From contig NZ_CM001555.1 of NCBI RefSeq assembly GCF_000275865.1, positions 496,001 to 560,000 of the forward strand: a stretch of 64,000 nucleotides of DNA. Direction: 5' to 3'. Position numbers and translations under genes: made by a program. Below the pieces are notes generated by a model, which did no database searches, was not told the DNA's origin, and saw only the letters and a program-made list of their open reading frames with translations. This stretch comes from Methanofollis liminatans DSM 4140 (lineage in GTDB: Archaea > Halobacteriota > Methanomicrobia > Methanomicrobiales > Methanofollaceae). Of this stretch, positions 1-64,000 are shown piece by piece (the stretch's first letter is position 1; each line of letters begins with the position of its first letter).

Positions 1-209
1 AAATTTGATCAAGTGATCTGATCATAAGATCAAATAAATTGATCACCTCCGCGAGCGGCCTATATGGCGATCAGGAGATTCAGGATCCCCTTTATTCTCG
101 CCTCTCCCTTCTTACCCCTACAATTCTTCTGTTCCTCTGCCTCTTTCGCCCGTTCTGTCACCATTTTAAGAAAGTTTATTTGTGTTAAGATAAAAAATAT
201 TGATTGCTT
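1..209. other. Upstream region at left edge, no complete gene
   Basis: This is AT-rich sequence before the first gene. Five GATC tetramers fall at 7, 15, 20, 28 and 41. Bases 41-50 (GATCACCTCC) read on the minus strand as a perfect Shine-Dalgarno sequence, and a minus-strand frame (GTG at 46 or ATG at 25) stays open to the edge, so a divergent gene may leave the window here. For the + gene at 210, a TATA-like AGTTTATTTG lies near 172-181, close to the usual distance for a leaderless transcript. No Shine-Dalgarno is visible before 210. Confidence 0.4.
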
Positions 210-1157
210 ATGCACGTACGCCGATGGATTACGCCGGTTTTTCTTGGCATTTTTCTCCTTCTGAGCATCGTGCTCTCGACGGCCATCGGAGCAAGCGGTC
301 TTTCCCTTCTTGACCTCGACCCGGACACGGTTCGCATGCTCCTCTTCGACGTCCGCCTGCCGCGGGTGCTCGCCGCCCTTCTGGTTGGTGCCGGCCTCGC
401 CGTCGCCGGTGCGGCGATGCAGGGGCTCTTCAAGAACGCGATGGCCGACCCCTACATCATCGGCACCTCCTCGGGCGGGGCGCTCGGGGCCTCCCTCTCG
501 ATCGTCTTCCTCATGGGGTTCGGCCTACCTGTCTTCGCCTTCGTCGGCGCCACTGCATCCACCATGCTCGTCTACCTCATCTCACGGCGCAAGGGGCGGG
601 TGACGGTCGAGACCCTGCTCCTCTCGGGTATCGCCGTCTCGATGTTCCTCTCGGCCGTCCTCTCCTTCATCATGTACATCTCCGGCAACAGCCTCCACCA
701 GATCATGTTCTGGCTGATGGGGGGGTTCTGGAACGTCTCGTGGAGCGACGTCTGGACCGGCCTCCTCCTCCTGCCCGCCTGCCTGGTCCTCTTTCTCTGT
801 GCGCGCGACCTCAACGTGATCTCCATCGGCGAGGAGGATGCCCTGCACCTCGGCGTGGACGTGGAGAAACTCAAACTCGGTCTCCTTCTCATTTCTTCCT
901 TCATCACCGGCATCGCCGTCTCGGTGGCCGGTTCGATCGGGTTTATCGGGCTGATCGTCCCCCACCTGATGCGCATCCTCGTGGGGCCCGACCACCGCAT
1001 CCTCATCCCCTCGGCGATGATGGCAGGCGCCGCCCTCCTGGTGTGGGCCGACACCCTGGTCCGCATCCTCCCGACCGAGATCCCGGTGGGCATCGTCACG
1101 TCGTTCTTTGGCGCACCGTTTTTCATCTACCTTCTCAGGAGCAGGACGTGCACATGA
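210..1157 (+). CDS. FecCD/BtuC-family ABC transporter permease
   Basis: This is the membrane permease of an importer for iron-siderophore, haem or cobalamin. It is 315 residues long, slightly short for a family usually of 330-350. The protein is almost entirely hydrophobic, with about nine or ten membrane segments. It carries the family signatures RLPRVLAALLVGAGLAVAGA near residue 50 and GxIGFIGLIVPHLMR near residue 240, the latter contacting the ATPase. I chose the ATG at 210. A TTG two codons earlier is possible but has no better ribosome site. The stop overlaps the ATG of the following ATPase gene (ATGA). No substrate-binding protein gene lies in the window, so the cargo cannot be named. 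Confidence 0.9.
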   Translation: MHVRRWITPVFLGIFLLLSIVLSTAIGASGLSLLDLDPDTVRMLLFDVRLPRVLAALLVGAGLAVAGAAMQGLFKNAMADPYIIGTSSGGALGASLSIVFLMGFGLPVFAFVGATASTMLVYLISRRKGRVTVETLLLSGIAVSMFLSAVLSFIMYISGNSLHQIMFWLMGGFWNVSWSDVWTGLLLLPACLVLFLCARDLNVISIGEEDALHLGVDVEKLKLGLLLISSFITGIAVSVAGSIGFIGLIVPHLMRILVGPDHRILIPSAMMAGAALLVWADTLVRILPTEIPVGIVTSFFGAPFFIYLLRSRTCT

Positions 1158-2419
1158 CAGGGATTATGGTCAGGACAGAGGGTCTGGACGTCTCCTATGG
1201 CGACACCCGCGTGCTCGAGGCGGTCTCGCTCGCAGTACAGGAAGGCTCATTCATCGGCATCCTCGGGCCGAACGGCTGCGGAAAGACCACGCTCCTGCGT
1301 GCGCTCTCACGGATCATCGAGCCTGCAGCCGGGACGGTGATGGTCGACGGCAGGGAGATCGGCGAGTATTCGATCAGGGGCCTTGCCACTATCATGGGCG
1401 CCGTTCCGCAGGAGACCGCCGTCACCTTCGACTTCACCGTCGAGGAGATCGTGCAGATGGGCCGCCACCCCCACCTCGGCCGCCTCTCCTCGATGGGCGA
1501 GGAGGACTACGCCATCTGCCGGCATGCGATGGAGATCACCAACACCGCGTACCTTGCCGACCGCCTGATCACCGAGATCAGCGGCGGCGAGCGGCAGCGG
1601 GTGCTGATCGCCCGCGCCCTTGCCCAGAGGCCGCGGGTGCTCCTCCTCGACGAACCGACCTCGCACCTGGATATCAGCCACCAGATCGAGATCCTCTCGA
1701 TCATCAGGGGGCTCGTCCCGCAGGTGACGGTGATCGGCGTCTTCCACGACATCAACCTTGCCGCCTACTTCTGCGATACCATCATCCTGATGGAGCAGGC
1801 GCGTATCGCCGCCGTCGGGACGCCTGCGGCGGTGATCACCGACCGGAACATCAGGGAGGTCTTTGGTGTGGAGATGATCGTCCGCACCCATCCCATCACC
1901 GGGCGCCCCTATGTGGTGCCGCGCTATGAGCCGGGCCCGGTCGTAGAGCGTCCCCTCCGGGTGCACGTGGTCTGCGGCGGGGGCACCGGGGCTGAGACCC
2001 TCTACGCCCTGCGCTCTGCCGGTCACGAGGTGACGGTCGGTGTGCTCTCGGCGAACGATTCAGACTGCACCACTGCGGACGGCCTCGGGATCAGGGTGAT
2101 ACGGGAACCCCCCTTCGCCCCGATCTCTCGCCGGTCTCTGGAGGAGTATGTGGCCGTCCTCCAGGTGTCTGATGTAGTCGTCGTGACCGGGATGCCGGTC
2201 GGCCCCGGCAATATCGACAACCTGCGCGCCCTTCTGAGCCATGCCGGCCTCATGGTATTCCTGCTCTCTCCCGGTGGAGCCGATCCGGCGGACCACGACT
2301 ACACCGGCGGCGAGGCGACGGCCATTCTTGATGCGCTGCTGAACAACGGTGCGGTGCGGGTCGGAAGCGTTTCTGAACTTCTGGACCGTCTGGCTGCGCG
2401 CAGGGCCGATCGCGCATGA
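1154..2419 (+). CDS. ABC transporter ATPase (FecE/BtuD type) with C-terminal extension
   Basis: This ATPase energises the permease encoded just upstream. The 421-residue protein has Walker A GPNGCGKTT at 38-46, a Q-loop, the signature ISGGERQR near 140, Walker B with LLLDEPTSHLD, and the switch His in GVFHDINLA. Family members usually end near 250-270 residues. Here about 160 further residues follow, beginning RPLRVHVVCGGGTGAETL, a Rossmann-like segment with alternating strands and glycine turns. I do not recognise a catalytic motif in it. The start is the ATG at 1154, which overlaps the permease stop. The gene overlaps the next one by 4 bases, so the three genes are probably one operon. Confidence 0.88.
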   Translation: MTGIMVRTEGLDVSYGDTRVLEAVSLAVQEGSFIGILGPNGCGKTTLLRALSRIIEPAAGTVMVDGREIGEYSIRGLATIMGAVPQETAVTFDFTVEEIVQMGRHPHLGRLSSMGEEDYAICRHAMEITNTAYLADRLITEISGGERQRVLIARALAQRPRVLLLDEPTSHLDISHQIEILSIIRGLVPQVTVIGVFHDINLAAYFCDTIILMEQARIAAVGTPAAVITDRNIREVFGVEMIVRTHPITGRPYVVPRYEPGPVVERPLRVHVVCGGGTGAETLYALRSAGHEVTVGVLSANDSDCTTADGLGIRVIREPPFAPISRRSLEEYVAVLQVSDVVVVTGMPVGPGNIDNLRALLSHAGLMVFLLSPGGADPADHDYTGGEATAILDALLNNGAVRVGSVSELLDRLAARRADRA

Positions 2420-3144
2420 GAGCGATCGGCGTCTCCACCTACTGTATGATGCACCGCCCCCTCGGCGATGCGCTGGAGACACTCTCGCAGGAGACCGGGC
2501 TTATCGAGATCCTCTCCGACTCCCTGCACTCGCTCTTTCTGTATGCGGAGGTCTGCGCCTCCTTCGATCTCCGTTACACCGTCCATGCCCCCACCACCGA
2601 CCTCAACATCGCCCTCGAACACGAGCGGATGCGGAGGGCGTCGATCCAGGTGGTCGAAGACCTTGTCGGCGTGTGCGACCGTATCGGGGCTTCGGTGCTC
2701 GTGGTCCACCCGGGCGTCTGCATGGACCCCCACCTGATGACGGCGTCGGAGCGGGCGCTCCGCCGGTCCCTGGATGACCTCTCCCGCCTCCAGGAGGCGT
2801 GTGCCGTCACCATCGCCATCGAGAATATGGGCTCGTGGCCCTGCTGCCACTTCAGGGACACCTCGCTCCTGCCGGTGCTCGACGACCTCGGTCTGGGCTT
2901 TGTCCTGGACATCGGTCATGCCCATCTCAACGGAAATCTGGAGGCATTCCTCCGTGCGGGATCGCCCGTCCACCTCCACCTCCACGACAATGGCGGCGCA
3001 CTGGACGAGCACGCCGCCTGCGGCACCGGCACCATCGACTTTTCAGCGGTTCTGGATTCGGTATCGCCCCGCACCACGGCGGTGATCGAGGTGCAGGATC
3101 TCGGTGCGGTCCGTCCGAGTCTGGCATACATGAACGGCGTGTGA
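2416..3144 (+). CDS. TIM-barrel protein, xylose isomerase/AP endonuclease 2 superfamily
   Basis: The 242-residue protein has the metal-ligand pattern of the sugar-phosphate isomerase/endonuclease IV fold: YTVHAPT, LVVHPGV, IAIENMG, LDIGHAH, HLHLHDN and VIEVQD follow in barrel order, supplying His, Glu and Asp ligands. It is distinct from the true endonuclease IV gene at 46838. It overlaps the ATPase gene by 4 bases and is probably co-transcribed with the transporter. That suggests processing of the imported compound, but substrate and reaction are unknown. Confidence 0.8.
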   Translation: MRAIGVSTYCMMHRPLGDALETLSQETGLIEILSDSLHSLFLYAEVCASFDLRYTVHAPTTDLNIALEHERMRRASIQVVEDLVGVCDRIGASVLVVHPGVCMDPHLMTASERALRRSLDDLSRLQEACAVTIAIENMGSWPCCHFRDTSLLPVLDDLGLGFVLDIGHAHLNGNLEAFLRAGSPVHLHLHDNGGALDEHAACGTGTIDFSAVLDSVSPRTTAVIEVQDLGAVRPSLAYMNGV

Positions 3145-3283
3145 GCGAAGGAGATGCGGCGCGCCCCCCCGTGTACGCTCCTGCCGAAATGTCGATCGCG
3201 TCGTCAGGTGCACCGATGTCGGGAGGGCCTGCTGCCTCACAGAACTGCGATTGGTGCGGGGATGGGAATCGCGGGAGAAACCT

Positions 3284-3303
3284 CCGGGGGTCAGGACGCC
3301 CCT
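3284..3303. repeat. GC-rich intergenic hairpin, copy 1
   Basis: CCGGGGGT, a four-base spacer CAGG, then an imperfect ACGCCCCT arm. It belongs to the same family as the copies near 25764, 25980, 35278 and 55196. This copy is the most degenerate in its right arm. Confidence 0.5.
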
Positions 3304-3421
3304 CTGAAGATCTATTCTGAATGGAAACTCAGGTGCGCCGGACAGTCCACCAGGAAGAACGGCACTCCTGATCGCACCCGGTTATGATGGGGCGAAATCC
3401 GGTCTTGATATGCACCGTTGC

Positions 3422-3462
3422 CGGGAAATGGTGTTTCCCGACTCTCCGGCGCAGAAAAAAAG
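3422..3462 (-). terminator. Probable terminator of the mtr operon
   Basis: On the minus strand, immediately after the mtrH stop, there is a T7 tract (A-run at 3455-3461). It is followed by a CGGGAAA-TGGTG-TTTCCCG hairpin at 3422-3440. Archaeal termination mainly uses T-rich tracts, and the position 3' of mtrH fits. Confidence 0.5.
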
Positions 3463-3471
3463 TTGTTGGAT

Positions 3472-4494
3472 TTAGACGAGCATGTTCAGCGGGTGCTTGC
3501 CCTCTGCAACCGTGCCGCCGAGTTCCTTGAAGGCTTCGGCGAGAACGATGTCGGAGAACGCGGCAGCCGTGGCGATGCCCTCGCAGTTCTCGATCGGACC
3601 GAACATGATCAGGTCTGCACCCAGGGTCATGGCCATGATGTTGCAGCCGATATCAGGGGCCGCCCATGCCGTCTGCCTGATGCCTTCCATGCCGCCGAAG
3701 TGGTGGTGGGCCATCTGCTCGAGGAGGACGTCCTTGCCCTCGTACTGGGATGCGAGGACGTTCTTCCTCCAGCGCTTCAGCCAGGTCCAGGAGACGGTCA
3801 TGTTGTGGTATGCGCCGCCGGTCGGCAGGCCGTGGATCGCCTTGCAGGCGAGGATCTCACGGAACGAGCCGCCAGAGCCGAGGCCGAGCGGGGTCGCCGC
3901 AGTGTCCAGGATCGGACGGGTGATGCCACAGTATTCGGCAATGCCCATCATGGACTGTGCCTGACCTGCGACACCGCCCTCGGCGAGCACCTTCTCGCGG
4001 CCTGCGACCGAGGGGTCGCCGGGGTTGAAGGCGAGAACGATTGCCGAGTTGACGTCGGAGTTCTTCAGGGCCTCGATGCTCTCCGGCGTGATGGAGCCGT
4101 TGATCGAGTTGTAGATCGCACGGTCGGCGATGCCGACCTCGGTGACGTACTCGCAGGCGTGGGCGAGTGCCGGTGCCGCCGAGGAGTCCATCAGGAAGGG
4201 CGTCTTGTCGTCGATCGAGCAGAACCAGTCGAAGTAGCTCTCAAAAGCCTCGCCGTATTCTGCGATGATCTGGCAGAAATACGGGTTGCCGGTCTGGTCG
4301 TAGAGTTCCTGGCAACGGTTCCAGAGCGCCTCTGCCTTTGCCTTGTCGATCTTGCCCGTGTGGTCGTCGAGCACGGTCTCGTGCTTGTTGTAGAAGATGG
4401 ATGCGCCGAGAACCCGGGGGTACTCTCCAGGCTGGCCACCGATCTTAATGCCGTTGAAGTCGAATACGGCCTGTTCCTTCTCAAACTTGAACAT
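3472..4494 (-). CDS. mtrH: Tetrahydromethanopterin S-methyltransferase subunit H
   Basis: MtrH transfers the methyl group from N5-methyl-tetrahydromethanopterin to the Co(I) corrinoid on MtrA. It is the peripheral catalytic subunit of the sodium-pumping Mtr complex. The 340-residue protein starts MFKFEKEQAVFDFNGIKIGG and is rather longer than the usual 310-320. It has the TIM-barrel methyltransferase pattern, including VLAFNPGD and ILDTAATPLGLGSGG. The ATG at 4494 is preceded by GGAGG. It is the last gene of the mtr operon, 15 bases after the MtrA-MtrG fusion gene, and a T-tract terminator follows. Confidence 0.97.
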   Translation of the reverse strand: MFKFEKEQAVFDFNGIKIGGQPGEYPRVLGASIFYNKHETVLDDHTGKIDKAKAEALWNRCQELYDQTGNPYFCQIIAEYGEAFESYFDWFCSIDDKTPFLMDSSAAPALAHACEYVTEVGIADRAIYNSINGSITPESIEALKNSDVNSAIVLAFNPGDPSVAGREKVLAEGGVAGQAQSMMGIAEYCGITRPILDTAATPLGLGSGGSFREILACKAIHGLPTGGAYHNMTVSWTWLKRWRKNVLASQYEGKDVLLEQMAHHHFGGMEGIRQTAWAAPDIGCNIMAMTLGADLIMFGPIENCEGIATAAAFSDIVLAEAFKELGGTVAEGKHPLNMLV

Positions 4495-4509
4495 ACTGAT
4501 CTTGCCTCC

Positions 4510-5241
4510 TTACATCAATTTCGGGAGCAGGAATATGAGCATCATGAAGACGAACAGTCCTGCTACTAATCCGTAGAGTATGCCGATGTCCCTGCCGATC
4601 TTCCGACCGATGCGCTGGGCCACCTCGGCGTTCACGAACTCAATCCTTGTCTCAACCTCGTCGAGCCGCTTTTCGATCTCAAGGAACTGCGGGTTTGCGC
4701 CGGCAACTGCCGCTCCGGCAGCGCCGCCCTCGGCTTCCTTGACTTCGACGACCATGGGCGCTTCTCCGAACGCTCCCGGGTCTTTGCCGGTGAGTTCGGC
4801 GATCTTCGCCTTGATTGCGCCGAGATCCTCGGTCTCCATGATGTCGACGACTTCGACCTGGGCCTGGAAGCGCTTGATCGCTGCATCATCGAGGTTCTCG
4901 ATGAAGGGGATCGCACCCTTTGAGCCGACGACCTTGCCGCCCTCGACGCCGTTGGCGTGGAGCGCCTGGAATGTCTGTCCGGAAAGGTGCCCCTTGACCT
5001 CGGTACCGCAGGTCAGGACGAACCTGATGTTCGGGTTCGAGATGATGTTTGCGATGACCTTCTCAAGGCCGAGGTTCTCTGTCTTGCACGAGCCGCAGAG
5101 TGCGGCGCCTGCATCGCAGATCCCCTGCTCGTCGAGGTGGGACCCCATGGTGACGACGGCGACACACGAGTTGGCGTCGCCTGAGTGGAAGTCGCCCTTT
5201 GCAATGGGCCATCCACTTGCTGGTGATTTCTTGTCTGCCAT
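4510..5241 (-). CDS. MtrA-MtrG fusion subunit of methyltransferase
   Basis: The 243-residue protein joins an MtrA corrinoid domain (about residues 1-174) to a complete MtrG (about 180-243). The MtrG part carries [33 protein letters not shown] and a C-terminal membrane segment. The MtrA part keeps the KGHLSGQ motif, with the cobalt-ligand His at residue 85. It differs from the separate mtrA at 5463 at only five of 174 residues. The canonical gene order is mtrEDCBAFGH, and this gene occupies the mtrG slot, so it probably supplies MtrG tethered to a second corrinoid domain. The ATG at 5241 has GAGGTGAG upstream. The adjacent AlaGly-rich linker is near 174-182. Confidence 0.9.
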
Positions 5242-5251
5242 GTTTCTCACC

Positions 5252-5455
5252 TCAGATCAGGAATACCGGCACCAGGACGAGGACCATGACGATGAGCATG
5301 CCTGCTGCAAAGCCCGGAATACCTGAGTCCATAATGCCCGAATCGAGTTTGTTCGTCCTGGCAATGATCTGGGACTTGAACTTGATGTCTGACATGATCG
5401 TGTCGATCGCAGCCATCCTGATTGCACCAGATGTCTTCTTCTCTTCTTCTGCCAT
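5252..5455 (-). CDS. mtrF: Tetrahydromethanopterin S-methyltransferase subunit F
   Basis: This is a small 67-residue membrane-anchored subunit of the Mtr complex. Its sequence [19 protein letters not shown] followed by one C-terminal membrane helix matches the MtrF pattern. I chose the ATG at 5455 (MAEEEKK), preceded by GGGGTGA, over a longer frame that would run into mtrA. It sits between mtrA and the A-G fusion gene, the normal place for mtrF. Confidence 0.92.
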
Positions 5456-5462
5456 GTTCTTT

Positions 5463-6185
5463 TCACCCCAGCAAGAGGAAACCGAGTATGGCAAATGACA
5501 CGATCAGGCCAATCATCAGGCCCTCGATCTTTCCACTGTAGACGCCCGCGGCAAGTCTGTCGCGGTATCCGATGTCAGTCACCATCTTCTCAATGATCTT
5601 AAACCGGGCATGGATGAGCGCCAGGTCGCCGTTCATCTCGGCAATTTCGCCGCCTACTTCTTCGGCGCCGCCCTCGGCCTCCTTGACCTCGACGACCATG
5701 GGCGCTTCTCCGAACGCTCCCGGGTCTTTCCCGGCGAGTTCGGCGATCTTCGCCTTGATTGCGCCGAGGTCTTCGGTCTCCATGATGTCGACGAGTTCGA
5801 CCTGGGCCTGGAAGCGCTTGATCGCTGCATCATCGAGGTTCTCGATGAAGGGGATCGCACCCTTTGAGCCGACGACCTTGCCGCCCTCGATGCCGTTGGC
5901 GTGGAGCGCCTGGAACGTCTGTCCGGAAAGGTGCCCCTTGACCTCGGTACCGCAGGTCAGGACGAACCTGATGTTCGGGTTCGAGATGATGTTTGCGATG
6001 ACCTTCTCAAGGCCGAGGTTCTCTGTCTTGCACGAGCCGCAGAGTGCGGCGCCTGCATCGCAGATCCCCTGCTCATCGAGGTGGGACCCCATGGTGACGA
6101 CGGCGACACATGATTTGGCGTCGCCTGAGTGGAAGTCGCCCTTTGCAATGGGCCATCCACTTGCCGGTGATGTCTTGTCTGCCAT
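5463..6185 (-). CDS. mtrA: Tetrahydromethanopterin S-methyltransferase subunit A
   Basis: MtrA carries the 5-hydroxybenzimidazolyl cobamide whose Co(I) accepts the methyl group and passes it to coenzyme M. The 240-residue protein has an N-terminal cytoplasmic corrinoid domain with KGDFHSGD and KGHLSGQ. His85 is equivalent to the axial ligand His84 known from Methanothermobacter. The last 25 residues are a membrane anchor. The ATG at 6185 has GAGGTG six bases upstream, and a GTG three codons earlier lies inside that site. Its first 174 codons are almost identical to those of the A-G fusion gene downstream. Confidence 0.96.
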
Positions 6186-6195
6186 TTTTTCCACC

Positions 6196-6480
6196 TCAGA
6201 TCAGTGCGAAGGCGATGATCCCCGCAATGAGCAGTCCTACAGCCATACCATACCAGAGGGCGGTGACGCCACCGGCGATGACCAGTGACTTCTCTCTGCC
6301 AGGGAACGAGGCAGCGAAGGCACCTTCACCAGAGAGCATGCCGACGAGGTCGTCGGTGTACTTCTCAAGTTCGGTGACCTTGTCGATCACTGGCTGGTAC
6401 GAAACACCTGCCGTGGTGACGACGCCGACCATCGGGTCTACTACAAGCCCGAATTCGGGCAGTACGAGTACGTATCCCAT
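6196..6480 (-). CDS. mtrB: Tetrahydromethanopterin S-methyltransferase subunit B
   Basis: This is a 94-residue small subunit with a single C-terminal transmembrane helix (about 68-92). The start [16 protein letters not shown] and the segment [16 protein letters not shown] match MtrB. It lies 10 bases before mtrA, and its ATG overlaps the mtrC stop (ATGA), so translation is likely coupled. Confidence 0.95.
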
Positions 6481-7340
6481 CAGTCCTCACCCTTGGGTTC
6501 GAGAATCGGCTTAGCGTCGAGCCATGCGTACGCATCGCGCTTGCTGTATTCGATGTACTTGACAAAGGTGTAGTACCAGCCTGCAATAGCGACGACGAGC
6601 GAGATGATCGCTGCGAACGAGGCGACGAAGGCAAACGAGATGACAGCGACGACGATCATCGAGAGGAAGCCGCACTCTGCAGCGAGCGTGAGCGTCCGGT
6701 CCTGCTTCTCGCCGGGGCCGAGGCAGGCGTTGAACGGGTGCTGGAGAGCAATGCCGCCAAGCATGAACGAGACCGCGATCAGGCACCCGCCGAGCAGCGA
6801 AGCCCCGAAGGACGTGGTCGAAAGGATGCCCATGATCGAGATCGTCTTCACGGAGAGGGCGTCGAAACCGAAGCCGCCTGCCATGACGGCCGTAAGGCCG
6901 AGGAGGACGATCGCACCGATGATGGCCATCTCAGTGAGCGAGCGGACCATGACCGGGATGTTCATGCGCATGACGTTGTTTGCCAGGAAACCGCAGGCAC
7001 CGCCGACGATGGCGCCGAAGACGACGGCCATGATCGGGGTGAGGTACATGCTGTTGAACTGGGTTGCAAGCAGCATGGCGATCACACCGGAGCCGAAGGC
7101 GATCATGCCTGCGGACGGCACGCCGGTGCCGATACCGTAGCTGCAGAGGTGCTTGATGGTGCTCGTGCCCCATACCAGAGCGAAAACAGCAGCAAGCCCG
7201 CCGAAGAACGAGAAGACCTCGGTTCCGGTGGCGCTGTTGAGATAGGTCAGGTACAGGCAGATGACCGAGCCAACGAGGCCGGCTGCCATCAGCTTGTCGT
7301 GGGGTATGCCGCCGGTTGAAGCGGTAATTTGTACTGTCAT
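6480..7340 (-). CDS. mtrC: Tetrahydromethanopterin S-methyltransferase subunit C
   Basis: This is an integral membrane subunit of the sodium-translocating part of Mtr, 286 residues with about seven to eight hydrophobic helices. I chose the ATG at 7340 (MTVQITASTGG), which has GGTGGTG upstream and follows the mtrD stop by one base. A slightly longer frame would overlap mtrD. Its place in the E-D-C-B order confirms the assignment. Confidence 0.95.
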   Translation of the reverse strand: MTVQITASTGGIPHDKLMAAGLVGSVICLYLTYLNSATGTEVFSFFGGLAAVFALVWGTSTIKHLCSYGIGTGVPSAGMIAFGSGVIAMLLATQFNSMYLTPIMAVVFGAIVGGACGFLANNVMRMNIPVMVRSLTEMAIIGAIVLLGLTAVMAGGFGFDALSVKTISIMGILSTTSFGASLLGGCLIAVSFMLGGIALQHPFNACLGPGEKQDRTLTLAAECGFLSMIVVAVISFAFVASFAAIISLVVAIAGWYYTFVKYIEYSKRDAYAWLDAKPILEPKGED

Positions 7341-7341
7341 G

Positions 7342-8181
7342 TTACACCACCACAATCAGAACTGCAAACAGGCCGCAGACTGCCGAAGCGACGGCGCACC
7401 CGATGACTGCACGCGGGAAGCGCTTGAACTTCGGGTCGTGGGGCCCTTCAATCGTGCCCGTAATGTTGTACGCGGCAAGCACGGCGTTCACCAGGAACAT
7501 GCCGACAGCGAAGATGCCTGCGAGTGAGACTGCGATCGGCAGGATCTCTTCTGCGCTTGCGTTGAACATTGCGGGAAGCATGGCCGAGTAGACCTGCAGG
7601 AGCTCATAGTAGATGAGCGTACCGCCGGCACCGCCGAGCAGACCGCCGATCACGCCGCCGACATAGGAAACGAACGGCAGGCCGTGACCTTCAGTGCCCT
7701 GCGATTTGTACTCCGCCTGGGAGTCGCCGGTGATCGGGTCCTTTGCGACCTTACCTGATGCGGCCGGGATACCCATGCCGAAGATGTAGATGATGTTGAC
7801 CATCAGACAGGTGATCGCCATCATCAGGCCGCCGCCGACAGCGCCTGCGGCGATGACGATGGCAATCCCGAATGCGGGGTTTGCCGCGGCCCATGCGCCG
7901 CCGAAAAGACCGGCAAGACCGGCACCGGCCGCGAGCATCGCCACACCGGTAGCGATACCGGGGGACTGGCCCATAGCGGCAGGTGCGCCGCCGACCGGGA
8001 CGAAGTGGACACCGAAGCCGATGAGAGCGCCGCCGATGATCACGCCGATGACTGCCGCAAGGGCAGGCGCCGCCATGACTGCGGTGATCGCGAGGGCTGC
8101 GATGATGATGACAATGCCGATGATGGACGCGGTCGGGTTGATACCTTCGCCGCCGCCCGATGCTGCTCCAAGTGCGCTCAT
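7342..8181 (-). CDS. mtrD: Tetrahydromethanopterin S-methyltransferase subunit D
   Basis: This is a 279-residue integral membrane protein of the Mtr complex, rich in alanine and glycine, with six or more helices. The cytoplasmic loop with KVAKDPITGDSQAEYKSQGT is characteristic. MtrC, D and E together form the membrane core thought to conduct sodium ions. The start overlaps the mtrE stop by four bases. Confidence 0.96.
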   Translation of the reverse strand: MSALGAASGGGEGINPTASIIGIVIIIAALAITAVMAAPALAAVIGVIIGGALIGFGVHFVPVGGAPAAMGQSPGIATGVAMLAAGAGLAGLFGGAWAAANPAFGIAIVIAAGAVGGGLMMAITCLMVNIIYIFGMGIPAASGKVAKDPITGDSQAEYKSQGTEGHGLPFVSYVGGVIGGLLGGAGGTLIYYELLQVYSAMLPAMFNASAEEILPIAVSLAGIFAVGMFLVNAVLAAYNITGTIEGPHDPKFKRFPRAVIGCAVASAVCGLFAVLIVVV

Positions 8182-9077
8182 GCCGATGCCTCCTCAGCCT
8201 TCACGTACGGGCCGTAGTTCTTGCGGGCCCAGGTCTCGATGTAGCGGTCGATGATCATGAAGATCAGGATGATGATGACACCGACGATGATGGCGCCCCA
8301 GCCGCCGACGGCCTCCTCGAAGAGGACGGTTCTCCAGAGCTCGAGGAAGACGATCAGACCGAAGCAGACACCCGATGCCGGGCCGCCGAGCTTTGCGGTG
8401 AACCAGCCGTTGTCAAGGGAGCTGCGCTGACCGGCCTCGGCATACCGGACGATGTTGCCGGATGCGGAGATCGGAACGCCTGCGCCGAACATCTGGGACT
8501 GGTACTGCCGCTCCTTTCCATAGAAGGGGTTGCCGGTTGCAGAACCAGCGGCACCGAGAGCGATACCCCAGACGATGCCAAGAAGAGGCAGCGGGAACGG
8601 GTGACCGAGAGCCGCGTTCAGGAGGTAACACATCGATACGGTCGTGAATACCGCAACAAAGGCGTGCGCCATCGTAACGGAGGTCACCGACTTGAGTAGG
8701 TCGATGTATACCGGTTGTTCAAACTTTGCCAGACTCGACGTCCTGCCAAGGTAGGCAGTCGCCGCATACACGCCCTGCACGAAGATCGCAAGTGCGGACG
8801 CAATAACAATAGCAAGCACCGGGTTCATGCCGGTTGCCATAAATGCCCAGGCCACGCCTGCGCCGATAGTGACCCACAGACCATATGCGGGCGGTTCGCC
8901 GGATACAGCCTTGTTGTAAATCCGGTGAATATAGCCCATCTGCGGAGCCAACTGGACCTGAGAGTTCGGGTCACCCTGTGATCCGATGTTGGACTCAGTG
9001 TCCTCGGCAGCGCCGGCAACGGTAGCAAGAGCACCTGCCAATGCTGTTACTCCTACGCCTAATAATATGCTTTCCAT
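8178..9077 (-). CDS. mtrE: Tetrahydromethanopterin S-methyltransferase subunit E
   Basis: This is the 299-residue membrane subunit that begins the mtr operon. It has about six helices and a large loop with SNIGSQGDPNSQVQLAPQMG. MtrE contains the acidic membrane residue proposed for sodium translocation, but I did not place it here. The ATG at 9077 follows GGGAGGGAGATGA. A BRE/TATA element lies about 105-120 bases upstream. Confidence 0.96.
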   Translation of the reverse strand: MESILLGVGVTALAGALATVAGAAEDTESNIGSQGDPNSQVQLAPQMGYIHRIYNKAVSGEPPAYGLWVTIGAGVAWAFMATGMNPVLAIVIASALAIFVQGVYAATAYLGRTSSLAKFEQPVYIDLLKSVTSVTMAHAFVAVFTTVSMCYLLNAALGHPFPLPLLGIVWGIALGAAGSATGNPFYGKERQYQSQMFGAGVPISASGNIVRYAEAGQRSSLDNGWFTAKLGGPASGVCFGLIVFLELWRTVLFEEAVGGWGAIIVGVIIILIFMIIDRYIETWARKNYGPYVKAEEASA

Positions 9078-9180
9078 TCATCTCCCTCCCAGCGCACGAT
9101 GATGCACGAGAGTTTTCACATTCGCGTTACCACACAGATGGAGTACAAACTCTTTGTGGTTCATTTAACAGTCGTTTATG

Positions 9181-9198
9181 ATTTAATTAAATGTTTCG
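9181..9198 (-). promoter_or_regulatory. BRE/TATA promoter of the mtr operon
   Basis: On the minus strand the sequence reads CGAAACATTTAATTAAAT, a good archaeal BRE (CGAAA) plus TATA box. Transcription would start about 25 bases further on, giving a leader of roughly 80 bases before mtrE. Confidence 0.6.
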
Positions 9199-9267
9199 GA
9201 AAGTATTGGGAATACTCCCATTATTTTGTTTAAAACTCCCAAACAGGGGAAATACTGCGACTTTCCG
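9197..9267. promoter_or_regulatory. Nested palindromes upstream of the mtr TATA box
   Basis: AGTATT-GGG-AATACT at 9202-9216 is a perfect inverted repeat. CGGAAAG at 9197-9203 pairs with CTTTCCG at 9261-9267, and a further AATACT lies at 9251-9256. The cluster sits just upstream of the BRE, the usual place for an activator or repressor site, but the mcrA 3' end is also near. Confidence 0.4.
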
Positions 9268-9287
9268 AATGCATAATTGCAGTAGGT

Positions 9288-9296
9288 AAAAAAAAA
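9288..9296 (-). terminator. T-tract terminator after mcrA
   Basis: A run of nine A on the plus strand gives T9 on the minus strand, about 15 bases after the mcrA stop. It separates the mcr and mtr operons. Confidence 0.6.
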
Positions 9297-9310
9297 TTGT
9301 GTAGTGGGTT

Positions 9311-11017
9311 TTACTTTGCCGGGATGATCAGGGAGCGCTCGCCGGCCGGCATGTACTCTCTGATCGCACCCTTGGCGAACTCGCGCCTGGGTTCGGCGAA
9401 GTCGAACTTCAGCGAGGGGTCCGCGAAGGTGATCTTGATCAGCGGGTTCATCGACCATGCGTCGGCGCGCGTGTAGTGCGCACTGCCGACGATAGCGGCG
9501 TACTCGCCCTGGTGACCGACGTTCATCGCGTAGTTCGGGTAGTTCGGGCCGCGGAACTCGCCGATCGCACCCTCGTCCGGACGGACGGAGAGCGAGTTGG
9601 TCGAACCGCACTGGTCCTGCAGGTCGTAGCCGAAGAAGCCGAGACGGCTCCAGCCTTCCTTGTGCATGAGCATCGAGAGGTACCAGCCGTTGAGACCGGC
9701 GTTCGAGTTGCCGGTGGCGATGGCGGTGGACAGGCCGGAAGCGGCGGCGATGACACCGGCACGCTGGGACCCGCCGAAGTGGTCCTCCATCATGGTCGGG
9801 AACTGCTCGTACTGCTCCATCGCGTTGAGGGTGACCTCAGTAGCGATGTCGTTGACGACGTCCTGGGTCGGCTTGACCTTGTCCGCGGCGTTCGGGTGCT
9901 TCCAGTCGACTTTGTACTTGTCCTTGATGTAGTCCATGCCGTAGTAGGTGAACTCATCGAGGATGTTGTCGGTGTACGCGGCGGTCGCATACTGGGTGAA
10001 ACCGACACCGCCGGACATGTAGGATCCGAGCCAGATCTGGTCGAAGAGCATTGTGCCTGCGCCGACGACCTCAAGGGACGCCCTTGCGGGGTCGTTGGGG
10101 TACTTGCGGTCGGCCTGGATCATGTCGGCGAAGTGGCCGAACTTGATGCCACCGGGCTCGTTCGGGCCGCGTGCACGGCGGGCCGGCAGGATGTCGGCCA
10201 TCTGAATGACGCCGGCGTGCTTCGCAGCGTAGGAGAGGTCGGCGACTGCCGCTTCACCGGCGCACATGCGGTACGCGGCGATGTAGGACATGCCGAGCTG
10301 CATCGCAGACCACCGGGAGGTGGTACCGCCGTCGCAGGTGCGGGAGACGATCGTCGGGATGTGGACGGCCTGGAACATCGACTTGCCAACGGCCGCCTTG
10401 AGGGCCTCCGCGGACTTCGCCGGGAAGAGCTTCTCGATGTTGAGGAGGAACTGGGGCTCGATGTCGTCGGCGAGTTCGTCGTCGCCGGTGAAGACCTTCA
10501 CGTAGCAGTCATCGGTGAGCGCCGGGTGGGTCTCGACCATGTGCTCCTGGACCACGGCTGCGCCGGGCATGGCGTGGTTGAGGATGTGCAGGTACTCGTT
10601 GATCGTCTCGGGGGTGACTTCCTTGCCCAGGCGCTTCTGCAGGGTGGCGTGAGCGAGGTCCATGCCGACGATGATCGTCCGGCGGATGTCGTCCCAGAAC
10701 TGCTGCATCGCAGCGTTGTTGACGAAGTGCAGGTCGTCGCCCTCCACGAAGACGCCGGTGCCGGAGACCTCGTAGGTCATCAGCTGGCGCTGGCCCATCG
10801 GGATGCCGCCAAGGTGGCAGCGCTCGGGGTCATACATGGAGATGCCACGCTGCATCTCGACGGCGCGGGACTCCTTCAGGAATTCCTGTTTTCTCGGGGA
10901 CTGCTTGAGGCCGCCGAACTTGTAGAACTCTGCCTTCTCGGACTGGACGTCCTGTCCCTGGAACTTCTCCTTGAGCGCTTTCAGGAAGAGCTTCTGGGTT
11001 CTCTCAATCTTTGCCAT
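9311..11017 (-). CDS. mcrA: Methyl-coenzyme M reductase subunit alpha
   Basis: McrA is the catalytic subunit that, with F430, reduces methyl-CoM with coenzyme B to methane and the CoM-CoB heterodisulfide. The 568-residue protein keeps the sites modified in characterised enzymes. GYDLQDQC at 463-470 holds the thioglycine, didehydroaspartate and methylcysteine positions. [10 protein letters not shown] holds N-methylHis, [11 protein letters not shown] holds methylArg and GGSQRAG holds methylGln. Whether each is modified here cannot be read from DNA. GGAGGACTG precedes the ATG at 11017. It is the last gene of mcrBDCGA and five bases after mcrG. Confidence 0.98.
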
Positions 11018-11022
11018 GTGAA

Positions 11023-11787
11023 TCAGTCCTCCTTCGGCATGAAGCCGTATTTCGTTCTCAGCGAGTGGATCCGCTGGATGTACTCGACGTACTCGGCGTC
11101 ATCGCGGTACGCCGTTCCGGCGAGCGAGTGGAAGATGGTCGTGTGCGCCTTGAGCCAGTTGCTGTCCATCGGCTTGCCGACGTTGACCGCACGGTCGAGG
11201 GGCTCGCCGATCTGGTTCTTGACGTACTTGACCACGCCGTCAGCGCCGAGCACACAGCGCTGGAGCATGTCGAACATCATGCCGTCTTCTGCGAGACGGA
11301 GGGAGTGACCGTGCACGGTCGCACCACGGCAGGATACGAGAGCGGGGTCGAAGACCTCGGTGTTGATCAGTTCCTTGGAGTATCCTTCAAGGTCGCGCTC
11401 GCGGCACTCGACGATCTGACGGCCCGAAAGGGTGCCGGGGTCGATGCCACGGTAGCGGTAGCACTCCATGTAGGTGCGCTGGTACGGCTGGGACGGGGCG
11501 TTGAACATCGAGTCAGCGAACTGGATGTAGCGGACGCGGTCGCCGGCCTTTGCACCCTCGGTCGGGGTGACGATCTTTCTGATCGGGCAGTTTGGCTCCT
11601 GCTGCTCGGCAAGGGGCGGGTGAGCGGTCGGGTAGGCCGCACCTGGTGCACGGTGGCCAAGGATCAGGACGATGTCCTCGTCGGTCACGTCGCGGATCTT
11701 CTCAAGCTTGTAGCCCGGGTTCATCTGCTTGCGCCTGTTTTCGGCGACAACAGAGGTTCCCGGTCCGAACTGTGGTTTATATGCCAT
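11023..11787 (-). CDS. mcrG: Methyl-coenzyme M reductase subunit gamma
   Basis: This is the gamma subunit of the alpha2-beta2-gamma2 methane-forming enzyme, 254 residues. [20 protein letters not shown] at the N terminus and [19 protein letters not shown] are McrG hallmarks. The ATG at 11787 has GAGGTGA nine bases upstream. A GTG inside that site would add four residues. It is 13 bases after mcrC and precedes mcrA by five. Confidence 0.97.
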
Positions 11788-11800
11788 AGATAATTTCACC

Positions 11801-12430
11801 TCAATACTTTTCTTCTTTCATTAGTCTGGTAACGGCTGCAATGACTTCGGCCATCTTCTCCCGTGTAGGTGTCTGACCTCTTGTGACCCCGGAGACGATT
11901 GCCTCCACGCGCCCTCTGGTCCTCACCTTATCAGGGGAAGGCATGACGAAGGCGGTTTTCACGCCTTCCTTTGCGAGATCCTCGTAGTCGATCGGTGCCT
12001 GGGAGACGACGACGGCCTTCACGTCGACATGCTCCAGCATGAACCTGACCTTCTGCACCACATGCGACCTGACGTTGCCGTGGTGGAGGATTGCGACCTT
12101 ATGCTCTTCTATCTGCTCAATCTCTTTCTCGGTAAGCCCGAAGTAGGCGCCAAGGACTGATCCGGCAATCTTTGGAGAGTCGGGTGGAACGCCGCTCCCC
12201 GCATTGAGCACGAGCGTGCTCACGGAGAACTCCACCCCCTCCCGTCTGAGAGCGGATGTGATGTCGCAGACCGGCTTTGTTACGTGCCGGCGTCCCGGCG
12301 ACATGCCGACGACGATCACATCAGGGTGACGGCATTCGGAAATGGTACCTCTCTGGGCGAGTCCTCCGCCCTTGCCCATTCCCATGCTCTCCCTGCAGTC
12401 CACTACCTGGGTTACCCTTCCGATTGGCAT
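11801..12430 (-). CDS. mcrC: Methyl-coenzyme M reductase operon protein C
   Basis: This 209-residue protein is not part of purified reductase. McrC is known as a component of the ATP-dependent activation machinery that reduces F430 nickel. The N-terminal VVDCRESMGMGKGGGLAQRG motif is conserved. It lies between mcrD and mcrG in the standard order, two bases after mcrD. Confidence 0.95.
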   Translation of the reverse strand: MPIGRVTQVVDCRESMGMGKGGGLAQRGTISECRHPDVIVVGMSPGRRHVTKPVCDITSALRREGVEFSVSTLVLNAGSGVPPDSPKIAGSVLGAYFGLTEKEIEQIEEHKVAILHHGNVRSHVVQKVRFMLEHVDVKAVVVSQAPIDYEDLAKEGVKTAFVMPSPDKVRTRGRVEAIVSGVTRGQTPTREKMAEVIAAVTRLMKEEKY

Positions 12431-12432
12431 GG

Positions 12433-12903
12433 TTATTTAGTTCCCTGGATGATCAGGGGCCCTTTGCGGCTCTTCGGATCGGTGGTGCCGAGAATTACTT
12501 CATCGGCATCGGGCCCGTACTTTGCATAATCTGATACGGTCGCCTGGGTCTTCATGAACTTCCCCTCGGAAAATCCGTAGGTGAAGTTCGTAAATACCTC
12601 ATCGCATGCTTTCCTGATGGGTTCGATAAAGGACCGGTCTTCAAGTTCGATCAGGATCGTCCCGACCTGCACCTGAAGCTCGACGTCCTGGTCCCCGGCA
12701 CGGATCACCCTCCGCATCTGGTGCGGGTTGGGCAGACCGCGGGCCGGACCGTATGGGACGGTGGTGGGGAGGCGAGGTCCGTTGAGGATCAGTTTCCTGA
12801 TCCCGCCGACCTCAAGTATCCGGCTGAGGAGTGCCTCAACTGTCTCCGGGTTGAGGAAACGCGCAGGCACTATCCTACACTGGGGATATACGGCTTCTGT
12901 CAT
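12433..12903 (-). CDS. mcrD: Methyl-coenzyme M reductase operon protein D
   Basis: This is a 156-residue accessory protein of the reductase. McrD is proposed to act in assembly or post-translational maturation of McrA and associates with apoenzyme. RLPTTVPYGPARGLPNPHQM is typical of the family. It lies 12 bases downstream of mcrB. Confidence 0.94.
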   Translation of the reverse strand: MTEAVYPQCRIVPARFLNPETVEALLSRILEVGGIRKLILNGPRLPTTVPYGPARGLPNPHQMRRVIRAGDQDVELQVQVGTILIELEDRSFIEPIRKACDEVFTNFTYGFSEGKFMKTQATVSDYAKYGPDADEVILGTTDPKSRKGPLIIQGTK

Positions 12904-12915
12904 CAGACTGCTACC

Positions 12916-14223
12916 TTATACTGCCTTTGCAATGTGCTGCAGGGGCTTTGCGAACTCTTCGATCTTGCCGTAGGTCTCGCCGTAGATCTTGGAAGTGCTC
13001 TCGGCAGAGAACATCTGGGTGCCGGCATCGAGGGCACAGGCGGCGACCACGCAGGGAATCGCGAAACCGGCGGAGTGCCTGGTCACGACGTGGTTGCCGT
13101 TGAAGATACCCGGACCGCCGCCACCGTAGATCGAGTGGCTGAAGAACGAGAACCCGACGGCAGTACCCATGACACGGCCGTAGTCACAGCCGGGCAGCCC
13201 GGTCTCGTGCTCAAGCAGGTCGTTGAAGTACAGCAGGGTCGAGGAGACGGCCTGAGCGAACCGGCCGGCACCACAGTTCACCATGGTGGCGGCGAGGGTG
13301 CCCGCGGCAGCGTAGGCGTTCCAGAGCATCGGGTCCTTGGTGTCGTAGAACTGGAAGTATCCGCCCTTCTTGCCGGGCATGATGACCTTGTCCTCGATCG
13401 CACGCTCGACAAGGGACTGGACGACGGTACCGACGGTGCCGGTTGCGCCGTTCGCCTTGACAAGGTCATAGACCATGTTGTTGGCGTTCAGGCCCTGGTA
13501 GGCATAGCCGAGGAGCTGTGCACGCTCGAAGGGTCCGATCGAGTTGCCCATCTCCCACTGGCCGGCCTGCTCGAAGGTCGCGGCGAGAGCGGCGCCCTGC
13601 ATGGCGTTCCTGCCCGTGATCATGACGGTGTGGTTCGCCGGGATGTTCCTCAGGGCAAAGCCGAGGCCTTCGTTGTTCTGCGGGATCGACAGAATGGACT
13701 GGACGTTCGCGCCGGCCATGTCCATGGTCTGCGGGTAGGTGCCCCATACCGCCGACTTGATGATGCCGGCGTCAAAGGGTCCGATGTTGTACTGGTCGAT
13801 GAGGGCGTAGGTGGTGGCCGCGGCGACCGAGGTGATCGCAGCGTCGTAGGTGGCTGCCGCCTCGATACGCGCCTTCGGGACCTCGACAAGGAGCAGCTTG
13901 CCGCCGAAGTTCTTGATGACGGTGTCGTCGCCTTCGACGACCGAGACCATGTCCTTAATCTTGGCGATGATTGCGTCGCTGTCCTTGACGACACTGAGGT
14001 CGAGGGTGCGCCCGGGGATGACGTTTGCCTTGCCGCCGACCGCACCGGTCTTCACGCCGTTCTCAATGCCTGCGAGGTTGACCGCGACGGTCCTCTTGGT
14101 GAGGTCCATCATCTTCTTGATCGCAGGGTTCACAACCGGGCTGACCTTTTCGAGAGCGACACCGCTCTTGAGGAGCTTGCCCTCATCGTCGTAAAGGTCG
14201 ATCGTGTCTGAATATTTTGCCAT
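12916..14223 (-). CDS. mcrB: Methyl-coenzyme M reductase subunit beta
   Basis: This is the beta subunit that closes the F430 and coenzyme B channel together with alpha and gamma. It is 435 residues, the normal size. The C-terminal segment with FFSHSIYGGGGPGIFNGNH is the conserved active-site region of McrB. It is the first gene of mcrBDCGA. The ATG at 14223 follows GGAGGAATT. Its upstream region is discussed under the candidate promoter and small RNA. Confidence 0.98.
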   Translation of the reverse strand: MAKYSDTIDLYDDEGKLLKSGVALEKVSPVVNPAIKKMMDLTKRTVAVNLAGIENGVKTGAVGGKANVIPGRTLDLSVVKDSDAIIAKIKDMVSVVEGDDTVIKNFGGKLLLVEVPKARIEAAATYDAAITSVAAATTYALIDQYNIGPFDAGIIKSAVWGTYPQTMDMAGANVQSILSIPQNNEGLGFALRNIPANHTVMITGRNAMQGAALAATFEQAGQWEMGNSIGPFERAQLLGYAYQGLNANNMVYDLVKANGATGTVGTVVQSLVERAIEDKVIMPGKKGGYFQFYDTKDPMLWNAYAAAGTLAATMVNCGAGRFAQAVSSTLLYFNDLLEHETGLPGCDYGRVMGTAVGFSFFSHSIYGGGGPGIFNGNHVVTRHSAGFAIPCVVAACALDAGTQMFSAESTSKIYGETYGKIEEFAKPLQHIAKAV

Positions 14224-14390
14224 ATAATTCCTCCAGATTTGGGTTTGTTACAATACAATACGGCTACTGTGCGCTGAACACTAAATGAATCGCTGACAAT
14301 CGCTGATGGTATTACTGCACGTCCCTCAGGGGACAATTGCATATTCCTCATCTCGCCATATAAGGGTTGTCATTCACGGGGCCTCGTGAC

Positions 14391-14400
14391 ATTTTATATG
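14391..14400 (-). promoter_or_regulatory. Candidate TATA box for mcrBDCGA
   Basis: The minus strand reads CATATAAAAT here, giving a leader of roughly 140 bases to mcrB. An alternative is GTATAAAAAC near 14442-14451, and CTTATATGG near 14357-14365 would give a shorter leader. The same DNA reads TTTATATGGAT on the plus strand, so the element may also work in the other direction. Confidence 0.4.
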
Positions 14401-14417
14401 GATTCTGATATATGGTG

Positions 14418-14558
14418 AAATTGAAAGAATCTTCAGAGAGAGTTTTTATACGCCTGGCGCTCCCGCTCCAACGTGTGAGTTCCACCTATGCGGGTGTTAC
14501 GTAATGATATGCTTATGTGCAGAGTATATTACCTCTGCCTGCGCTTCGTTTTTTTGAA
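14418..14558 (+). ncRNA. Possible small RNA divergent from the mcr operon
   Basis: A plus-strand TATA box TTTATATGGAT at 14393-14403 points away from mcr into a gene-free stretch. Downstream lie a stem with arms CCCGC (14462-14466) and GCGGG (14490-14494) and a perfect hairpin GCAGAG-8-CTCTGC (14519-14538). A T7 tract follows at 14549-14555, the shape of a short transcript with its own terminator. There is no open reading frame with a ribosome site. Leader or terminator function for the flanking operons is an alternative. Confidence 0.3.
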
Positions 14559-14565
14559 AAAAAGA
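14519..14565. terminator. Bidirectional terminator between fwdC and mcrB
   Basis: The hairpin GCAGAG/CTCTGC is followed by T7 on the plus strand (14549-14555) and by A7 at 14557-14563, which gives T7 on the minus strand. It can end the fwd operon just after the fwdC stop at 14573 and any transcript coming from the other side. Confidence 0.5.
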
Positions 14566-14572
14566 GATTGAA

Positions 14573-15373
14573 TTAGTATTTTTGATAAATTTTGCCGTAG
14601 ATGACCTCGCCTTTCCGCTTGCCGTGGCGCTCCCCCATGTCGCCCTCATAGAGAGCGAAGGTTGCCTTGGTGCCGTCGACCTCGAGATCGACGTCTTTGC
14701 GGTAGACAAAGCCCGGCATCATGACGTCGATGGTGCCGAAGACATAGATGTCTCCCTTGACCATCTGGCCGCCGATCTTAGACTTGCCGTTGCCCTTGAT
14801 GATGATGGTGCCGCCCTCGGCGTGCGTGGCGACGTGAACATCGACGTCGCCTTCGACGACGATGGTCCCGCCGTTCATGAAGTAGCCGGTATCAGAACCG
14901 GCGTTGCCCTTCACGCGGATGGTGCCGCCCTGCATGCCTCTCCAGTCGCCGCGGTATGCGGCGCCGAGGTAGTTGCCGGCGTTGCCGCCGATCTCGAAGA
15001 TCCCGCCCTTCATGCCGGTGCCTGAGAAGGCGTCGACGTCGCCCTTGACGACGAGCTTGCCGCCTTCCATCCAGGCTCCGGCGTACATGTCGGCCGAGCC
15101 CTCGACCAGGATCTCGCCAGCGGTCATCTTCATGCCGATGTACTTCACGCGGGAGGCGTCGCCCTTGACGACGATCTTCGTCTCTGCAGCGGTCTCGCCG
15201 CCTTTGCCCGCAACATCGAAGTAGGTTCCGAGGGTTGCGGTCTCCCTGCCCTCAAAGACCGGGAGTTCGGCGATCTCGGCAGCGCTCTTGCCTGCGAAGG
15301 CGTCAGGGGTGATTTTTTCAGCCTCAAGACGGAGCTCGGGCTGTTTTTTAATGGTCAGTGTTACTGTCTCCAT
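14573..15373 (-). CDS. fwdC: Formylmethanofuran dehydrogenase subunit C
   Basis: FwdC is a structural subunit of the enzyme that reduces CO2 onto methanofuran. The 266-residue protein consists largely of the GxxGxxxxGGxxxxxG repeats of a right-handed beta helix, such as GAWMEGGKLVVKGD and YFMNGGTIVVEGD, related to the glutamate synthase C-terminal domain. Three ATGs lie in tandem (15379, 15376, 15373). The last has the best spacing to GAGGTG. It is the final gene of the fwd-hdr operon, 10 bases after fwdA. Confidence 0.95.
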   Translation of the reverse strand: METVTLTIKKQPELRLEAEKITPDAFAGKSAAEIAELPVFEGRETATLGTYFDVAGKGGETAAETKIVVKGDASRVKYIGMKMTAGEILVEGSADMYAGAWMEGGKLVVKGDVDAFSGTGMKGGIFEIGGNAGNYLGAAYRGDWRGMQGGTIRVKGNAGSDTGYFMNGGTIVVEGDVDVHVATHAEGGTIIIKGNGKSKIGGQMVKGDIYVFGTIDVMMPGFVYRKDVDLEVDGTKATFALYEGDMGERHGKRKGEVIYGKIYQKY

Positions 15374-15383
15374 CATCATCACC

Positions 15384-17093
15384 TCACTGGGTCGCGTCCA
15401 CCTCGATGCGGAACGGGTTTCTGATGTAGCCTTCTTCATGCACCTCGTAGTTTGCCTCGCTGACCGTGTAGTACTTGAGGAACTTCTCGGTGATATCGCG
15501 CCTGACCTGCGGGTTGTCGTTGACCTTTACGTCCACCCACAGCGTCCGCTTCCTGCCGTTGCCGAGGATCTCGCCGTCTCTGACGACCATCTCGCCGGCC
15601 TTGAAGAGGTATGCGGCGTTTCCAAAGGCCTTCTCGATCAGCTCGGGGTCTTCGGCGGTCTCGGGGTTGTAGTCGTAGACTGCAACGTCGGCTTCAATGC
15701 CGACCTTGAGGCTGCCGTACATATCCTTGAGGCCGAGGGCCTTTGCAGTTCCGGCGCGGGTCATCTGGGCGATCTCGTAGAGATCCAGCTCGCGGTCGAT
15801 GCCCGAGATGAACGTGGCGTCCCTGACCTTGTCGCCGTACTTCATGGCGTCAAGTTGGGCCTCACGCGCCTTCTGGCTCATCAGCCACTTCATGACCCGC
15901 GGGTACCTGGTGAAGGGCCCGGCGTTCGGGTGGTCGGTGGTGATGAAGACCCGCATCAGGTCCTTCGCCATCAGGGCGAGTTCAAGACCGATGGCCCACT
16001 GGATGCCGCAGACCTTGATGTTGGGCGAGTAGATGTACGGGACGATCCCTGCACAGGTCTCGAGTTCCACGTCGCGGTTTGCCCACTTCAGGTGGTTCAG
16101 CTCGGTGAGGTGGTGCTCGAACGGCCCGTCTGCGGTCATCGTCGTCGTCTCGTCCAGCGTGACCTGCCCGATATCGATGGTCAGGTTGTCGTGGGCGTTG
16201 ACGTAGTCCATCATGACGTCGGCCTTCGACTCGAAGTTGCCCCAGTTGTCGCCTCCATAGGAGTGGAACTGGACGTGGGTGTGGTGCATCACCTGGCTGC
16301 GCCCGAACGAGTCCTTCGGCTTTTCACCCTCAAAGAGCTTGAAGGTGTCGAGCGTGGTCTCGTAGTTGCCCGGGTTGCCCAGGTTGTTGGTGTGAACGTG
16401 GATCGAGTGCGGGAGCTTGAGGTACTCGTTGGCATCCATCAGGCCCTTCATGATCTGGGCCGGGGTGATGTCGAAGTACGGGACGGGGTCGTGGATCGAG
16501 TTGCAGTTCAGGCCCCAGCCCCATGCTTCGGTGCCGCCGGGGTTGACGATCTTGACCGCATAGCCCCTGGTGGTCCGCAGCAGCCACGAGATGTACGCCG
16601 CCGTGTTCTCCAGTTCGTTGTTCTTCAGGTACTCGAGGACAAACCAGTTGTTCCCGAAGACCGGGTATGCACCCTCGTCGATGATCGGGGTGTCGCGCAT
16701 CTCTTCATGGACGTGGCGGGCGTACAGGGGCGGCATTGCCGCTTCCATGACGGTGCCGTAGCCCATGCGGGCGTACTCGTAGCCGGTCTTGAAGGTGGTC
16801 GGGATCGAGAAACCGCCCGCCATCCTCATTGCGCCCTTTCCGGCCTTGTAGGTGAAGAGCTTGTCTTCAGGACGGAAGTTCCGGCCGGCGTTGACCTTCG
16901 GGCCGGCGACGTGGGCGTGGATGTCCACACCGGCCGCCATGACGGTCTTGCCCGCGGCGTCGATGACCTGCGGGTTTGAAAGGGCCGTCGACTCGACGAT
17001 CTTGCCTTCCTTGACGGCAATGTCGGTCTTATCGCCTTTGATCCCGAGCACGGGGTCGAAGACGAATCCGTTCTTGATCAGGTATTCTGCCAT
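15384..17093 (-). CDS. fwdA: Formylmethanofuran dehydrogenase subunit A
   Basis: FwdA is the amidohydrolase-like subunit with a binuclear zinc site. It condenses formate, delivered by an internal tunnel from FwdB, with methanofuran. The 569-residue protein begins MAEYLIKNGFVFDPVLGIKG and has the dihydroorotase-type metal motif GVDIHAHVAG near residue 60. Further His-containing strands (HSIHVHTNN, MHHTHVQFHSYGG) and TTDHPNAGP follow. It begins one base after fwdB. Confidence 0.97.
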   Translation of the reverse strand: MAEYLIKNGFVFDPVLGIKGDKTDIAVKEGKIVESTALSNPQVIDAAGKTVMAAGVDIHAHVAGPKVNAGRNFRPEDKLFTYKAGKGAMRMAGGFSIPTTFKTGYEYARMGYGTVMEAAMPPLYARHVHEEMRDTPIIDEGAYPVFGNNWFVLEYLKNNELENTAAYISWLLRTTRGYAVKIVNPGGTEAWGWGLNCNSIHDPVPYFDITPAQIMKGLMDANEYLKLPHSIHVHTNNLGNPGNYETTLDTFKLFEGEKPKDSFGRSQVMHHTHVQFHSYGGDNWGNFESKADVMMDYVNAHDNLTIDIGQVTLDETTTMTADGPFEHHLTELNHLKWANRDVELETCAGIVPYIYSPNIKVCGIQWAIGLELALMAKDLMRVFITTDHPNAGPFTRYPRVMKWLMSQKAREAQLDAMKYGDKVRDATFISGIDRELDLYEIAQMTRAGTAKALGLKDMYGSLKVGIEADVAVYDYNPETAEDPELIEKAFGNAAYLFKAGEMVVRDGEILGNGRKRTLWVDVKVNDNPQVRRDITEKFLKYYTVSEANYEVHEEGYIRNPFRIEVDATQ

Positions 17094-17094
17094 C

Positions 17095-18411
17095 TTATGC
17101 TACCCCTTTGATCTCTTTGATGCGCTTGAGCACCATTTTCAGGAACTCTTCGTCGGTGAGCATGCCTTCGGGAGCATCGACGACCTTGCGGGCGTGGATC
17201 GGGACGGCGTCCATCCGATAGGTGCAGCCTCCCACCTCGACGCCCACGAATGCGACCGGCATGTGCAGTTTGCAGACTGCCGTGGTCGGCGTGTAGTGCG
17301 GGTCGACGCAGACTGACGGGAGGTTCGCGATCTTCTTCACCGACGAGATCGGGAAGTGCGCCCCCGGGTCAGAACCAAGGACAAAGACGGCGTCCACTTC
17401 GTCGCGGCGGAGGAGATCGTTCGAAGACGAGTCGCCCGGGTTGTAACGGGCAAAGCCGCGCGAGAGGTCGACCGAGAACGGGTAGCCGAACTGCCAGCCA
17501 AGCACCTCGCCGGAGCCAGTGACGTTGTAGTGGCCCCGCATCGGCATGATGGCTGCTTTCGTGTGCTCGTTGAGGTCCTTGGTGAGCATGATGGCGATGT
17601 CGATGTTGTGGTTCTTCGAGAGCGACTGCGTGACGCCCATACCGAAGAAGATCACGACAAACCGGCCGCTCTTGAGCGTCTCGGCAGCATCGATGATCGT
17701 CTCTCTCGGGATGCCGGCGACCTTCTCCGGGAGCGGTGCGCCGCGGAGGGCGACACGCAGAGCGCTCAGGAGTTCGTAGTCGCGGCCCTGCTCGATCTGC
17801 ATGTGGATGTCGGCCATCTTTGCGGTGTCGGTGGTCCGCGGGTCGACGACGATCATCTTCCGTGCCTTGTGGCCCTTCCCGGTGAAGAAGCCGCGCGGGA
17901 AGATCGAGTACCTGCTCATGTGGCGCGGGTGCGCGTGGGCAGGGTTGCATCCCCAGAAGATGATCCGGTCGGCACGGTTCTTCACCTCACCGAGGGTGCA
18001 GCTCGGCACACCGACGTCCTGCACGGCGATCAGCGTGGTGCCGTGGCAGACGGTTGCGGTGTTGTCGACGACTGCGCCGCAGAGTTCGGCGATCTCGCCG
18101 CCGACGCTCTGCGCCTCGCAGTTGGTGGAGCTCCAGCCGTACATCAGCGGCTTTTTGGCTTTGGCGAGCATCTGAGCGGTGTACTCGACAGCCTCGTTGA
18201 TAGAGGCCTCGCTCCAGTTGCCCTCCTCGTCCTGTTTCATGGGGACCTTCAGGCGGTCTTTTGCCTGTGAGTGCAGGAACTTCTCCGTGCCGATGACGCA
18301 GGCATTGTAGACCTCGAGGATCTGCTTGTCGTCGTCGGTGACCTTGACCTCAAGGTCGTCGCAGAGCGTTCCGCAGAACGGACACACCACATCAGTTACG
18401 ATTTTTGCCAT
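17095..18411 (-). CDS. fwdB: Formylmethanofuran dehydrogenase subunit B
   Basis: FwdB is the catalytic subunit that reduces CO2 to formate at a tungsto- or molybdopterin with a [4Fe-4S] cluster. CPFCGTLCDD near residue 10 supplies cluster cysteines. ATVCHGTT near residue 120 carries the metal-ligand cysteine, and here it is Cys rather than selenocysteine. The protein has 438 residues, which is typical. Its start overlaps the fwdD stop. Whether the metal is W or Mo cannot be told from sequence, but a modABC operon lies in the same window. Confidence 0.96.
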   Translation of the reverse strand: MAKIVTDVVCPFCGTLCDDLEVKVTDDDKQILEVYNACVIGTEKFLHSQAKDRLKVPMKQDEEGNWSEASINEAVEYTAQMLAKAKKPLMYGWSSTNCEAQSVGGEIAELCGAVVDNTATVCHGTTLIAVQDVGVPSCTLGEVKNRADRIIFWGCNPAHAHPRHMSRYSIFPRGFFTGKGHKARKMIVVDPRTTDTAKMADIHMQIEQGRDYELLSALRVALRGAPLPEKVAGIPRETIIDAAETLKSGRFVVIFFGMGVTQSLSKNHNIDIAIMLTKDLNEHTKAAIMPMRGHYNVTGSGEVLGWQFGYPFSVDLSRGFARYNPGDSSSNDLLRRDEVDAVFVLGSDPGAHFPISSVKKIANLPSVCVDPHYTPTTAVCKLHMPVAFVGVEVGGCTYRMDAVPIHARKVVDAPEGMLTDEEFLKMVLKRIKEIKGVA

Positions 18412-18812
18412 TAGATCTCACCCCTGCATGCTTTCCTGACAAGGTCGAGCCCTTCGAGAATGGTCTCGCCGTTTGCGACCTCGACTTTCACCGGCACACC
18501 CTTGAAGGTTGGCATTCCGGTAGAGTAGGTGTTCGGGCTGATGACCTGGTTTGCCCACGGGCCCATGGGGATGAAGGCGAGGCCCGGGTGGGGCCCCTGG
18601 GTTGCCTGCACGGCCTTGACAACGACGCTGCCGTATTCGCTGGTTACACGGACGTTGGTGTTTCGCCATGCACCCAGGCGCTTGAAGTCGGCATCATCCA
18701 TCTCGATGATGCCGCAGGCCCTGGTGTAGGCGGGCTTTTCCTTCCCGCCTTCCATGGACACACCCTGCTGGATTGTCCGGCCTGATATCAGATTCAATTC
18801 AATTTCTGGCAC
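18411..18812 (-). CDS. fwdD: Formylmethanofuran dehydrogenase subunit D
   Basis: This 133-residue protein is the molybdopterin-dinucleotide binding domain that is separate from FwdB in this enzyme and is fused to the catalytic chain in formate dehydrogenases. AFIPMGPWANQVISP and STGMPTFKGVPV are characteristic. It overlaps fwdB by one base and follows mvhD by 18. Confidence 0.94.
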   Translation of the reverse strand: MPEIELNLISGRTIQQGVSMEGGKEKPAYTRACGIIEMDDADFKRLGAWRNTNVRVTSEYGSVVVKAVQATQGPHPGLAFIPMGPWANQVISPNTYSTGMPTFKGVPVKVEVANGETILEGLDLVRKACRGEI

Positions 18813-18830
18813 CGTTTCAACCTCCGTGGT

Positions 18831-19256
18831 TTACTGCTGCAGCTGGTTTAAGGGGCTCGGGCCGAGGTCGGTGACGGTCTTGACGACGTCTTCGATAACC
18901 TTTGCCCACTTTGCGCCCTCGGATGCCGATACGAAGGTCATCCTGAGGCGGTTGTCTTCGATACCGAGGTCCTTGAGGACGCTCTTCATGAGGAACATCC
19001 GCTTTGCGCACTTGAAGTTGCCCGCAATGTAGTGGCAGTCGCCGAAGTGGCAGCCGGAGACGAGGACGCCGTCGGCGCCGTCGGCGAAGGCCTTCATGAT
19101 GAAGAGCGGGTCGACACGCCCGGTGCACATCACACGGATCGCACGGACGTCAGGCGGGTACTGGGTACGGGCTGAGCCCGCAAGGTCGGCGCCGGCGTAG
19201 GAACACCAGTTGCAGATGATCGCCAGAATCTTTGGTTGCCATTCTCCTTCTGCCAT
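18831..19256 (-). CDS. mvhD: MvhD-type iron-sulfur subunit linking electron donors to HdrA
   Basis: MvhD carries a [2Fe-2S] cluster and passes electrons from a hydrogenase or formate dehydrogenase to HdrA. The 141-residue protein has ICNWCSYAGADLAG near residue 15 and GCHFGDCHYIAGN near residue 70, which are the cluster cysteines. The gene directly follows hdrA. No mvhA, mvhG or fdhAB is present in the window, so the electron input partner is encoded elsewhere. Some Methanomicrobiales use formate dehydrogenase in this role. Confidence 0.93.
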   Translation of the reverse strand: MAEGEWQPKILAIICNWCSYAGADLAGSARTQYPPDVRAIRVMCTGRVDPLFIMKAFADGADGVLVSGCHFGDCHYIAGNFKCAKRMFLMKSVLKDLGIEDNRLRMTFVSASEGAKWAKVIEDVVKTVTDLGPSPLNQLQQ

Positions 19257-21272
19257 TTACTGTTCACCTCCAAGGAGGAATGCATCAATCTGCGCGACAA
19301 TCTGCGGAGTGGTGAAGTGCTGCATGTAGATCGCACCGCCCGGACAGAATCCGCCGCAGGTGCCGCAGCCCTTGCACTTCGCTTCGGTAACCTGCATGAC
19401 CGTTCTGCCGTTCTTCTCGACCAGGTCGAGAGCGGAGTACGGACAGAGGTTGGTACACATGCCGCAGCCAGCGCACTTCTCTTCAATGCACTGGGCGAAG
19501 TAGGGCTCGAGCTCCACCTTGCCCATGTGGATCGGGATGGACGCTGCAGACGCAGCACCCTCGGCCTGGGCTACGGTGTCGGGGATATCCTTCGGGCCCT
19601 GACAGACACCGGCGAGGAATACGCCGGCGGTCGTGGTGCCGCAGGGGTTCAGCTTCGGGTGGGCTTCGAGCATCCAGCCGTCCTGCGAGCAGGAGACGCC
19701 GAACATCTTTCTTACCGGGTCGATATTCTGGGTCGGTTCGACTGCGGCTGCAAGGACGACCATGTCGACGACCATGTCGACAGGCTGACCGAGGAGGGTG
19801 TCCTCTGCATAGACGTGAAGGTTCTTGGTCTTCGCGTCTTCGAGGATGTTTGCCACGCGGCCGCGGATGAACTTCGTGCCTTCATCCTGGATGCGGTAGT
19901 AGAACTCCTCGTACATCTTGCCGAAGGACCTGATGTCCATGTAGAAGATGTAGGCCTGACATCCGGGGATCTTCTCGGTGATCTGGTGGGCGTGCTTGAG
20001 CGAGTACATGCAGCAGAAGCGGCTGCAGTAGGGCTTGCCGACGCCGGTGTTGTCACGGGAACCTGCACAGAGGACGAATGCGACCTTCTTCGGGGTTGCT
20101 CCGTCGCTCGGCCGGATCAGGTGGCCGCCGGTCGGACCGGACGCACAGATGAGCCGCTCGAATTCGAGCGAGGTGATGACGTTGTCGAACTGTTTGTAGC
20201 CCCACTCGCGCTTCTTCTCGATCGGGAACATGTCGTAGCCGGTAGCGAGGATGACGGTGCCGACCTTGACGGTCTCGAAGGAGTCTTCCATGTTCAGGTC
20301 GATCGCCTTCTTCTCGCCGCATGCCTCGACACACAGACCGCACTTGACGCAGGAGTCGAAGTCGATCGTGTAGATCAGGGGGACGACCTGCGGGTGGTAG
20401 ATGTAGATCGCCTTTCTGGGCTTCATGCCGAACTCGAACGGGTTCGGCTTGATGACCGGGCAGACCGCATCACAGTCGCCGCAGCCGTTGCAGCCGCCGC
20501 CGACGATGCCCTTTGCCGTGGCCTCGGTCGGGGTCATGACGCCGCGGGCCTTCTTCCTGAGGGTGATGTCGAAATTGCCGATATAACCTTCGACAGCCTC
20601 GACCTCGGTGTAGGTGTGGAGTTCGATGTTCGGGTGACGTCCGACGTCCACCATCTTCGGGGTGAGGATGCACTGCGAACAGTCGAGGGTCGGGAAGGTC
20701 TTGTCGAGCTGGGACATGCGTCCGCCGATTGTCGGGGTCTTCTCGATGAGGTAGGTCTTGATCCCGGCGCTCGCAAGGTCGAGTGCTGCCTGGATGCCGC
20801 CGACACCTGCGCCGACGACCATGGCGGCGTGCTCAACGGGCACGCTCTTGGGGTAGAGGTCCTCAAGGAGTGCAGCCTTTGCGACGGCGATCCTGACGGC
20901 GTCCTTTGCCTTATCGGTGGCGCCCTCGTAGTCGTGCATGTGCACCCACGAGTTCTGCTCACGGATGTTCGCCATCTCGAACCTGAACGGGTTCAGGCCG
21001 CCCTCTTTCGTGGCCGTCCTGAAGGTCGGCTCGTGGAGGCGGGGGGAACAGGCGGCGACGACGATACCGGTGAGGTCGTGCTCCTTGATCGCATCATCGA
21101 TCTTTTTCTGGCCCGGTGTCGAGCACATGTACTGGTACTCGTCGGCAACGATCACACCGGGGAGGGTCCTGGCGTAGTCCTGTACCGCCTTCACATCGAG
21201 AGACCCTGCAATGTTGGTACCACAGTGGCACACAAACACACCAATTCTAGGTTGTTTCTTTTCTTCTGCCAT
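19257..21272 (-). CDS. hdrA: Heterodisulfide reductase subunit A, electron-bifurcating flavoprotein
   Basis: HdrA splits electron pairs between ferredoxin and the CoM-CoB heterodisulfide using FAD. The 671-residue protein has an N-terminal FVCHCGTNI segment, an FAD-binding GAGVGGIQAALDLA near 150, and iron-sulfur motifs CNGCGDCDAVCP, CVKCGLCVEAC, CAGCGMCTNLCP and CKGCGTCGGFCP. I chose the ATG at 21272 (MAEEKK), which follows GGGAGGAATATC. A longer frame lacks a ribosome site and overlaps hdrB. The stop abuts mvhD. Confidence 0.96.
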   Translation of the reverse strand: MAEEKKQPRIGVFVCHCGTNIAGSLDVKAVQDYARTLPGVIVADEYQYMCSTPGQKKIDDAIKEHDLTGIVVAACSPRLHEPTFRTATKEGGLNPFRFEMANIREQNSWVHMHDYEGATDKAKDAVRIAVAKAALLEDLYPKSVPVEHAAMVVGAGVGGIQAALDLASAGIKTYLIEKTPTIGGRMSQLDKTFPTLDCSQCILTPKMVDVGRHPNIELHTYTEVEAVEGYIGNFDITLRKKARGVMTPTEATAKGIVGGGCNGCGDCDAVCPVIKPNPFEFGMKPRKAIYIYHPQVVPLIYTIDFDSCVKCGLCVEACGEKKAIDLNMEDSFETVKVGTVILATGYDMFPIEKKREWGYKQFDNVITSLEFERLICASGPTGGHLIRPSDGATPKKVAFVLCAGSRDNTGVGKPYCSRFCCMYSLKHAHQITEKIPGCQAYIFYMDIRSFGKMYEEFYYRIQDEGTKFIRGRVANILEDAKTKNLHVYAEDTLLGQPVDMVVDMVVLAAAVEPTQNIDPVRKMFGVSCSQDGWMLEAHPKLNPCGTTTAGVFLAGVCQGPKDIPDTVAQAEGAASAASIPIHMGKVELEPYFAQCIEEKCAGCGMCTNLCPYSALDLVEKNGRTVMQVTEAKCKGCGTCGGFCPGGAIYMQHFTTPQIVAQIDAFLLGGEQ

Positions 21273-21285
21273 TGATATTCCTCCC

Positions 21286-22188
21286 TTACAGGATCTTGTC
21301 CAGGAACGGTTTGCAGTCGATGCCGTGGAGGTCGAGTGCAAGCTCCTGGGGGCTCATGCCCTGGGCAAGGCCCAGCAGTTCGTTGTAGTGAAGAACCGGA
21401 ATGTTCCATTCGATCCCGAACTTCTCCTTGATCTCGATCTGACCGCGGTCGTACTGGAGCTGGCAGAACGGGCAGACTTCGGTGATGGCGTCCGCGCCTG
21501 CTTCAGTGACGTTGATCAGCTTCTCGTTGGTGATGTCCAGCGAGTGGGCAAGGTCGAAACCGCGGACACCGCCGCCTGCACCGCAGCACTGCATCTTGTT
21601 GCGGTACTGGACGGACTCTGCGCCGAGGGCGTCGACGAGTTCTTCGATCCACATCGGGTTCTCGGCGTCGGTGAACCGGCGCTCTTTGATGGGCTTGAGG
21701 AGGTGGCAGCCGTAGTGGACGGCGATCTTCGTGCCGTCAAGCGGGCGGACGACCGACTCGCGGATCTTCTCGACACCGCAGATCTTCGGGTCGTAGTAGA
21801 GCTCGGCCAGGTGATAGACGTCGATGGTGCCCTTGAACTCCATGTCAACTTCGGCGAGCACTTCGTTGACCTGGTCGCGGAGGTCGTCGTGCTCTTTCAG
21901 CCGCTCGTTGACCTCGTAGATCGACTTGTAGCAGCCGTTGCAGATCAGGGCGATGTCTTTGCCCATCTCCTCGGCGAGGATGATGTTCCTGGCGGCCATC
22001 GCATACCAGACACTGAGATCGACAGCGCCGAATGCGCCCGGCGCCGGGCAGCAGCTTGCGCCCTTCAGCGGGAGGAGCTCGATGCCGACGTTTCTGCTCG
22101 TCTTGATGGCGGCGGCCTCACAGCCGGGGTACCGGTTCGGTGCGATGCATCCGAGGAAAAACGCATACTCGTGCATACCGTTGTGCAT
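21286..22188 (-). CDS. hdrB: Heterodisulfide reductase subunit B
   Basis: HdrB holds the two noncubane [4Fe-4S] clusters that cleave the CoM-CoB disulfide. The 300-residue protein has two cysteine-rich CCG domains. The first has FFLGCIAPNRYPGC, ASCCPAPG and ICNGCY. The second has YGCHLLKP, MQCCGAGGGVRG and VCPFCQL. The ATG at 22188 shares its A with the hdrC stop (TAATG) and follows GGGTGAG. A second in-frame ATG lies four codons on. Confidence 0.96.
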   Translation of the reverse strand: MHNGMHEYAFFLGCIAPNRYPGCEAAAIKTSRNVGIELLPLKGASCCPAPGAFGAVDLSVWYAMAARNIILAEEMGKDIALICNGCYKSIYEVNERLKEHDDLRDQVNEVLAEVDMEFKGTIDVYHLAELYYDPKICGVEKIRESVVRPLDGTKIAVHYGCHLLKPIKERRFTDAENPMWIEELVDALGAESVQYRNKMQCCGAGGGVRGFDLAHSLDITNEKLINVTEAGADAITEVCPFCQLQYDRGQIEIKEKFGIEWNIPVLHYNELLGLAQGMSPQELALDLHGIDCKPFLDKIL

Positions 22189-22763
22189 TAGTGCTCACCC
22201 TCTGAGAGGATTCTGTCTGCGTTCTCTTTCATCTTGTAGTGGTCCATGATCTTCTGGATGCCCGGCAGGAACTCGGGGTACTTGTGGGTCGTTTCAGGCT
22301 CGGCATCGAGGCCGAGCTTCACGCGTGCCGCACGGTTCACATCGTTGTTCGGGACGCCGTGGCCGGTGGTGTAGATGAGCTGGATCGTCTTGAGGAAGTT
22401 CCTCGGGACGATATCCCACTTGAAGGCCAGGTTGCGCATCGCCATGATGATGTCGGTCGGGGCAATGCCGCGCGGGCAGCGGTCGGTGCAGCTGTAGCAG
22501 GTGGTGCAGAGCCAGAGGTCCGGGTCGGTCAGCGCTTCTCTCTCCAGTCCCATCACCGCACGGCGGACGAACTTCCTGATCCGGTAGCTCGAACGGGGGG
22601 CCGAGGGGCAGGAACCGGTGCAGGTCCCGCACTGGTAGCACATGTGTGCCATTGTGCGGCCAATCCGCTCGACTTCCTTGGTGAATTCGGGGTTGTCCGC
22701 AGCGTGGTAATACCTGTCCTGGAATTTCTTTTCCATTGCAGGGTCATTATATCCTTTTGCCAT
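22188..22763 (-). CDS. hdrC: Heterodisulfide reductase subunit C
   Basis: HdrC is a ferredoxin-like subunit that passes electrons from HdrA to HdrB. The 191-residue protein has two [4Fe-4S] motifs, CYQCGTCTGSCP near residue 38 and CTTCYSCTDRCPRG near residue 80. It lies nine bases after the polyferredoxin gene and overlaps hdrB by one base. Confidence 0.95.
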   Translation of the reverse strand: MAKGYNDPAMEKKFQDRYYHAADNPEFTKEVERIGRTMAHMCYQCGTCTGSCPSAPRSSYRIRKFVRRAVMGLEREALTDPDLWLCTTCYSCTDRCPRGIAPTDIIMAMRNLAFKWDIVPRNFLKTIQLIYTTGHGVPNNDVNRAARVKLGLDAEPETTHKYPEFLPGIQKIMDHYKMKENADRILSEGEH

Positions 22764-22772
22764 GTCACTACC

Positions 22773-23939
22773 TCACGCGTTATCGAGGGCCTTGAGTTCC
22801 ACTTCGCCAGGTGCTACGCCTTCCTTGACCTTCGAGGTTCTCGGAGTCAGGAGTTTGTCCTTGATCCGCTTGAACAGGTCGGTCTCCTTGCCTTTGATCC
22901 TGATGCCGGTCCGCCTCAGGACGATGATATCTTCACCAGGGCAGGCATTGACACACGCGCCGCAGAGGATACAGAAATCCTTGTTGACGGCGATGTTTGC
23001 CTCCTTCTGGCCCTTCATCTGGGCTGCGGGCTCGGCGGACGGGAGGTAGATCGCGTTGGCCGGACAGATCTCCACACAGGTGGAGCAGCCGCCTGGGCAC
23101 TTCTCCGCGTGGAACTCGATCTCGCCTTCGAAGATCTTCTCGACGGTGATCGCTTCGGTCGGGCAGTTGATCGCGCACCAGCGGCAGGTGCAGCAGTCGT
23201 CCTCGATGATCTCGACCTTGCCGGGGAGCTTGTTCGACGAGACCTCGCGGTTGACTGTGATCGCCTCTTCGGGACAGGCTTCTACGCAGACCTTACAGGC
23301 ATCGCAGAGGCTCTCCTCCCAGAGGACTTCGCCGTCGACCTTGCCGTTCTCAGCGGTGAACGCCTTGCGCTTGACCGTGATCGCCGGGCAGAGGTCGCCA
23401 CAGATACCACAGACCGTGCACTTCTCGTCATCGACCTCGAAGGTCGTCTTTGCCGTCAGTGCGGTCTGCCGGTCGCGGCCGTCCTCGCTGCCGCCTTCGA
23501 ACGCGGGCACATCCCGGTCGATTGCGTCACGGGGGCAGACGTCCTCGCATATGGTACACCTGACGCACTTCTCATCGTCGATCTTGGTGACCATGTCGTA
23601 TTCGGGGAAACCTTCCTTTTCAACAATCGGAAGGCGCTCTTCACCATCGATCTTGAGGGTCAGGGCGTTGAAGGGGCACATCACAACGCAGACACCACAG
23701 TACGAACACTTGACCTCGTCAATGTTCACCGGGGTTGCGTAGTCGATTGCACTCTTTCTCTTGGTCGCACCGACCATGCTGATCGCAATTGCATCCTCAG
23801 GGCAGGACTCCGCGCAGATACCGCAGCCTGTGCACCGCTGGGTATCCAGAACCAGGTGGTTGACCTGCTGGAGAAGTCTCTGCTCATTGATGATGTTTAC
23901 ACCATCTCTCTTCTTGGAGAATTTTGGAAATATCGCCAT
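22773..23939 (-). CDS. fwdF: Polyferredoxin with eight [4Fe-4S] motifs, FwdF type
   Basis: This is the polyferredoxin wire of formylmethanofuran dehydrogenase. The 388-residue protein holds eight cysteine motifs in order: CTGCGICAESCP, CSYCGVCVVMCP, CVRCTICEDVCP, CTVCGICGDLCP, CDACKVCVEACP, CCTCRWCAINCP, CPGGCSTCVEICP (three residues in the first gap) and CILCGACVNACP. Eight clusters match FwdF. MvhB-type polyferredoxins usually carry more. It stands between fwdG and hdrC, so it could link Fwd directly to HdrA. Confidence 0.88.
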   Translation of the reverse strand: MAIFPKFSKKRDGVNIINEQRLLQQVNHLVLDTQRCTGCGICAESCPEDAIAISMVGATKRKSAIDYATPVNIDEVKCSYCGVCVVMCPFNALTLKIDGEERLPIVEKEGFPEYDMVTKIDDEKCVRCTICEDVCPRDAIDRDVPAFEGGSEDGRDRQTALTAKTTFEVDDEKCTVCGICGDLCPAITVKRKAFTAENGKVDGEVLWEESLCDACKVCVEACPEEAITVNREVSSNKLPGKVEIIEDDCCTCRWCAINCPTEAITVEKIFEGEIEFHAEKCPGGCSTCVEICPANAIYLPSAEPAAQMKGQKEANIAVNKDFCILCGACVNACPGEDIIVLRRTGIRIKGKETDLFKRIKDKLLTPRTSKVKEGVAPGEVELKALDNA

Positions 23940-23957
23940 GAATTACCCTCACTCCTT

Positions 23958-24230
23958 TTAACCTTGTGTCTGGGCACCTGGCCCGGACTGCATTGGTCCA
24001 ACGACCAGTCGTATCACGTTGTATGGACACGCCTCGACACACACGCCACATCCGGCGCAGAGCTCGTGGTCAACGTCAAGGACCATTGCCTTGCCGTTCA
24101 TCACCTTGTAGATCTTGTCTGTTGTGACAGGATCCACCGTGCTGAGCTCAAGTGCGTCTACCGGGCACGCGACCACACAATTGTTACAACCGGTACACCG
24201 CTCCATGTTTACATGCACTGCAAATGCCAT
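23958..24230 (-). CDS. fwdG: Two-cluster ferredoxin subunit of formylmethanofuran dehydrogenase
   Basis: The 90-residue protein has two [4Fe-4S] motifs, CTGCNNCVVACP and CAGCGVCVEACP, separated by about 40 residues, as in FwdG. It is the first gene of the fwd-hdr operon. I chose the ATG at 24230 (MAFAVHVNMERC). A GTG four codons earlier is possible. The short C-terminal tail is Gly/Gln-rich. Confidence 0.88.
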   Translation of the reverse strand: MAFAVHVNMERCTGCNNCVVACPVDALELSTVDPVTTDKIYKVMNGKAMVLDVDHELCAGCGVCVEACPYNVIRLVVGPMQSGPGAQTQG

Positions 24231-24289
24231 GGTTTCACGCACCAGCTATCTCGATTAAAAATCGATTAAGAAAGAGTTGTCAAATAATA

Positions 24290-24306
24290 TAGATAAACTT
24301 TCTGAA
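24290..24306 (-). promoter_or_regulatory. Candidate promoter of the fwd-hdr operon
   Basis: The minus strand reads AGAAAGTTTATCTATATTA, a purine-rich BRE followed by a TATA-like element, about 60-75 bases before the fwdG start. A direct repeat of TCGATTAA lies between it and the gene. Confidence 0.45.
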
Positions 24307-24575
24307 TGAACATGGCCGGAAAAAACCCATTTTCGGCGGTTGATCAATGATACTATGTTAATCGGGGGGTGTTATTAAATGCCTGTCCGGCCTGCCCTCC
24401 GGGAACTCCTGCGTTGTGGGTTTGGGGTGAAACCGGGCTTTTTCCACCGGGCAGTCAGATCGCCGGGGCTGGCCGGGTGAGAATTAGAAATCTTCTTCTG
24501 CTCCCCTGATGCACACTCTATCAGTGTACATGGTGTACGGCAGCGTCCGGCACCTTTGCACATGAGGTGCACAAA
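24307..24575. other. Divergent intergenic region between fwdG and ftr
   Basis: This holds regulatory sequence only. A weak plus-strand TATA-like TATTAAAT lies near 24373-24380 and would give a long ftr leader. The ftr ribosome site GAGGTG is at 24564-24569. No gene or repeat was seen. Confidence 0.45.
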
Positions 24576-25460
24576 ATGGAATATAATGGTGTGACCATCG
24601 ACGATGAGTATGCTGAAGCGTTCCCGACGTGGGTTTCCAGGATTATCATCACCGCTGTGACCGAGGACTGGGCGTACAGGGCTGCGAACGAGGCGACCGG
24701 GTTTGCGACCTCGGCGATCGGATGCCCCTGCGAGGCCGGCATCGAGGGATTCCTCTCGGGCGACGAGACCCCTGACGGCCGCCCGGGCGTTGCGATTCTG
24801 ATCTGCGCGGGAAAGAAGAAGCTGAAAGAGCAGGTCGTCGAGCGTCTTGCTGAGTGCGTCCTCACCGCCCCGACCACGGCGGTCTTCGACGGTCTGCCCG
24901 AGGCCGAGGAGCGGATCGCGGTGAAGCTCCACTTCTTCGGCGACGGCTACGAGTACCAGAAAGAGGTCGGCGGCCGGAAGTGCTGGGCGATCCCGATCAT
25001 GAACGGCGAGTACGTCGGCGAAGAGGACTTCGGCATCGTCAAGGGCGTTGCCGGCGGGAACTTCTTTGTGATGGGCGAGAACCAGATGGCGGCGCTCATG
25101 GGCGCCCAGGCGGCAGTCGATGCGATCGCCGGTGTCGGCGGCGTCATCACCTCGTTCCCGGGCGGCATCGTCGCCTCTGGCTCGAAGGTCGGGAGCAAGA
25201 AGTACAAGTTCATGCCTGCCTCCACCAATGAGAAGTACTGCCCGACGCTGCGTGAGAAGGTCGAGGACACGAAGGTGCCCGAGGGCGTCAAGGCGATCTA
25301 CGAGATCGTCATCGACGGCCTCGACGAGGACTGCGTGAAGGAAGCGATGGCCGAGGGCGTCAGGGCGGCATGCATGGTGCCCGGCGTCGTCTTCATCAGC
25401 GCCGGCAACTTCGGCGGCAATCTCGGCCCCTTCAAGTTCAACCTGGCCGACCTCTTCTAA
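24576..25460 (+). CDS. ftr: Formylmethanofuran-tetrahydromethanopterin formyltransferase
   Basis: Ftr moves the formyl group from methanofuran to tetrahydromethanopterin, the second step of CO2 reduction. The 294-residue protein matches the usual size of 297. It has FATSAIGCPCEAGIEGFL, FFVMGENQMAALMGAQAAV and FPGGIVASGSKVGSKKYKF. The ATG at 24576 lies six bases after GAGGTG. A GTG inside that site is less likely. It faces the fwd operon across 345 bases, so the first two enzymes of the pathway are neighbours. Confidence 0.97.
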   Translation: MEYNGVTIDDEYAEAFPTWVSRIIITAVTEDWAYRAANEATGFATSAIGCPCEAGIEGFLSGDETPDGRPGVAILICAGKKKLKEQVVERLAECVLTAPTTAVFDGLPEAEERIAVKLHFFGDGYEYQKEVGGRKCWAIPIMNGEYVGEEDFGIVKGVAGGNFFVMGENQMAALMGAQAAVDAIAGVGGVITSFPGGIVASGSKVGSKKYKFMPASTNEKYCPTLREKVEDTKVPEGVKAIYEIVIDGLDEDCVKEAMAEGVRAACMVPGVVFISAGNFGGNLGPFKFNLADLF

Positions 25461-25647
25461 TTCTTTTTTCCATTATCAGGCTTTTTTGAAAACCTCCCCT
25501 CCAACAACAATCGAGATCGCTTGAAGGTGCTTTGGTGAGGGTATGATGGATCTTCCCTTTATCGTGGAACCAGGCTACGGAATGGTCTGGACGAAGCCGT
25601 TCGCCCGGCAGTTTCCGAGAGCAGATGCGGGATCGGTGTCCCGCAAA

Positions 25648-25795
25648 ACTGCGATTGGGGCGGGGACGGGAAAGCCACGCCAGCCTTGATCCTCTGGATT
25701 TTTTCATCGCCAGATGCATCGCTCCTCCCATTCCCTCATGTCCGGGGCAATCGTTTGTGGGGTCCGGGGGTAAGAACCTCCGGCGCGGGGCGGGC
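25648..25795. repeat. Diverged direct repeat, copy A
   Basis: The copy runs from a segment containing CTGCGATTGGGGCGGGGA, through TTTTTTCATCGCCAGATG, to GGGGTCCGGGGGTAAGAAC. The same order recurs in copy B about 213 bases downstream. The opening segment also recurs at 3243. Confidence 0.55.
25764..25783. repeat. GC-rich intergenic hairpin, copy 2
   Basis: CCGGGGGT-AAGA-ACCTCCGG, one mismatch from a perfect eight-base stem with an AAGA loop. It lies inside direct repeat copy A. Confidence 0.6.
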
Positions 25796-25862
25796 GTTGT
25801 GTGCGGGTACGGGAAATCGAGCAGCCTCTGCCGGGGGGCCGGCCGCCCCCCGGTCCCCCCGC

Positions 25863-26005
25863 CGGTTGCGATAGGGGCAGGGATGGACAACCTCGCCGGC
25901 ATGTCCATCCATCATTTTTCATCGAGAGATGCTCCGCTCGGACTCTCCTCCCCTATCCTGGACAATCGCACGCGGGGGTCCGGGGGTAAGAACCCCCGGC
26001 GCGAA
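25863..26005. repeat. Diverged direct repeat, copy B
   Basis: The copy contains TTGCGATAGGGGCAGGGA, then TTTTTCATCGAGAGATG, then GGGGTCCGGGGGTAAGAAC in the same order and spacing as copy A. Its hairpin arms are perfect, so this may be the less decayed copy. Confidence 0.55.
25980..25999. repeat. GC-rich intergenic hairpin, copy 3
   Basis: CCGGGGGT-AAGA-ACCCCCGG, a perfect eight-base stem with an AAGA loop. It lies inside direct repeat copy B. Confidence 0.65.
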
Positions 26006-26298
26006 GATGAGAGAAAGCGAATGAATCACGCTCGCATCCGGAAAAGTGATGATTTCTACAAAGCCCATCATCGGACTCTTCGCTTTTGTGTGGGGTATCC
26101 CCGACACCTTCGCTCTCTTCCGCTCAGGTCGATCGGGATCATGGGACTGTTTCACACGATGGGCTGCGAAGATGCGGAAAACATTTCAGGCGTTTGAGTC
26201 TTCGCGTGAGTGGTTCGGCATGGCGGTGCCGGGGCGGTCGGAAAAACGGTATGCCCGGGACCGACCCGAGGGATGCGATCATCTGATTTTGTGACGAT

Positions 26299-26307
26299 CC
26301 TTTTATC
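26299..26307 (+). promoter_or_regulatory. Candidate TATA box of the aks operon
   Basis: CTTTTATCC lies about 50 bases before the ATG at 26354. Transcription would begin near 26325-26330 and leave room for the GGTG ribosome site at 26344. Confidence 0.35.
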
Positions 26308-26353
26308 CCGGATGACGCCGACCATTTCGTCAACGAAATTTTCGGTGTATCAC

Positions 26354-27319
26354 ATGATCACGCTCACGCCAGAGGATGTAAAGGCCCGGTTCGGGCCGCT
26401 GTTCGCGCAGAAATTTATTGTCATGGTAGACGAACAGGCCGGAATGGCCGAGATCCTGGAGACCTGTCGGCACCGCGGCACCATCGAGTGGGACATGATG
26501 AACCGGCGGCGTGCCGGCGGTGTGCTCGCCTCCGCCGGGGTGCAGGGTTCCTCCATGACGATGCGTGCACGTCTCGGCCGCGAGGACGCACATTTCGGTG
26601 CAGCGGGCAAGGAGATCGGCGGGCAGGCCCTTGAGGGCGTGGAGGTGCAGGGCGACGAGGTCGTGACCACCTGGGCCGGCATTGCGGGCGCCGGGGTCGG
26701 CGTCGCCGCCTGCCTCCCGCAGGCCCCGGGCGTGATCCGCGCCGAGTACCCGACCGAGGACGACCTCCGTATCGGCGGCGCCCGCGTCTGCCGCGTGCGG
26801 ATCGTCTCGCCGGTCTATGAGAAGGTGACGATCGGGATCGACGACACCGACACGAAGGAGGACGGGGCGACCTGGGTGCTTGCCCTGAAGTGCGCCGAGG
26901 CGTGCAGGGTGGCCGGTGCCGAGTACCTTAATATGCGGCTTGTGCAGCTCAACCCGGCAGTGCCGAAGAAGACGACGAACTGCGTCGGATCAGTGCTGAA
27001 TTTTGCTGTACGCCCGGGAGCGGTCGACGAACTCCTGGCGTTCGTGAAGGACTACATCGAGAAAAACGCCGTCTCGGGCGACACCGGGATTGCGTATTAC
27101 CGGGGCATCGACGTCCCGCAGTCAGAGTACGCCCGGAAGATCAAGACCGAGATCCTGGAGAGGGAGGAGGTCGAGGCCGAGGCAGAGAGGATCGGTGTCA
27201 CGTTCATCGATTCGGCGCGGAGCAAGGGGCGTATCGGTGCCTTTGGTGCGGTTCTCTGGGGAAATTGCGGTGTGGAAGCGGCGGGGCTATATGGAGAGAG
27301 ACCTGACGGCGGGATCTGA
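26354..27319 (+). CDS. TiaS-kinase-like protein, methanogenesis marker 11 paralogue
   Basis: This 321-residue protein has a C-terminal half beginning VTIGIDDTDTKEDGATW near residue 155. That is the signature of the kinase domain of TiaS, the ATP-dependent enzyme that modifies cytidine 34 of tRNA-Ile2. The Asp pair and the downstream Thr are kept. TiaS zinc-ribbon and OB-fold regions are absent, so it is probably not TiaS itself. The N-terminal half (AGIAGAGVGVAACL) parallels the next gene. ATG at 26354 with GGTG six bases upstream. It is first in the operon containing the aks genes and overlaps the next gene by 29 bases. The substrate is unknown. A kinase or ligase role is inferred. Confidence 0.65.
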   Translation: MITLTPEDVKARFGPLFAQKFIVMVDEQAGMAEILETCRHRGTIEWDMMNRRRAGGVLASAGVQGSSMTMRARLGREDAHFGAAGKEIGGQALEGVEVQGDEVVTTWAGIAGAGVGVAACLPQAPGVIRAEYPTEDDLRIGGARVCRVRIVSPVYEKVTIGIDDTDTKEDGATWVLALKCAEACRVAGAEYLNMRLVQLNPAVPKKTTNCVGSVLNFAVRPGAVDELLAFVKDYIEKNAVSGDTGIAYYRGIDVPQSEYARKIKTEILEREEVEAEAERIGVTFIDSARSKGRIGAFGAVLWGNCGVEAAGLYGERPDGGI

Positions 27320-28199
27320 GGGGCTGCCTGATCCCTATGTGGTCTCGTACCCCCTGATCGTCGGGATCGCCGATCCCGGCGGCGACAGAATCGAGGTGGT
27401 GGAGTTCTACGAGTGCATCGGCGGGGCGCAGTGGGTGCGCCGCCACTATGCGCAGAGCCCGATCGTGGCCTCGGCCCGCAGCGTCGGGGGGACGACCCGC
27501 TATGTGCTCAGGGCCGGTGCGGCGCCTCTGGACCTCGAAGGTTCCCGGTTTCCCGCGGGCATCGCCGGCGCCTCCGTGGACGGGGACGAGATTGCCGTCG
27601 CCTACCTGGGGATGGGCGGCGGCGGCGTGGGTGCGGCGGCATGCCGGGCCCGCGCCGGCGGGGTGATTGGCGCCGACTGCGACGAGTCGGGCGGGGGAAA
27701 AGTGGCGGGATCGACGATCCGCCTCCCCCGCAGGGAGCGGGTGATCATCGGGGTCGATGATACCGACACCCCGGAGGCCGGGGCCACCTGGACGCTCGTT
27801 CACAACATCGCAAAGGCCGTGGCCGACGATGCCTCGGTCTATCTCTCGCATACGATCGTCCAGCTCTTCCCGGTGCCGTTCAGGACGAAGAACTGCGTCG
27901 CCTGTGCGGTGGAGTTCGCTTCCACCGATCCCGACGGGCTTGTCGGGAGGTTTGCCGATCTGCTCCGGCGGCACACCCTCTCCGAGGAGACCGGGATGGC
28001 CGTCCACATCGGCTTCGACCCGTCGCCCCTGCGGGCGTACGGCGAGGCGGTGAAACGCGGGCAGGTCTCCCGCGCCGACCTCGATGCCGTTTCAGGGCAT
28101 GTGAGGGTCGTGATGGACGGCCGCGGCCTGATCGGGGCGGTGGCGGCGATTCCCTTCTATACCGACTTCGAGGAGGCGCTCGCCCTATGGACTGGCTGA
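27291..28199 (+). CDS. TiaS-kinase-like protein, probable methanogenesis marker 11
   Basis: This 302-residue protein is the second of a tandem pair. It has an N-terminal domain with EFYECIGGAQWVRRHYAQSP and GGGGVGAAACRA, then VIIGVDDTDTPEAGATW near residue 145 and VQLFPVPFRTKNCVA. The layout resembles, from memory, the methanogen-restricted marker protein 11 family. It aligns with the upstream protein along most of its length, so the two may form a heteromer. The reaction is unknown. The ATG at 27291 lies inside the previous gene, and it overlaps the radical SAM gene by 13 bases. Confidence 0.65.
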   Translation: MERDLTAGSEGLPDPYVVSYPLIVGIADPGGDRIEVVEFYECIGGAQWVRRHYAQSPIVASARSVGGTTRYVLRAGAAPLDLEGSRFPAGIAGASVDGDEIAVAYLGMGGGGVGAAACRARAGGVIGADCDESGGGKVAGSTIRLPRRERVIIGVDDTDTPEAGATWTLVHNIAKAVADDASVYLSHTIVQLFPVPFRTKNCVACAVEFASTDPDGLVGRFADLLRRHTLSEETGMAVHIGFDPSPLRAYGEAVKRGQVSRADLDAVSGHVRVVMDGRGLIGAVAAIPFYTDFEEALALWTG

Positions 28200-29152
28200 A
28201 CCTGAAGGCCGCACTCCTCGCAGAGGGGCGGGTAAAGATGGTGGGCGTCCCTGCGGGAGCGTACCTGGCATCGTCCACCGCCGGGCCCGGCGCCGGGGGG
28301 AAGGGGGCGGTCTTCTTCTCGGTCGATGGGCGGCGGATCCGCCTTGCCGTCGACCCGGAGGCCTCCCTCACCCTCATCCATGAGGGGAAGGGGAATGCCG
28401 TGATCCCGTTCAGGGGCGAGATGGTCAGAGGGGTGCTCGAAGCGCCTGGCCTCCACTGCCCGCGCCAGGCGTACATCACCCTCTCTGAGCGGTGCATCTT
28501 CTCGTGCCGCTACTGTGCGGTGCCGGGAAGCGGCGGCCGGACGAAGACGACGGCCGAGGTTGTCGCCCTGGTGCGCTCGGTCCTGAACCGGATCGACGCC
28601 GTTTCGATCACCTCGGGCGTCGCCGGCAGTGTCGAGGAGGAGGAGCGGCGGGCGCTGGAAGTGGTGCGGGCGCTCGCTCCCTTCGACCTTCCCATCGGGG
28701 TCTCGATCTACCCGACCAGGAACACCCCCCGCCTGCTCTGGGAAGCCGGCGTTGCCGAGGTGAAGTTCAATATCGAGGCAGCAACCCCCGGGATCTTCGC
28801 CGAGATGTGTCCCGGGCAGGACTGGAACCTGCTCTGGGAGGTGCTTGCAGCGTCGGTGCGGCTCTTCGGTAAAAATCATGTCCAGAGCAACATCATCGTC
28901 GGCCTCGGCGAGAGCGACGACGAGATGGAGGAGGCGATCAGGCAACTCTGCCGCCTGGGCGTGATCCCGATCCTGCGCCCCCTTACTCCCGCTGCAGGGC
29001 TCTCGCACTATCGCCGCCCTGACGCCTCCCGGCTGCTCAGACTGCACGCCGTCGCCGCACGGGAGATGGCGGCGGCCGGGCTCGATGCTGTGCAGGCCAG
29101 GACGATGTGCGCCGCCTGCACGGGCTGCGACCTGATACCCGGGAGGGACTGA
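28187..29152 (+). CDS. Radical SAM protein of unknown function
   Basis: This 321-residue radical SAM enzyme has the [4Fe-4S] motif CIFSCRYC near residue 104 and later SAM-binding strands VSITSGVAGS and VKFNIEAATPG. The C-terminal MCAACTGCDL could bind a second cluster. The N-terminal 95 residues are not part of the barrel. It is embedded between the TiaS-like pair and the ThDP enzyme with overlapping or near-contiguous boundaries, so a shared pathway is likely. I do not recognise the subfamily. A modification or sulfur-insertion role is possible but not shown. Confidence 0.75.
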   Translation: MDWLNLKAALLAEGRVKMVGVPAGAYLASSTAGPGAGGKGAVFFSVDGRRIRLAVDPEASLTLIHEGKGNAVIPFRGEMVRGVLEAPGLHCPRQAYITLSERCIFSCRYCAVPGSGGRTKTTAEVVALVRSVLNRIDAVSITSGVAGSVEEEERRALEVVRALAPFDLPIGVSIYPTRNTPRLLWEAGVAEVKFNIEAATPGIFAEMCPGQDWNLLWEVLAASVRLFGKNHVQSNIIVGLGESDDEMEEAIRQLCRLGVIPILRPLTPAAGLSHYRRPDASRLLRLHAVAAREMAAAGLDAVQARTMCAACTGCDLIPGRD

Positions 29153-29154
29153 GG

Positions 29155-30288
29155 ATGGACGGGGGGGAAGCGCTTGCAGCGGCCCTGCGCCTGGTTGCCG
29201 ACCAGATCTACACGGTGCCCGGCTATCCGGTGACCGATGTCGCCAGAGCGGCCGACGCCGAGGTCTGCGTCAACGAGAAGGTCGCCCTCGAGTACGCCCT
29301 CGGCGATTCGCTTGCCGGGCGGCGGGCGGCGGTGATCGTGAAAAACGTCGGCATGAACCTCCTCGCCGATCCCCTGGTGCAGGCGACGGCGCAGGGGCTC
29401 ATCGCCGGCGTCGTGGTGGTGGCCGGGGACGATCCCCTCTGCCGCGCCTCGCAGGCGGCGGAGGACTCCAGCTACTTCGGCCCTCTCGCCATGGTGCCGG
29501 TGATCGAGCCCGAAACCGACGTCTTTGCATCGGTGGGGGCGGCTTTCGCCCTCTCCGAGCGTCTCTCGCGGGTGGCGGTCCTCAGGGTGACGCCTGATAT
29601 CCTCGAAGCACCTGTCGGTCCGGAACCCCTTGTGCCACCCAGGACGCCGGGCGCTCTTGCTCCCCGGTCCCTCACGATGCGGGGACGGTGGGAGCGGGCG
29701 CGAGCGGCGGCGGCCGCAGCGGTTCCGCCCCATCTGCCCGGGGTGCGGGTGGTGCTCCCCGCAGTCGAGGCGCCGGAGGGTGAGCCCGAACGCTTCGCCG
29801 CCCGCGGGTTTTCCCGGGGCCTCTGTCCTCACTGTCCGTATCACGCCCTTTTCACCCTGCTCGCGGAGCGGGATCTTCGTCCGGCCTGCGACGCCGGGTG
29901 TTCGCTCCTCGCCATGAACCCGCCGTACGGGATCGGCGTCGCCTCCTACGGCCTCGGTTCTGCCGTTGGGGTCGGGGCGAGGAGTACGGGCGTGGCCCTG
30001 ATCGGGGACTATGCCCTCATCCACTCGGGGATCAACGCCCTCATCGACGTGTACGAGAAGGGGGCGCCGCTCCTCTGTATCGTCCTTGCGAACAACCGGA
30101 TGGGAATGGTCGGGGGCCATGAGGTGCCCGACGTCCTGCGCTATATCGGGTGGGCCGGCCCCGTCGTCTGCGACGCCGCTGACACTGCGGCGCTCAGGCG
30201 GCTGATCCTGCCAGCGAACAGACCGGTAACTATCATCGTGCGGGGCATATGCCCCGGCGGAGAGAGCCATGAACATGTGGAATGTTGA
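29155..30288 (+). CDS. Thiamine diphosphate enzyme, IorA/decarboxylase type
   Basis: The 377-residue protein has an N-terminal pyrimidine-binding domain with the activating Glu region CVNEKVALEYALGDS. The C-terminal pyrophosphate domain has GLCPHCPYHALF and the magnesium/ThDP motif GDYALIHSGINAL followed by ANNRMGM. The C-terminal half resembles indolepyruvate ferredoxin oxidoreductase alpha, but the usual C-terminal ferredoxin domain is missing and no beta/gamma partner is nearby. Directly upstream of aksA, it is a candidate 2-oxosuberate decarboxylase for coenzyme B. Sulfopyruvate decarboxylase (coenzyme M) is an alternative. The ATG at 29155 follows GGGAGGGACTGAGG. Confidence 0.75.
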   Translation: MDGGEALAAALRLVADQIYTVPGYPVTDVARAADAEVCVNEKVALEYALGDSLAGRRAAVIVKNVGMNLLADPLVQATAQGLIAGVVVVAGDDPLCRASQAAEDSSYFGPLAMVPVIEPETDVFASVGAAFALSERLSRVAVLRVTPDILEAPVGPEPLVPPRTPGALAPRSLTMRGRWERARAAAAAAVPPHLPGVRVVLPAVEAPEGEPERFAARGFSRGLCPHCPYHALFTLLAERDLRPACDAGCSLLAMNPPYGIGVASYGLGSAVGVGARSTGVALIGDYALIHSGINALIDVYEKGAPLLCIVLANNRMGMVGGHEVPDVLRYIGWAGPVVCDAADTAALRRLILPANRPVTIIVRGICPGGESHEHVEC

Positions 30289-31399
30289 GATCTGCGATGT
30301 CACGCTGCGTGACGGTGAACAGACGCCCGGCGTTTCGTTCACCTGCGAAGAGAAGATGGAGATCGCCGGGCTGCTCGACGGCATCGGCCTCGAGGTGATC
30401 GAAGGCGGGTTTCCTGCGGTCTCTTCGAGCGAACAGGAGGCCGTAAAGGCGATATGCCGCATGGGGCTCGACGCCCGGATCTGCGCCCTGTCCCGTGCGA
30501 AGAAGGAGGACATCGACGCTGCCCTCGACTGCGGGGTGGATATGGTCTCGGTCTTCCTGCCGACCTCGGACCTCCATATCAGGCACAAGTACGCAAGGCC
30601 TCGGGATGAGGTGCTGATGGAGGCGATGGCGATGGTCGAGTACGCCCACGACCACGGTGTCGAGGTCAGGTTCGGGGCCGAGGACGCCTCCCGGACCGAT
30701 CCGTTCTTCCTCCTCAGGGCGTACCGGGAGGCGGTCTCGCACGGCGCCGACCTGGTTACCTTCACCGATACCGTCGGCTGCCTGATGCCGGTCGAGATCA
30801 GGGCCGCCGTGGAGGAGATCATCCCGTCGGTTTCGGTCCCGCTCTGCATCCACTGCCATGACGATATGGGGTGCGCCACGGCGAACACGATCACGGCGGC
30901 GGCGTCCGGGGCCTTCCAGCTCCACACCACCGTGAACGGGATCGGGGAGCGGGCAGGAAACGCCGCCCTCGAAGAGGTGCTGGTTCTGCTCTCCATGAAG
31001 GGGGGCATCAGCCGCTACGACCTCTCGCTCCTGCACAAACTCTCGGAAACGGTGGCGAAGGCCGCCGGTATGCCGGTCGCCAGAAACAAGGCGATCGTCG
31101 GGGCGCACGCCTTCTCGCACGAGAGCGGCATCCATATCGCGGCGATCCTGAAGGACCCGGAGACCTATGAATACGTGAAGCCCGCCCTTGTCGGCTGCGA
31201 GCGCACGTTCATCCTGGGCAAGCACACGGGCAGGCATGCCGTCAGGCACGTGGCCGCCTCGCTCGGCTACGACCTTGCCGAGGACGAGATCACCTGGGTG
31301 CTCGCCGAGGTGAAGAGGCGGAGCGAGGCGAAGTGCGCGGTGACCTCTGAACTCCTCCATGAGATCCTCTGTGCGGCCAGAGAGGGGGGCAGACAGTGA
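30269..31399 (+). CDS. aksA: Homocitrate synthase family protein (AksA)
   Basis: This enzyme condenses 2-oxoglutarate with acetyl-CoA to homocitrate and, in methanogens, elongates the chain twice more towards 2-oxosuberate for coenzyme B. The 376-residue DRE-TIM protein has DVTLRDGEQTPGVSF at residue 9, TDTVGCLMP, HCHDDMGCATAN and NGIGERAGNAALEE. It lacks the C-terminal regulatory domain of isopropylmalate and citramalate synthases, which favours homocitrate synthase. It is followed by the matching dehydratase and dehydrogenase genes. It may also supply homocitrate for the FeMo cofactor, since no nifV is seen. Confidence 0.85.
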   Translation: MNMWNVEICDVTLRDGEQTPGVSFTCEEKMEIAGLLDGIGLEVIEGGFPAVSSSEQEAVKAICRMGLDARICALSRAKKEDIDAALDCGVDMVSVFLPTSDLHIRHKYARPRDEVLMEAMAMVEYAHDHGVEVRFGAEDASRTDPFFLLRAYREAVSHGADLVTFTDTVGCLMPVEIRAAVEEIIPSVSVPLCIHCHDDMGCATANTITAAASGAFQLHTTVNGIGERAGNAALEEVLVLLSMKGGISRYDLSLLHKLSETVAKAAGMPVARNKAIVGAHAFSHESGIHIAAILKDPETYEYVKPALVGCERTFILGKHTGRHAVRHVAASLGYDLAEDEITWVLAEVKRRSEAKCAVTSELLHEILCAAREGGRQ

Positions 31400-32610
31400 G
31401 CACCCTATCAGAGCGGATCCTGGGTGCCGGAGCCGGCGCCTACGTGGACCGGACCGTCGACCGCGCCTATGTCCATGACGGCACCGGGCTGCTCGCCCGC
31501 GCCGCCTGGACCGAGATCGGGTCGGGCGTCTTTACCGACCCGGACCGGCGCTACCTGATCTTCGACCACATCGTCCCGGCGAACACCTCGACGACCGCCG
31601 ATCTCCAGCAGGAGATGCGGGAGTTCGCCGCCATGACCGGGATGCACTTCTTCGAGGTCGGTGCCGGCGTCTGCCATCAGGTGATGGCCGAAGGCCGCGC
31701 CCTCCCCGGCGAGGTGATCGTCGGGGCCGATTCGCACTCGTGCACCCTCGGCGCCTTCGGGGCGTTTGCCACCGGGGTCGGGGCGACCGACATGGCCGGC
31801 ATCTGGGCGACCGGCGGCACCTGGTTCAGGGTGCCTGAGACGACCGGGATCTTCCTGGAAGGCACCCTTTCCGGTGCGGCATCGGCAAAAGACGTCGCTC
31901 TCGCCTATGTCGGCGCCCTCGGCATGGACGGGGCGACCTACCGCGCCCTCGAGTTCGTCGGGGATGGGGCGGCGTCTCTCTCGATGGCCGACCGCCTGAC
32001 CCTCTGCAATATGGCGGTGGAGACCGGGGCGAAGGCCGGGATCTTCTATGCCGACCGGACGACCCGCGATTACCTCGCAGGTTTCGGCATTGCAGCAGAA
32101 CCGCAGGTCCCGCACGCCGGCGGATATCCGGACGAGATCGCGATCGACCTTGAGGACGTTGTCCCCCTGCTGGCCCTGCCGCCGCGGGTGGACACGGTCT
32201 GTCCGGTGGCCGAGAAGGAGGGCCTGCCGGTGGACCAGGTCTTCCTGGGCACCTGCACCGGCGGGCGCTACGAGGACCTTGCGGCCTTCGCCGCACTCGT
32301 GCGCGGAAAACAGGTGGCGGTGCGGACGGTCGTCGTCCCGGCCTCCCGTGCGGTCCTGATGCAGGCGGTCTCGACCGGCGTCCTTGCCGACCTCGTCGCC
32401 GCCGGGTGCGCCGTGGCGACGCCCGGGTGCGGCCCGTGCCTCGGGGCCCATATGGGCGTTCTTGGAGAGGGCGAGGTCTGCCTCTCCACGGCGAACCGGA
32501 ACTTCAAGAACCGGATGGGCGTCGGCGGGGAGATCTATCTCGCCTCGCCCATGACTGCGGCGGCAACGGCGCTTGTGGGCGCCATCACCTCTCCGGAGGA
32601 ATTTCTATGA
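31396..32610 (+). CDS. aksD: Homoaconitase/isopropylmalate dehydratase large subunit (AksD)
   Basis: This is the large subunit of an aconitase-family hydrolyase that isomerises (R)-homocitrate and its longer homologues. The 404-residue protein has FDHIVPANTS, VGADSHSCTLGAFGAFATG, GTCTGGRYEDLAA and CGPCLGAHMG, which supply the [4Fe-4S] cysteines. The GTG start at 31396 overlaps the aksA stop (GTGA) and follows GAGGGGGGC. Isopropylmalate dehydratase is the main alternative. The operon favours the coenzyme B role. Confidence 0.85.
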   Translation: MSTLSERILGAGAGAYVDRTVDRAYVHDGTGLLARAAWTEIGSGVFTDPDRRYLIFDHIVPANTSTTADLQQEMREFAAMTGMHFFEVGAGVCHQVMAEGRALPGEVIVGADSHSCTLGAFGAFATGVGATDMAGIWATGGTWFRVPETTGIFLEGTLSGAASAKDVALAYVGALGMDGATYRALEFVGDGAASLSMADRLTLCNMAVETGAKAGIFYADRTTRDYLAGFGIAAEPQVPHAGGYPDEIAIDLEDVVPLLALPPRVDTVCPVAEKEGLPVDQVFLGTCTGGRYEDLAAFAALVRGKQVAVRTVVVPASRAVLMQAVSTGVLADLVAAGCAVATPGCGPCLGAHMGVLGEGEVCLSTANRNFKNRMGVGGEIYLASPMTAAATALVGAITSPEEFL

Positions 32611-33080
32611 GGGGCACCGGGCGCGCTGTCTGTCTCGGCCGGGACATCGACACCGACCTGATCATCGCCGGGCGCTACCTGCGGACGAAGGACCGATCGG
32701 TCTGGGCGGCGCACGCCCTTGAAGACCTCGATCCCGCCCTTGCAGGGAGGCTCTCGGGGGCGGTGATCGTGGCGGGCGGCAATTTCGGCTGCGGCTCGTC
32801 GCGCGAGCAGGCGGCCATCGCCCTCAGGGACGCCGGGGTCGTCGCCGTGGCGGCGCCTTCGTTTGCCAGAATCTTTTTTCGCAACGCCGTCAACATAGGA
32901 CTGCCTGTGCTCGAGTGCGAGATCCCCTGCAGGGACGGCGATCAGGTCACGTTCGATCTCGAAGAGGGCTGGATCGAGGCTGGCGGTATCCGCCGGGCCG
33001 TCAGCCCTCTTTCGCCGCGTATGCGTGCGATCCTTGCTGCAGGGGGTCTTGTACCGTTCCTGTGCGGAGGACCTCGATGA
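32607..33080 (+). CDS. aksE: Homoaconitase/isopropylmalate dehydratase small subunit (AksE)
   Basis: This is the small swivelling subunit that pairs with AksD. The 157-residue protein has LGRDIDTDLIIAGRYL, the specificity loop RTKDRS, FGCGSSREQAAIAL and FFRNAVNIGLPVLE. The loop after YL decides which chain lengths fit and would be the place to test substrate range. The ATG at 32607 overlaps the aksD stop and follows GGAGGA. Confidence 0.87.
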   Translation: MRGTGRAVCLGRDIDTDLIIAGRYLRTKDRSVWAAHALEDLDPALAGRLSGAVIVAGGNFGCGSSREQAAIALRDAGVVAVAAPSFARIFFRNAVNIGLPVLECEIPCRDGDQVTFDLEEGWIEAGGIRRAVSPLSPRMRAILAAGGLVPFLCGGPR

Positions 33081-33895
33081 TCTTTCCGGAAGAGTGCAAA
33101 TATATCGGGCTTGCGAACGGCCGACCCCTGGGTAACCGCGTGTATTTTCTTTCCCGCTGGCTGATCAGGCAGACCGTGGACGGCTACGAGGTGCTTGCCG
33201 TCCGCCTTGCCGATGGCAAAGACCTGATGCGGGAGATCGTCGGCGAGGAAGTGCTGGCCACCCCGGACGAGACGATCCTCTATCCAGACCCGGTGAACTT
33301 CAACGACCGCGCTCTCCTGGTCAGGCTTGCGAAGGAGGGGGGCCACCGGTGCACGATCTTTCAGAGCCCCGACGAGTCCAGGATCTTCGTGATCGATCCT
33401 GAGCCCGCGGACCTCCTCACCGTGCACGTCTACGACATCATCCCGCCGCGGCCCCATCTCGCCGCCATCCTGGAGGAACTCGAAGAGGTCGGGCTCTTCG
33501 GCGACCTCGGCATCGCCTTCGAGTACCATATCAGGGATATCAGGGATACGGCCGCCGAGGTCTATCCCTGCCGGGCCGGGGGGTTCGACCTGACCCTGGA
33601 CACCGACCGCCTTGCGGGCACCGAACGGGTGGCCGGATGCCTCACGGCGCGGCAGTTCTGCGCTGAAAACTACGGGTCCGGCGTGGTGATCGACGAGATC
33701 TGCCCCCTGACGCAGGTGGCCGAGGAACCTTTCATCGCCCGGTGCTGCCGGGCCGACCGCGAGGGCGTCGGCGTCTGGAACGGGAAACTCGGCGGCGTCG
33801 TCCACTGGGGCGCCTCCCCCCACACGATCGACCGGATCCTGCGGGAAGCGCTTGCCGCATGGAGGGAGCATGAAGGTCGCAATCGTTCCGGGTGA
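33077..33895 (+). CDS. Conserved-looking protein of unknown function in the aks operon
   Basis: I do not recognise this 272-residue protein. It is soluble, mixed alpha/beta and acidic, beginning MIFPEECKYIGLANGRPLGN. It contains scattered Cys and His residues in its C-terminal third (CLTARQFCAENYG, ICPLTQV, ARCCRADR, VHWGAS) that could bind a metal, and a repeated FEYHIRDIRDT segment. It overlaps aksE by 4 bases and aksF by 26. CGGAGG precedes the ATG. Being wedged among coenzyme B genes argues for a role in that pathway. Confidence 0.8.
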   Translation: MIFPEECKYIGLANGRPLGNRVYFLSRWLIRQTVDGYEVLAVRLADGKDLMREIVGEEVLATPDETILYPDPVNFNDRALLVRLAKEGGHRCTIFQSPDESRIFVIDPEPADLLTVHVYDIIPPRPHLAAILEELEEVGLFGDLGIAFEYHIRDIRDTAAEVYPCRAGGFDLTLDTDRLAGTERVAGCLTARQFCAENYGSGVVIDEICPLTQVAEEPFIARCCRADREGVGVWNGKLGGVVHWGASPHTIDRILREALAAWREHEGRNRSG

Positions 33896-34832
33896 CGGGA
33901 TCGGCCGCGAGGTCGTCCCGGTGGCCGAGGGCGTGCTCCGCCTCCTCCACCCTGACTGGGACTACTACCCTGTCGAGGTCGGTTACGGCCGCTGGGAGCG
34001 CTGCGGCGCCGCCATCGGTTCTGAGGAGATGCGCGCCCTCTCGGAAGCCGATGCGATCCTCTTCGGCGCCGTGACGACCCCGCCCGACCCGGATTACCGG
34101 AGCGTCCTCCTCCAGATCAGGCACGATCTCGACCTTTATGCGAATGTGCGGCCGGTGAGGGGGCCGGGCGTCGATATCACCATCGTGCGGGAGAACACCG
34201 AAGGGCTCTATTCTGGGATCGAGTGGAATCTGCCGGGAAGCGCCTGCACCCTGCGGGTGGTCACCGAGCGGGGGAGCCGGCGGATCGCACGCTTTGCCGC
34301 CGGGCTCGTTCGAGGGGGGCGCCTCACGATCGGGACGAAGGCGAACGTGATCAAGTCAGACGTCCTCTTCCGCCGGTGCGCGATCGACGAGGCCGAGGCG
34401 GCGGGCGTGGCCTGGGAGGAGAAATACATCGACGCCCTCTGCCTGGACGTGCTGGTGCACCCGGCCCGCTATGGGGTGATCGTGACGACGAACATCTTCG
34501 GCGACATCCTCTCGGACGCCGCCGGCTATCTTGTCGGCGGTCTCGGCATGCTCCCGTCGGCGAACATCGGCGATAAACACGCCTTTTTCGAGCCGGTGCA
34601 CGGTTCTGCTCCAGATATTGCCGGGCGGGGGATCGCGAATCCGGTGGCGGCGATCCGTTCTGCGGCACTGCTCCTTGCACATTCCGGCTACGCGGATGAG
34701 GCGGCAGCCGTTGATGCGGCGGTGGATGCCGCCCTTGTTGCGGGGGTGCGGACGCCCGACCTCGGGGGTGCGGCCTCGACCGTGCAGGTGGGCGAGGCGG
34801 TGTTCGGTCGGATCAGGGAACGGATGCTCTGA
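33870..34832 (+). CDS. aksF: Homoisocitrate/isopropylmalate dehydrogenase family (AksF)
   Basis: This is an NAD(P)-dependent beta-decarboxylating dehydrogenase that oxidises homoisocitrate and its longer homologues to 2-oxoadipate, 2-oxopimelate and 2-oxosuberate. The 320-residue protein has PGDGIGREVVPVAEG, IVRENTEGLYSGIEW, TKANVIKSDVLF, and GSAPDIAGRGIANPVA for the cofactor. I chose the ATG at 33870 (MKVAIVPGDG), which follows GGAGGG. Isopropylmalate dehydrogenase is the alternative. It is the last gene of the operon. Confidence 0.86.
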   Translation: MKVAIVPGDGIGREVVPVAEGVLRLLHPDWDYYPVEVGYGRWERCGAAIGSEEMRALSEADAILFGAVTTPPDPDYRSVLLQIRHDLDLYANVRPVRGPGVDITIVRENTEGLYSGIEWNLPGSACTLRVVTERGSRRIARFAAGLVRGGRLTIGTKANVIKSDVLFRRCAIDEAEAAGVAWEEKYIDALCLDVLVHPARYGVIVTTNIFGDILSDAAGYLVGGLGMLPSANIGDKHAFFEPVHGSAPDIAGRGIANPVAAIRSAALLLAHSGYADEAAAVDAAVDAALVAGVRTPDLGGAASTVQVGEAVFGRIRERML

Positions 34833-34850
34833 CGCTCGCCTCCTTTTTTA

Positions 34851-35222
34851 TCACTCCGCTCCGGCGTCTTCCTCCCAGAGCCCGAAGGTGTTCCCCTCGG
34901 TGTCCTCGCATATGGCCAGGTACCCGAATTTCTGCACGACTGTTTTCTGGAGCACCACCTTTCCGCCGAGGCGGGTCACGTCGGCCAGACAGGCGTCGAC
35001 AGACGGCACCCCGATGTAGTTGGCGATCCTCTGGTCCGGCGCCCCCCGCTTTCCCATCCCGCCGCCGACACCGGGCGAACCGTCTTCGGCGGTGGTGGTG
35101 ATAAGGTAAAAATCCGTCCAGCCCGGGGCCAGTTCGAACGTCCACCCAAAAAGGCTGGAATAGAAGGTCTTCGCGCGTTCGAGATCTTCGGCGGGCAGGT
35201 CAAAATGGACAATGGTTGCCAT
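34851..35222 (-). CDS. Glyoxalase/VOC superfamily protein
   Basis: This is a 123-residue single-module protein of the vicinal oxygen chelate fold. It begins MATIVHFDLPAEDLERAKTF, continues FYSSLFGWTFE and ends ICEDTEGNTFGLWEED, which is the usual pattern with His and Glu metal ligands. The substrate is unknown. The ATG at 35222 is the likely start. It converges on the aks operon and is probably independent of modABC, which lies upstream of it on the same strand after a hairpin. Confidence 0.8.
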   Translation of the reverse strand: MATIVHFDLPAEDLERAKTFYSSLFGWTFELAPGWTDFYLITTTAEDGSPGVGGGMGKRGAPDQRIANYIGVPSVDACLADVTRLGGKVVLQKTVVQKFGYLAICEDTEGNTFGLWEEDAGAE

Positions 35223-35277
35223 GGTCTTTCCCAGAGGGGAACGGGCGTCGGCGGCCATTAACTTTCTGGTCGGCCGC

Positions 35278-35296
35278 GGGGGGGGCGACCCCCCGG
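35278..35296. repeat. GC-rich intergenic hairpin, copy 4
   Basis: G8-CGA-C6GG forms a strong stem, with an outer GGCCGC/GCGGCC-like pair flanking it. It lies between modC and the VOC gene and may terminate modABC, though it also matches the dispersed hairpin family. Confidence 0.5.
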
Positions 35297-35318
35297 ATGC
35301 GCGGCCCCCGGGTGTTAT

Positions 35319-36068
35319 TCAGCCCTGCGACTCCCCTTCTCTCACGCCGTGCACACAACTGCAGAAGAAATTCGCCACGAAACTGTTCGCTCCCGGCCTC
35401 AGGATATCGTCGGGGGTGCCCGAGGCGGTGATCCGCCCCTCCTCGATCACGGCGATCCGGTCGCCGAGTTCGAGGGCGTCCCGCAGGGCGTGGGTGACGA
35501 TGACCGCTGGTATCCCGGCCTCCCTGATGCAGGCCCGCAGTTCCTTTCGCATCACATTTTTCGTCCTGACGTCGAGGGCCGCGAGGGGTTCGTCGAGGAG
35601 GAGGAGATCGGGGTCGGTCACCAGCGCCCGCGCGAGGGCGACCCGCTGCCGCTGCCCCCCGGAAAGGGCGCCCGGGGGATCGTCCGCGTGGGCGGCGATC
35701 CCCATCCGGCCGAGCATCCCTGCCGCCCGCTCCTGCGCCTCTCCCTTCGGGACGCCCCGGGAGAGGAGGCCGAAGGCGACGTTCCCGGCCACGCTCATGT
35801 GCGGGAAGAGTGCGTAGTTCTGGAGGACGTAGCCGATACGCCGGTCCTCCGGCGGGAGGACGGTCCTTGTGCCGTCGTCGAAGAGCGTCCTGCCCGAAAG
35901 GGTGATGCTCCCCGCGTCCGGGTGGAGGAGGCCGGCGACCAGGTTGAGCACCGTGGACTTTCCGGCGCCGTTCTCCCCGATCAGGACCAGCGTCTCGCCA
36001 TCGCCAACGGCGATCTCGAGATCGAGGGTATAGTCTCTGAGGTGTTTTTCCATGACTGCAACGAGCAT
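35319..36068 (-). CDS. modC: Molybdate/tungstate ABC transporter ATPase
   Basis: The ATPase of the oxyanion importer, 249 residues. Walker A is GENGAGKST, the signature is LSGGQRQRVALARAL and Walker B is LLLDEPLAALD, with VTHALRDA holding the switch His. The mobe-type C-terminal domain of bacterial ModC is absent. The ATG at 36068 follows GGAGGTAATT and lies two bases after modB. Its product would supply molybdenum or tungsten for FwdB and nitrogenase. Confidence 0.88.
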   Translation of the reverse strand: MLVAVMEKHLRDYTLDLEIAVGDGETLVLIGENGAGKSTVLNLVAGLLHPDAGSITLSGRTLFDDGTRTVLPPEDRRIGYVLQNYALFPHMSVAGNVAFGLLSRGVPKGEAQERAAGMLGRMGIAAHADDPPGALSGGQRQRVALARALVTDPDLLLLDEPLAALDVRTKNVMRKELRACIREAGIPAVIVTHALRDALELGDRIAVIEEGRITASGTPDDILRPGANSFVANFFCSCVHGVREGESQG

Positions 36069-36070
36069 AA

Positions 36071-37003
36071 TTACCTCCTGACTGCGTATCGAACCCCGGT
36101 GATGACGCCGAACGAGATGATCACCAGGATCACCGCCAGGGCGAGGGAGGCGTCGAGGTCTCCCTGCATGGCGGTGTAGATCGCAAGGGGCATCGTCTGG
36201 GTCCGCCCCTGGATGTTCCCTGCAAACATGATCGTCGCCCCGAACTCGCTGAGGGCACGGGCAAACGTCATCACCGCCCCTGACACGAGCCCGCCCGCGG
36301 CGAGGGGCATCGTGATCCTGGCGAAGGTCCGCACGGGCGATGCCCCGAGCGTCCGGGCGGCGTCCTCGAGGCTGCGGTCGACCGCTTCGAAGCTCGCACG
36401 CGCCTGTTTGATGTAGAACGGCGATGCGACGAAGACCTGGGCGAGCACCACGGCGAGCGTGGTGTAGGCGACCTCGATCCCGCATATGCTCAGGTAACTC
36501 CCGAGTACGCCGTAGCGTCCGAAGGCCATCAGCAGGGCAAGCCCCGCGACGGCCGGCGGGAGGATCACCGGAATGTCGATGAGCGTGTCGATGATGCCCC
36601 GCCCCCGGTAGGCGATCCGTGCGTTGATGTAGGAGATCGGCGTCCCGCAGAGCATGACGATCCCGACAGATGCGCCTGCCGTCGCAAGACTCAGGACCAG
36701 GGCGTCGGTGACGACCGGGTCGGCGAGGGAGGCGATGAACGCCTCGGGCGAGATCCGCAGGAAGAGCGAGACGACCGGGACCGTGACGAAGAGCAGGAAC
36801 CCCCCGAAAAGGAGGGAGGCGCCGAGGGCCGCGCAGGCCGTCCCGGCCCGTCTCCTCCCCTCAGACCGGATCGAAGCCGTACCGCCCGAGGATCTCCCGG
36901 CCCTGCTCAGAGAGGACGAAGGCGATGAACTCGTTTGCGGTGTCCGGGTGTGCCGATTCTCTGAGGGCTCCGATGGGGTACCTGGCGACGACATTGTACT
37001 CAT
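36071..37003 (-). CDS. modB: Molybdate/tungstate ABC transporter permease, start uncertain
   Basis: This is the permease, with six hydrophobic helices and the ATPase-contact EAARTLGASPVRTF-type loop (here EDAARTLGASP). The conserved protein begins around RRRAGTACAALGASLL, just after the modA stop. No ATG, GTG or TTG lies between that stop and the first helix. The only in-frame ATGs are at 37003 and 36994, deep inside modA, giving a 143-base overlap and an implausible Ser/Thr-rich leader. A non-standard start after GAGGGGAGGAG, or a base error, should be considered. Confidence 0.8.
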   Translation of the reverse strand: MSTMSSPGTPSEPSENRHTRTPQTSSSPSSSLSRAGRSSGGTASIRSEGRRRAGTACAALGASLLFGGFLLFVTVPVVSLFLRISPEAFIASLADPVVTDALVLSLATAGASVGIVMLCGTPISYINARIAYRGRGIIDTLIDIPVILPPAVAGLALLMAFGRYGVLGSYLSICGIEVAYTTLAVVLAQVFVASPFYIKQARASFEAVDRSLEDAARTLGASPVRTFARITMPLAAGGLVSGAVMTFARALSEFGATIMFAGNIQGRTQTMPLAIYTAMQGDLDASLALAVILVIISFGVITGVRYAVRR

Positions 37004-37670
37004 CCGGGATGGTAATGGTGGTCAGCTGGTCGGCGTATGCCGGGGTGACGACGTCTGAGGTGTAGGTGAACCCGGCGTCCGCCTCACCGATGAGGAGCTT
37101 TGCGATGATGTTGTTCACGTTCGTCTCTTCGGAGACGACGTTCGCCAGCACCGCATCCCTGTACGCCTCCCCGTATGCCGGATCGGCGGCCATGCTCTCC
37201 AGGACCTCCCTGGCGTAGCTGCCGATGGGGACGTCTGGCGTTCCGATCAGCACCTTTGTCCCGGCCTTCGTGAGGCCTGAGAGGTCTGCGATCGTTCCGG
37301 GATTCGATGCTGGAAGGGCGACCGTGACCCTGTTCTCCACGAAGTCGACGACCGTTGCGTTGTCCATGAACCCTTCTCCTATCAGGGCGTCCATGTGCTT
37401 CTGGTTTGCCGAGACAAAGACGTCGCCCCTGGCCCCCTGCTCCACCTGGGTCCGCAGGGCCTGGGTGCCGTCGATGTTCAGGACGACCTCTGTTCCCGGA
37501 TGATCGTCTTCATACGCCGTAGAAATCTCGGTGAAGGACCCCTTCAGGGAACCGGCCGCAAAGACCGTGATCGTCGTCTCCTCCTCAGTCGTGGTGCATC
37601 CTGCGGCGAGCAGGAGCGCGCATATTGCCATACATGCAGCCAGTGCTGCTGCGTATCTTCCCATCTTCAT
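36861..37670 (-). CDS. modA: Molybdate-binding lipoprotein ModA
   Basis: This is the substrate-binding protein of the molybdate/tungstate importer, 269 residues. The N terminus is a lipoprotein signal with the lipobox LLAAGC, cysteine near residue 25. ITVFAAGSLKGSFTEIS and DVFVSANQKHMDAL are typical ModA oxyanion-site segments. It is the first gene of modABC, 106 bases downstream of the AnfO-like gene of the nif operon on the same strand, so it may be partly read through from nif. Confidence 0.88.
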   Translation of the reverse strand: MKMGRYAAALAACMAICALLLAAGCTTTEEETTITVFAAGSLKGSFTEISTAYEDDHPGTEVVLNIDGTQALRTQVEQGARGDVFVSANQKHMDALIGEGFMDNATVVDFVENRVTVALPASNPGTIADLSGLTKAGTKVLIGTPDVPIGSYAREVLESMAADPAYGEAYRDAVLANVVSEETNVNNIIAKLLIGEADAGFTYTSDVVTPAYADQLTTITIPDEYNVVARYPIGALRESAHPDTANEFIAFVLSEQGREILGRYGFDPV

Positions 37671-37776
37671 GATGACACCAGTGTGCTGATCTTTTTCCCT
37701 CCGGCAATGGCCGGAGCGACATTCCCCGGGATGGTGTCAGATGCCCGTTCCTGACGGTTCGGGTGTGGCGCCTCTT

Positions 37777-38400
37777 TCAGGCCTTTTTTCTCGTGAGCCT
37801 GACCATCAAATCGTTCTGCCCGATCTTTTCCGCTTCTATGGAGTAGTCTCTCTTCTCGGCCTCCACCTCGATCCAGGGCGGGACGTGATCGCACTGGATT
37901 TCAAGCACGTTGAAATTGCCTTCGGCAATGAACTGCTGGAGGATCTGTTTGCTGCTGATCTCCGGCGATTTACCCTGGATCTCCCTGATCGAGATGAAAA
38001 AGGTTCCAGGTGCTCTTTCATGGGGCGCGGGTATGCCGGCCACGCCGGGCGATTGTGCCGCAATCCTCTCCTTCTCCTCGTCATCGAGCACGACGTCCAG
38101 AAAATCGGGTGGTTTTCCGCTGATCTCCCAGACGCTGCACCCGGCCTTTTCGAGTTCAAAGTAGAGGGCGCCGCCTGCCGCCCTGGCCGCGAAGATCCTG
38201 CAACCGTTCAGGAACTGCAGAATATCGGCCATTTTCCTGCGCATCTCACGCAGGCCATTGCTCCGGTCGAGAGAAACCTCCATTGAACGATCGATCTCCC
38301 ATACCCCACCGGATCGGCGGTAGACGATCACCGTTCCGGGTTCGTTCAGAACGCCGCTGCATCCATCCCCGTCAACCATTGCTGCGATCTCTGCCACCAT
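37777..38400 (-). CDS. AnfO-like nitrogenase accessory protein
   Basis: This 207-residue protein begins MVAEIAAMVDGDG and ends with LQQFIAEGNFNVLEIQCDHV, close to the pattern of AnfO, an accessory protein best known from iron-only nitrogenase clusters. Here the structural genes look like a molybdenum nitrogenase and no anfG is present. The function of AnfO itself is poorly known. The ATG at 38400 follows GGAGGGAGAACG. It is the last gene of the nif operon, 23 bases after the 2Fe-2S protein. An assembly or regulatory role is inferred from context. Confidence 0.72.
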   Translation of the reverse strand: MVAEIAAMVDGDGCSGVLNEPGTVIVYRRSGGVWEIDRSMEVSLDRSNGLREMRRKMADILQFLNGCRIFAARAAGGALYFELEKAGCSVWEISGKPPDFLDVVLDDEEKERIAAQSPGVAGIPAPHERAPGTFFISIREIQGKSPEISSKQILQQFIAEGNFNVLEIQCDHVPPWIEVEAEKRDYSIEAEKIGQNDLMVRLTRKKA

Positions 38401-38423
38401 CGTTCTCCCTCCTCTCGCTCCCG

Positions 38424-38732
38424 TCAGATCAGCAGGCGTTCGACGACGTTCCCGCCCTCGATATGCTCGTCCATGATCTCCTCCACGTCGTCGGGGGTCA
38501 CCGATCCGTACCAGACATTGTCCGGGTACACGACGACAATCGGCCCTTTCTCGCAGATCCCGAAGCATCCGGTGTTGTTGATGAAGATCTCACCGCCAAG
38601 TTCCCGCTCTTCGATCTCTTCCATGAACCTCATCATGACCTCAACGCCCTCCTTGCTGTGGCAGAACCCTTTCTGCTGGCCGTTCGGGCGCGAGCTCGTG
38701 CAGATGAAGATGTGGTGTTCAGGTTTTTGCAT
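38424..38732 (-). CDS. Thioredoxin-fold [2Fe-2S] ferredoxin
   Basis: This 102-residue protein has cysteines in the pattern ICTSSRPNGQQKGFC near the N terminus and TGCFGICEKGP near residue 60, the arrangement of thioredoxin-like [2Fe-2S] ferredoxins, which often occur in nif regions. I chose the ATG at 38732 (MQKPEHH), with AAGGTG upstream, over one six codons earlier. It overlaps nifN by 14 bases. It could donate electrons to, or protect, nitrogenase or its assembly proteins. Which of these is unknown. Confidence 0.82.
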   Translation of the reverse strand: MQKPEHHIFICTSSRPNGQQKGFCHSKEGVEVMMRFMEEIEERELGGEIFINNTGCFGICEKGPIVVVYPDNVWYGSVTPDDVEEIMDEHIEGGNVVERLLI

Positions 38733-40116
38733 TGGATACACCTTCTTCATTGAGCAATTCTTCTTTCCTTAACCGGCGATACGAGCCGTATTTCTTTTCG
38801 AGCAGGGTGTTGACGAAACGGTCGAGGAATCCGAGCGTGCCCGCATAGCCGACCGAGAGGATCCTCTGCCCGCCGATCCGGTCGTGGACCGGGTAGCCCA
38901 CCCTGATGCCGGGGATCCCCTGCCGTTCGGTCAGGTATTTGCCGCCCGAATGGCCGACGGCGAGGTTCGCCCCCTTCCTCACCGCCGCATCCTCGATCGT
39001 CACGAAGTCCGCCTCTTCGAGGAATATGGGTACGTCCAGCGCCTCTTCCAGCACGGGCTCAAGCAGACCGGCAAGGCCGCTGTTCTGCGTCCCGCTGGCG
39101 ATGACTGCGGGGGTGGCGCCGTTTTCCATACAGAGTTTTGCAAAGGCGTAGACCAGTTCGGGCTCGCCGTAGATGACCGGCCGCGCCCCGGCGCTGATCT
39201 TGTGGGCGTCCGCCATCCCGTCGCAGAGCCACCCCCGCTCCAGCATGAGGCCCTCAGGCACAGGTCGTCCGCCGATCTCCTTTAAGGTCCTGACAAACAG
39301 GTCCGTGCTCTCAAGCCCGATGGGCAGCGGGAGGTTGATCAGCGGGACCCCGAACTGCTGTTCCAGGAAGAGTCCCGGGGAGAGGCTGTCAGGGCAGGTG
39401 AGCCCGAACTGGATAGTGGCCCGCGCCCCGGCCATGCGGGCGATCTCTGCGGTGGGCGTGCCGCCGGGTGCGATCTTCTGGTAGCGTCCGCCGAACGGGC
39501 GGTCCAGCGTCAGGGAGTAGTCGGGCAGCAGGGTGTACTCGAGCCCCATCAGGTCGAGGATGCGCTTGATCTCCCTGATGTCGGCCGGGCTGATGTTGGG
39601 GACGATGACGTTGATCCCGCCGTGCCGTTCTGTCGGCCGCGCGTAATGGGCGATGACCGCCCGCGTTGCCGCCCAGAACCCTTCGGTGTGGGTGCCGCCG
39701 TAGCTCGGCGTGGAGATCGGGATGATATCGATCTCCGGGATCTCCCGGTCCTGTTTGTAGGCACCGACAAACCTCTCGATGTCGTCGCCCATCGTTTCGG
39801 CAAGGCAGGTCGTCAGGATGCCGATCACCTCTGGCCGGTAGACCCTGATCACGTTGTCGAGCGCCTTTCTCAGGTTCGCCTCGCCGCCGAAGATCGCCTG
39901 CTTCTCGTTCAAGGACGAGGAGGCGATGTCCATGGGCTCGTTGAAGTGCTCGACGTTTGTGAGGCGCATGTAGGTGCTGCAGCCCTGGGAGCCGTGCACC
40001 AGTGCGATCGAGCGTTCGACACCCCGCAGGGCGATGACGCCGCCGAGCGGCATGCACATATGGCACTGGTTCTCGTTGACCTGCCTGACCCGTGTCGTGA
40101 CCGTACAGTCGTTCAT
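38719..40116 (-). CDS. nifN: Nitrogenase cofactor assembly protein NifN
   Basis: NifN pairs with NifE as the scaffold on which the FeMo-cofactor precursor matures. The 465-residue protein is a NifK homologue with CHMCMPLGGVIALRG, HGSQGCSTYMRL, TTCLAETMGDD and STPSYGGTHTEGF. It follows nifE with a four-base overlap (ATGA). GAGGAGGCACAGG precedes the start. The assignment as NifN rather than NifK rests on position after nifE and on the lower similarity to NifK. Confidence 0.9.
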   Translation of the reverse strand: MNDCTVTTRVRQVNENQCHMCMPLGGVIALRGVERSIALVHGSQGCSTYMRLTNVEHFNEPMDIASSSLNEKQAIFGGEANLRKALDNVIRVYRPEVIGILTTCLAETMGDDIERFVGAYKQDREIPEIDIIPISTPSYGGTHTEGFWAATRAVIAHYARPTERHGGINVIVPNISPADIREIKRILDLMGLEYTLLPDYSLTLDRPFGGRYQKIAPGGTPTAEIARMAGARATIQFGLTCPDSLSPGLFLEQQFGVPLINLPLPIGLESTDLFVRTLKEIGGRPVPEGLMLERGWLCDGMADAHKISAGARPVIYGEPELVYAFAKLCMENGATPAVIASGTQNSGLAGLLEPVLEEALDVPIFLEEADFVTIEDAAVRKGANLAVGHSGGKYLTERQGIPGIRVGYPVHDRIGGQRILSVGYAGTLGFLDRFVNTLLEKKYGSYRRLRKEELLNEEGVSNAKT

Positions 40117-41504
40117 CCCTGTGCCTCCTCGAAGGGGTTTTTCTTCACCCGCTCCCAGACCGGCGAGCAGGTGGTCGCATACACCTCGCGGGCGAACCTG
40201 ATCGCTCCATCGAACCCTGCCAGGCCGTCTTTGCGGTCGTGGTTGTGGTCGACGAAACCGATGCCCAACTTGTGCGCAAGGAACCGCTCCTTCACCCCGC
40301 CGGCCATCATGTCGACCTCTTTTTCCAGCAGGAACCGCTCGATCTCGGCGGGGTTGGCGTCGTCGATCACGACCGTCCCCTCGCTGACGATGGTGCCGAT
40401 CTGCTCGTAGTCTTCAGGTTTTCCGGTCTGAGTGCCGGTGAACATCACGTCCATGCCGAGTTCCTGCAACTGACGGATGATGGCGAGGGCCTTGAAAGCG
40501 CCGCCCACGTAGATCGCCGCCCGCTTTCCTTTCAGTTTCTCCCGGTACCTCTCGATGACCGGCCGGACCCTTTTTGTCTCGCGCTCGATAAGCGCCTCCG
40601 TCCGGCGCACGATCTCCTCGTCGCCGTAGAAACGGGCAATCCTCCGCAGGCTTTCGGCGGTGTTCTCGGCGCCGAAGAAGTTCACGTCGATGTACGGCGT
40701 GCCGTACTCCTGCTCCAGGTTCATCGCCACCCAGTGCATCGAGCCGGAGCACTGCACCAGGTTCAGGCAGGCGCCGGGCGCCCTCTTCAGGGCGGCGACG
40801 GTCGAGTCCCCGGTGAAGGCCACGTTGATCTCGATGCCTATCTCCGCAAGATAGCGCTCGACGAGCCACTTCTCGCCGCCCAGATTGTATTCCCCGAGGA
40901 AGTTGAGTTTCCGCGTTTTTTCCACGGTATCTCCTTCCTTCGGGCGGATCAACTTCAGCAGGGCTTCTCCTGCCGCCCGGTAGCCGACGATCTTGTTTCC
41001 CGAGAGAAAGCCGCTGGACTCCACCGGGATCACGTCGATACCGTGTCTCTGTGATGCCTCCTTGCAAACGGCGACGATATCGTCGCCGATCAGCCCGACG
41101 ACGCAGGTCGCGTAGACGAAGATCGCCGGGGGATGGTACTTCTCGACGATCTCGTCGATACAGGCCACAAGTTTCTTTTCTCCACCAAAAACCACGTCTC
41201 TCTCTTTGAGGTCGGTGGAAAAACTCTGCCTGAACATCTCAGAACCACTGGACAGACTGCCGCGGATATCCCATGTGTACGCCGCACACCCGATAGGGCC
41301 GTGGACGAGGTGGACCGCATCCGTCACCGGATTCAAGACCACCCTCGCCCCGGAGTAGACGCAGGCACGCTGGCTTACGGCCCCGGCCAGGCTGTCATCA
41401 GCGCAATGAATGCGGCTTTTGTTTTTCCCTGTGGTCATGATGGAGAGCTGCCGTTCGTCAAGGCATGCCGCAGGCTCTGCAGGCACCGAACATTCGTTCT
41501 CCAT
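40113..41504 (-). CDS. nifE: Nitrogenase cofactor assembly protein NifE
   Basis: This is the NifD homologue of the NifEN scaffold. The 463-residue protein has RACVYSGARVVLNPVTDAVH, HGPIGCAAYTWDIRG, YATCVVGLIGDD and LVQCSGSMHWVA. It lacks the GHHIAN residues of NifD (here KIVGYRAAG), as expected of NifE. It lies 13 bases after nifK and overlaps nifN. Confidence 0.92.
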   Translation of the reverse strand: MENECSVPAEPAACLDERQLSIMTTGKNKSRIHCADDSLAGAVSQRACVYSGARVVLNPVTDAVHLVHGPIGCAAYTWDIRGSLSSGSEMFRQSFSTDLKERDVVFGGEKKLVACIDEIVEKYHPPAIFVYATCVVGLIGDDIVAVCKEASQRHGIDVIPVESSGFLSGNKIVGYRAAGEALLKLIRPKEGDTVEKTRKLNFLGEYNLGGEKWLVERYLAEIGIEINVAFTGDSTVAALKRAPGACLNLVQCSGSMHWVAMNLEQEYGTPYIDVNFFGAENTAESLRRIARFYGDEEIVRRTEALIERETKRVRPVIERYREKLKGKRAAIYVGGAFKALAIIRQLQELGMDVMFTGTQTGKPEDYEQIGTIVSEGTVVIDDANPAEIERFLLEKEVDMMAGGVKERFLAHKLGIGFVDHNHDRKDGLAGFDGAIRFAREVYATTCSPVWERVKKNPFEEAQG

Positions 41505-41517
41505 GGTTTTTCGCCTT

Positions 41518-42894
41518 CTACAGGATCAGTTCGTAGTCTTCGTCCGTGCAGTCGCGGTCGCGGCGTTCGAGCAGGGCGTTGCTGATCATCTCGATCAGAC
41601 GCAGGCATCCCCGGTATCCTGTGATCGGCATCAGCGGGTGGACCGCCCGGTCGAAGACCGGGAACCCGACCCTGACCAGGGGGATATCCTCGGCCCGTGC
41701 GATGTACTTGCCGTGCGTGTTGCCGATGAGGAGGTCCACCGACTCCTCCTTGATCCACTGGTGGAGGTCGAAGAGATCTCCTTCGGCCTTGACCCTGCTG
41801 CCCTCGATGCCGGCGTCTTCGAGCATCTCGTTGATCGTCTTCTCGAACTTGTTGCCGGGCGTTCCGGTGAGGACATATTTCGGGACCATACCCATCGTGA
41901 TCAGGAACTCGGTCAGCGGGATGGCGATGTCGGGATCCCCGAAGACCGCCACCTTCTTTCCTTCGTACTGGAAGTGGGTGTCGATCAGGGTGTCGATGAC
42001 CTGTCCTCTCTCAACATTGAGAGATTCCGGTACGTCCACCCCGAAACCGTCCTTTACCGCCATGATCAGGTCGTCGGTCGCCTTTATCCCGATCGGGATC
42101 TTGAGGGGAACGCCGGGCACCCCGCACTTCGACTGGAGGATCGCCGCCGCTTCGTCTGACGACCATGCACCAAGCGAGAGGGTCATTTTCGAATTACCCG
42201 AGTCCTTTATGTCCTCGATCCGCGCGCCGCCCCTGGGGTACATCTCGTATGTGCTCAGCAGCGGCGAGTCCATCACGTTCGTGGTGTCCGGATACATGAT
42301 CGAGGGGACGCCCATCTCGGTTACGATCCGCTTTATCTCCCTCATGTCCCCGGGGTTTAAGAACCCCGGGAATATGTTTGCCTGCTCCTTTTTCGGGTTG
42401 CCGTTGGACTCTGCAAGATAGGAGACGATCCCCCTGCACATGTTCGAAAACCCGGTGATGTGCGAGCCATAGTAACTCGGCGTGTTGGCGTGGATGACGT
42501 ACCTGCCCTCCGGGATCTCCGACTGCTTGATGATGGTCGGGATGTCGTCGCCGATCGTCTCGCTGAGGCACGTCGTGTGGACCGCGATGATCTCCGGGTT
42601 GTAGATCGCAAAGACGTTCTTGATCGAGGTCTTTAAGTTTGCAGCGCCGCCGAAGACGGACGCACCTTCCGTGAAGGAACTCGTCGAGGCCATCGCGGGC
42701 TCGTGGAAGTGCCTGGACAATGCCATCCGGTGGTACGAGCAGCACCCCTGTGAGCCGTGGCTGTGCGGGAGACAGCCGTGAATGCCGAGTGCTGCATACA
42801 TCGCACCGACCGGCTGGCAGGTTTTTATCGGGTTGATCTTTCCTGTCGTACGTGCATCTCGTGGGAGAGGCTCTTTTGGTGTGCAGTCGAGCAT
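41518..42894 (-). CDS. nifK: Nitrogenase MoFe protein beta chain
   Basis: This is the beta subunit of dinitrogenase, 458 residues. P-cluster cysteine regions are visible: KTCQPVGAMYAALG, HGSQGCCSYHRM and TTCLSETIGDD. SSFTEGASVFGGAANL is typical NifK. It lacks the N-terminal extension of proteobacterial NifK. The ATG at 42894 follows AGAGGTGA, which includes the nifD stop. Confidence 0.95.
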   Translation of the reverse strand: MLDCTPKEPLPRDARTTGKINPIKTCQPVGAMYAALGIHGCLPHSHGSQGCCSYHRMALSRHFHEPAMASTSSFTEGASVFGGAANLKTSIKNVFAIYNPEIIAVHTTCLSETIGDDIPTIIKQSEIPEGRYVIHANTPSYYGSHITGFSNMCRGIVSYLAESNGNPKKEQANIFPGFLNPGDMREIKRIVTEMGVPSIMYPDTTNVMDSPLLSTYEMYPRGGARIEDIKDSGNSKMTLSLGAWSSDEAAAILQSKCGVPGVPLKIPIGIKATDDLIMAVKDGFGVDVPESLNVERGQVIDTLIDTHFQYEGKKVAVFGDPDIAIPLTEFLITMGMVPKYVLTGTPGNKFEKTINEMLEDAGIEGSRVKAEGDLFDLHQWIKEESVDLLIGNTHGKYIARAEDIPLVRVGFPVFDRAVHPLMPITGYRGCLRLIEMISNALLERRDRDCTDEDYELIL

Positions 42895-42901
42895 CTTTCG
42901 G

Positions 42902-44515
42902 TCACCTCTGTTCGGTTTCCTTCTGTTCCCAGGGTGGGGTGATCATCTTCCATGCAGGCGTGGAGAGCGAATGCGCCACATCCTTTGCAAAGGTGACCGC
43001 TCCCTTAAAACAGGTGTACGGGCCGCTGTAGTCGTACGAGTGCATCTGTTTTGAGGGGAGGCCCATCTTGTGCGTGACGTACTTGTCCTTGATGCCGGTG
43101 AAGATCAGGTCGGGCTTGAAGACCTCGACCAGTTCCTCGGTTTCGAAATGGTTGGCGTCGTCGATCATGATCCCGCCGTTCACCATGTCCGGGTACATTC
43201 CCCTGTACTCGTTGAGGATGCCTGATGCGACGAGCTCGTCGTACCGCTCCTTCGGCATGTTCAGGTGCAGGTGGGGTGGTTCGTACATCTCCGGGTCGGG
43301 TTCGACATGGAGTTCGGGGATGTTCTTCGAGTCCGCATCGCCCTTGATCGTCGGTATGACCTCGCGCCCCTCGTAGTCGTCGCGGTGGGCGAACTCGTAG
43401 CCTGCGACCAGAACTTCCATGCCGAGATTCCTGAGCAGGTACTGGTAGTGGTGGCTGCGTGACCCGCCGACGAAGACAAAGGCGGTCTTGCCCGTGCAGA
43501 TCTTTCGGTACCGCTCAAGTTCAGGCGTGACTGCAGCGAGTTCGCGCTCGATGACGAGTTCGGTCCGTGCTGTCAGATCATCGTCGCCGAAGCACTGTGC
43601 GATCTCGCGGAGCGTGTTGATCGTCGCATCGATGCCGATGAAGTTCACCTTAAGCCAGGGAATACCATACTTCGTCTCCATCATCTCGGCGATGTAGTTG
43701 ATCGAACGGTGGCACTGGACGAGGTTTAAGTGGGCCTGATGCATGTTTTTGATGTTTGCATAGGCTGAATCACCGGTCAGCGTCGAGCCTACCGTATATC
43801 CGATCTCCTCGAGGAGTCGTTCGATCTCCCAGGCGTCTCCGCCGATGTTGTACTCGCCGAGGAAGTTGAGGACATATTTCCCGTCCACCTTCTCGGTGCC
43901 CTTGCCGATGATCCGGTCCATGATCTGGTTGTTGGCGATATGGTGGCCTGCCGACTGGCTGACTCCCTTATAGCCCTCGCAGTTGTAATGGATCACCGGA
44001 ATCCCGTGCCGTTCCTCTGCCGCTTTTGAAACGGCGCCCAGGTCGTCGCCGATCAGTCCGATCGGGCATGTCGCGCAGACGTTAATCGCCCGCGGGTGGA
44101 AGATCTCCACGATCTCGTCGATCATCTTCGCCAGTTTTTTCTCGCCGCCGAAGACGATGTCGCTCTCCTGCATGTCGGTGGAGAAGCACATCGCCGAGTA
44201 GATCTGCTCCGGGGGCGTCCTGTCGTCGGCCCGGGCCTTGTTCCGCCGTGTTCCCCAACTGTAATATGCGCACCCGATCGGGCCGTGGGTGATCGTGACC
44301 ATGTCCTTGATCGGGCCGACGACCACGCCCTTGCACCCGGCATAGCAGCATCCCCGCTGCGTGATGATGCCGGGGACCGTCCTGGTGTTTGCCTCGATCT
44401 GTGGACAGGAACTGGCGGATTCGTCCTTTTTGACGATATGCTTCTTCCTGTTCTTTTTCACTTTGTCAGGAAATGGCGCCAGTATCTCGTCAACGTTTAC
44501 GTCTGTCACCGTCAT
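42902..44515 (-). CDS. nifD: Nitrogenase MoFe protein alpha chain
   Basis: This is the catalytic alpha subunit that holds the FeMo cofactor. The 537-residue protein has P-cluster cysteines in RGCCYAGCKG, GPIGCAYYSW and CATCPIGLIGDD. GVSQSAGHHIANN keeps the substrate-channel Gln and His, LVQCHRSINYI holds the cofactor cysteine, and MHSYDYSGPY holds the homocitrate-side His. An insertion of about 50 residues around HVEPDPEMYEPPHLH resembles clostridial and methanogen NifD. The ATG at 44515 (MTVTDVNVDEIL) has GAGGAG upstream. No vnfG/anfG gene is present, so this is Mo type. Confidence 0.95.
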   Translation of the reverse strand: MTVTDVNVDEILAPFPDKVKKNRKKHIVKKDESASSCPQIEANTRTVPGIITQRGCCYAGCKGVVVGPIKDMVTITHGPIGCAYYSWGTRRNKARADDRTPPEQIYSAMCFSTDMQESDIVFGGEKKLAKMIDEIVEIFHPRAINVCATCPIGLIGDDLGAVSKAAEERHGIPVIHYNCEGYKGVSQSAGHHIANNQIMDRIIGKGTEKVDGKYVLNFLGEYNIGGDAWEIERLLEEIGYTVGSTLTGDSAYANIKNMHQAHLNLVQCHRSINYIAEMMETKYGIPWLKVNFIGIDATINTLREIAQCFGDDDLTARTELVIERELAAVTPELERYRKICTGKTAFVFVGGSRSHHYQYLLRNLGMEVLVAGYEFAHRDDYEGREVIPTIKGDADSKNIPELHVEPDPEMYEPPHLHLNMPKERYDELVASGILNEYRGMYPDMVNGGIMIDDANHFETEELVEVFKPDLIFTGIKDKYVTHKMGLPSKQMHSYDYSGPYTCFKGAVTFAKDVAHSLSTPAWKMITPPWEQKETEQR

Positions 44516-44537
44516 GTTTTCATGTCTCCTCTCGTCC

Positions 44538-44957
44538 TTACCAGATTGCAGCGTCTCCGGACTCGCCCGTGCGGACACGGACTGCATCGGTCACGGGCGT
44601 CACGAAGATCTTCCCGTCGCCTGCACCGCGCTCGGTGCGATTGGCCCTGATGATCGCCTCCACGATCCGCGGCACGTCCTCGTCATAGGCGAGGATGGTG
44701 AACAGCCGCCGTGGGAACATCCGTTTGTCGTCAAGGAATGTGACGACCTGCTCTTCGGATTCTCTCCTGTCGATGACGTCGGAAGCAGCCATTCCCATGA
44801 GTTTTTCCTTGCATGGGACGTTTATTTCGTCATGCGGCAACAGTTTGCCTCTGCCGACCGCTTTGACGGCGGTAAAACCAGCGACGCCTGCCTCGATCAG
44901 GGCACGCTTCGTCGCACCGGTTTTTTTCATCCGCACGATGGCCATAATCTCTTTCAT
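44538..44957 (-). CDS. nifI2: Nitrogenase-regulating PII protein NifI2
   Basis: This is a PII-family protein that, with NifI1, switches off nitrogenase after ammonium addition by binding dinitrogenase in response to 2-oxoglutarate and ATP. The 139-residue protein has the PII core with GVAGFTAVKAVGRGKL, an enlarged T-loop and GDGKIFVTPV. GGAGGTGCCGAT precedes the ATG. Placement between nifH and nifD is the hallmark of archaeal nif operons. Confidence 0.94.
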   Translation of the reverse strand: MKEIMAIVRMKKTGATKRALIEAGVAGFTAVKAVGRGKLLPHDEINVPCKEKLMGMAASDVIDRRESEEQVVTFLDDKRMFPRRLFTILAYDEDVPRIVEAIIRANRTERGAGDGKIFVTPVTDAVRVRTGESGDAAIW

Positions 44958-44972
44958 ATCGGCACCTCCGGT

Positions 44973-45302
44973 TCAGAGGCCTTGAGTAGCCTTTGAGATG
45001 GTGTACGCCTCTTCCACGGGACTGATGAAGATCTTGCCGTCGCCAAAGTTTCCGCTGGTGCCGGTTCTGGCTGTTTTCAGGATGATATCCACGATTTTGT
45101 CCCGATACTCGTCTTCGATCGCGACAAGAATGAGGGTTTTTGGGATCTCGTCATAGTAGACGTCTCCCATCCTGATCCCCTTCTGTTTCCCGCGGCCTAC
45201 GACGTCGACGACCGTGGCGGCGTTGAACCCTCCTGCAGAGAGGTTCTCAAGGACTTCGTCCTTCTTTTCGGGCCTGACTATCGCTCGTACAAACTGCATC
45301 AT
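44973..45302 (-). CDS. nifI1: Nitrogenase-regulating PII protein NifI1
   Basis: This is the partner of NifI2, 109 residues, with VRAIVRPEKKDEVLENL, VVDVVGRGKQKGIR and GDGKIFISPVEEAYTI. The start is one of two tandem ATGs (45302 or 45299). A GTG at 45308 adds two residues. It lies directly after nifH and 15 bases before nifI2. Confidence 0.93.
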   Translation of the reverse strand: MMQFVRAIVRPEKKDEVLENLSAGGFNAATVVDVVGRGKQKGIRMGDVYYDEIPKTLILVAIEDEYRDKIVDIILKTARTGTSGNFGDGKIFISPVEEAYTISKATQGL

Positions 45303-45325
45303 CTTCACATCCTGTCTTTCTGGTA

Positions 45326-46530
<1,205 letters not shown>

Positions 46531-46544
46531 GGAAGGAAGGTTCC
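46531..46544. promoter_or_regulatory. NrpR-type operator of the nif operon
   Basis: GGAAGGAAGGTTCC is GGAA-N6-TTCC, the form of the NrpR operator described upstream of nif and glnA in Methanococcus maripaludis. It would lie over the transcription start of the minus-strand nif promoter, which suits repression under ammonium. NrpR itself is not in the window. Confidence 0.65.
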
Positions 46545-46546
46545 TT

Positions 46547-46570
46547 CAACCATATTTAAATATATGGTTG
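46547..46570. promoter_or_regulatory. Palindromic TATA region of nifH, possibly divergent
   Basis: CAACCATAT and ATATGGTTG form a perfect nine-base inverted repeat around TTAAAT. The minus strand gives a TATA box 20-30 bases before the GGAA-N6-TTCC operator. The symmetry means the element could also drive plus-strand transcription towards the endonuclease IV gene. Confidence 0.55.
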
Positions 46571-46837
46571 CGTGCGGCGCCGGATGCCTTCTTTCCCTGG
46601 TCCTGGTGCCATGCGTGGGCGGTGTCTGTCCCCCTCTGCGGGGGTATTTCACGAGCGATCGCGCGATTGCTGCCGATCCTGGAGAAAGAGACGGCCGGAG
46701 ATCCTCAGGGATATCTGGAAGGTATCGGTCGGGTTCATTGCTCCCACCTTCATCGCCTCCTTCTCCCCCGCATACTTCCCTGTTCTGTCCTGCCCGCTCC
46801 GGCAGCCTGATGAGGGCTCCCGCCCCAATCATCTCTC

Positions 46838-47680
46838 ATGATCCGTGCCGGGTGCCATGTCTCGATCGCCGGGTCCCTTGCCGACGCCGTGGGGAGGGCG
46901 GAGGAGCGGGGGTGCGACTGCTTCCAGATATTCTCGCGCAACCCCAGGGGATGGCGATTCAAAGATCTCACCGACGCCGAAACTGACGGGTTCAAGGGGC
47001 GTCTCGCCGCATCGGGCCTTGGGCCGGTGGTGGACCACATGCCCTATCTCCCGAACCTCGCCTCGCCGAAGGAGGAAGTCTATGAGAAGTCGGTCGAGAC
47101 CCTGACGGCCGAACTGAACCGGTGCGAGGCCCTCGGCATTCCTTTCCTCGTCATGCACCTCGGCAGCCATCTCGGCACCGGGATCGAGGTGGGAAGAGAG
47201 CGCCTCATTGACGGTATCTTGCAGGCGCTCGCCGCCGCCCCCGGCGGGGTGCGCCTCCTCCTCGAAAACACCGCCGGCACGAAGAACGGCCTGGGCGGGA
47301 CCTTCGAGGAGATCGCCCTGCTCCTCGACGCCCTGCCCGAAGAACGCACCGCCGTCTGCTTCGATACCTGCCATGCCTTTGCTGCGGGCTACGACCTCAG
47401 GGATGCGGCGGCGGTCGGCGAGACCCTCGACCTCTTCGACGGGGCGCTCGGTCTGGAGCGCCTCCACGTCGTCCACTGCAACGACTGCAAAGGTGCACTC
47501 GGTTCGCACCTCGACCGGCACGAGCACATCGGCCTCGGTGCGATCGGCGAGGATGGGTTTGTGGCTCTTCTTGCCGTCCCGGCGATCCGGCGCCTTCCAT
47601 TGATCTGCGAGACACCGGTGGACGAACGACGGGATGATACTGGAAATATCCGCCGCCTGCGCGAACTCGCGGGGGTGTGA
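46838..47680 (+). CDS. nfo: Endonuclease IV
   Basis: This enzyme cuts DNA at abasic sites in base-excision repair. The 280-residue protein has the three-zinc TIM-barrel pattern: CHVSIAGSL, VDHMPYL, LVMHLGSHLG, LLENTAGTKNGLGG, FDTCHAFAAGYD, HCNDCKGALGS, RHEHIGLG and ICETPVDE. The length is normal. The start is the ATG at 46838. The 267 bases before it contain only the nif promoter region. Confidence 0.95.
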   Translation: MIRAGCHVSIAGSLADAVGRAEERGCDCFQIFSRNPRGWRFKDLTDAETDGFKGRLAASGLGPVVDHMPYLPNLASPKEEVYEKSVETLTAELNRCEALGIPFLVMHLGSHLGTGIEVGRERLIDGILQALAAAPGGVRLLLENTAGTKNGLGGTFEEIALLLDALPEERTAVCFDTCHAFAAGYDLRDAAAVGETLDLFDGALGLERLHVVHCNDCKGALGSHLDRHEHIGLGAIGEDGFVALLAVPAIRRLPLICETPVDERRDDTGNIRRLRELAGV

Positions 47681-47759
47681 GGGCGGGCCTGATGCCTGCC
47701 TCGTATTCCCTGCCGCTATTTATGTGCTGACTGCGAATCGTATCCATCAGGTCGGTATC

Positions 47760-48887
47760 ATGAAAACGCCCTCCTTTCACCCCCTGCTGATTCTCCTCGC
47801 CCTGCTGGCGGGCATCGTGGCGATCCTGGTCGCCTTCTCCGGAGATCCCGGTAGCGAAATAGGTCTATTCTTTTCAACAGGGGCAGAAGTGGCGCCGATC
47901 TTCCTGATCGCTCTTCTCGCTCATCTCGCCTATATCCGTCCCCGCCTGAGGCCGTTCGTGGCGCTGCTGACGGTCGTCCTCCTTCTGGCACTCGGTGCGC
48001 TCTCATGGGTGCTCTCTCTTGCGCCGTGGATCACCGTGGTCGAGACGGACGATCTCCCTCTGGAGATGGCGATGACGCTGTTCGTCTCCCTCGTCCTCTG
48101 CATGGGGGCGGTCTTCACCTGCACGCTGGGTTTTTCCAGCCGGATCCGCCGGTATATATCCTCCTATCTGCCCATCGATCCCGAGAACTTCGTCCACACC
48201 GTCGGACTGGTGACCGTCGCCGGTCTCGCTCTCATGCCCCTCATCCCCCTTCTCGTCCTCGGCCATGCCCCGCTTGCAGACCTGATGGCAGATCCCGACT
48301 TCGCTCTTGCCGCCTTAACGCCGGCAGAGGCTGCAAAAACAGATTTTTACGGTCTTTTGTGGATGGTGGTCGGTTCTTTCATCGCCGTCGGGTTCCTGGT
48401 GCGGAGGACGCTCTCAGATGTGCTGGAGCGCCTGGGCGTTGTGGTACCGACACCGAAACAGGTGTTCTTTGCCCTCGGGACAGGCCTTCTGCTTGTGCTG
48501 ATATTCACCCTCATCGACCATGCCATCCTTTCGGTCTGGAATTATTTTGGCTGGACCGTTACGGACCAGCACTATATGCAGGCGCTCTTCTCCTCCTACC
48601 TCACGCCGGTTGCGGCAGTGATGGCGGCGATCGTCGCCGGCGTCGGTGAGGAGCTGGCGATCCGGGGTGTTCTCCAGCCCAGGTTCGGGATACCCCTTTC
48701 AGTCATGGTCTTCGCATCGCTTCATGCCTACCAGTACGCATGGGACGGCGTGCTCTCCGTTTTCCTTGCAGGGCTTGTCTTCGCTCTCCTGCGGGAGAGG
48801 ACAAACACCTCGGTCTGCGCGATCACCCACGCCACGTATGACCTGGTGCTCTTTGGCCTCCTGATGGCCGGCATCGGATGGGTGTAG
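47760..48887 (+). CDS. CPBP-family membrane metalloprotease-like protein
   Basis: This 375-residue membrane protein has about eight to ten helices. Near its C terminus it carries the CAAX-protease/bacteriocin-processing motifs: EELAIRGVLQPRFG (EExxxR), VFASLHAYQYA (FxxxH) and HATYDLVLF. It could be a type II CAAX protease-like enzyme or an immunity-type protein, and the substrate is unknown. The ATG at 47760 is preceded by AGGTCGG, and a TATA-like CTATTTATG lies about 40 bases upstream. Confidence 0.82.
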   Translation: MKTPSFHPLLILLALLAGIVAILVAFSGDPGSEIGLFFSTGAEVAPIFLIALLAHLAYIRPRLRPFVALLTVVLLLALGALSWVLSLAPWITVVETDDLPLEMAMTLFVSLVLCMGAVFTCTLGFSSRIRRYISSYLPIDPENFVHTVGLVTVAGLALMPLIPLLVLGHAPLADLMADPDFALAALTPAEAAKTDFYGLLWMVVGSFIAVGFLVRRTLSDVLERLGVVVPTPKQVFFALGTGLLLVLIFTLIDHAILSVWNYFGWTVTDQHYMQALFSSYLTPVAAVMAAIVAGVGEELAIRGVLQPRFGIPLSVMVFASLHAYQYAWDGVLSVFLAGLVFALLRERTNTSVCAITHATYDLVLFGLLMAGIGWV

Positions 48888-49025
48888 GTCGGTGGCGCTC
48901 CGGGGGCTGAGGTTCCTGGAGATCTGTTTTGCGTGGGACAGGATGGCGACGCGGGTGGCCGATAAAAATAGCGCTTTTGTGGCTCTCGGATCGATCTCTG
49001 GCGCCGGCGCCGCGGAAGGTCCGGG

Positions 49026-49811
49026 TCAGGGACGATAGGATCCCTGGATGGTCTGAGGCATGAAGTATCCCTGCTCCTGCCCGACATCCTGCTGCTCTTT
49101 GCGTGCGACCTCGATCAGTTCGGTCAACCTCTTTTCCGTCGTTCTGATCGTCCCGATGGCATCGCGCAATTTTTCTCTGACGGCATCGCTGTCCCGCTCC
49201 TCCGCTTCCATCTCCTGCAGGATCGCCTCAAGGTCGGCCGCGGCGCCGCTGAGCGGTTCTGTGAGCCTGGAGGTATGTTCGGCGAAATAGGCCCTGAGAT
49301 CCTCGTTGGCCGCTCTCAGTTCCAGCTCGACTTTTCTCCGCTCCTCGAGTTCATGCAGCGTCTGGTTTCTCATCGCCCTGTACGATTTCACCTGCTGTGT
49401 CAGGGCACTTACGTCCTCGCAGACGAACATCGCGTCAAATCTGCCTTTATCTCCAGTTTCCAGGGGTATCAGGGTGGTGCGCTGGACCCGAATTGTGCCG
49501 TCCGGGAAATGCGAGGGGATCAGGCAGGTATGGATCTGGGATGAGAACACCGTCGGGGCACCACCCTGAAGCACCTGTTCGATCCGGTCGATGAAGCCGG
49601 CTTTTTTCAGGCCGGGGAAGTGCTCGGTGACCTTCTGCCCCACAATCTCGGCGGCCGGTGTCCCGGTCCACTCTTCCAGGCAGGCATTCCAGTACCTGAC
49701 CGTTAGGCTGTCGTCGACGATGCAGATCCCGACCGGCAGCAGGTCCATCCCTTCCCATGCGCGGGCAGACCGGTTCTCGCTCGTACTCTCACCCTCCTCT
49801 AACGACCGCAA
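49026..49811 (-). CDS. PAS-domain signalling protein without a kinase domain
   Basis: The protein has up to 261 residues. A PAS domain spans roughly residues 22-135 (MDLLPVGICIVDDSLTVRYW, then VQRTTLIPL). A long coiled coil (about 140-240) follows, with no HATPase or output domain. It resembles the sensor half of a histidine kinase cut after its helices. The start is uncertain: TTG at 49811 overlaps cheC by 23 bases, and an ATG at 49748 begins right at the PAS domain. It is last in a cheY-cheC-PAS operon and may sense redox or a ligand and signal through the partners. Confidence 0.75.
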   Translation of the reverse strand: MRSLEEGESTSENRSARAWEGMDLLPVGICIVDDSLTVRYWNACLEEWTGTPAAEIVGQKVTEHFPGLKKAGFIDRIEQVLQGGAPTVFSSQIHTCLIPSHFPDGTIRVQRTTLIPLETGDKGRFDAMFVCEDVSALTQQVKSYRAMRNQTLHELEERRKVELELRAANEDLRAYFAEHTSRLTEPLSGAAADLEAILQEMEAEERDSDAVREKLRDAIGTIRTTEKRLTELIEVARKEQQDVGQEQGYFMPQTIQGSYRP

Positions 49812-50394
49812 TTTTTTCGAGGAGGGTATCGAGCGATCCGATCTCCAGGATCATTGCGATAATCCCCTCGACATTGATGTCTTCGACGTAAAAGCGCGTG
49901 TTGGCGAGCAGCACCCTCTCGTCCGGGTCAAATCTGGCGGTCCTGACGATGTTTGCCATCGTGTCCTCGACATAGACCGGGGGCAGGTAGGTGATCTGCT
50001 GGCCGAGGACATTTCCGATCGATCCCATCACGCCGTTGATAAAGATATTTCCGACCTCCATGAGGGTCTCGATCCTGATCGCATCGAGTTCTGGCAGATC
50101 TTCCCCCTCACCGGTGATCGCCATGACCAGGGCGGCCGCGCTCTCCGGGGGGAATATCAGTGCCGTCGTACCGGTAAAAAATCCCCTGAAGTCGATCTTG
50201 ACGGTGGCGGCACCCGTTCTCCCGGAAAGCCCACCGGCCGAATCGAGTTCGTCGAGCCTGATCACCTGGAGGGTCGGGACGTGGAGGGTGATGTGGGAGC
50301 AGGTGATCTCGTTCAGCATCGCCGCCGCCCTGCCGACGCCGATGTTCACCAGTTCCTTGACGGCGTCGAGATCTTCGGTGCTGAGGCCCTTCAC
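49789..50394 (-). CDS. cheC: CheC-family phosphatase
   Basis: CheC dephosphorylates phospho-CheY. The 201-residue protein has two CheC motifs: DAVKELVNIGVGRAA at residue 10 and IETLMEVGNIFINGVMGSIG near residue 107, each with the Glu-x2-Asn pair of the active site (the first has Glu-Leu-Val-Asn). The GTG start at 50394 overlaps the response regulator stop (GTGA). It probably acts on that regulator. Confidence 0.87.
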   Translation of the reverse strand: MKGLSTEDLDAVKELVNIGVGRAAAMLNEITCSHITLHVPTLQVIRLDELDSAGGLSGRTGAATVKIDFRGFFTGTTALIFPPESAAALVMAITGEGEDLPELDAIRIETLMEVGNIFINGVMGSIGNVLGQQITYLPPVYVEDTMANIVRTARFDPDERVLLANTRFYVEDINVEGIIAMILEIGSLDTLLEKIAVVRGG

Positions 50395-50759
50395 GCCCCT
50401 TTCACCCCCAGCACCTCCCTGACCGATGCACAGAGTTCATCTTTTTTCACCGGTTTGTTGATGAATCTGGCCGCTCCCAGCTCGATGCATTTCTGTTTTG
50501 TTGAATCCTGAATGTCGGCGGTCAGGACGATGACCGGAACCTGGATCCCTCTCTCGCGCATCTCTGCCAGCACCTCCATTCCATCCATTTCTGGCATCAG
50601 CAGATCCAGGACCATCAGATCGGGAAGATCCCCGGCGAGGCATTTAAGGCCCTCCAGGCCGTTCTGAGCGGAGATGATCTCATAATCCTCTGCGGTGAGG
50701 ATCGAGGAGATGATCTTTCTCTGAAAGGACGAATCGTCTATTATCAGCACGCGTGTCAT
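50391..50759 (-). CDS. CheY-like response regulator receiver
   Basis: This is a stand-alone 122-residue receiver domain. Asp8 and Asp9 (VLIIDDSS) are the acidic pocket, Asp52 in MVLDLLMPEMDG is the phosphorylation site, and Lys in FINKPVKKDE is conserved. I chose the ATG at 50759, with GAGATGAG upstream. Another ATG lies three codons before. No kinase gene is adjacent, so the phosphodonor is unknown. CheC directly downstream suggests chemotaxis-type control. Confidence 0.9.
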   Translation of the reverse strand: MTRVLIIDDSSFQRKIISSILTAEDYEIISAQNGLEGLKCLAGDLPDLMVLDLLMPEMDGMEVLAEMRERGIQVPVIVLTADIQDSTKQKCIELGAARFINKPVKKDELCASVREVLGVKGA

Positions 50760-50938
50760 CGTTCTCATCTCTTTCGCGGTATTGTATTGGGTTCGCAGAC
50801 ATATGTCGGTAAGAATAAAGAAAAGAGTTTGTATTACCTGTACGATCCTACCGGCGAGCAGGGCGAACTCTTATGTGGGGCTGAATGTAACGCAACGTGC
50901 GCATTTAATAATTTCTGCATCCCGCACTTGATTCGCTC

Positions 50939-50975
50939 TTTATATGGATATATTCTGATATTTTTAGAGAGAGTT
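50939..50975. repeat. Motif shared with the mcr upstream region
   Basis: TTTATATGGAT, then TTCTGATAT, then AGAGAGAGTT occur here in the same order and orientation as at 14393-14444 upstream of mcrB, with a different spacer. It lies between the cheY promoter region and the end of the regulator gene at 51007. Confidence 0.55.
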
Positions 50976-51006
50976 GCAGTTTTTTCGATTTCGATCCCCT
51001 CAAGTG

Positions 51007-51795
51007 TTATTCTTCGCCGCACTCGATGACAAACCGGCAGTATGCATCCCCGGCGGCATAACAGTGCGTCTCGACGACCGTGACCCCCCGATCGAAATGG
51101 CCTGAAAAAAGGGCGGCGAGCACTCCCGTATCGAATGAACAGGCCGGTCGGCCGATGCGGGGAAGGTCCACGCATTCGAAGCAGTCGTACACGAAGATCT
51201 CAAGGGGTTCTTCGCTTCCCGTTTCGATCCGCCCGAGACCGTGCCGCTCCCAGAACGCCGCGACGTTTTTGAGAAATACGCCGGTCCTTTTGTCTTCGAC
51301 GGTCGGAAACACCGCCCTGCCCACCTCCTCTCCGGCCGCGGTGAGCACCGGGTCGAGGTTGATCCCGGTCTGCATCAGGATGGTCCTGATCGTCCTGAAT
51401 ACCAGGCGAAAATACGCGAACGGGCCGCTTCCGCTCTCGCGGTAATCGCCGGCGTACCTCGCGAGCTCCGCTGAAATCCGTTCAGACGATGATAATGCCC
51501 CGATCCGCTCTGCATTGGTGAAGAAGAGTTTTTTGCGCGCGTCAGCCGGATCGAGGCGCCAGCCGACGATCCCTTCGTCCACCATGTCCCGCAGGTGCAC
51601 CGAAACAGTGGACTTCGCCCGCCCGGTCCTGCGCACGATCTCGTCGAAGGGCACCTCCCCCTCCCGGAGCGTTTCCAGGATCAGGACCCGAACCGGGCTT
51701 TTCACGGCATGGACGCCGCTCTCGCTCGAAAGGAGCTCCACCGTCCCGCCTTCTCTCCGTCGATTCACGCTGGTATCTGGCACCGCAAGACTCAT
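51007..51795 (-). CDS. HTH regulator with 4-vinyl reductase (V4R) domain
   Basis: This 262-residue protein has an N-terminal ArsR/MarR-like winged helix (about 25-100: RVLILETLREGEVPFDEIVR, GRAKSTVSVHLRDMVDEG) and a C-terminal V4R domain (about 150-262). The V4R domain has conserved Cys and Gly residues in YDCFECVDLP, GRPACSFDTGVLAALFSG and AAGDAYCRFVIE. V4R domains bind small hydrophobic or tetrapyrrole-like ligands, sometimes with a metal. The ATG at 51795 faces the FprA gene across a symmetric operator, so it probably controls itself and fprA in response to an oxygen- or redox-linked ligand (inference). Confidence 0.83.
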   Translation of the reverse strand: MSLAVPDTSVNRRREGGTVELLSSESGVHAVKSPVRVLILETLREGEVPFDEIVRRTGRAKSTVSVHLRDMVDEGIVGWRLDPADARKKLFFTNAERIGALSSSERISAELARYAGDYRESGSGPFAYFRLVFRTIRTILMQTGINLDPVLTAAGEEVGRAVFPTVEDKRTGVFLKNVAAFWERHGLGRIETGSEEPLEIFVYDCFECVDLPRIGRPACSFDTGVLAALFSGHFDRGVTVVETHCYAAGDAYCRFVIECGEE

Positions 51796-51798
51796 ATA

Positions 51799-51842
51799 TT
51801 GTTCGTTCCTATATGAACGAATGTTAGTATATCTACGAACAA
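51799..51842. promoter_or_regulatory. Nested symmetric operator between the V4R regulator and fprA
   Basis: TTGTTCGT at 51799-51806 and ACGAACAA at 51835-51842 are an exact outer inverted repeat. TTCGTTC at 51802-51808 and GAACGAA at 51815-51821 are an exact inner one, with CTATAT between. Four half-sites of one motif fill the 57-base gap between divergent starts, which is what an autoregulating winged-helix dimer would use. The TATA boxes must overlap the site. Confidence 0.65.
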
Positions 51843-51852
51843 ATGGTGAAGG

Positions 51853-53073
51853 ATGATGAAGGCAACACAACTCGCAGAAGGCGTCTGGTGGGTCGGCGCC
51901 ATCGACTGGAACCTCCGGGACTACCACGGCTACACCCTGCCGGGAACGACCTACAACGCATATCTGGTGGTGGGAACAGAGAAGACCGTCCTGATCGATA
52001 CCTGTTATCCGGGCTTTGAGGAGCAGGTGCTCTGCCGCGTCGCCTCGGTCGTCGACCCCAAGACGATCGATGCCATCGTCGCCAACCACATCGAGGTCGA
52101 TCATTCGGGCGGTCTGCCGAAGATGGCGCGGATGTTGCCGGGCGTACCTATCTACTGCACGGAAATCGCCGTGAAGGGTCTCGGGCGCCACTATGATACG
52201 CAGGACTGGAATCTCCAGGTCGTCAAAACCGGGGATACCCTCGCCCTCGGCAACAAGACCCTCACCTTCCTCGAAGCGCCGATGCTCCACTGGCCTGACT
52301 CGATGTTCACCTACCTTGCCGAGGACGAGATCCTCTTCCCGAACGACGCCTTCGGCCAGCACATCGCCTCTTCGGAGCGGTTCGACGACGAGCTGGGGAA
52401 AGACGCCTCCCTCTCCCACGCACAGAAGTTCTTTGCGAACCTGATCATCCCGCTCGCCCCGAAGGTGCTGAAGAAACTCGATCAGGTCGGCGGTCTCGGG
52501 ATCGGCATCTCGATGATCGCCCCGTCCCACGGCGTCATCTGGCGGTCGCATGCCGGCGACATCCTGCAGGCCTACACCGACTGGTCAAAGGGCGTCTCGA
52601 AGGAGAAAGTGACGATCGTCTACGACACGATGCATGGCTCTACCGACCGGATGGCGCAGGCCCTCGCCGATGGCGCCATGGACGGCGGGCTTGAGGTGAA
52701 GGTCTGCCTGCTGCGGGACGGACGCTACGAGGGCTGCCACCGTTCGGACATCGTCACCGAGATGCTTGACTCGAAGGCGATCCTGATCGGTTCTCCCACC
52801 CTTGAAGACGAGGTGCTGCCGACCGTGGCCGGTTTCCTCTCGTACCTCCGCGGCCTCTCGCCCGGTCTCCTTGCTCAGAAGAAGATCGGCTTTGCCTTCG
52901 GATCGCACGGCGGTCATGGCGGTGCCGTGAAGCAGATCGGCGAGTCGATGCAGAAGGCAGGGATCGAGGTCCTCGGGGACGGCTACGAGGTCACGTTCAG
53001 ACCCGACGCCGACGAGCGCGAGGCGTGTTATCGGGCCGGGCTTGCACTCGCCGAAAGGGTGCGATCTCTCTAA
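51853..53073 (+). CDS. fprA: F420H2 oxidase / flavodiiron protein
   Basis: FprA reduces O2 to water with reduced F420 and protects methanogens from oxygen. The 406-residue protein has a metallo-beta-lactamase domain with diiron ligands (NHIEVDHSG at 78-86, later LHWPDS, NDAFGQH and APSHGVIW). A C-terminal flavodoxin domain follows from about 255 (VYDTMHGSTDRMAQALADG binds FMN). The first ATG is at 51853. The next codon, at 51856, is better spaced from GGTGAAGG. It is controlled by the operator shared with the V4R regulator. Nitric oxide reduction is an alternative activity of the family. Confidence 0.92.
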   Translation: MMKATQLAEGVWWVGAIDWNLRDYHGYTLPGTTYNAYLVVGTEKTVLIDTCYPGFEEQVLCRVASVVDPKTIDAIVANHIEVDHSGGLPKMARMLPGVPIYCTEIAVKGLGRHYDTQDWNLQVVKTGDTLALGNKTLTFLEAPMLHWPDSMFTYLAEDEILFPNDAFGQHIASSERFDDELGKDASLSHAQKFFANLIIPLAPKVLKKLDQVGGLGIGISMIAPSHGVIWRSHAGDILQAYTDWSKGVSKEKVTIVYDTMHGSTDRMAQALADGAMDGGLEVKVCLLRDGRYEGCHRSDIVTEMLDSKAILIGSPTLEDEVLPTVAGFLSYLRGLSPGLLAQKKIGFAFGSHGGHGGAVKQIGESMQKAGIEVLGDGYEVTFRPDADEREACYRAGLALAERVRSL

Positions 53074-53200
53074 ACCTTTTTTCCGCACGCACCACATTTT
53101 TCCTGGAGCGGGTTCGCTCCCGCCCGGAAATCACCTCCCCATTGAGAGCCCGGGCTGGTGGGAGAGGTATATATTCAGACCCACCAAGAGGCATCTGTCG

Positions 53201-53824
53201 ATGCCGCGCTCGTACCGCTCCCCGGGAAGATATCTTGCATACGCCGTGCAGGGCCTCATCCTCCTGAACGTGGGCTACAGCCTCTGGATCTGGGACTTTT
53301 TTCTGGCTCTGGTGGGTATGTTCGGCTTTTTTCTCACCACCGTTCCGTATATCGTCAGCAGGCGGGCCGACATCAGCATGCCATGGGAGGTGAACCTGCT
53401 CATCGCCCTCTCCCTGTATCTCCATGTGGCCGGACATATTTCTGACTATTATATGGTTTTCTCTCCCTATTACGACAAGATCGCCCACTTCGTCTCCTCG
53501 ATCACGATCTCTGTCCTCGGCTTCGTGCTGGTGCTGCTCGTCGACCGCTACTCGGGCCTGCGGCTGACAAGGCCGATGATCGTCTTCTTCATCGTGATCT
53601 TCACGATGGGCCTCGGCGCCCTCTGGGAGATCTACGAGTACCTCTTCGACACCCTCTTCGCCATGGCCCTCCAGCACGGCCTCGACGACACGATGACCGA
53701 TCTGATCTTCGACCTCTTCGGGGCAGTGATCATCGCCGCCGTCGGCAACTTCTACCTGCGGCGGCTGACAAAAGAGGAGATGGCCGGTCTGTTCCTGAAA
53801 CCCGGCACAAAAAAGGAGTTATAA
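53201..53824 (+). CDS. DUF2238/YjdF-like membrane protein
   Basis: This 207-residue protein has about five to six membrane helices and the polar motifs DKIAHFVSS, ALWEIYEYLFD and DDTMTDLIFDLFGA that mark the YjdF (DUF2238) family. The acidic and His residues lie in or near the membrane. The function is unknown. A TATA-like GTATATATTC lies at 53167-53176, about 28 bases before the ATG at 53201, so a short leader is likely. Its 3' end overlaps the convergent phosphoesterase gene by six bases. Confidence 0.83.
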   Translation: MPRSYRSPGRYLAYAVQGLILLNVGYSLWIWDFFLALVGMFGFFLTTVPYIVSRRADISMPWEVNLLIALSLYLHVAGHISDYYMVFSPYYDKIAHFVSSITISVLGFVLVLLVDRYSGLRLTRPMIVFFIVIFTMGLGALWEIYEYLFDTLFAMALQHGLDDTMTDLIFDLFGAVIIAAVGNFYLRRLTKEEMAGLFLKPGTKKEL

Positions 53825-54730
53825 CGAAGCGACGGGCGGTCCGATCGCCACGATCTCGGGAGGGGCGTTCAGCCGCAGGTCGGTCCTGAGGTTCGAGGTG
53901 GCGAGGCCGCGGGTGATGTAGAGCGGCGCCCCCTCTTTCTGGACGAAACCGGAGAGTTCGAGGACGCCGTTGTCGTTCAACTCCTTCATGCCCGGCAGCA
54001 TGATCTGCCCGCCATGGGTGTGGCCGGCGAGGATGAGGTCGGCGTCCCAGTCGACCGCCCGGCACTCGGGCTCGTGGATCAGGTAGATCGTGAAGGCGTC
54101 GGTCTCAGGCACCTGCGGGGGCGACGCCATCCCTGCCCAGCCGTCATCCACGCCGACGAGGACGATGGGCGTACCGCCGATATCGAGGGTGAGATATTCG
54201 TTCCTGAGCACGCTGACCCCGTTCTCTTCGAGGACGTCCGTGAGGGCGCCAGCGAGGGCGGTGTCGACCGCCCCGTCCTGCAGGGCGCTCATGTCGTAGC
54301 CTGCCGCCGTGTGGTCTGTCCCCGAGACGGCGATGATCTTCTGGAGCCCGCTTACGGCATCGATCCCGGCTTTGTAGTCGTGGTTGCCGAGCACGGCATA
54401 GGCCGGGGCCTCGATCTCCTGCCAGACTGCCTGGAGGGAGAGATCAGGGTCTTCGCCATAGACAAAATCCCCGCCGATGAGGACGATGGACGGGTGGAGG
54501 GCGTTGATCTCGCCGATCACCTCGTGGATATAGCCGATGTTGTCCTCCCTGAGATGGGGATCGGCAATGAAGACGATCCCCCCGGGTGCACCTTCCATGA
54601 GGAGATGCGTGACCGATGGGTGCTGCCCTTCCCATGCCATGTAGCCGAGAGTCGGGGGCGTGGCGAGGACGAGCACGATCGCAAGGAGATAAAATGGAGA
54701 ATATTTCAGCCGCGGCAGTTTCTGACCCAT
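53819..54730 (-). CDS. Membrane-anchored metallophosphoesterase
   Basis: This is a calcineurin-like phosphoesterase of 303 residues. One N-terminal membrane helix is followed by the five-block metal site: FIADPHLRED, GGDFVYGED, GNHDYKAG, IHEPE and AGHTHGGQI. It resembles the YaeI/YkuE group, which act outside or at the membrane, some on lipid-linked phosphates. The substrate here is unknown. Convergent with the DUF2238 gene. Confidence 0.87.
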   Translation of the reverse strand: MGQKLPRLKYSPFYLLAIVLVLATPPTLGYMAWEGQHPSVTHLLMEGAPGGIVFIADPHLREDNIGYIHEVIGEINALHPSIVLIGGDFVYGEDPDLSLQAVWQEIEAPAYAVLGNHDYKAGIDAVSGLQKIIAVSGTDHTAAGYDMSALQDGAVDTALAGALTDVLEENGVSVLRNEYLTLDIGGTPIVLVGVDDGWAGMASPPQVPETDAFTIYLIHEPECRAVDWDADLILAGHTHGGQIMLPGMKELNDNGVLELSGFVQKEGAPLYITRGLATSNLRTDLRLNAPPEIVAIGPPVASL

Positions 54731-55195
54731 GGGTACCCGGGATGAGGGTCGGCGCTCTCGATATATAGGCGGTAGTGTGGCGGCAGTTCCCCCTGCGGCT
54801 CTCCGGGCTATTTTATGGAGATTTTCACCATAAAATTGGGCATATCATATCTTTTTCCCGTAACATCGGTCTGCCGTTTCCGTATGGGCCCGAGCCCTGC
54901 CGGTCAGGCGTTCCTGCCTCGCCTCCATCGGCGGGTCAGGGGGAGGTGCGCGCGCATCCCCGGTCGCCGGCAGGGTCGCGGGCCCGAGCGATCTGCCGGC
55001 CTGTTCTTCTGGCTCTTCCCCCTTTCACGTGGCTATATCCCTCGCACCTGCCTGTCGTTCAACCACCTTAACGACGCTGTCCATCGGGAGTTGCACCCCC
55101 TGACCCCCGCAGATGATTGCCCTGGAAAAATGGTGGAGGGACGGGCCGGAGAACAGATCATCCATCCTCCCCTCAATTATAACCCGTGGGGGGAT

Positions 55196-55218
55196 CCGGG
55201 GGCAGCAAGGCCCCCTGG
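55196..55218. repeat. GC-rich intergenic hairpin, copy 5
   Basis: CCGGGGGC-AGCAAG-GCCCCCTGG, preceded by CGTGGGGGGAT. It parallels the GCGGGGGTCCGGGGGT stretch of copy 3 near 25972, and CCTCCCCT lies upstream in both. Confidence 0.55.
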
Positions 55219-55252
55219 CACCGGCATCTCTCTCCCCTGCCTCACGCTATAG

Positions 55253-55300
55253 ACGCGAAGGCCGCGAAAAAACAACTATCCACCTCTTCGGCCTTCGCGT
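55253..55300. repeat. Perfect 12-base inverted repeat
   Basis: ACGCGAAGGCCG at 55253-55264 and CGGCCTTCGCGT at 55289-55300 are exact reverse complements around a 24-base spacer. Shorter relatives (GCGAAGA and TCTTCGCGTGAG) occur near 26166-26210. It may be a mobile miniature element remnant or a structured RNA end. Confidence 0.6.
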
Positions 55301-55509
55301 GAGATTCCCGAAAAACCCTGCGATCGTCCTGACCCCCCGCTGCTCATCGCAGCCTGTTGTTCAGGATCATCCCCCTGTCGCCTGAGGGGGGGTCAGATGA
55401 AGGTGTCATGGCCACCCACACGCAAGAGCGAGGAGCGCTTTTTTTGTATCCGGGCGGTTGATATGGGAGTGACTCCCAACAATCCCCAAACAGGGTTTCA
55501 TCCGATACC

Positions 55510-56010
55510 ATGAGTTCGAATGGCAGCGAGCATCGCTCAGGGAACTATGAGCAGGAATCCGATACTATCCAGAGATTTTTCCGGCGCCCGTTCTTCCTGA
55601 GCCTCACCATCGGGATCCCGTTCTGCATCTTCAAACTGCTCTTCGGCGTGAGTGCCGTCCGCATCGGATCATCTTCGCACCCTCTTCTCACGCTTTTTGG
55701 ATGGTGTGTCGTTGCGTGGGCGGGCGCCGATCTCCTGATGAACGTCGGGCGGGGGGTTCTCGACCTTTCTGGAAAACCTTCCTCCTTCGATTACTGCACC
55801 ATCGCACAGATCGGACGGATCTTCCACATGCCGATGGTCTTTCTCGCCGCCGACACCCTCCTTTCGTTCTCGATCATCTGCGCCATGCTCTGGTCCGGGT
55901 GGATCGCGACGCTCACGCTCTCTGAATCCTATCTCTGGTACGCCGCCACCACCCTGAACCTGATCAGCCTCTCCCTGGTATCCCTGTACACCGAGATCAG
56001 GCGGGCGTAA
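55510..56010 (+). CDS. Small membrane protein of unknown function
   Basis: This 166-residue protein has a charged N-terminal 25 residues followed by four hydrophobic helices (about 28-52, 60-80, 108-130 and 138-160). I recognise no family. The ATG at 55510 has no clear ribosome site. It ends 48 bases before the endA gene, which has its own promoter element. Confidence 0.65.
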   Translation: MSSNGSEHRSGNYEQESDTIQRFFRRPFFLSLTIGIPFCIFKLLFGVSAVRIGSSSHPLLTLFGWCVVAWAGADLLMNVGRGVLDLSGKPSSFDYCTIAQIGRIFHMPMVFLAADTLLSFSIICAMLWSGWIATLTLSESYLWYAATTLNLISLSLVSLYTEIRRA

Positions 56011-56024
56011 CTCCCCTCCCCACG

Positions 56025-56034
56025 TTTAATATCC
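56025..56034 (+). promoter_or_regulatory. TATA box of the endA-trpS-pheST operon
   Basis: TTTAATATCC lies about 30 bases before the GTG start at 56059, a distance that fits a leaderless transcript. No Shine-Dalgarno precedes the GTG. Confidence 0.5.
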
Positions 56035-56058
56035 GCGGCCCGCCCACCTTACCTCCAC

Positions 56059-57066
56059 GTGAAGGCAACATTCGACGGCAAAAGTCTCCGTCTCGGGCAG
56101 GAGGGCATCTCCCTCTACGAGAGCGGGGGCTACGGCCGCCCCGAGAAAGGGGGGCTCCGCCTCGCCCCCGAGGAGGGGCTCTACCTCCTCTGGCGGAACA
56201 GGATCGAGGTGGCCGACCATAACTTCTCAGGGCTCCTTGCCGATCTTTCAGGGGACGCCGGATTTTTCAGGCGCTACCTCGTCTACCGCGACCTGCGGGA
56301 GCGGGGCTATGCCCTCCAGACCGGGCCGCATGATTTCCGGGTCTTCCGCCGGGGCGACCGGCCTGGAAAGGGTCAGTCCCAGTACCTCGTCAGGGTGCGG
56401 GCCGAGCGTGACCTGGTGGACTTCGACGGGATCGTCGCCGAGGTGGCGACGGCCGGGAACATGCGCAAACAGTACCTTATTGCGGCGGTGGACGACGAGG
56501 GCGAGCTCACCTACTATGAGGTGAAGGTCAACCACCTGGCCGAGGCCGGTTCTGAGGCGGGCGAGGGGCAGGCCGTCGGTGAAGCCTACGGTGCGGTCGT
56601 GCTGGTGCGCCCGGCCGATGCCCCCTGGCTTGCTGCTGAAGGCTATGGCAAACTCCTCGACGCCGGTGAGATCCTGCTCTCCCCGGTCGAGGCGCTGTAC
56701 CTGATGGACACGGGACGCCTCACCCTCCTCAGGGGCGGTGCTCCCCTCTCCCGCGAGACATACTATGGGATCGCCGCGGATACCGACGGCGAACTCGGGG
56801 AGAAGGCGATCGTCTACGCCGACCTGCGCCGCCGCGGCTGCGGGCCGAAGACCGGCTACAAGTTCGGCCACCATTTCAGGGTCTACACTGCCGGACTCCA
56901 GCACTCCCTTCTTCTCGCCCACGCGATCCCCGAAGGCACCGCCCTTCCGATGGCGGCGATCTCCCGCTCGGTCAGGCTTGCGAACAGTGTCAAAAAGAAG
57001 ATGTTGTTTGCCTGCGTACATACAGACGACATTCAGTACATCGAATTTGCGCGAATAAAACTGTGA
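56059..57066 (+). CDS. endA: tRNA-intron endonuclease
   Basis: EndA cuts the bulge-helix-bulge motif to remove introns from pre-tRNA. The 335-residue protein is a tandem duplication of the endonuclease fold, as in homodimeric archaeal enzymes of this size. The first half is degenerate. The second half keeps the catalytic Tyr (VYADLRRRG), His (GYKFGHHFRVY) and Lys (VKKKMLFACV) triad. The start is the GTG at 56059, probably leaderless. trpS follows after 10 bases. Archaeal tRNA-Trp genes often carry an intron, so splicing and charging of that tRNA may be co-expressed. Confidence 0.92.
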   Translation: MKATFDGKSLRLGQEGISLYESGGYGRPEKGGLRLAPEEGLYLLWRNRIEVADHNFSGLLADLSGDAGFFRRYLVYRDLRERGYALQTGPHDFRVFRRGDRPGKGQSQYLVRVRAERDLVDFDGIVAEVATAGNMRKQYLIAAVDDEGELTYYEVKVNHLAEAGSEAGEGQAVGEAYGAVVLVRPADAPWLAAEGYGKLLDAGEILLSPVEALYLMDTGRLTLLRGGAPLSRETYYGIAADTDGELGEKAIVYADLRRRGCGPKTGYKFGHHFRVYTAGLQHSLLLAHAIPEGTALPMAAISRSVRLANSVKKKMLFACVHTDDIQYIEFARIKL

Positions 57067-57076
57067 GATACGACTT

Positions 57077-58330
57077 ATGCAGCAGGGGATCAATCCATGG
57101 GCAAGCAGCCAGACGGTCGATGTCGGCAAACTCTTCTCTGAATTCGGCATCGAACCGATGGAAAACGTAGTTGACCGTCTCCCCGCCGTTCCTTCTTTCA
57201 TGGGCCGGGGTATCGTCGTCGGTCACCGGGACTACGGCCGGATCGCCGACGCCATCAGGAACAGAACGCCCTTCAACGTGATGACCGGGTTCATGCCCTC
57301 GGGCCATCCGCACCTCGGCCACCTGATGGTGATGAAGGAGGTGGTCTGGCACGTCCAGCAGGGCGGGCAGGGCTATGTCGCCGTCGCCGACCGGGAGGCG
57401 CACGCCGTCCGGGGAATATCCTGGGAGAAATGCCGCGAGTTCGGGCGGGAGTACCTCGCCTGCCTGTACGCCCTCGGCTACGAGGGGAAGACCTACTCCC
57501 AGAGCGAGAACAACCCGTTAAAAGACCTCGCCTTCGAGGCGGCGACGAAGATCAACTTCTCCGACCTTCAGGCGATCTACGGTTTCTCGCAGGAGACGGC
57601 GCTCGCCCATGCGATGAGCGTCGCCACCCAGGTGGCCGACATCCTCTTCCCGCAGGCAGACTGCGGCCCGGCCCCCACCGTCGTCCCGGTCGGGATCGAC
57701 CAGGACCCCCATATCAGGCTGACCAGGGACGTCGCCTATAAACTGCGGATGTTCCTTGTCGAGGTGCGGGACGGCTGCATCAGCGTCCGCTCGAAAAACG
57801 CCCCTGAGGAGGCGATCGATGCGGTTCACCGGGCGTTCCCGGGATCAACGCGCTACGAGGGGCATGTCGACATACCCGGGGCCTCATTCGCTCCGGTCGA
57901 GGAGGCGGTGCGCCTGATCGAGATCGATCACGGCGGGTTCGGTTTTGTCGCTCCCTCGTCCACCTACCACACCTTCATGCCCGGTCTGCAGGGCGGGAAG
58001 ATGTCCTCCTCGGTTCCTGAGAGTTTCATCTCGTTCTGGGAGACCGAGAAAGACCTCAAAAAGAAGGTGATGGGCGCCCTGACCGGCGGGCGGATGACTC
58101 TTGACGAGCAGAAGCGCCTCGGCGGCGAACCCGAGAAGTGCCCGGTCTATCTCTTAAACCTCTTCCATATGGCGAAGGACGACGCCGAACTTGCCGAAAT
58201 CTGCCGGCGGTGCCGGGCCGGCGAGTTGCTCTGCGGGACCTGCAAAAAGGAAACGCTGGCGCGTACGCAGGAGTTCCTCAGGGACTTCACCGAACGGATA
58301 GACGAAGCAAAAGATCTGGTGGAAGGATAA
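57077..58330 (+). CDS. trpS: Tryptophan-tRNA ligase
   Basis: This is a class I synthetase, 417 residues. GFMPSGHPHLGHL near residue 70 is the HIGH motif region, and GGKMSSSVPES near residue 305 is the KMSKS loop in the archaeal/eukaryotic form. VVPVGIDQDPHIRLTRD is typical of TrpRS rather than TyrRS. Its stop overlaps the pheS start (TAATG). Confidence 0.95.
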   Translation: MQQGINPWASSQTVDVGKLFSEFGIEPMENVVDRLPAVPSFMGRGIVVGHRDYGRIADAIRNRTPFNVMTGFMPSGHPHLGHLMVMKEVVWHVQQGGQGYVAVADREAHAVRGISWEKCREFGREYLACLYALGYEGKTYSQSENNPLKDLAFEAATKINFSDLQAIYGFSQETALAHAMSVATQVADILFPQADCGPAPTVVPVGIDQDPHIRLTRDVAYKLRMFLVEVRDGCISVRSKNAPEEAIDAVHRAFPGSTRYEGHVDIPGASFAPVEEAVRLIEIDHGGFGFVAPSSTYHTFMPGLQGGKMSSSVPESFISFWETEKDLKKKVMGALTGGRMTLDEQKRLGGEPEKCPVYLLNLFHMAKDDAELAEICRRCRAGELLCGTCKKETLARTQEFLRDFTERIDEAKDLVEG

Positions 58331-59763
58331 TGGCTGATCTCACCCTGAACGAAAAGCGGCTTCTCGTCGCCCTCGCCCCCCGCGGCCGGGCCGGTGCCGT
58401 CGCCCTTGCAGAAGCCCTCGAAACATCTGAGGAGGCGGTCGTGCAGTATGCCCACCTCTGCGCCGACCGCGGCCTTGCGGCGATCGAGCGAACGGTCACG
58501 AAGACCTATACTCTCACCCCCGAGGGAGAGGAATACCGGAGATCCGGGCTGCCCGAACGGCAGATGCTGGAGCAGATCGGCGAGGGGATCCCGATGAAGG
58601 ATCTCCAGGCCCTTCCCCTCTCCAGGATCGGCATCGGCTGGCTGCGGAAAAAAGGCTGGATCACGATCAAAAACGGCGTCGCCCAAACGATTGGCGAGGT
58701 GCCGCCGGGCGACGACGAGATCGCCCTTGCCGCACCGCGCGAGGGGATGCCCGGCATCCCTGACCTCCTCAAGCGCAACCTGGTCGTCGAGGCCGAGGAG
58801 GCCGCCTACACGATTGCGATCACCCCTGCGGGGGCGGCGCTCGTCGCCTCCGGCCTCGACCTCAGGGAAGAGACCGGGACGCTGACGCGCGACCAGATCC
58901 TCTCGGGCTCGTGGCGGACGGCGAACCTCAGGCGCTACAGCCTCCAGACGCCGCCGAAGCGGATCTATCCGGGCAAGTCCCACCCGTACCAGCGGATCAT
59001 CGACGAGGTCAAACGCATCCTCATGGACATGGGCTTTGTGGAGATGCGGGGCGACATCGCCCTCTCGGCCTTCTGGGACTTCGACGCCCTCTTCCAGCCG
59101 CAGGACCACCCGGCCCGCGAGATGCAGGACACCTTCTACCTCGACCGCACCGAACCCCTGCCCGCGGGATGGGAGGGCGTGCGCGATATGCACGAGCACG
59201 GTGGATCGACCTCGTCGATCGGGTGGGGCGGCGTCTGGGAGGCTGCAAAGGCCGAGCAGTGCGTGCTGCGCACCCACACGACCCCGCTCTCGGTCAAATA
59301 TCTCATCGAGAACCCGAAGCCCCCGGTGAAGGCCTTCGCCCTGGGCCGGGTCTACCGGCGCGAGGCGATCGACCCGACCCACCTGCCCGAGTTCGAGCAG
59401 CTCGAAGGGATCGTCATGGACGAGGACGTCACCTTCCGCCACCTCCTCGGCTACCTGCGCGAGTTCTACCACCGGATGGGCTTTGAGAATGTCCGCTTCC
59501 GCCCGGGCTACTTCCCGTACACCGAGCCCTCGGTCGAGCCCGAGGTCTGGGTGGACGGGCTCGGCTGGGTGGAACTCGGCGGTGCCGGTGTCTTCAGGGA
59601 AGAGGTCACCGCCCCGTGGGGGATCGAGGCCCCGGTGCTCGCGTGGGGGCTCGGCATCTCCCGCGTCGGCATGCTCAAACTCGGCCTGAAGGACCTCAGG
59701 CAGCTCTACCGGAGCGACATCGACTGGATCAGGGAAAGCCCGGTGATCGGGGAGGGGGAGTAA
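58330..59763 (+). CDS. pheS: Phenylalanine-tRNA ligase alpha subunit
   Basis: This is the catalytic class II subunit of the alpha2-beta2 synthetase. The 477-residue protein is archaeal in form, with N-terminal winged-helix DNA-binding-like domains (about 1-180) that replace the bacterial coiled coil. The catalytic domain has the class II motif 2 region [20 protein letters not shown], and motif 3 is [13 protein letters not shown]. The ATG at 58330 overlaps the trpS stop and follows GGAAGG. A longer upstream frame would lie inside trpS. Confidence 0.95.
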
Positions 59764-59764
59764 C

Positions 59765-61405
59765 ATGGCAATAATCCGGCTCAACTACGAATATCTCGAA
59801 CGGCTGACCGGCACCGACCGGCAGCGCATCATCGAGCGGCTGCCGATGATCGGGTCTGACGTCGAGCGCCTCCTCGATGACCACGTGGACATGGAGTTCT
59901 TCCCGAGCCGCGTCGACCTCTACTCCACCGAGGGCGTGGCCCGCGCCATGCGCGGTTTCCTCGGGATCGAGGAGGGTCTTCCCGCGTACCCGGTCACCCC
60001 TTCGGGGATCGCCTTCTCGGTCGACCCGGCCCTCGCTGATATCAGACCGTACCTCGGTTCGGCCGTGATCCGGAACGTCCGCCTCGACGAGGCCGGGATC
60101 GAGAGCCTGATGGGGCTGCAGGAAGCGCTCCACTGGGCGCTCGGCCGGGGCCGGCGGAAGGTGGCGATCGGCGTCCACGACATGGATGCAGTCAGGCCGC
60201 CGTTCCGCTACCTGGCATCGCCGCGGGACCGCCGTTTTGTCCCGCTCGACTTTACCGAGGACCTTTCGATGGAGGAGATCCTCTCTGACCACCCGAAGGG
60301 CCGGGACTATGCCCGCCTTGTCGAGGAGTTCGACCGCTTCCCCCTCATCGTCGACGCCGACGACCGCGTGCTTTCTTTCCCGCCGATCATCAACGGCGAA
60401 CTGACGCGGGTGACGACGGAGACGAGAAACATCCTGCTCGACTGCACCGGCACCGACGAGCGCGCCGTGCGGATGGCGGCGAACATCATCTGCACCGCCC
60501 TTGCCGAGGCGGGGGCGACGATCGAGAGCGTCGATATAGACGGCACGCCATACCCCGACCTCTCCCCTGTCGAGCGGATCGTGAGCGTGGCCGACTGCGC
60601 CCGCCTGCTCGGCCTCGATATCGACGCGGAGGAGATGGCCGCTCTCCTGCGGAAGATGCGCTTCGGCGCCGAACCCCTCCCTGACGGCCGCGTCAGGGTG
60701 CTGGTGCCGCCGTACCGCGCCGATATCATGCACGACTGGGACCTCTTCGAGGACGTCGCCGTCGCCTACGGCTACGACCGCTTCGACGCCGCCCTTCCGA
60801 GGACCTTCACCACCGGCAGGGAGCACCCGATCTCGGCCCTCGAGCGGACGGTCCGCACCATCTTCACCGGCCTGGGCTACCTCGAGGTGCTGCCCTTCAC
60901 GCTCACCTCGGAGAAACTGCTGTACGAGCGGATGGGCCGTGCGCCTTCGCCCGACGTCCTGCCGGTGGCAAAACCGATCACCGAGGATCAGAGCGTGGTG
61001 CGCACCCACATCCTCCCCCTGCTCATGGAGACCCTCCAGATCAACCGCCACCGCGAACTCCCGCAGCAGATCTTTGCGACCGGCGACGTGATCCGGGGAT
61101 ATGCAACGATGCAGACCGTTGCCGCCGTCTCGATCCACGCAGGCGCAGATTTCTCCGAGGCCTATGCGACGATGGACGCCCTCTGCCGGGAGTGCGGCCT
61201 CTCGCCTGAGTTCTCCGAATCCGCCGATCCGGCGTTCATCGACGGCCGTCGCGGCGACGTCGTCGTGAACGGAAAAATAGTCGGGGTCTTCGGCGAGATC
61301 CACCCCGAGGTGCTCACCGCCTTCTCCCTTGAGCACCCGGTGGCGGCGCTCGAACTCGACCTTACAGCCGTACCGGGATACCCCGTGCGGCCAGGTACTC
61401 CTTGA
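59765..61405 (+). CDS. pheT: Phenylalanine-tRNA ligase beta subunit
   Basis: This is the non-catalytic beta subunit, 546 residues, the compact archaeal/eukaryotic form without the bacterial anticodon and EMAP-like domains. The B3/B4 editing region ([27 protein letters not shown]) and the B5 region ([20 protein letters not shown]) are visible. The start follows GGGGAGGGGGAG one base after pheS. The last 44 bases overlap the 3' end of the convergent hisF gene. Confidence 0.95.
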
Positions 61406-62168
61406 CCTGCCTGACCGTGAACTCGCCGTAATGGAAGACGCTTGCCGCAAGGCAGGCGTCCGCTTTTCCCTGGACGAACCCGTCGTAAAAGTGTTCGAGC
61501 GTCCCGACGCCGCCGCTCGCGATCACCGGGATGCCGACGCCCTCCGAGATGGCGCGGGTGATCGGGATGTCGAACCCCTCTTTTGTGCCGTCGGTCTCCA
61601 TGCTGGTCAGGAGGATCTCGCCGGCCCCGCGCTCCTCGACCTCCTTTGCCCACCTGACCGCGTCGATCCCGGTCGGGTGCGATCCGCCCATCGTCACCAC
61701 CTCGTACCAGACCTCGCGGCCGTCGGCGAGGACCACCGGCGTCTTCCCCTCCTGCATCACGGGGTTCGCCCTGACATCGATCGCCACGACGATGCACTGC
61801 GTCCCGAACCGCGCCGCCGCACGGTCGATGAGGGATGGGTCGGTGACGGCGCTCGTATTGATCGAGACCTTGTCGGCCCCGGCCCGCAACGTCTGCTGGA
61901 TATCGTCGACGCTCCTGATCCCGCCGCCGACGGTGAGCGGGAGGAAGAGCTGGTCGGCCGCGCGCTCGATCACCGAGAGGATCGTGCCGCGGTTCTCCTT
62001 CGATGCGGTGATGTCCAGAAAGACCACCTCGTCGGCTCCCTGTTCGTTGTAGCGCGCTGCGAGCTCCACCGGGTCGCCGGCGTCCCTGAGCCCCTCGAAG
62101 TGCGTCCCCTTTACGACCCTGCCGTCCTTGATGTCGAGGCAGGGGATGATCCGTCTGGTGAGTGCCAT
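61362..62168 (-). CDS. hisF: Imidazole glycerol phosphate synthase cyclase subunit
   Basis: HisF closes the imidazole ring in histidine biosynthesis using ammonia from HisH. The 268-residue beta/alpha barrel has the catalytic Asp in [12 protein letters not shown] (residue 11) and VVAIDVRAN, with phosphate loops VGGGIRS and [11 protein letters not shown]. No other his gene is nearby. It converges on pheT with a 44-base overlap of coding sequence. Confidence 0.95.
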
Positions 62169-62280
62169 GCGAAGTTTCTCTGGCGGCCGGGATTATCAGC
62201 GTTTGGGAGGGGTCGGCGGGTTTTGCGCACCCTTGAAGTGCTCGGCGTCCAATGATATGGGAGGAGGCTGTGGCAACCAT

Positions 62281-63507
62281 ATGACGACAGGCCAGCAGAA
62301 GATGGACTGGGCCAGGCAGTATATGCCGGTGCTCAGGAGCATTCGAGAGGAATTCGAGAGAGAAAAGCCGCTTGCGGGCGTGACCATCGGGATGGCCCTG
62401 CACGTGGAGGCGAAGACCGCCGTCCTGGTCGAGACCCTTGCGGCCGGCGGGGCCGAGGTGTACATCACCGGCTGCAACCCCCTCTCCACGCAGGACGATG
62501 TGGCAGAGGCCCTGAATCAGGTTAAGGGCGTGCACTGCTATGCGAAACGCGCCTGCTCCAACGAGGAGTACTACGCGGCGATCAACCGGGTGCTCGACGC
62601 CCGTCCCTCGATCACGATCGACGACGGCATGGACCTGATCTTCGAGATCCACACCCGCAGACAGGACGTCCTCGACGGCGTCGTCGGCGGGTGCGAGGAG
62701 ACGACGACCGGGATCCACCGTCTCCGCTCGATGGCGGCTGAAGGGGCCCTGAAGTTCCCGGTGATCGCCGTGAACGACACCCCGATGAAGCGTCACTTCG
62801 ACAATGTCCACGGCACCGGCGAGAGCTCGCTCTCGTCGATCATGGTGACCACGAACTGCCTGCTTGCGGGCAAGCACCTCGTCGTCGCCGGCTACGGTTT
62901 CTGCGGCCGCGGCGTGGCGCGGAAGGCCCGCGGCCTTGGTGCCCAGGTGATCGTCACCGAGGTAGACCCAAGGCGTGCGCTTGAGGCGCATATGGAGGGC
63001 TTTGTCGTGATGCCGATGGACGAGGCGGCGAAGGTCGGCGAGATCTTCATCACCACCACGGGAAACACCTCCATCCTGACCGAACGGCACTTCGCCCTGA
63101 TGCAGAGCGGGGCGATCCTCTCCAATGCCGGGCACTTCAACGTCGAGATCGATGTGAAGTGGCTGGAGGAGCACGCCGACGCCATCGAGCGCCGGGACGG
63201 GATCGACACCTACGATATTTTCGGGAAGCAGATCCACGTCCTGGCCGAGGGGCGCCTGGTCAACCTGGCAACGCCGAAGGGGATGGGTCACCCGATCGAG
63301 GTGATGGACCTCTCCTTCGCCCTTCAGGCGCTCTCGGCCCGGTACATGGTCGAGCATGGAAAGGACCTCGTCCCGGGCGTGTACGACGTCCCGAACGCCA
63401 TCGACGAGGAGGTGGCGGAGAGAAAACTTGCCGCCCTCGGGATCGCGATCGACTCGCTCAGCGAGGAGCAGACGCACTATATGTCTGCCTGGAATATCGG
63501 CACATAA
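62281..63507 (+). CDS. ahcY: S-adenosylhomocysteine/S-inosylhomocysteine hydrolase
   Basis: This enzyme removes the product of SAM-dependent methylation. The 408-residue protein has TGCNPLSTQDDVAEAL, VNDTPMKRHFDNVHGTGES and the NAD-binding GYGFCGRGVARKARGLG. It ends THYMSAWNIGT. In Methanocaldococcus the homologue prefers S-inosylhomocysteine, made by a deaminase, and that may apply here. I chose the ATG at 62281 (MTTGQQKMDWARQY). An in-frame ATG at 62257 is possible. GGGAGGAGG lies upstream. Confidence 0.92.
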   Translation: MTTGQQKMDWARQYMPVLRSIREEFEREKPLAGVTIGMALHVEAKTAVLVETLAAGGAEVYITGCNPLSTQDDVAEALNQVKGVHCYAKRACSNEEYYAAINRVLDARPSITIDDGMDLIFEIHTRRQDVLDGVVGGCEETTTGIHRLRSMAAEGALKFPVIAVNDTPMKRHFDNVHGTGESSLSSIMVTTNCLLAGKHLVVAGYGFCGRGVARKARGLGAQVIVTEVDPRRALEAHMEGFVVMPMDEAAKVGEIFITTTGNTSILTERHFALMQSGAILSNAGHFNVEIDVKWLEEHADAIERRDGIDTYDIFGKQIHVLAEGRLVNLATPKGMGHPIEVMDLSFALQALSARYMVEHGKDLVPGVYDVPNAIDEEVAERKLAALGIAIDSLSEEQTHYMSAWNIGT

Positions 63508-63711
63508 TTATTGTGTGGGGTTTTTCTCCCCTTTTTTCTGGCGCCTCATAATCGCCTGCCCTGCCTTCAGGGGAGTGTCGATGAGGTTCAAAACCGATGC
63601 CTGGTTGGTTTCCCCCAGAAATCTGATCATAGCATACACATTTCCATTGTTCCACCCTGAAATGGAAATGGTATTATATCGTGAAGATTATGATCGGTCG
63701 GGGGACTGGAA
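63508..63711. other. Intergenic region before the DUF2769 gene
   Basis: T-rich tracts just after ahcY (GGTTTTTCTCCCCTTTTTTC) probably terminate it. A TATA-like TATTATATCG lies near 63672-63681, about 35 bases before the next start. Confidence 0.45.
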
Positions 63712-63963
63712 ATGGAGCAGACTGAGTTGTCCATGGAAGAGAAGAAGCAGATGGTTCTTTCGATGTGCATCTGCAAGACATGCCCGAGCTGGAAGGAGTG
63801 CGGCGAGCCCGGAGGTTTCTGTTTTCCCTTGATTGGTAAAAGCAGGTGCATCGATGAGGAGAAGGGGTGTATCTGCGGCGGGTGTCCGGTTTACTCAGAA
63901 ATGGGGCTTTCTCACATCTATTACTGTCTTCTGGGTTCGGAAAAAGAACAGTCGGGCGTTTGA
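63712..63963 (+). CDS. DUF2769 family cysteine-rich protein
   Basis: This 83-residue protein has nine cysteines in the pattern CICKTCPSWKECGE, GFCF, CIDEEKGCICGGCPV and YYCLLG, matching the DUF2769 family found mainly in methanogens. The cysteines suggest zinc or an iron-sulfur cluster, but the function is unknown. The ATG at 63712 lies after GGGGACTGG. A TATA-like element near 63675 suggests a short leader. Confidence 0.82.
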   Translation: MEQTELSMEEKKQMVLSMCICKTCPSWKECGEPGGFCFPLIGKSRCIDEEKGCICGGCPVYSEMGLSHIYYCLLGSEKEQSGV

Positions 63964-63981
63964 GATCAGGAAGGTGTCGAA

Positions 63982-64000
63982 ATGGTGAGATATCGGTGTA
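63982..64000 (+). CDS. Possible gene start cut by the right edge
   Basis: ATG at 63982 follows GGAAGGTG with normal spacing and opens MVRYRC before the window ends. It lies 18 bases after the DUF2769 stop, so a co-transcribed gene is likely. Too short to identify. Confidence 0.4.

Follow-up and report, generated by a model that had tools for sequence, protein, structure and literature searches.

The window, the whole stretch of 64,000 nucleotides of the Methanofollis liminatans DSM 4140 genome that was analysed, contains two overlapping genes for related proteins. Protein A, a TiaS-TCKD-like paralogue of 321 amino acids (26354..27319, + strand), starts with ATG at 26354 and its stop codon ends at 27319; protein B, methanogenesis marker 11 proper, has 302 amino acids (27291..28199, + strand), starts with ATG at 27291 and its stop codon ends at 28199. 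The two genes share 29 bases. A contains IGIDDTDTKEDGATW and B contains IGVDDTDTPEAGATW. The sequence IDDTDT or VDDTDT followed by GATW, present in both proteins, is the kinase (TCKD) core of TiaS; the core motif is YEKVTIGIDDTDTKEDGATW in A (26817..26876, + strand) and RERVIIGVDDTDTPEAGATW in B (27732..27791, + strand).

A and B are the first genes of an operon on the + strand in which every gene overlaps or abuts its successor. They are followed by genes encoding a radical SAM protein similar to LipS2/MSMEG_0568, with CX3CX2C and C-terminal CxxCxxC motifs (28187..29152, overlapping B by 13 nt); a short IorA-like TPP-binding protein that is a candidate 2-oxosuberate decarboxylase (29155..30288); an AksA-type homocitrate synthase (30269..31399); the aconitase-family large subunit AksD (31396..32610) and small subunit AksE (32607..33080); a DUF7714/XcbA-family protein (33077..33895); and an AksF-type dehydrogenase (33870..34832). 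Upstream, outside the overlapping operon, lies a conserved neighbour, ftr, encoding formylmethanofuran:H4MPT formyltransferase (24567..25460, + strand). Apart from A and B, the operon proteins include no identified ATP-dependent ligase or kinase. About 80 Methanomicrobiales contigs share, wherever they are long enough, the arrangement ftr-[A]-B-radical SAM-TPP-AksA-AksD-AksE-DUF7714-AksF, in which A is the sole variable member. Two Methanocella loci have the same gene set around B, rearranged, with the radical SAM gene not adjacent in one (L131) and DUF7714 just beyond the end of the stretch in the other (L132). The genes are linked to aks genes in the Methanomicrobiales and, in rearranged form around B, in Methanocella, which supports a role connected with coenzyme B; an earlier reading made from the sequence alone had placed the pair within a coenzyme operon, and this was borne out. 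The TPP gene directly follows B in Methanosarcinaceae and Methanotrichaceae-type genomes, as does the radical SAM gene in Archaeoglobi-type genomes.

The proteins were scanned against NCBIfam profiles. B matches TIGR03280 (methanogenesis marker 11; curated cut-off 255.8 bits) along its full length, with 316 bits over model positions 2-290 of 292, and is conserved order-wide; A, at 199 bits, falls under the cut-off and is a homologue of marker 11 but not a member as curated. The sequence-only reading had called both proteins marker-11 type, which is correct for B, whereas A represents a sister subfamily and groups in a separate clade with proteins from Methanocella and Archaeoglobi-like genomes. 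The likeness of A and B is not due to chance, given these scores and the recurrence of the A-B tandem in 44 of the 78 Methanomicrobiales contigs that have enough upstream DNA, almost always with an overlap of 2-29 nt. Marker 11 is probably arCOG01116 (PMC4153887 Table 5); no published function for it was found in the open-access literature searched.

Both proteins had also been described from their sequence as a TiaS kinase core without the tRNA-binding zinc ribbon or OB domain, and the Pfam scan confirmed this: TiaS_TCKD matches A with 67 bits and B with 42 bits (cut-off 27), Zn_ribbon_TiaS matches neither, and neither has an OB domain. The TiaS ferredoxin-like (FLD) profile gives weak matches, 23.7 bits for B against a cut-off of 21 and 16.8 bits for A, which fall over the TCKD stretch. 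That A or B is itself a tRNA-modifying TiaS (tRNA-Ile2 agmatidine synthetase; PDB 3amt, 3amu, 3au7, 4rvz, 5xob; NF040849) is so improbable that the family scans exclude it for practical purposes. A and B share with TiaS the TCKD fold, the DDTD core, the threonine equivalent to Thr18 and a [KR]T motif in the C-terminal half, but they lack the C-terminal zinc ribbon, carry an added N-terminal domain of about 150 residues, are found in a context of coenzyme biosynthesis and score far under the full-length TiaS cut-off (37.5 bits for A against 600 for NF040849). A complete TiaS of 408 amino acids, in which TCKD, FLD and zinc ribbon are all matched, is encoded elsewhere in the genome (G000:C1:2353443). 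The genome also has a small TCKD-only protein of 234 amino acids with a weak TiaS_TCKD match (G000:C1:1866100-1866561, locus L005).

AlphaFold2 models were built from alignments of the window and related loci, with a mean pLDDT of 88.6 for B and 85.4 for A. In Foldseek searches of the PDB, TiaS entries were the top matches of both B (3amt, E 1.8e-8) and A (4rvz/3amt, E 3.8e-8), over about 150-160 columns, and no other family was matched at E 0.001. The sequence profiles put the TiaS match in the same C-terminal half, and the models confirm a predicted TiaS fold there; the N-terminal 150 or so residues have no counterpart among the top structural matches. A Pyrococcus furiosus protein of 252 amino acids annotated as TiaS/TFIIS-like (3u02) is also TCKD by profile and fold (sequence profile match E 7e-8 to 7e-9), but begins directly at the TCKD core, without the marker-11 N-terminal domain. 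The DDTD core (D163, D164 and D166 in A; D156, D157 and D159 in B) and the threonine (T173 in A, T166 in B) equivalent to Thr18, the autophosphorylated residue of TiaS, are at least 90% identical over the subfamilies of A, B and a third paralogue, C, and are shared with TiaS. The three subfamilies also conserve a G-IGA motif and a [KR]T pair. Together, the predicted fold and core residues argue for ATP-dependent phosphoryl transfer. In the N-terminal domain, B proteins have a nearly or fully invariant signature, C42-x-GGA-x-W48-x3-H52-Y53, in place of which A has C-x3-G-x2-E-W-D-x2-N-R, with H-Y replaced by N-R; this altered motif suggests that A differs in its ligand or its role.

C is encoded in the same genome (G000:C1:1151368-1152288, - strand) and has an N-terminal HTH domain. 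In the Methanomicrobiales and in family f18 its gene is directly downstream of homoserine dehydrogenase, often with an ACT-domain protein also (L003, L006, L142-L148, L155-L158), and C may regulate threonine/homoserine synthesis. Because C keeps the entire core even though it is fused to an HTH domain, A and B could in principle be non-catalytic ligand-binding or regulatory proteins of the same kind as this member of an ACT-homoserine dehydrogenase-C operon. Such a role is improbable: A and B have no HTH domain, the DDTD core and the Thr18 equivalent are strongly conserved, and both proteins are under constraint, with mean pairwise identities of 72% for A and 69% for B over the same genome pairs. 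A is thus constrained as much as B.

The two proteins differ in their distribution. B exceeded its cut-off in 128 of the 135 class genomes; the A profile found A in 91 (88 in one piece, 2 split across frames and 1 cut by a contig end), and 44 lack it, including entire genera. The two split genes (G022:C1:918497-919485 and G035:C94:10649-11637) could reflect decay or sequencing error. Decayed fragments of A remain between ftr and B in at least three A-less loci (L086, L116, L092), and the Methanosarcinaceae and Methanotrichaceae-type families have B alone, with no A. In the phylogenetic tree, in which the placement of TiaS is unreliable (long branch), all A proteins form one clade (support 99/95) with members from Methanocella, G194, G233 and one Archaeoglobus or Archaeoglobus-like genome, so A and B are not recent tandem duplicates. 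A is an ancient, dispensable sister subfamily outside the marker-11 cut-off. In Methanocella and G194 the gene for MtxX (marker 4) follows A, and in G233 A adjoins ftr, with marker 8 and an AtwA-like gene after it; a link between A and MtxX is unsupported by co-variation, as MtxX is present in 134 of the 135 class genomes regardless of A.

The two paralogues in a row had been taken to suggest a heteromeric enzyme. An obligate A-B heteromer finds no support and was rejected, since A is absent from 44 of the 135 class genomes and has decayed in several, while B is near-universal; the specific form of this proposal, in which A and B as an obligate heteromer would phosphorylate the coenzyme B threonine, is very unlikely. 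The genes do overlap translationally in nearly all A-bearing loci, the operon context is suitable and both proteins keep the core residues, but, besides these losses, A and B can be about 7 kb apart in one genus (family f3, genus g7), and in Methanocella A is found with MtxX, away from B.

The co-occurrence of B with McrA was examined in 296 genomes of the phylum; gene neighbourhoods were sampled within the same phylum, outside which lie the Methanobacteria, Methanococci and Methanomassiliicoccales. B and McrA mostly occur together, with two kinds of exception. Three complete genomes, G155, G163 and G170 (which we take to be Ferroglobus placidus, Geoglobus acetivorans and Geoglobus ahangari), encode B over the cut-off but no McrA. 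Conversely, families f10 (inferred from its McrA scores to be ANME-1-like), f12, f23, f27 and f18 have McrA without B, and the matches there are only TiaS or proteins of the A or C type. Marker 11 is therefore not confined to methanogens and other MCR archaea, the distribution stated for the family, as G155, G163 and G170 on one side and f10 and f12 on the other indicate, nor does B accompany MCR in all lineages. Of 50 genomes scanned, 12 encode AksA, which scored no less than 487 bits whereas paralogues did not exceed 433; none of the 12 belongs to f10, f12, f23, f27, f18 or the Archaeoglobi-like families. All 12 AksA-positive genomes tested have B, but B is also present without AksA in the MCR-bearing Archaeoglobi-like genomes G184, G205 and G278, so that B is not an enzyme of the AksA pathway proper. 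The AksA-less families f10, f12, f23, f27, f18 and Archaeoglobi-like f9, many with McrA, may make the coenzyme B chain otherwise.

The other operon genes divide along the same line. All 12 AksA genomes encode DUF7714, and 11 of them the specific TPP protein; this co-occurrence assigns both to the Aks route. They are candidates for 2-oxosuberate decarboxylation and the subsequent aldehyde step. The presence of B and of the radical SAM protein does not follow that of AksA, and neither depends on that route. Every genome checked that has a true B-type marker 11 also has the radical SAM gene; its family matches strongly in nearly all McrA-bearing genomes checked of the B-less families and is present in the McrA-less, B-bearing genomes checked as well, and it was absent from the Archaeoglobi and haloarchaea checked that lack B. 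In G155, G163 and G170 the marker 11 and radical SAM genes are coupled. In some ANME-like loci the radical SAM gene adjoins a COG1900/marker-16-like protein.

It is conceivable, with somewhat lower probability than the reading preferred below, that B works with the radical SAM protein, as a module of two enzymes, towards a different product, such as a further small cofactor or an MCR- or thiol-related modification, and that their place in the aks operon reflects only co-regulation. Their shared independence of AksA and the presence of the radical SAM gene in every genome checked with a true B-type marker 11 would fit such a module, as would the retention of the radical SAM gene in B-less MCR-bearing genomes, the translational coupling of B to it in the Archaeoglobi, f16, f25, f30 and one Methanocella, and the proximity of B to TfuA/YcaO in L123 and L136. 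Against it, both genes lie inside the aks gene set in two orders, and the near-universality of the radical SAM family in MCR archaea fits coenzyme B itself as well.

The preferred reading, to which we give a probability of about 0.4, is that B catalyses an ATP-dependent ligation or phosphorylation late in the assembly of coenzyme B, with A as an optional paralogue. B would be an enzyme that uses ATP, has the TCKD fold of TiaS and carries another, N-terminal domain instead of the tRNA-binding modules; it would most likely act on a small molecule in a step independent of the route to the C7 chain. A late, chain-independent step explains the presence of B in the MCR-bearing genomes without AksA. 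TiaS phosphorylates, and so activates, a carbonyl oxygen, from which the phosphate is then displaced by an amine; by analogy, B may activate 7-mercaptoheptanoate at its carboxyl group so that an amide can form with threonine, or, alternatively, it may phosphorylate the threonine hydroxyl directly. A, with the same catalytic residues and a putatively changed N-terminal pocket (H-Y to N-R), may be an optional assistant or an enzyme of a side activity.

Three findings stand against a late coenzyme B step. MCR-dependent organisms should all need coenzyme B, but B is missing from the five MCR-bearing families named above; it is present in the three genomes without McrA; and several lineages couple it to radical SAM or McrA-thioamidation genes, not to aks genes. 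The first two of these keep the assignment of B to coenzyme B tentative. Phosphorylation of the coenzyme B threonine, which the sequence-only reading had singled out, is a possible activity that the operon context favours, and is one among two or three live options. The distribution of B, which occurs in genomes without mcrA and is absent from several MCR-bearing families, is at odds with a universal coenzyme B kinase. No gene for a coenzyme B kinase was found in the literature searched. A bolder form of the proposal, which we regard as doubtful, would make B the missing terminal enzyme of coenzyme B synthesis (amide ligase or threonine kinase) and the first small-molecule member of the TiaS kinase fold, with A an accessory isoform of changed specificity, and with ANME-1-like and alkane-oxidising archaea using other enzymes.

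To our knowledge, the closing steps of coenzyme B synthesis, namely decarboxylation, thiol formation, amide ligation and phosphorylation, have no established genes. The conserved operon provides a short list of candidates for these steps, and the genome comparison splits it into the TPP protein and DUF7714, which are tied to the Aks route, and B and the radical SAM protein, which are not. Were B a ligase or kinase, the TiaS fold would have been recruited to small-molecule metabolism, and one of the remaining methanogenesis marker proteins would have a function. Marker proteins can be coenzyme-biosynthetic enzymes, as the case of marker 16 illustrates: it has been shown to be coenzyme M synthase, and L-ASST/marker 16 has been suggested to serve formation of the coenzyme B thiol (PMC12068725). 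The M. liminatans genome has two copies of mcrA, at 9314-11017 of the window and at G000:C1:1717507-1719186, one of which precedes the operon by about 15 kb and has mtr, fwd and hdr genes in its vicinity.
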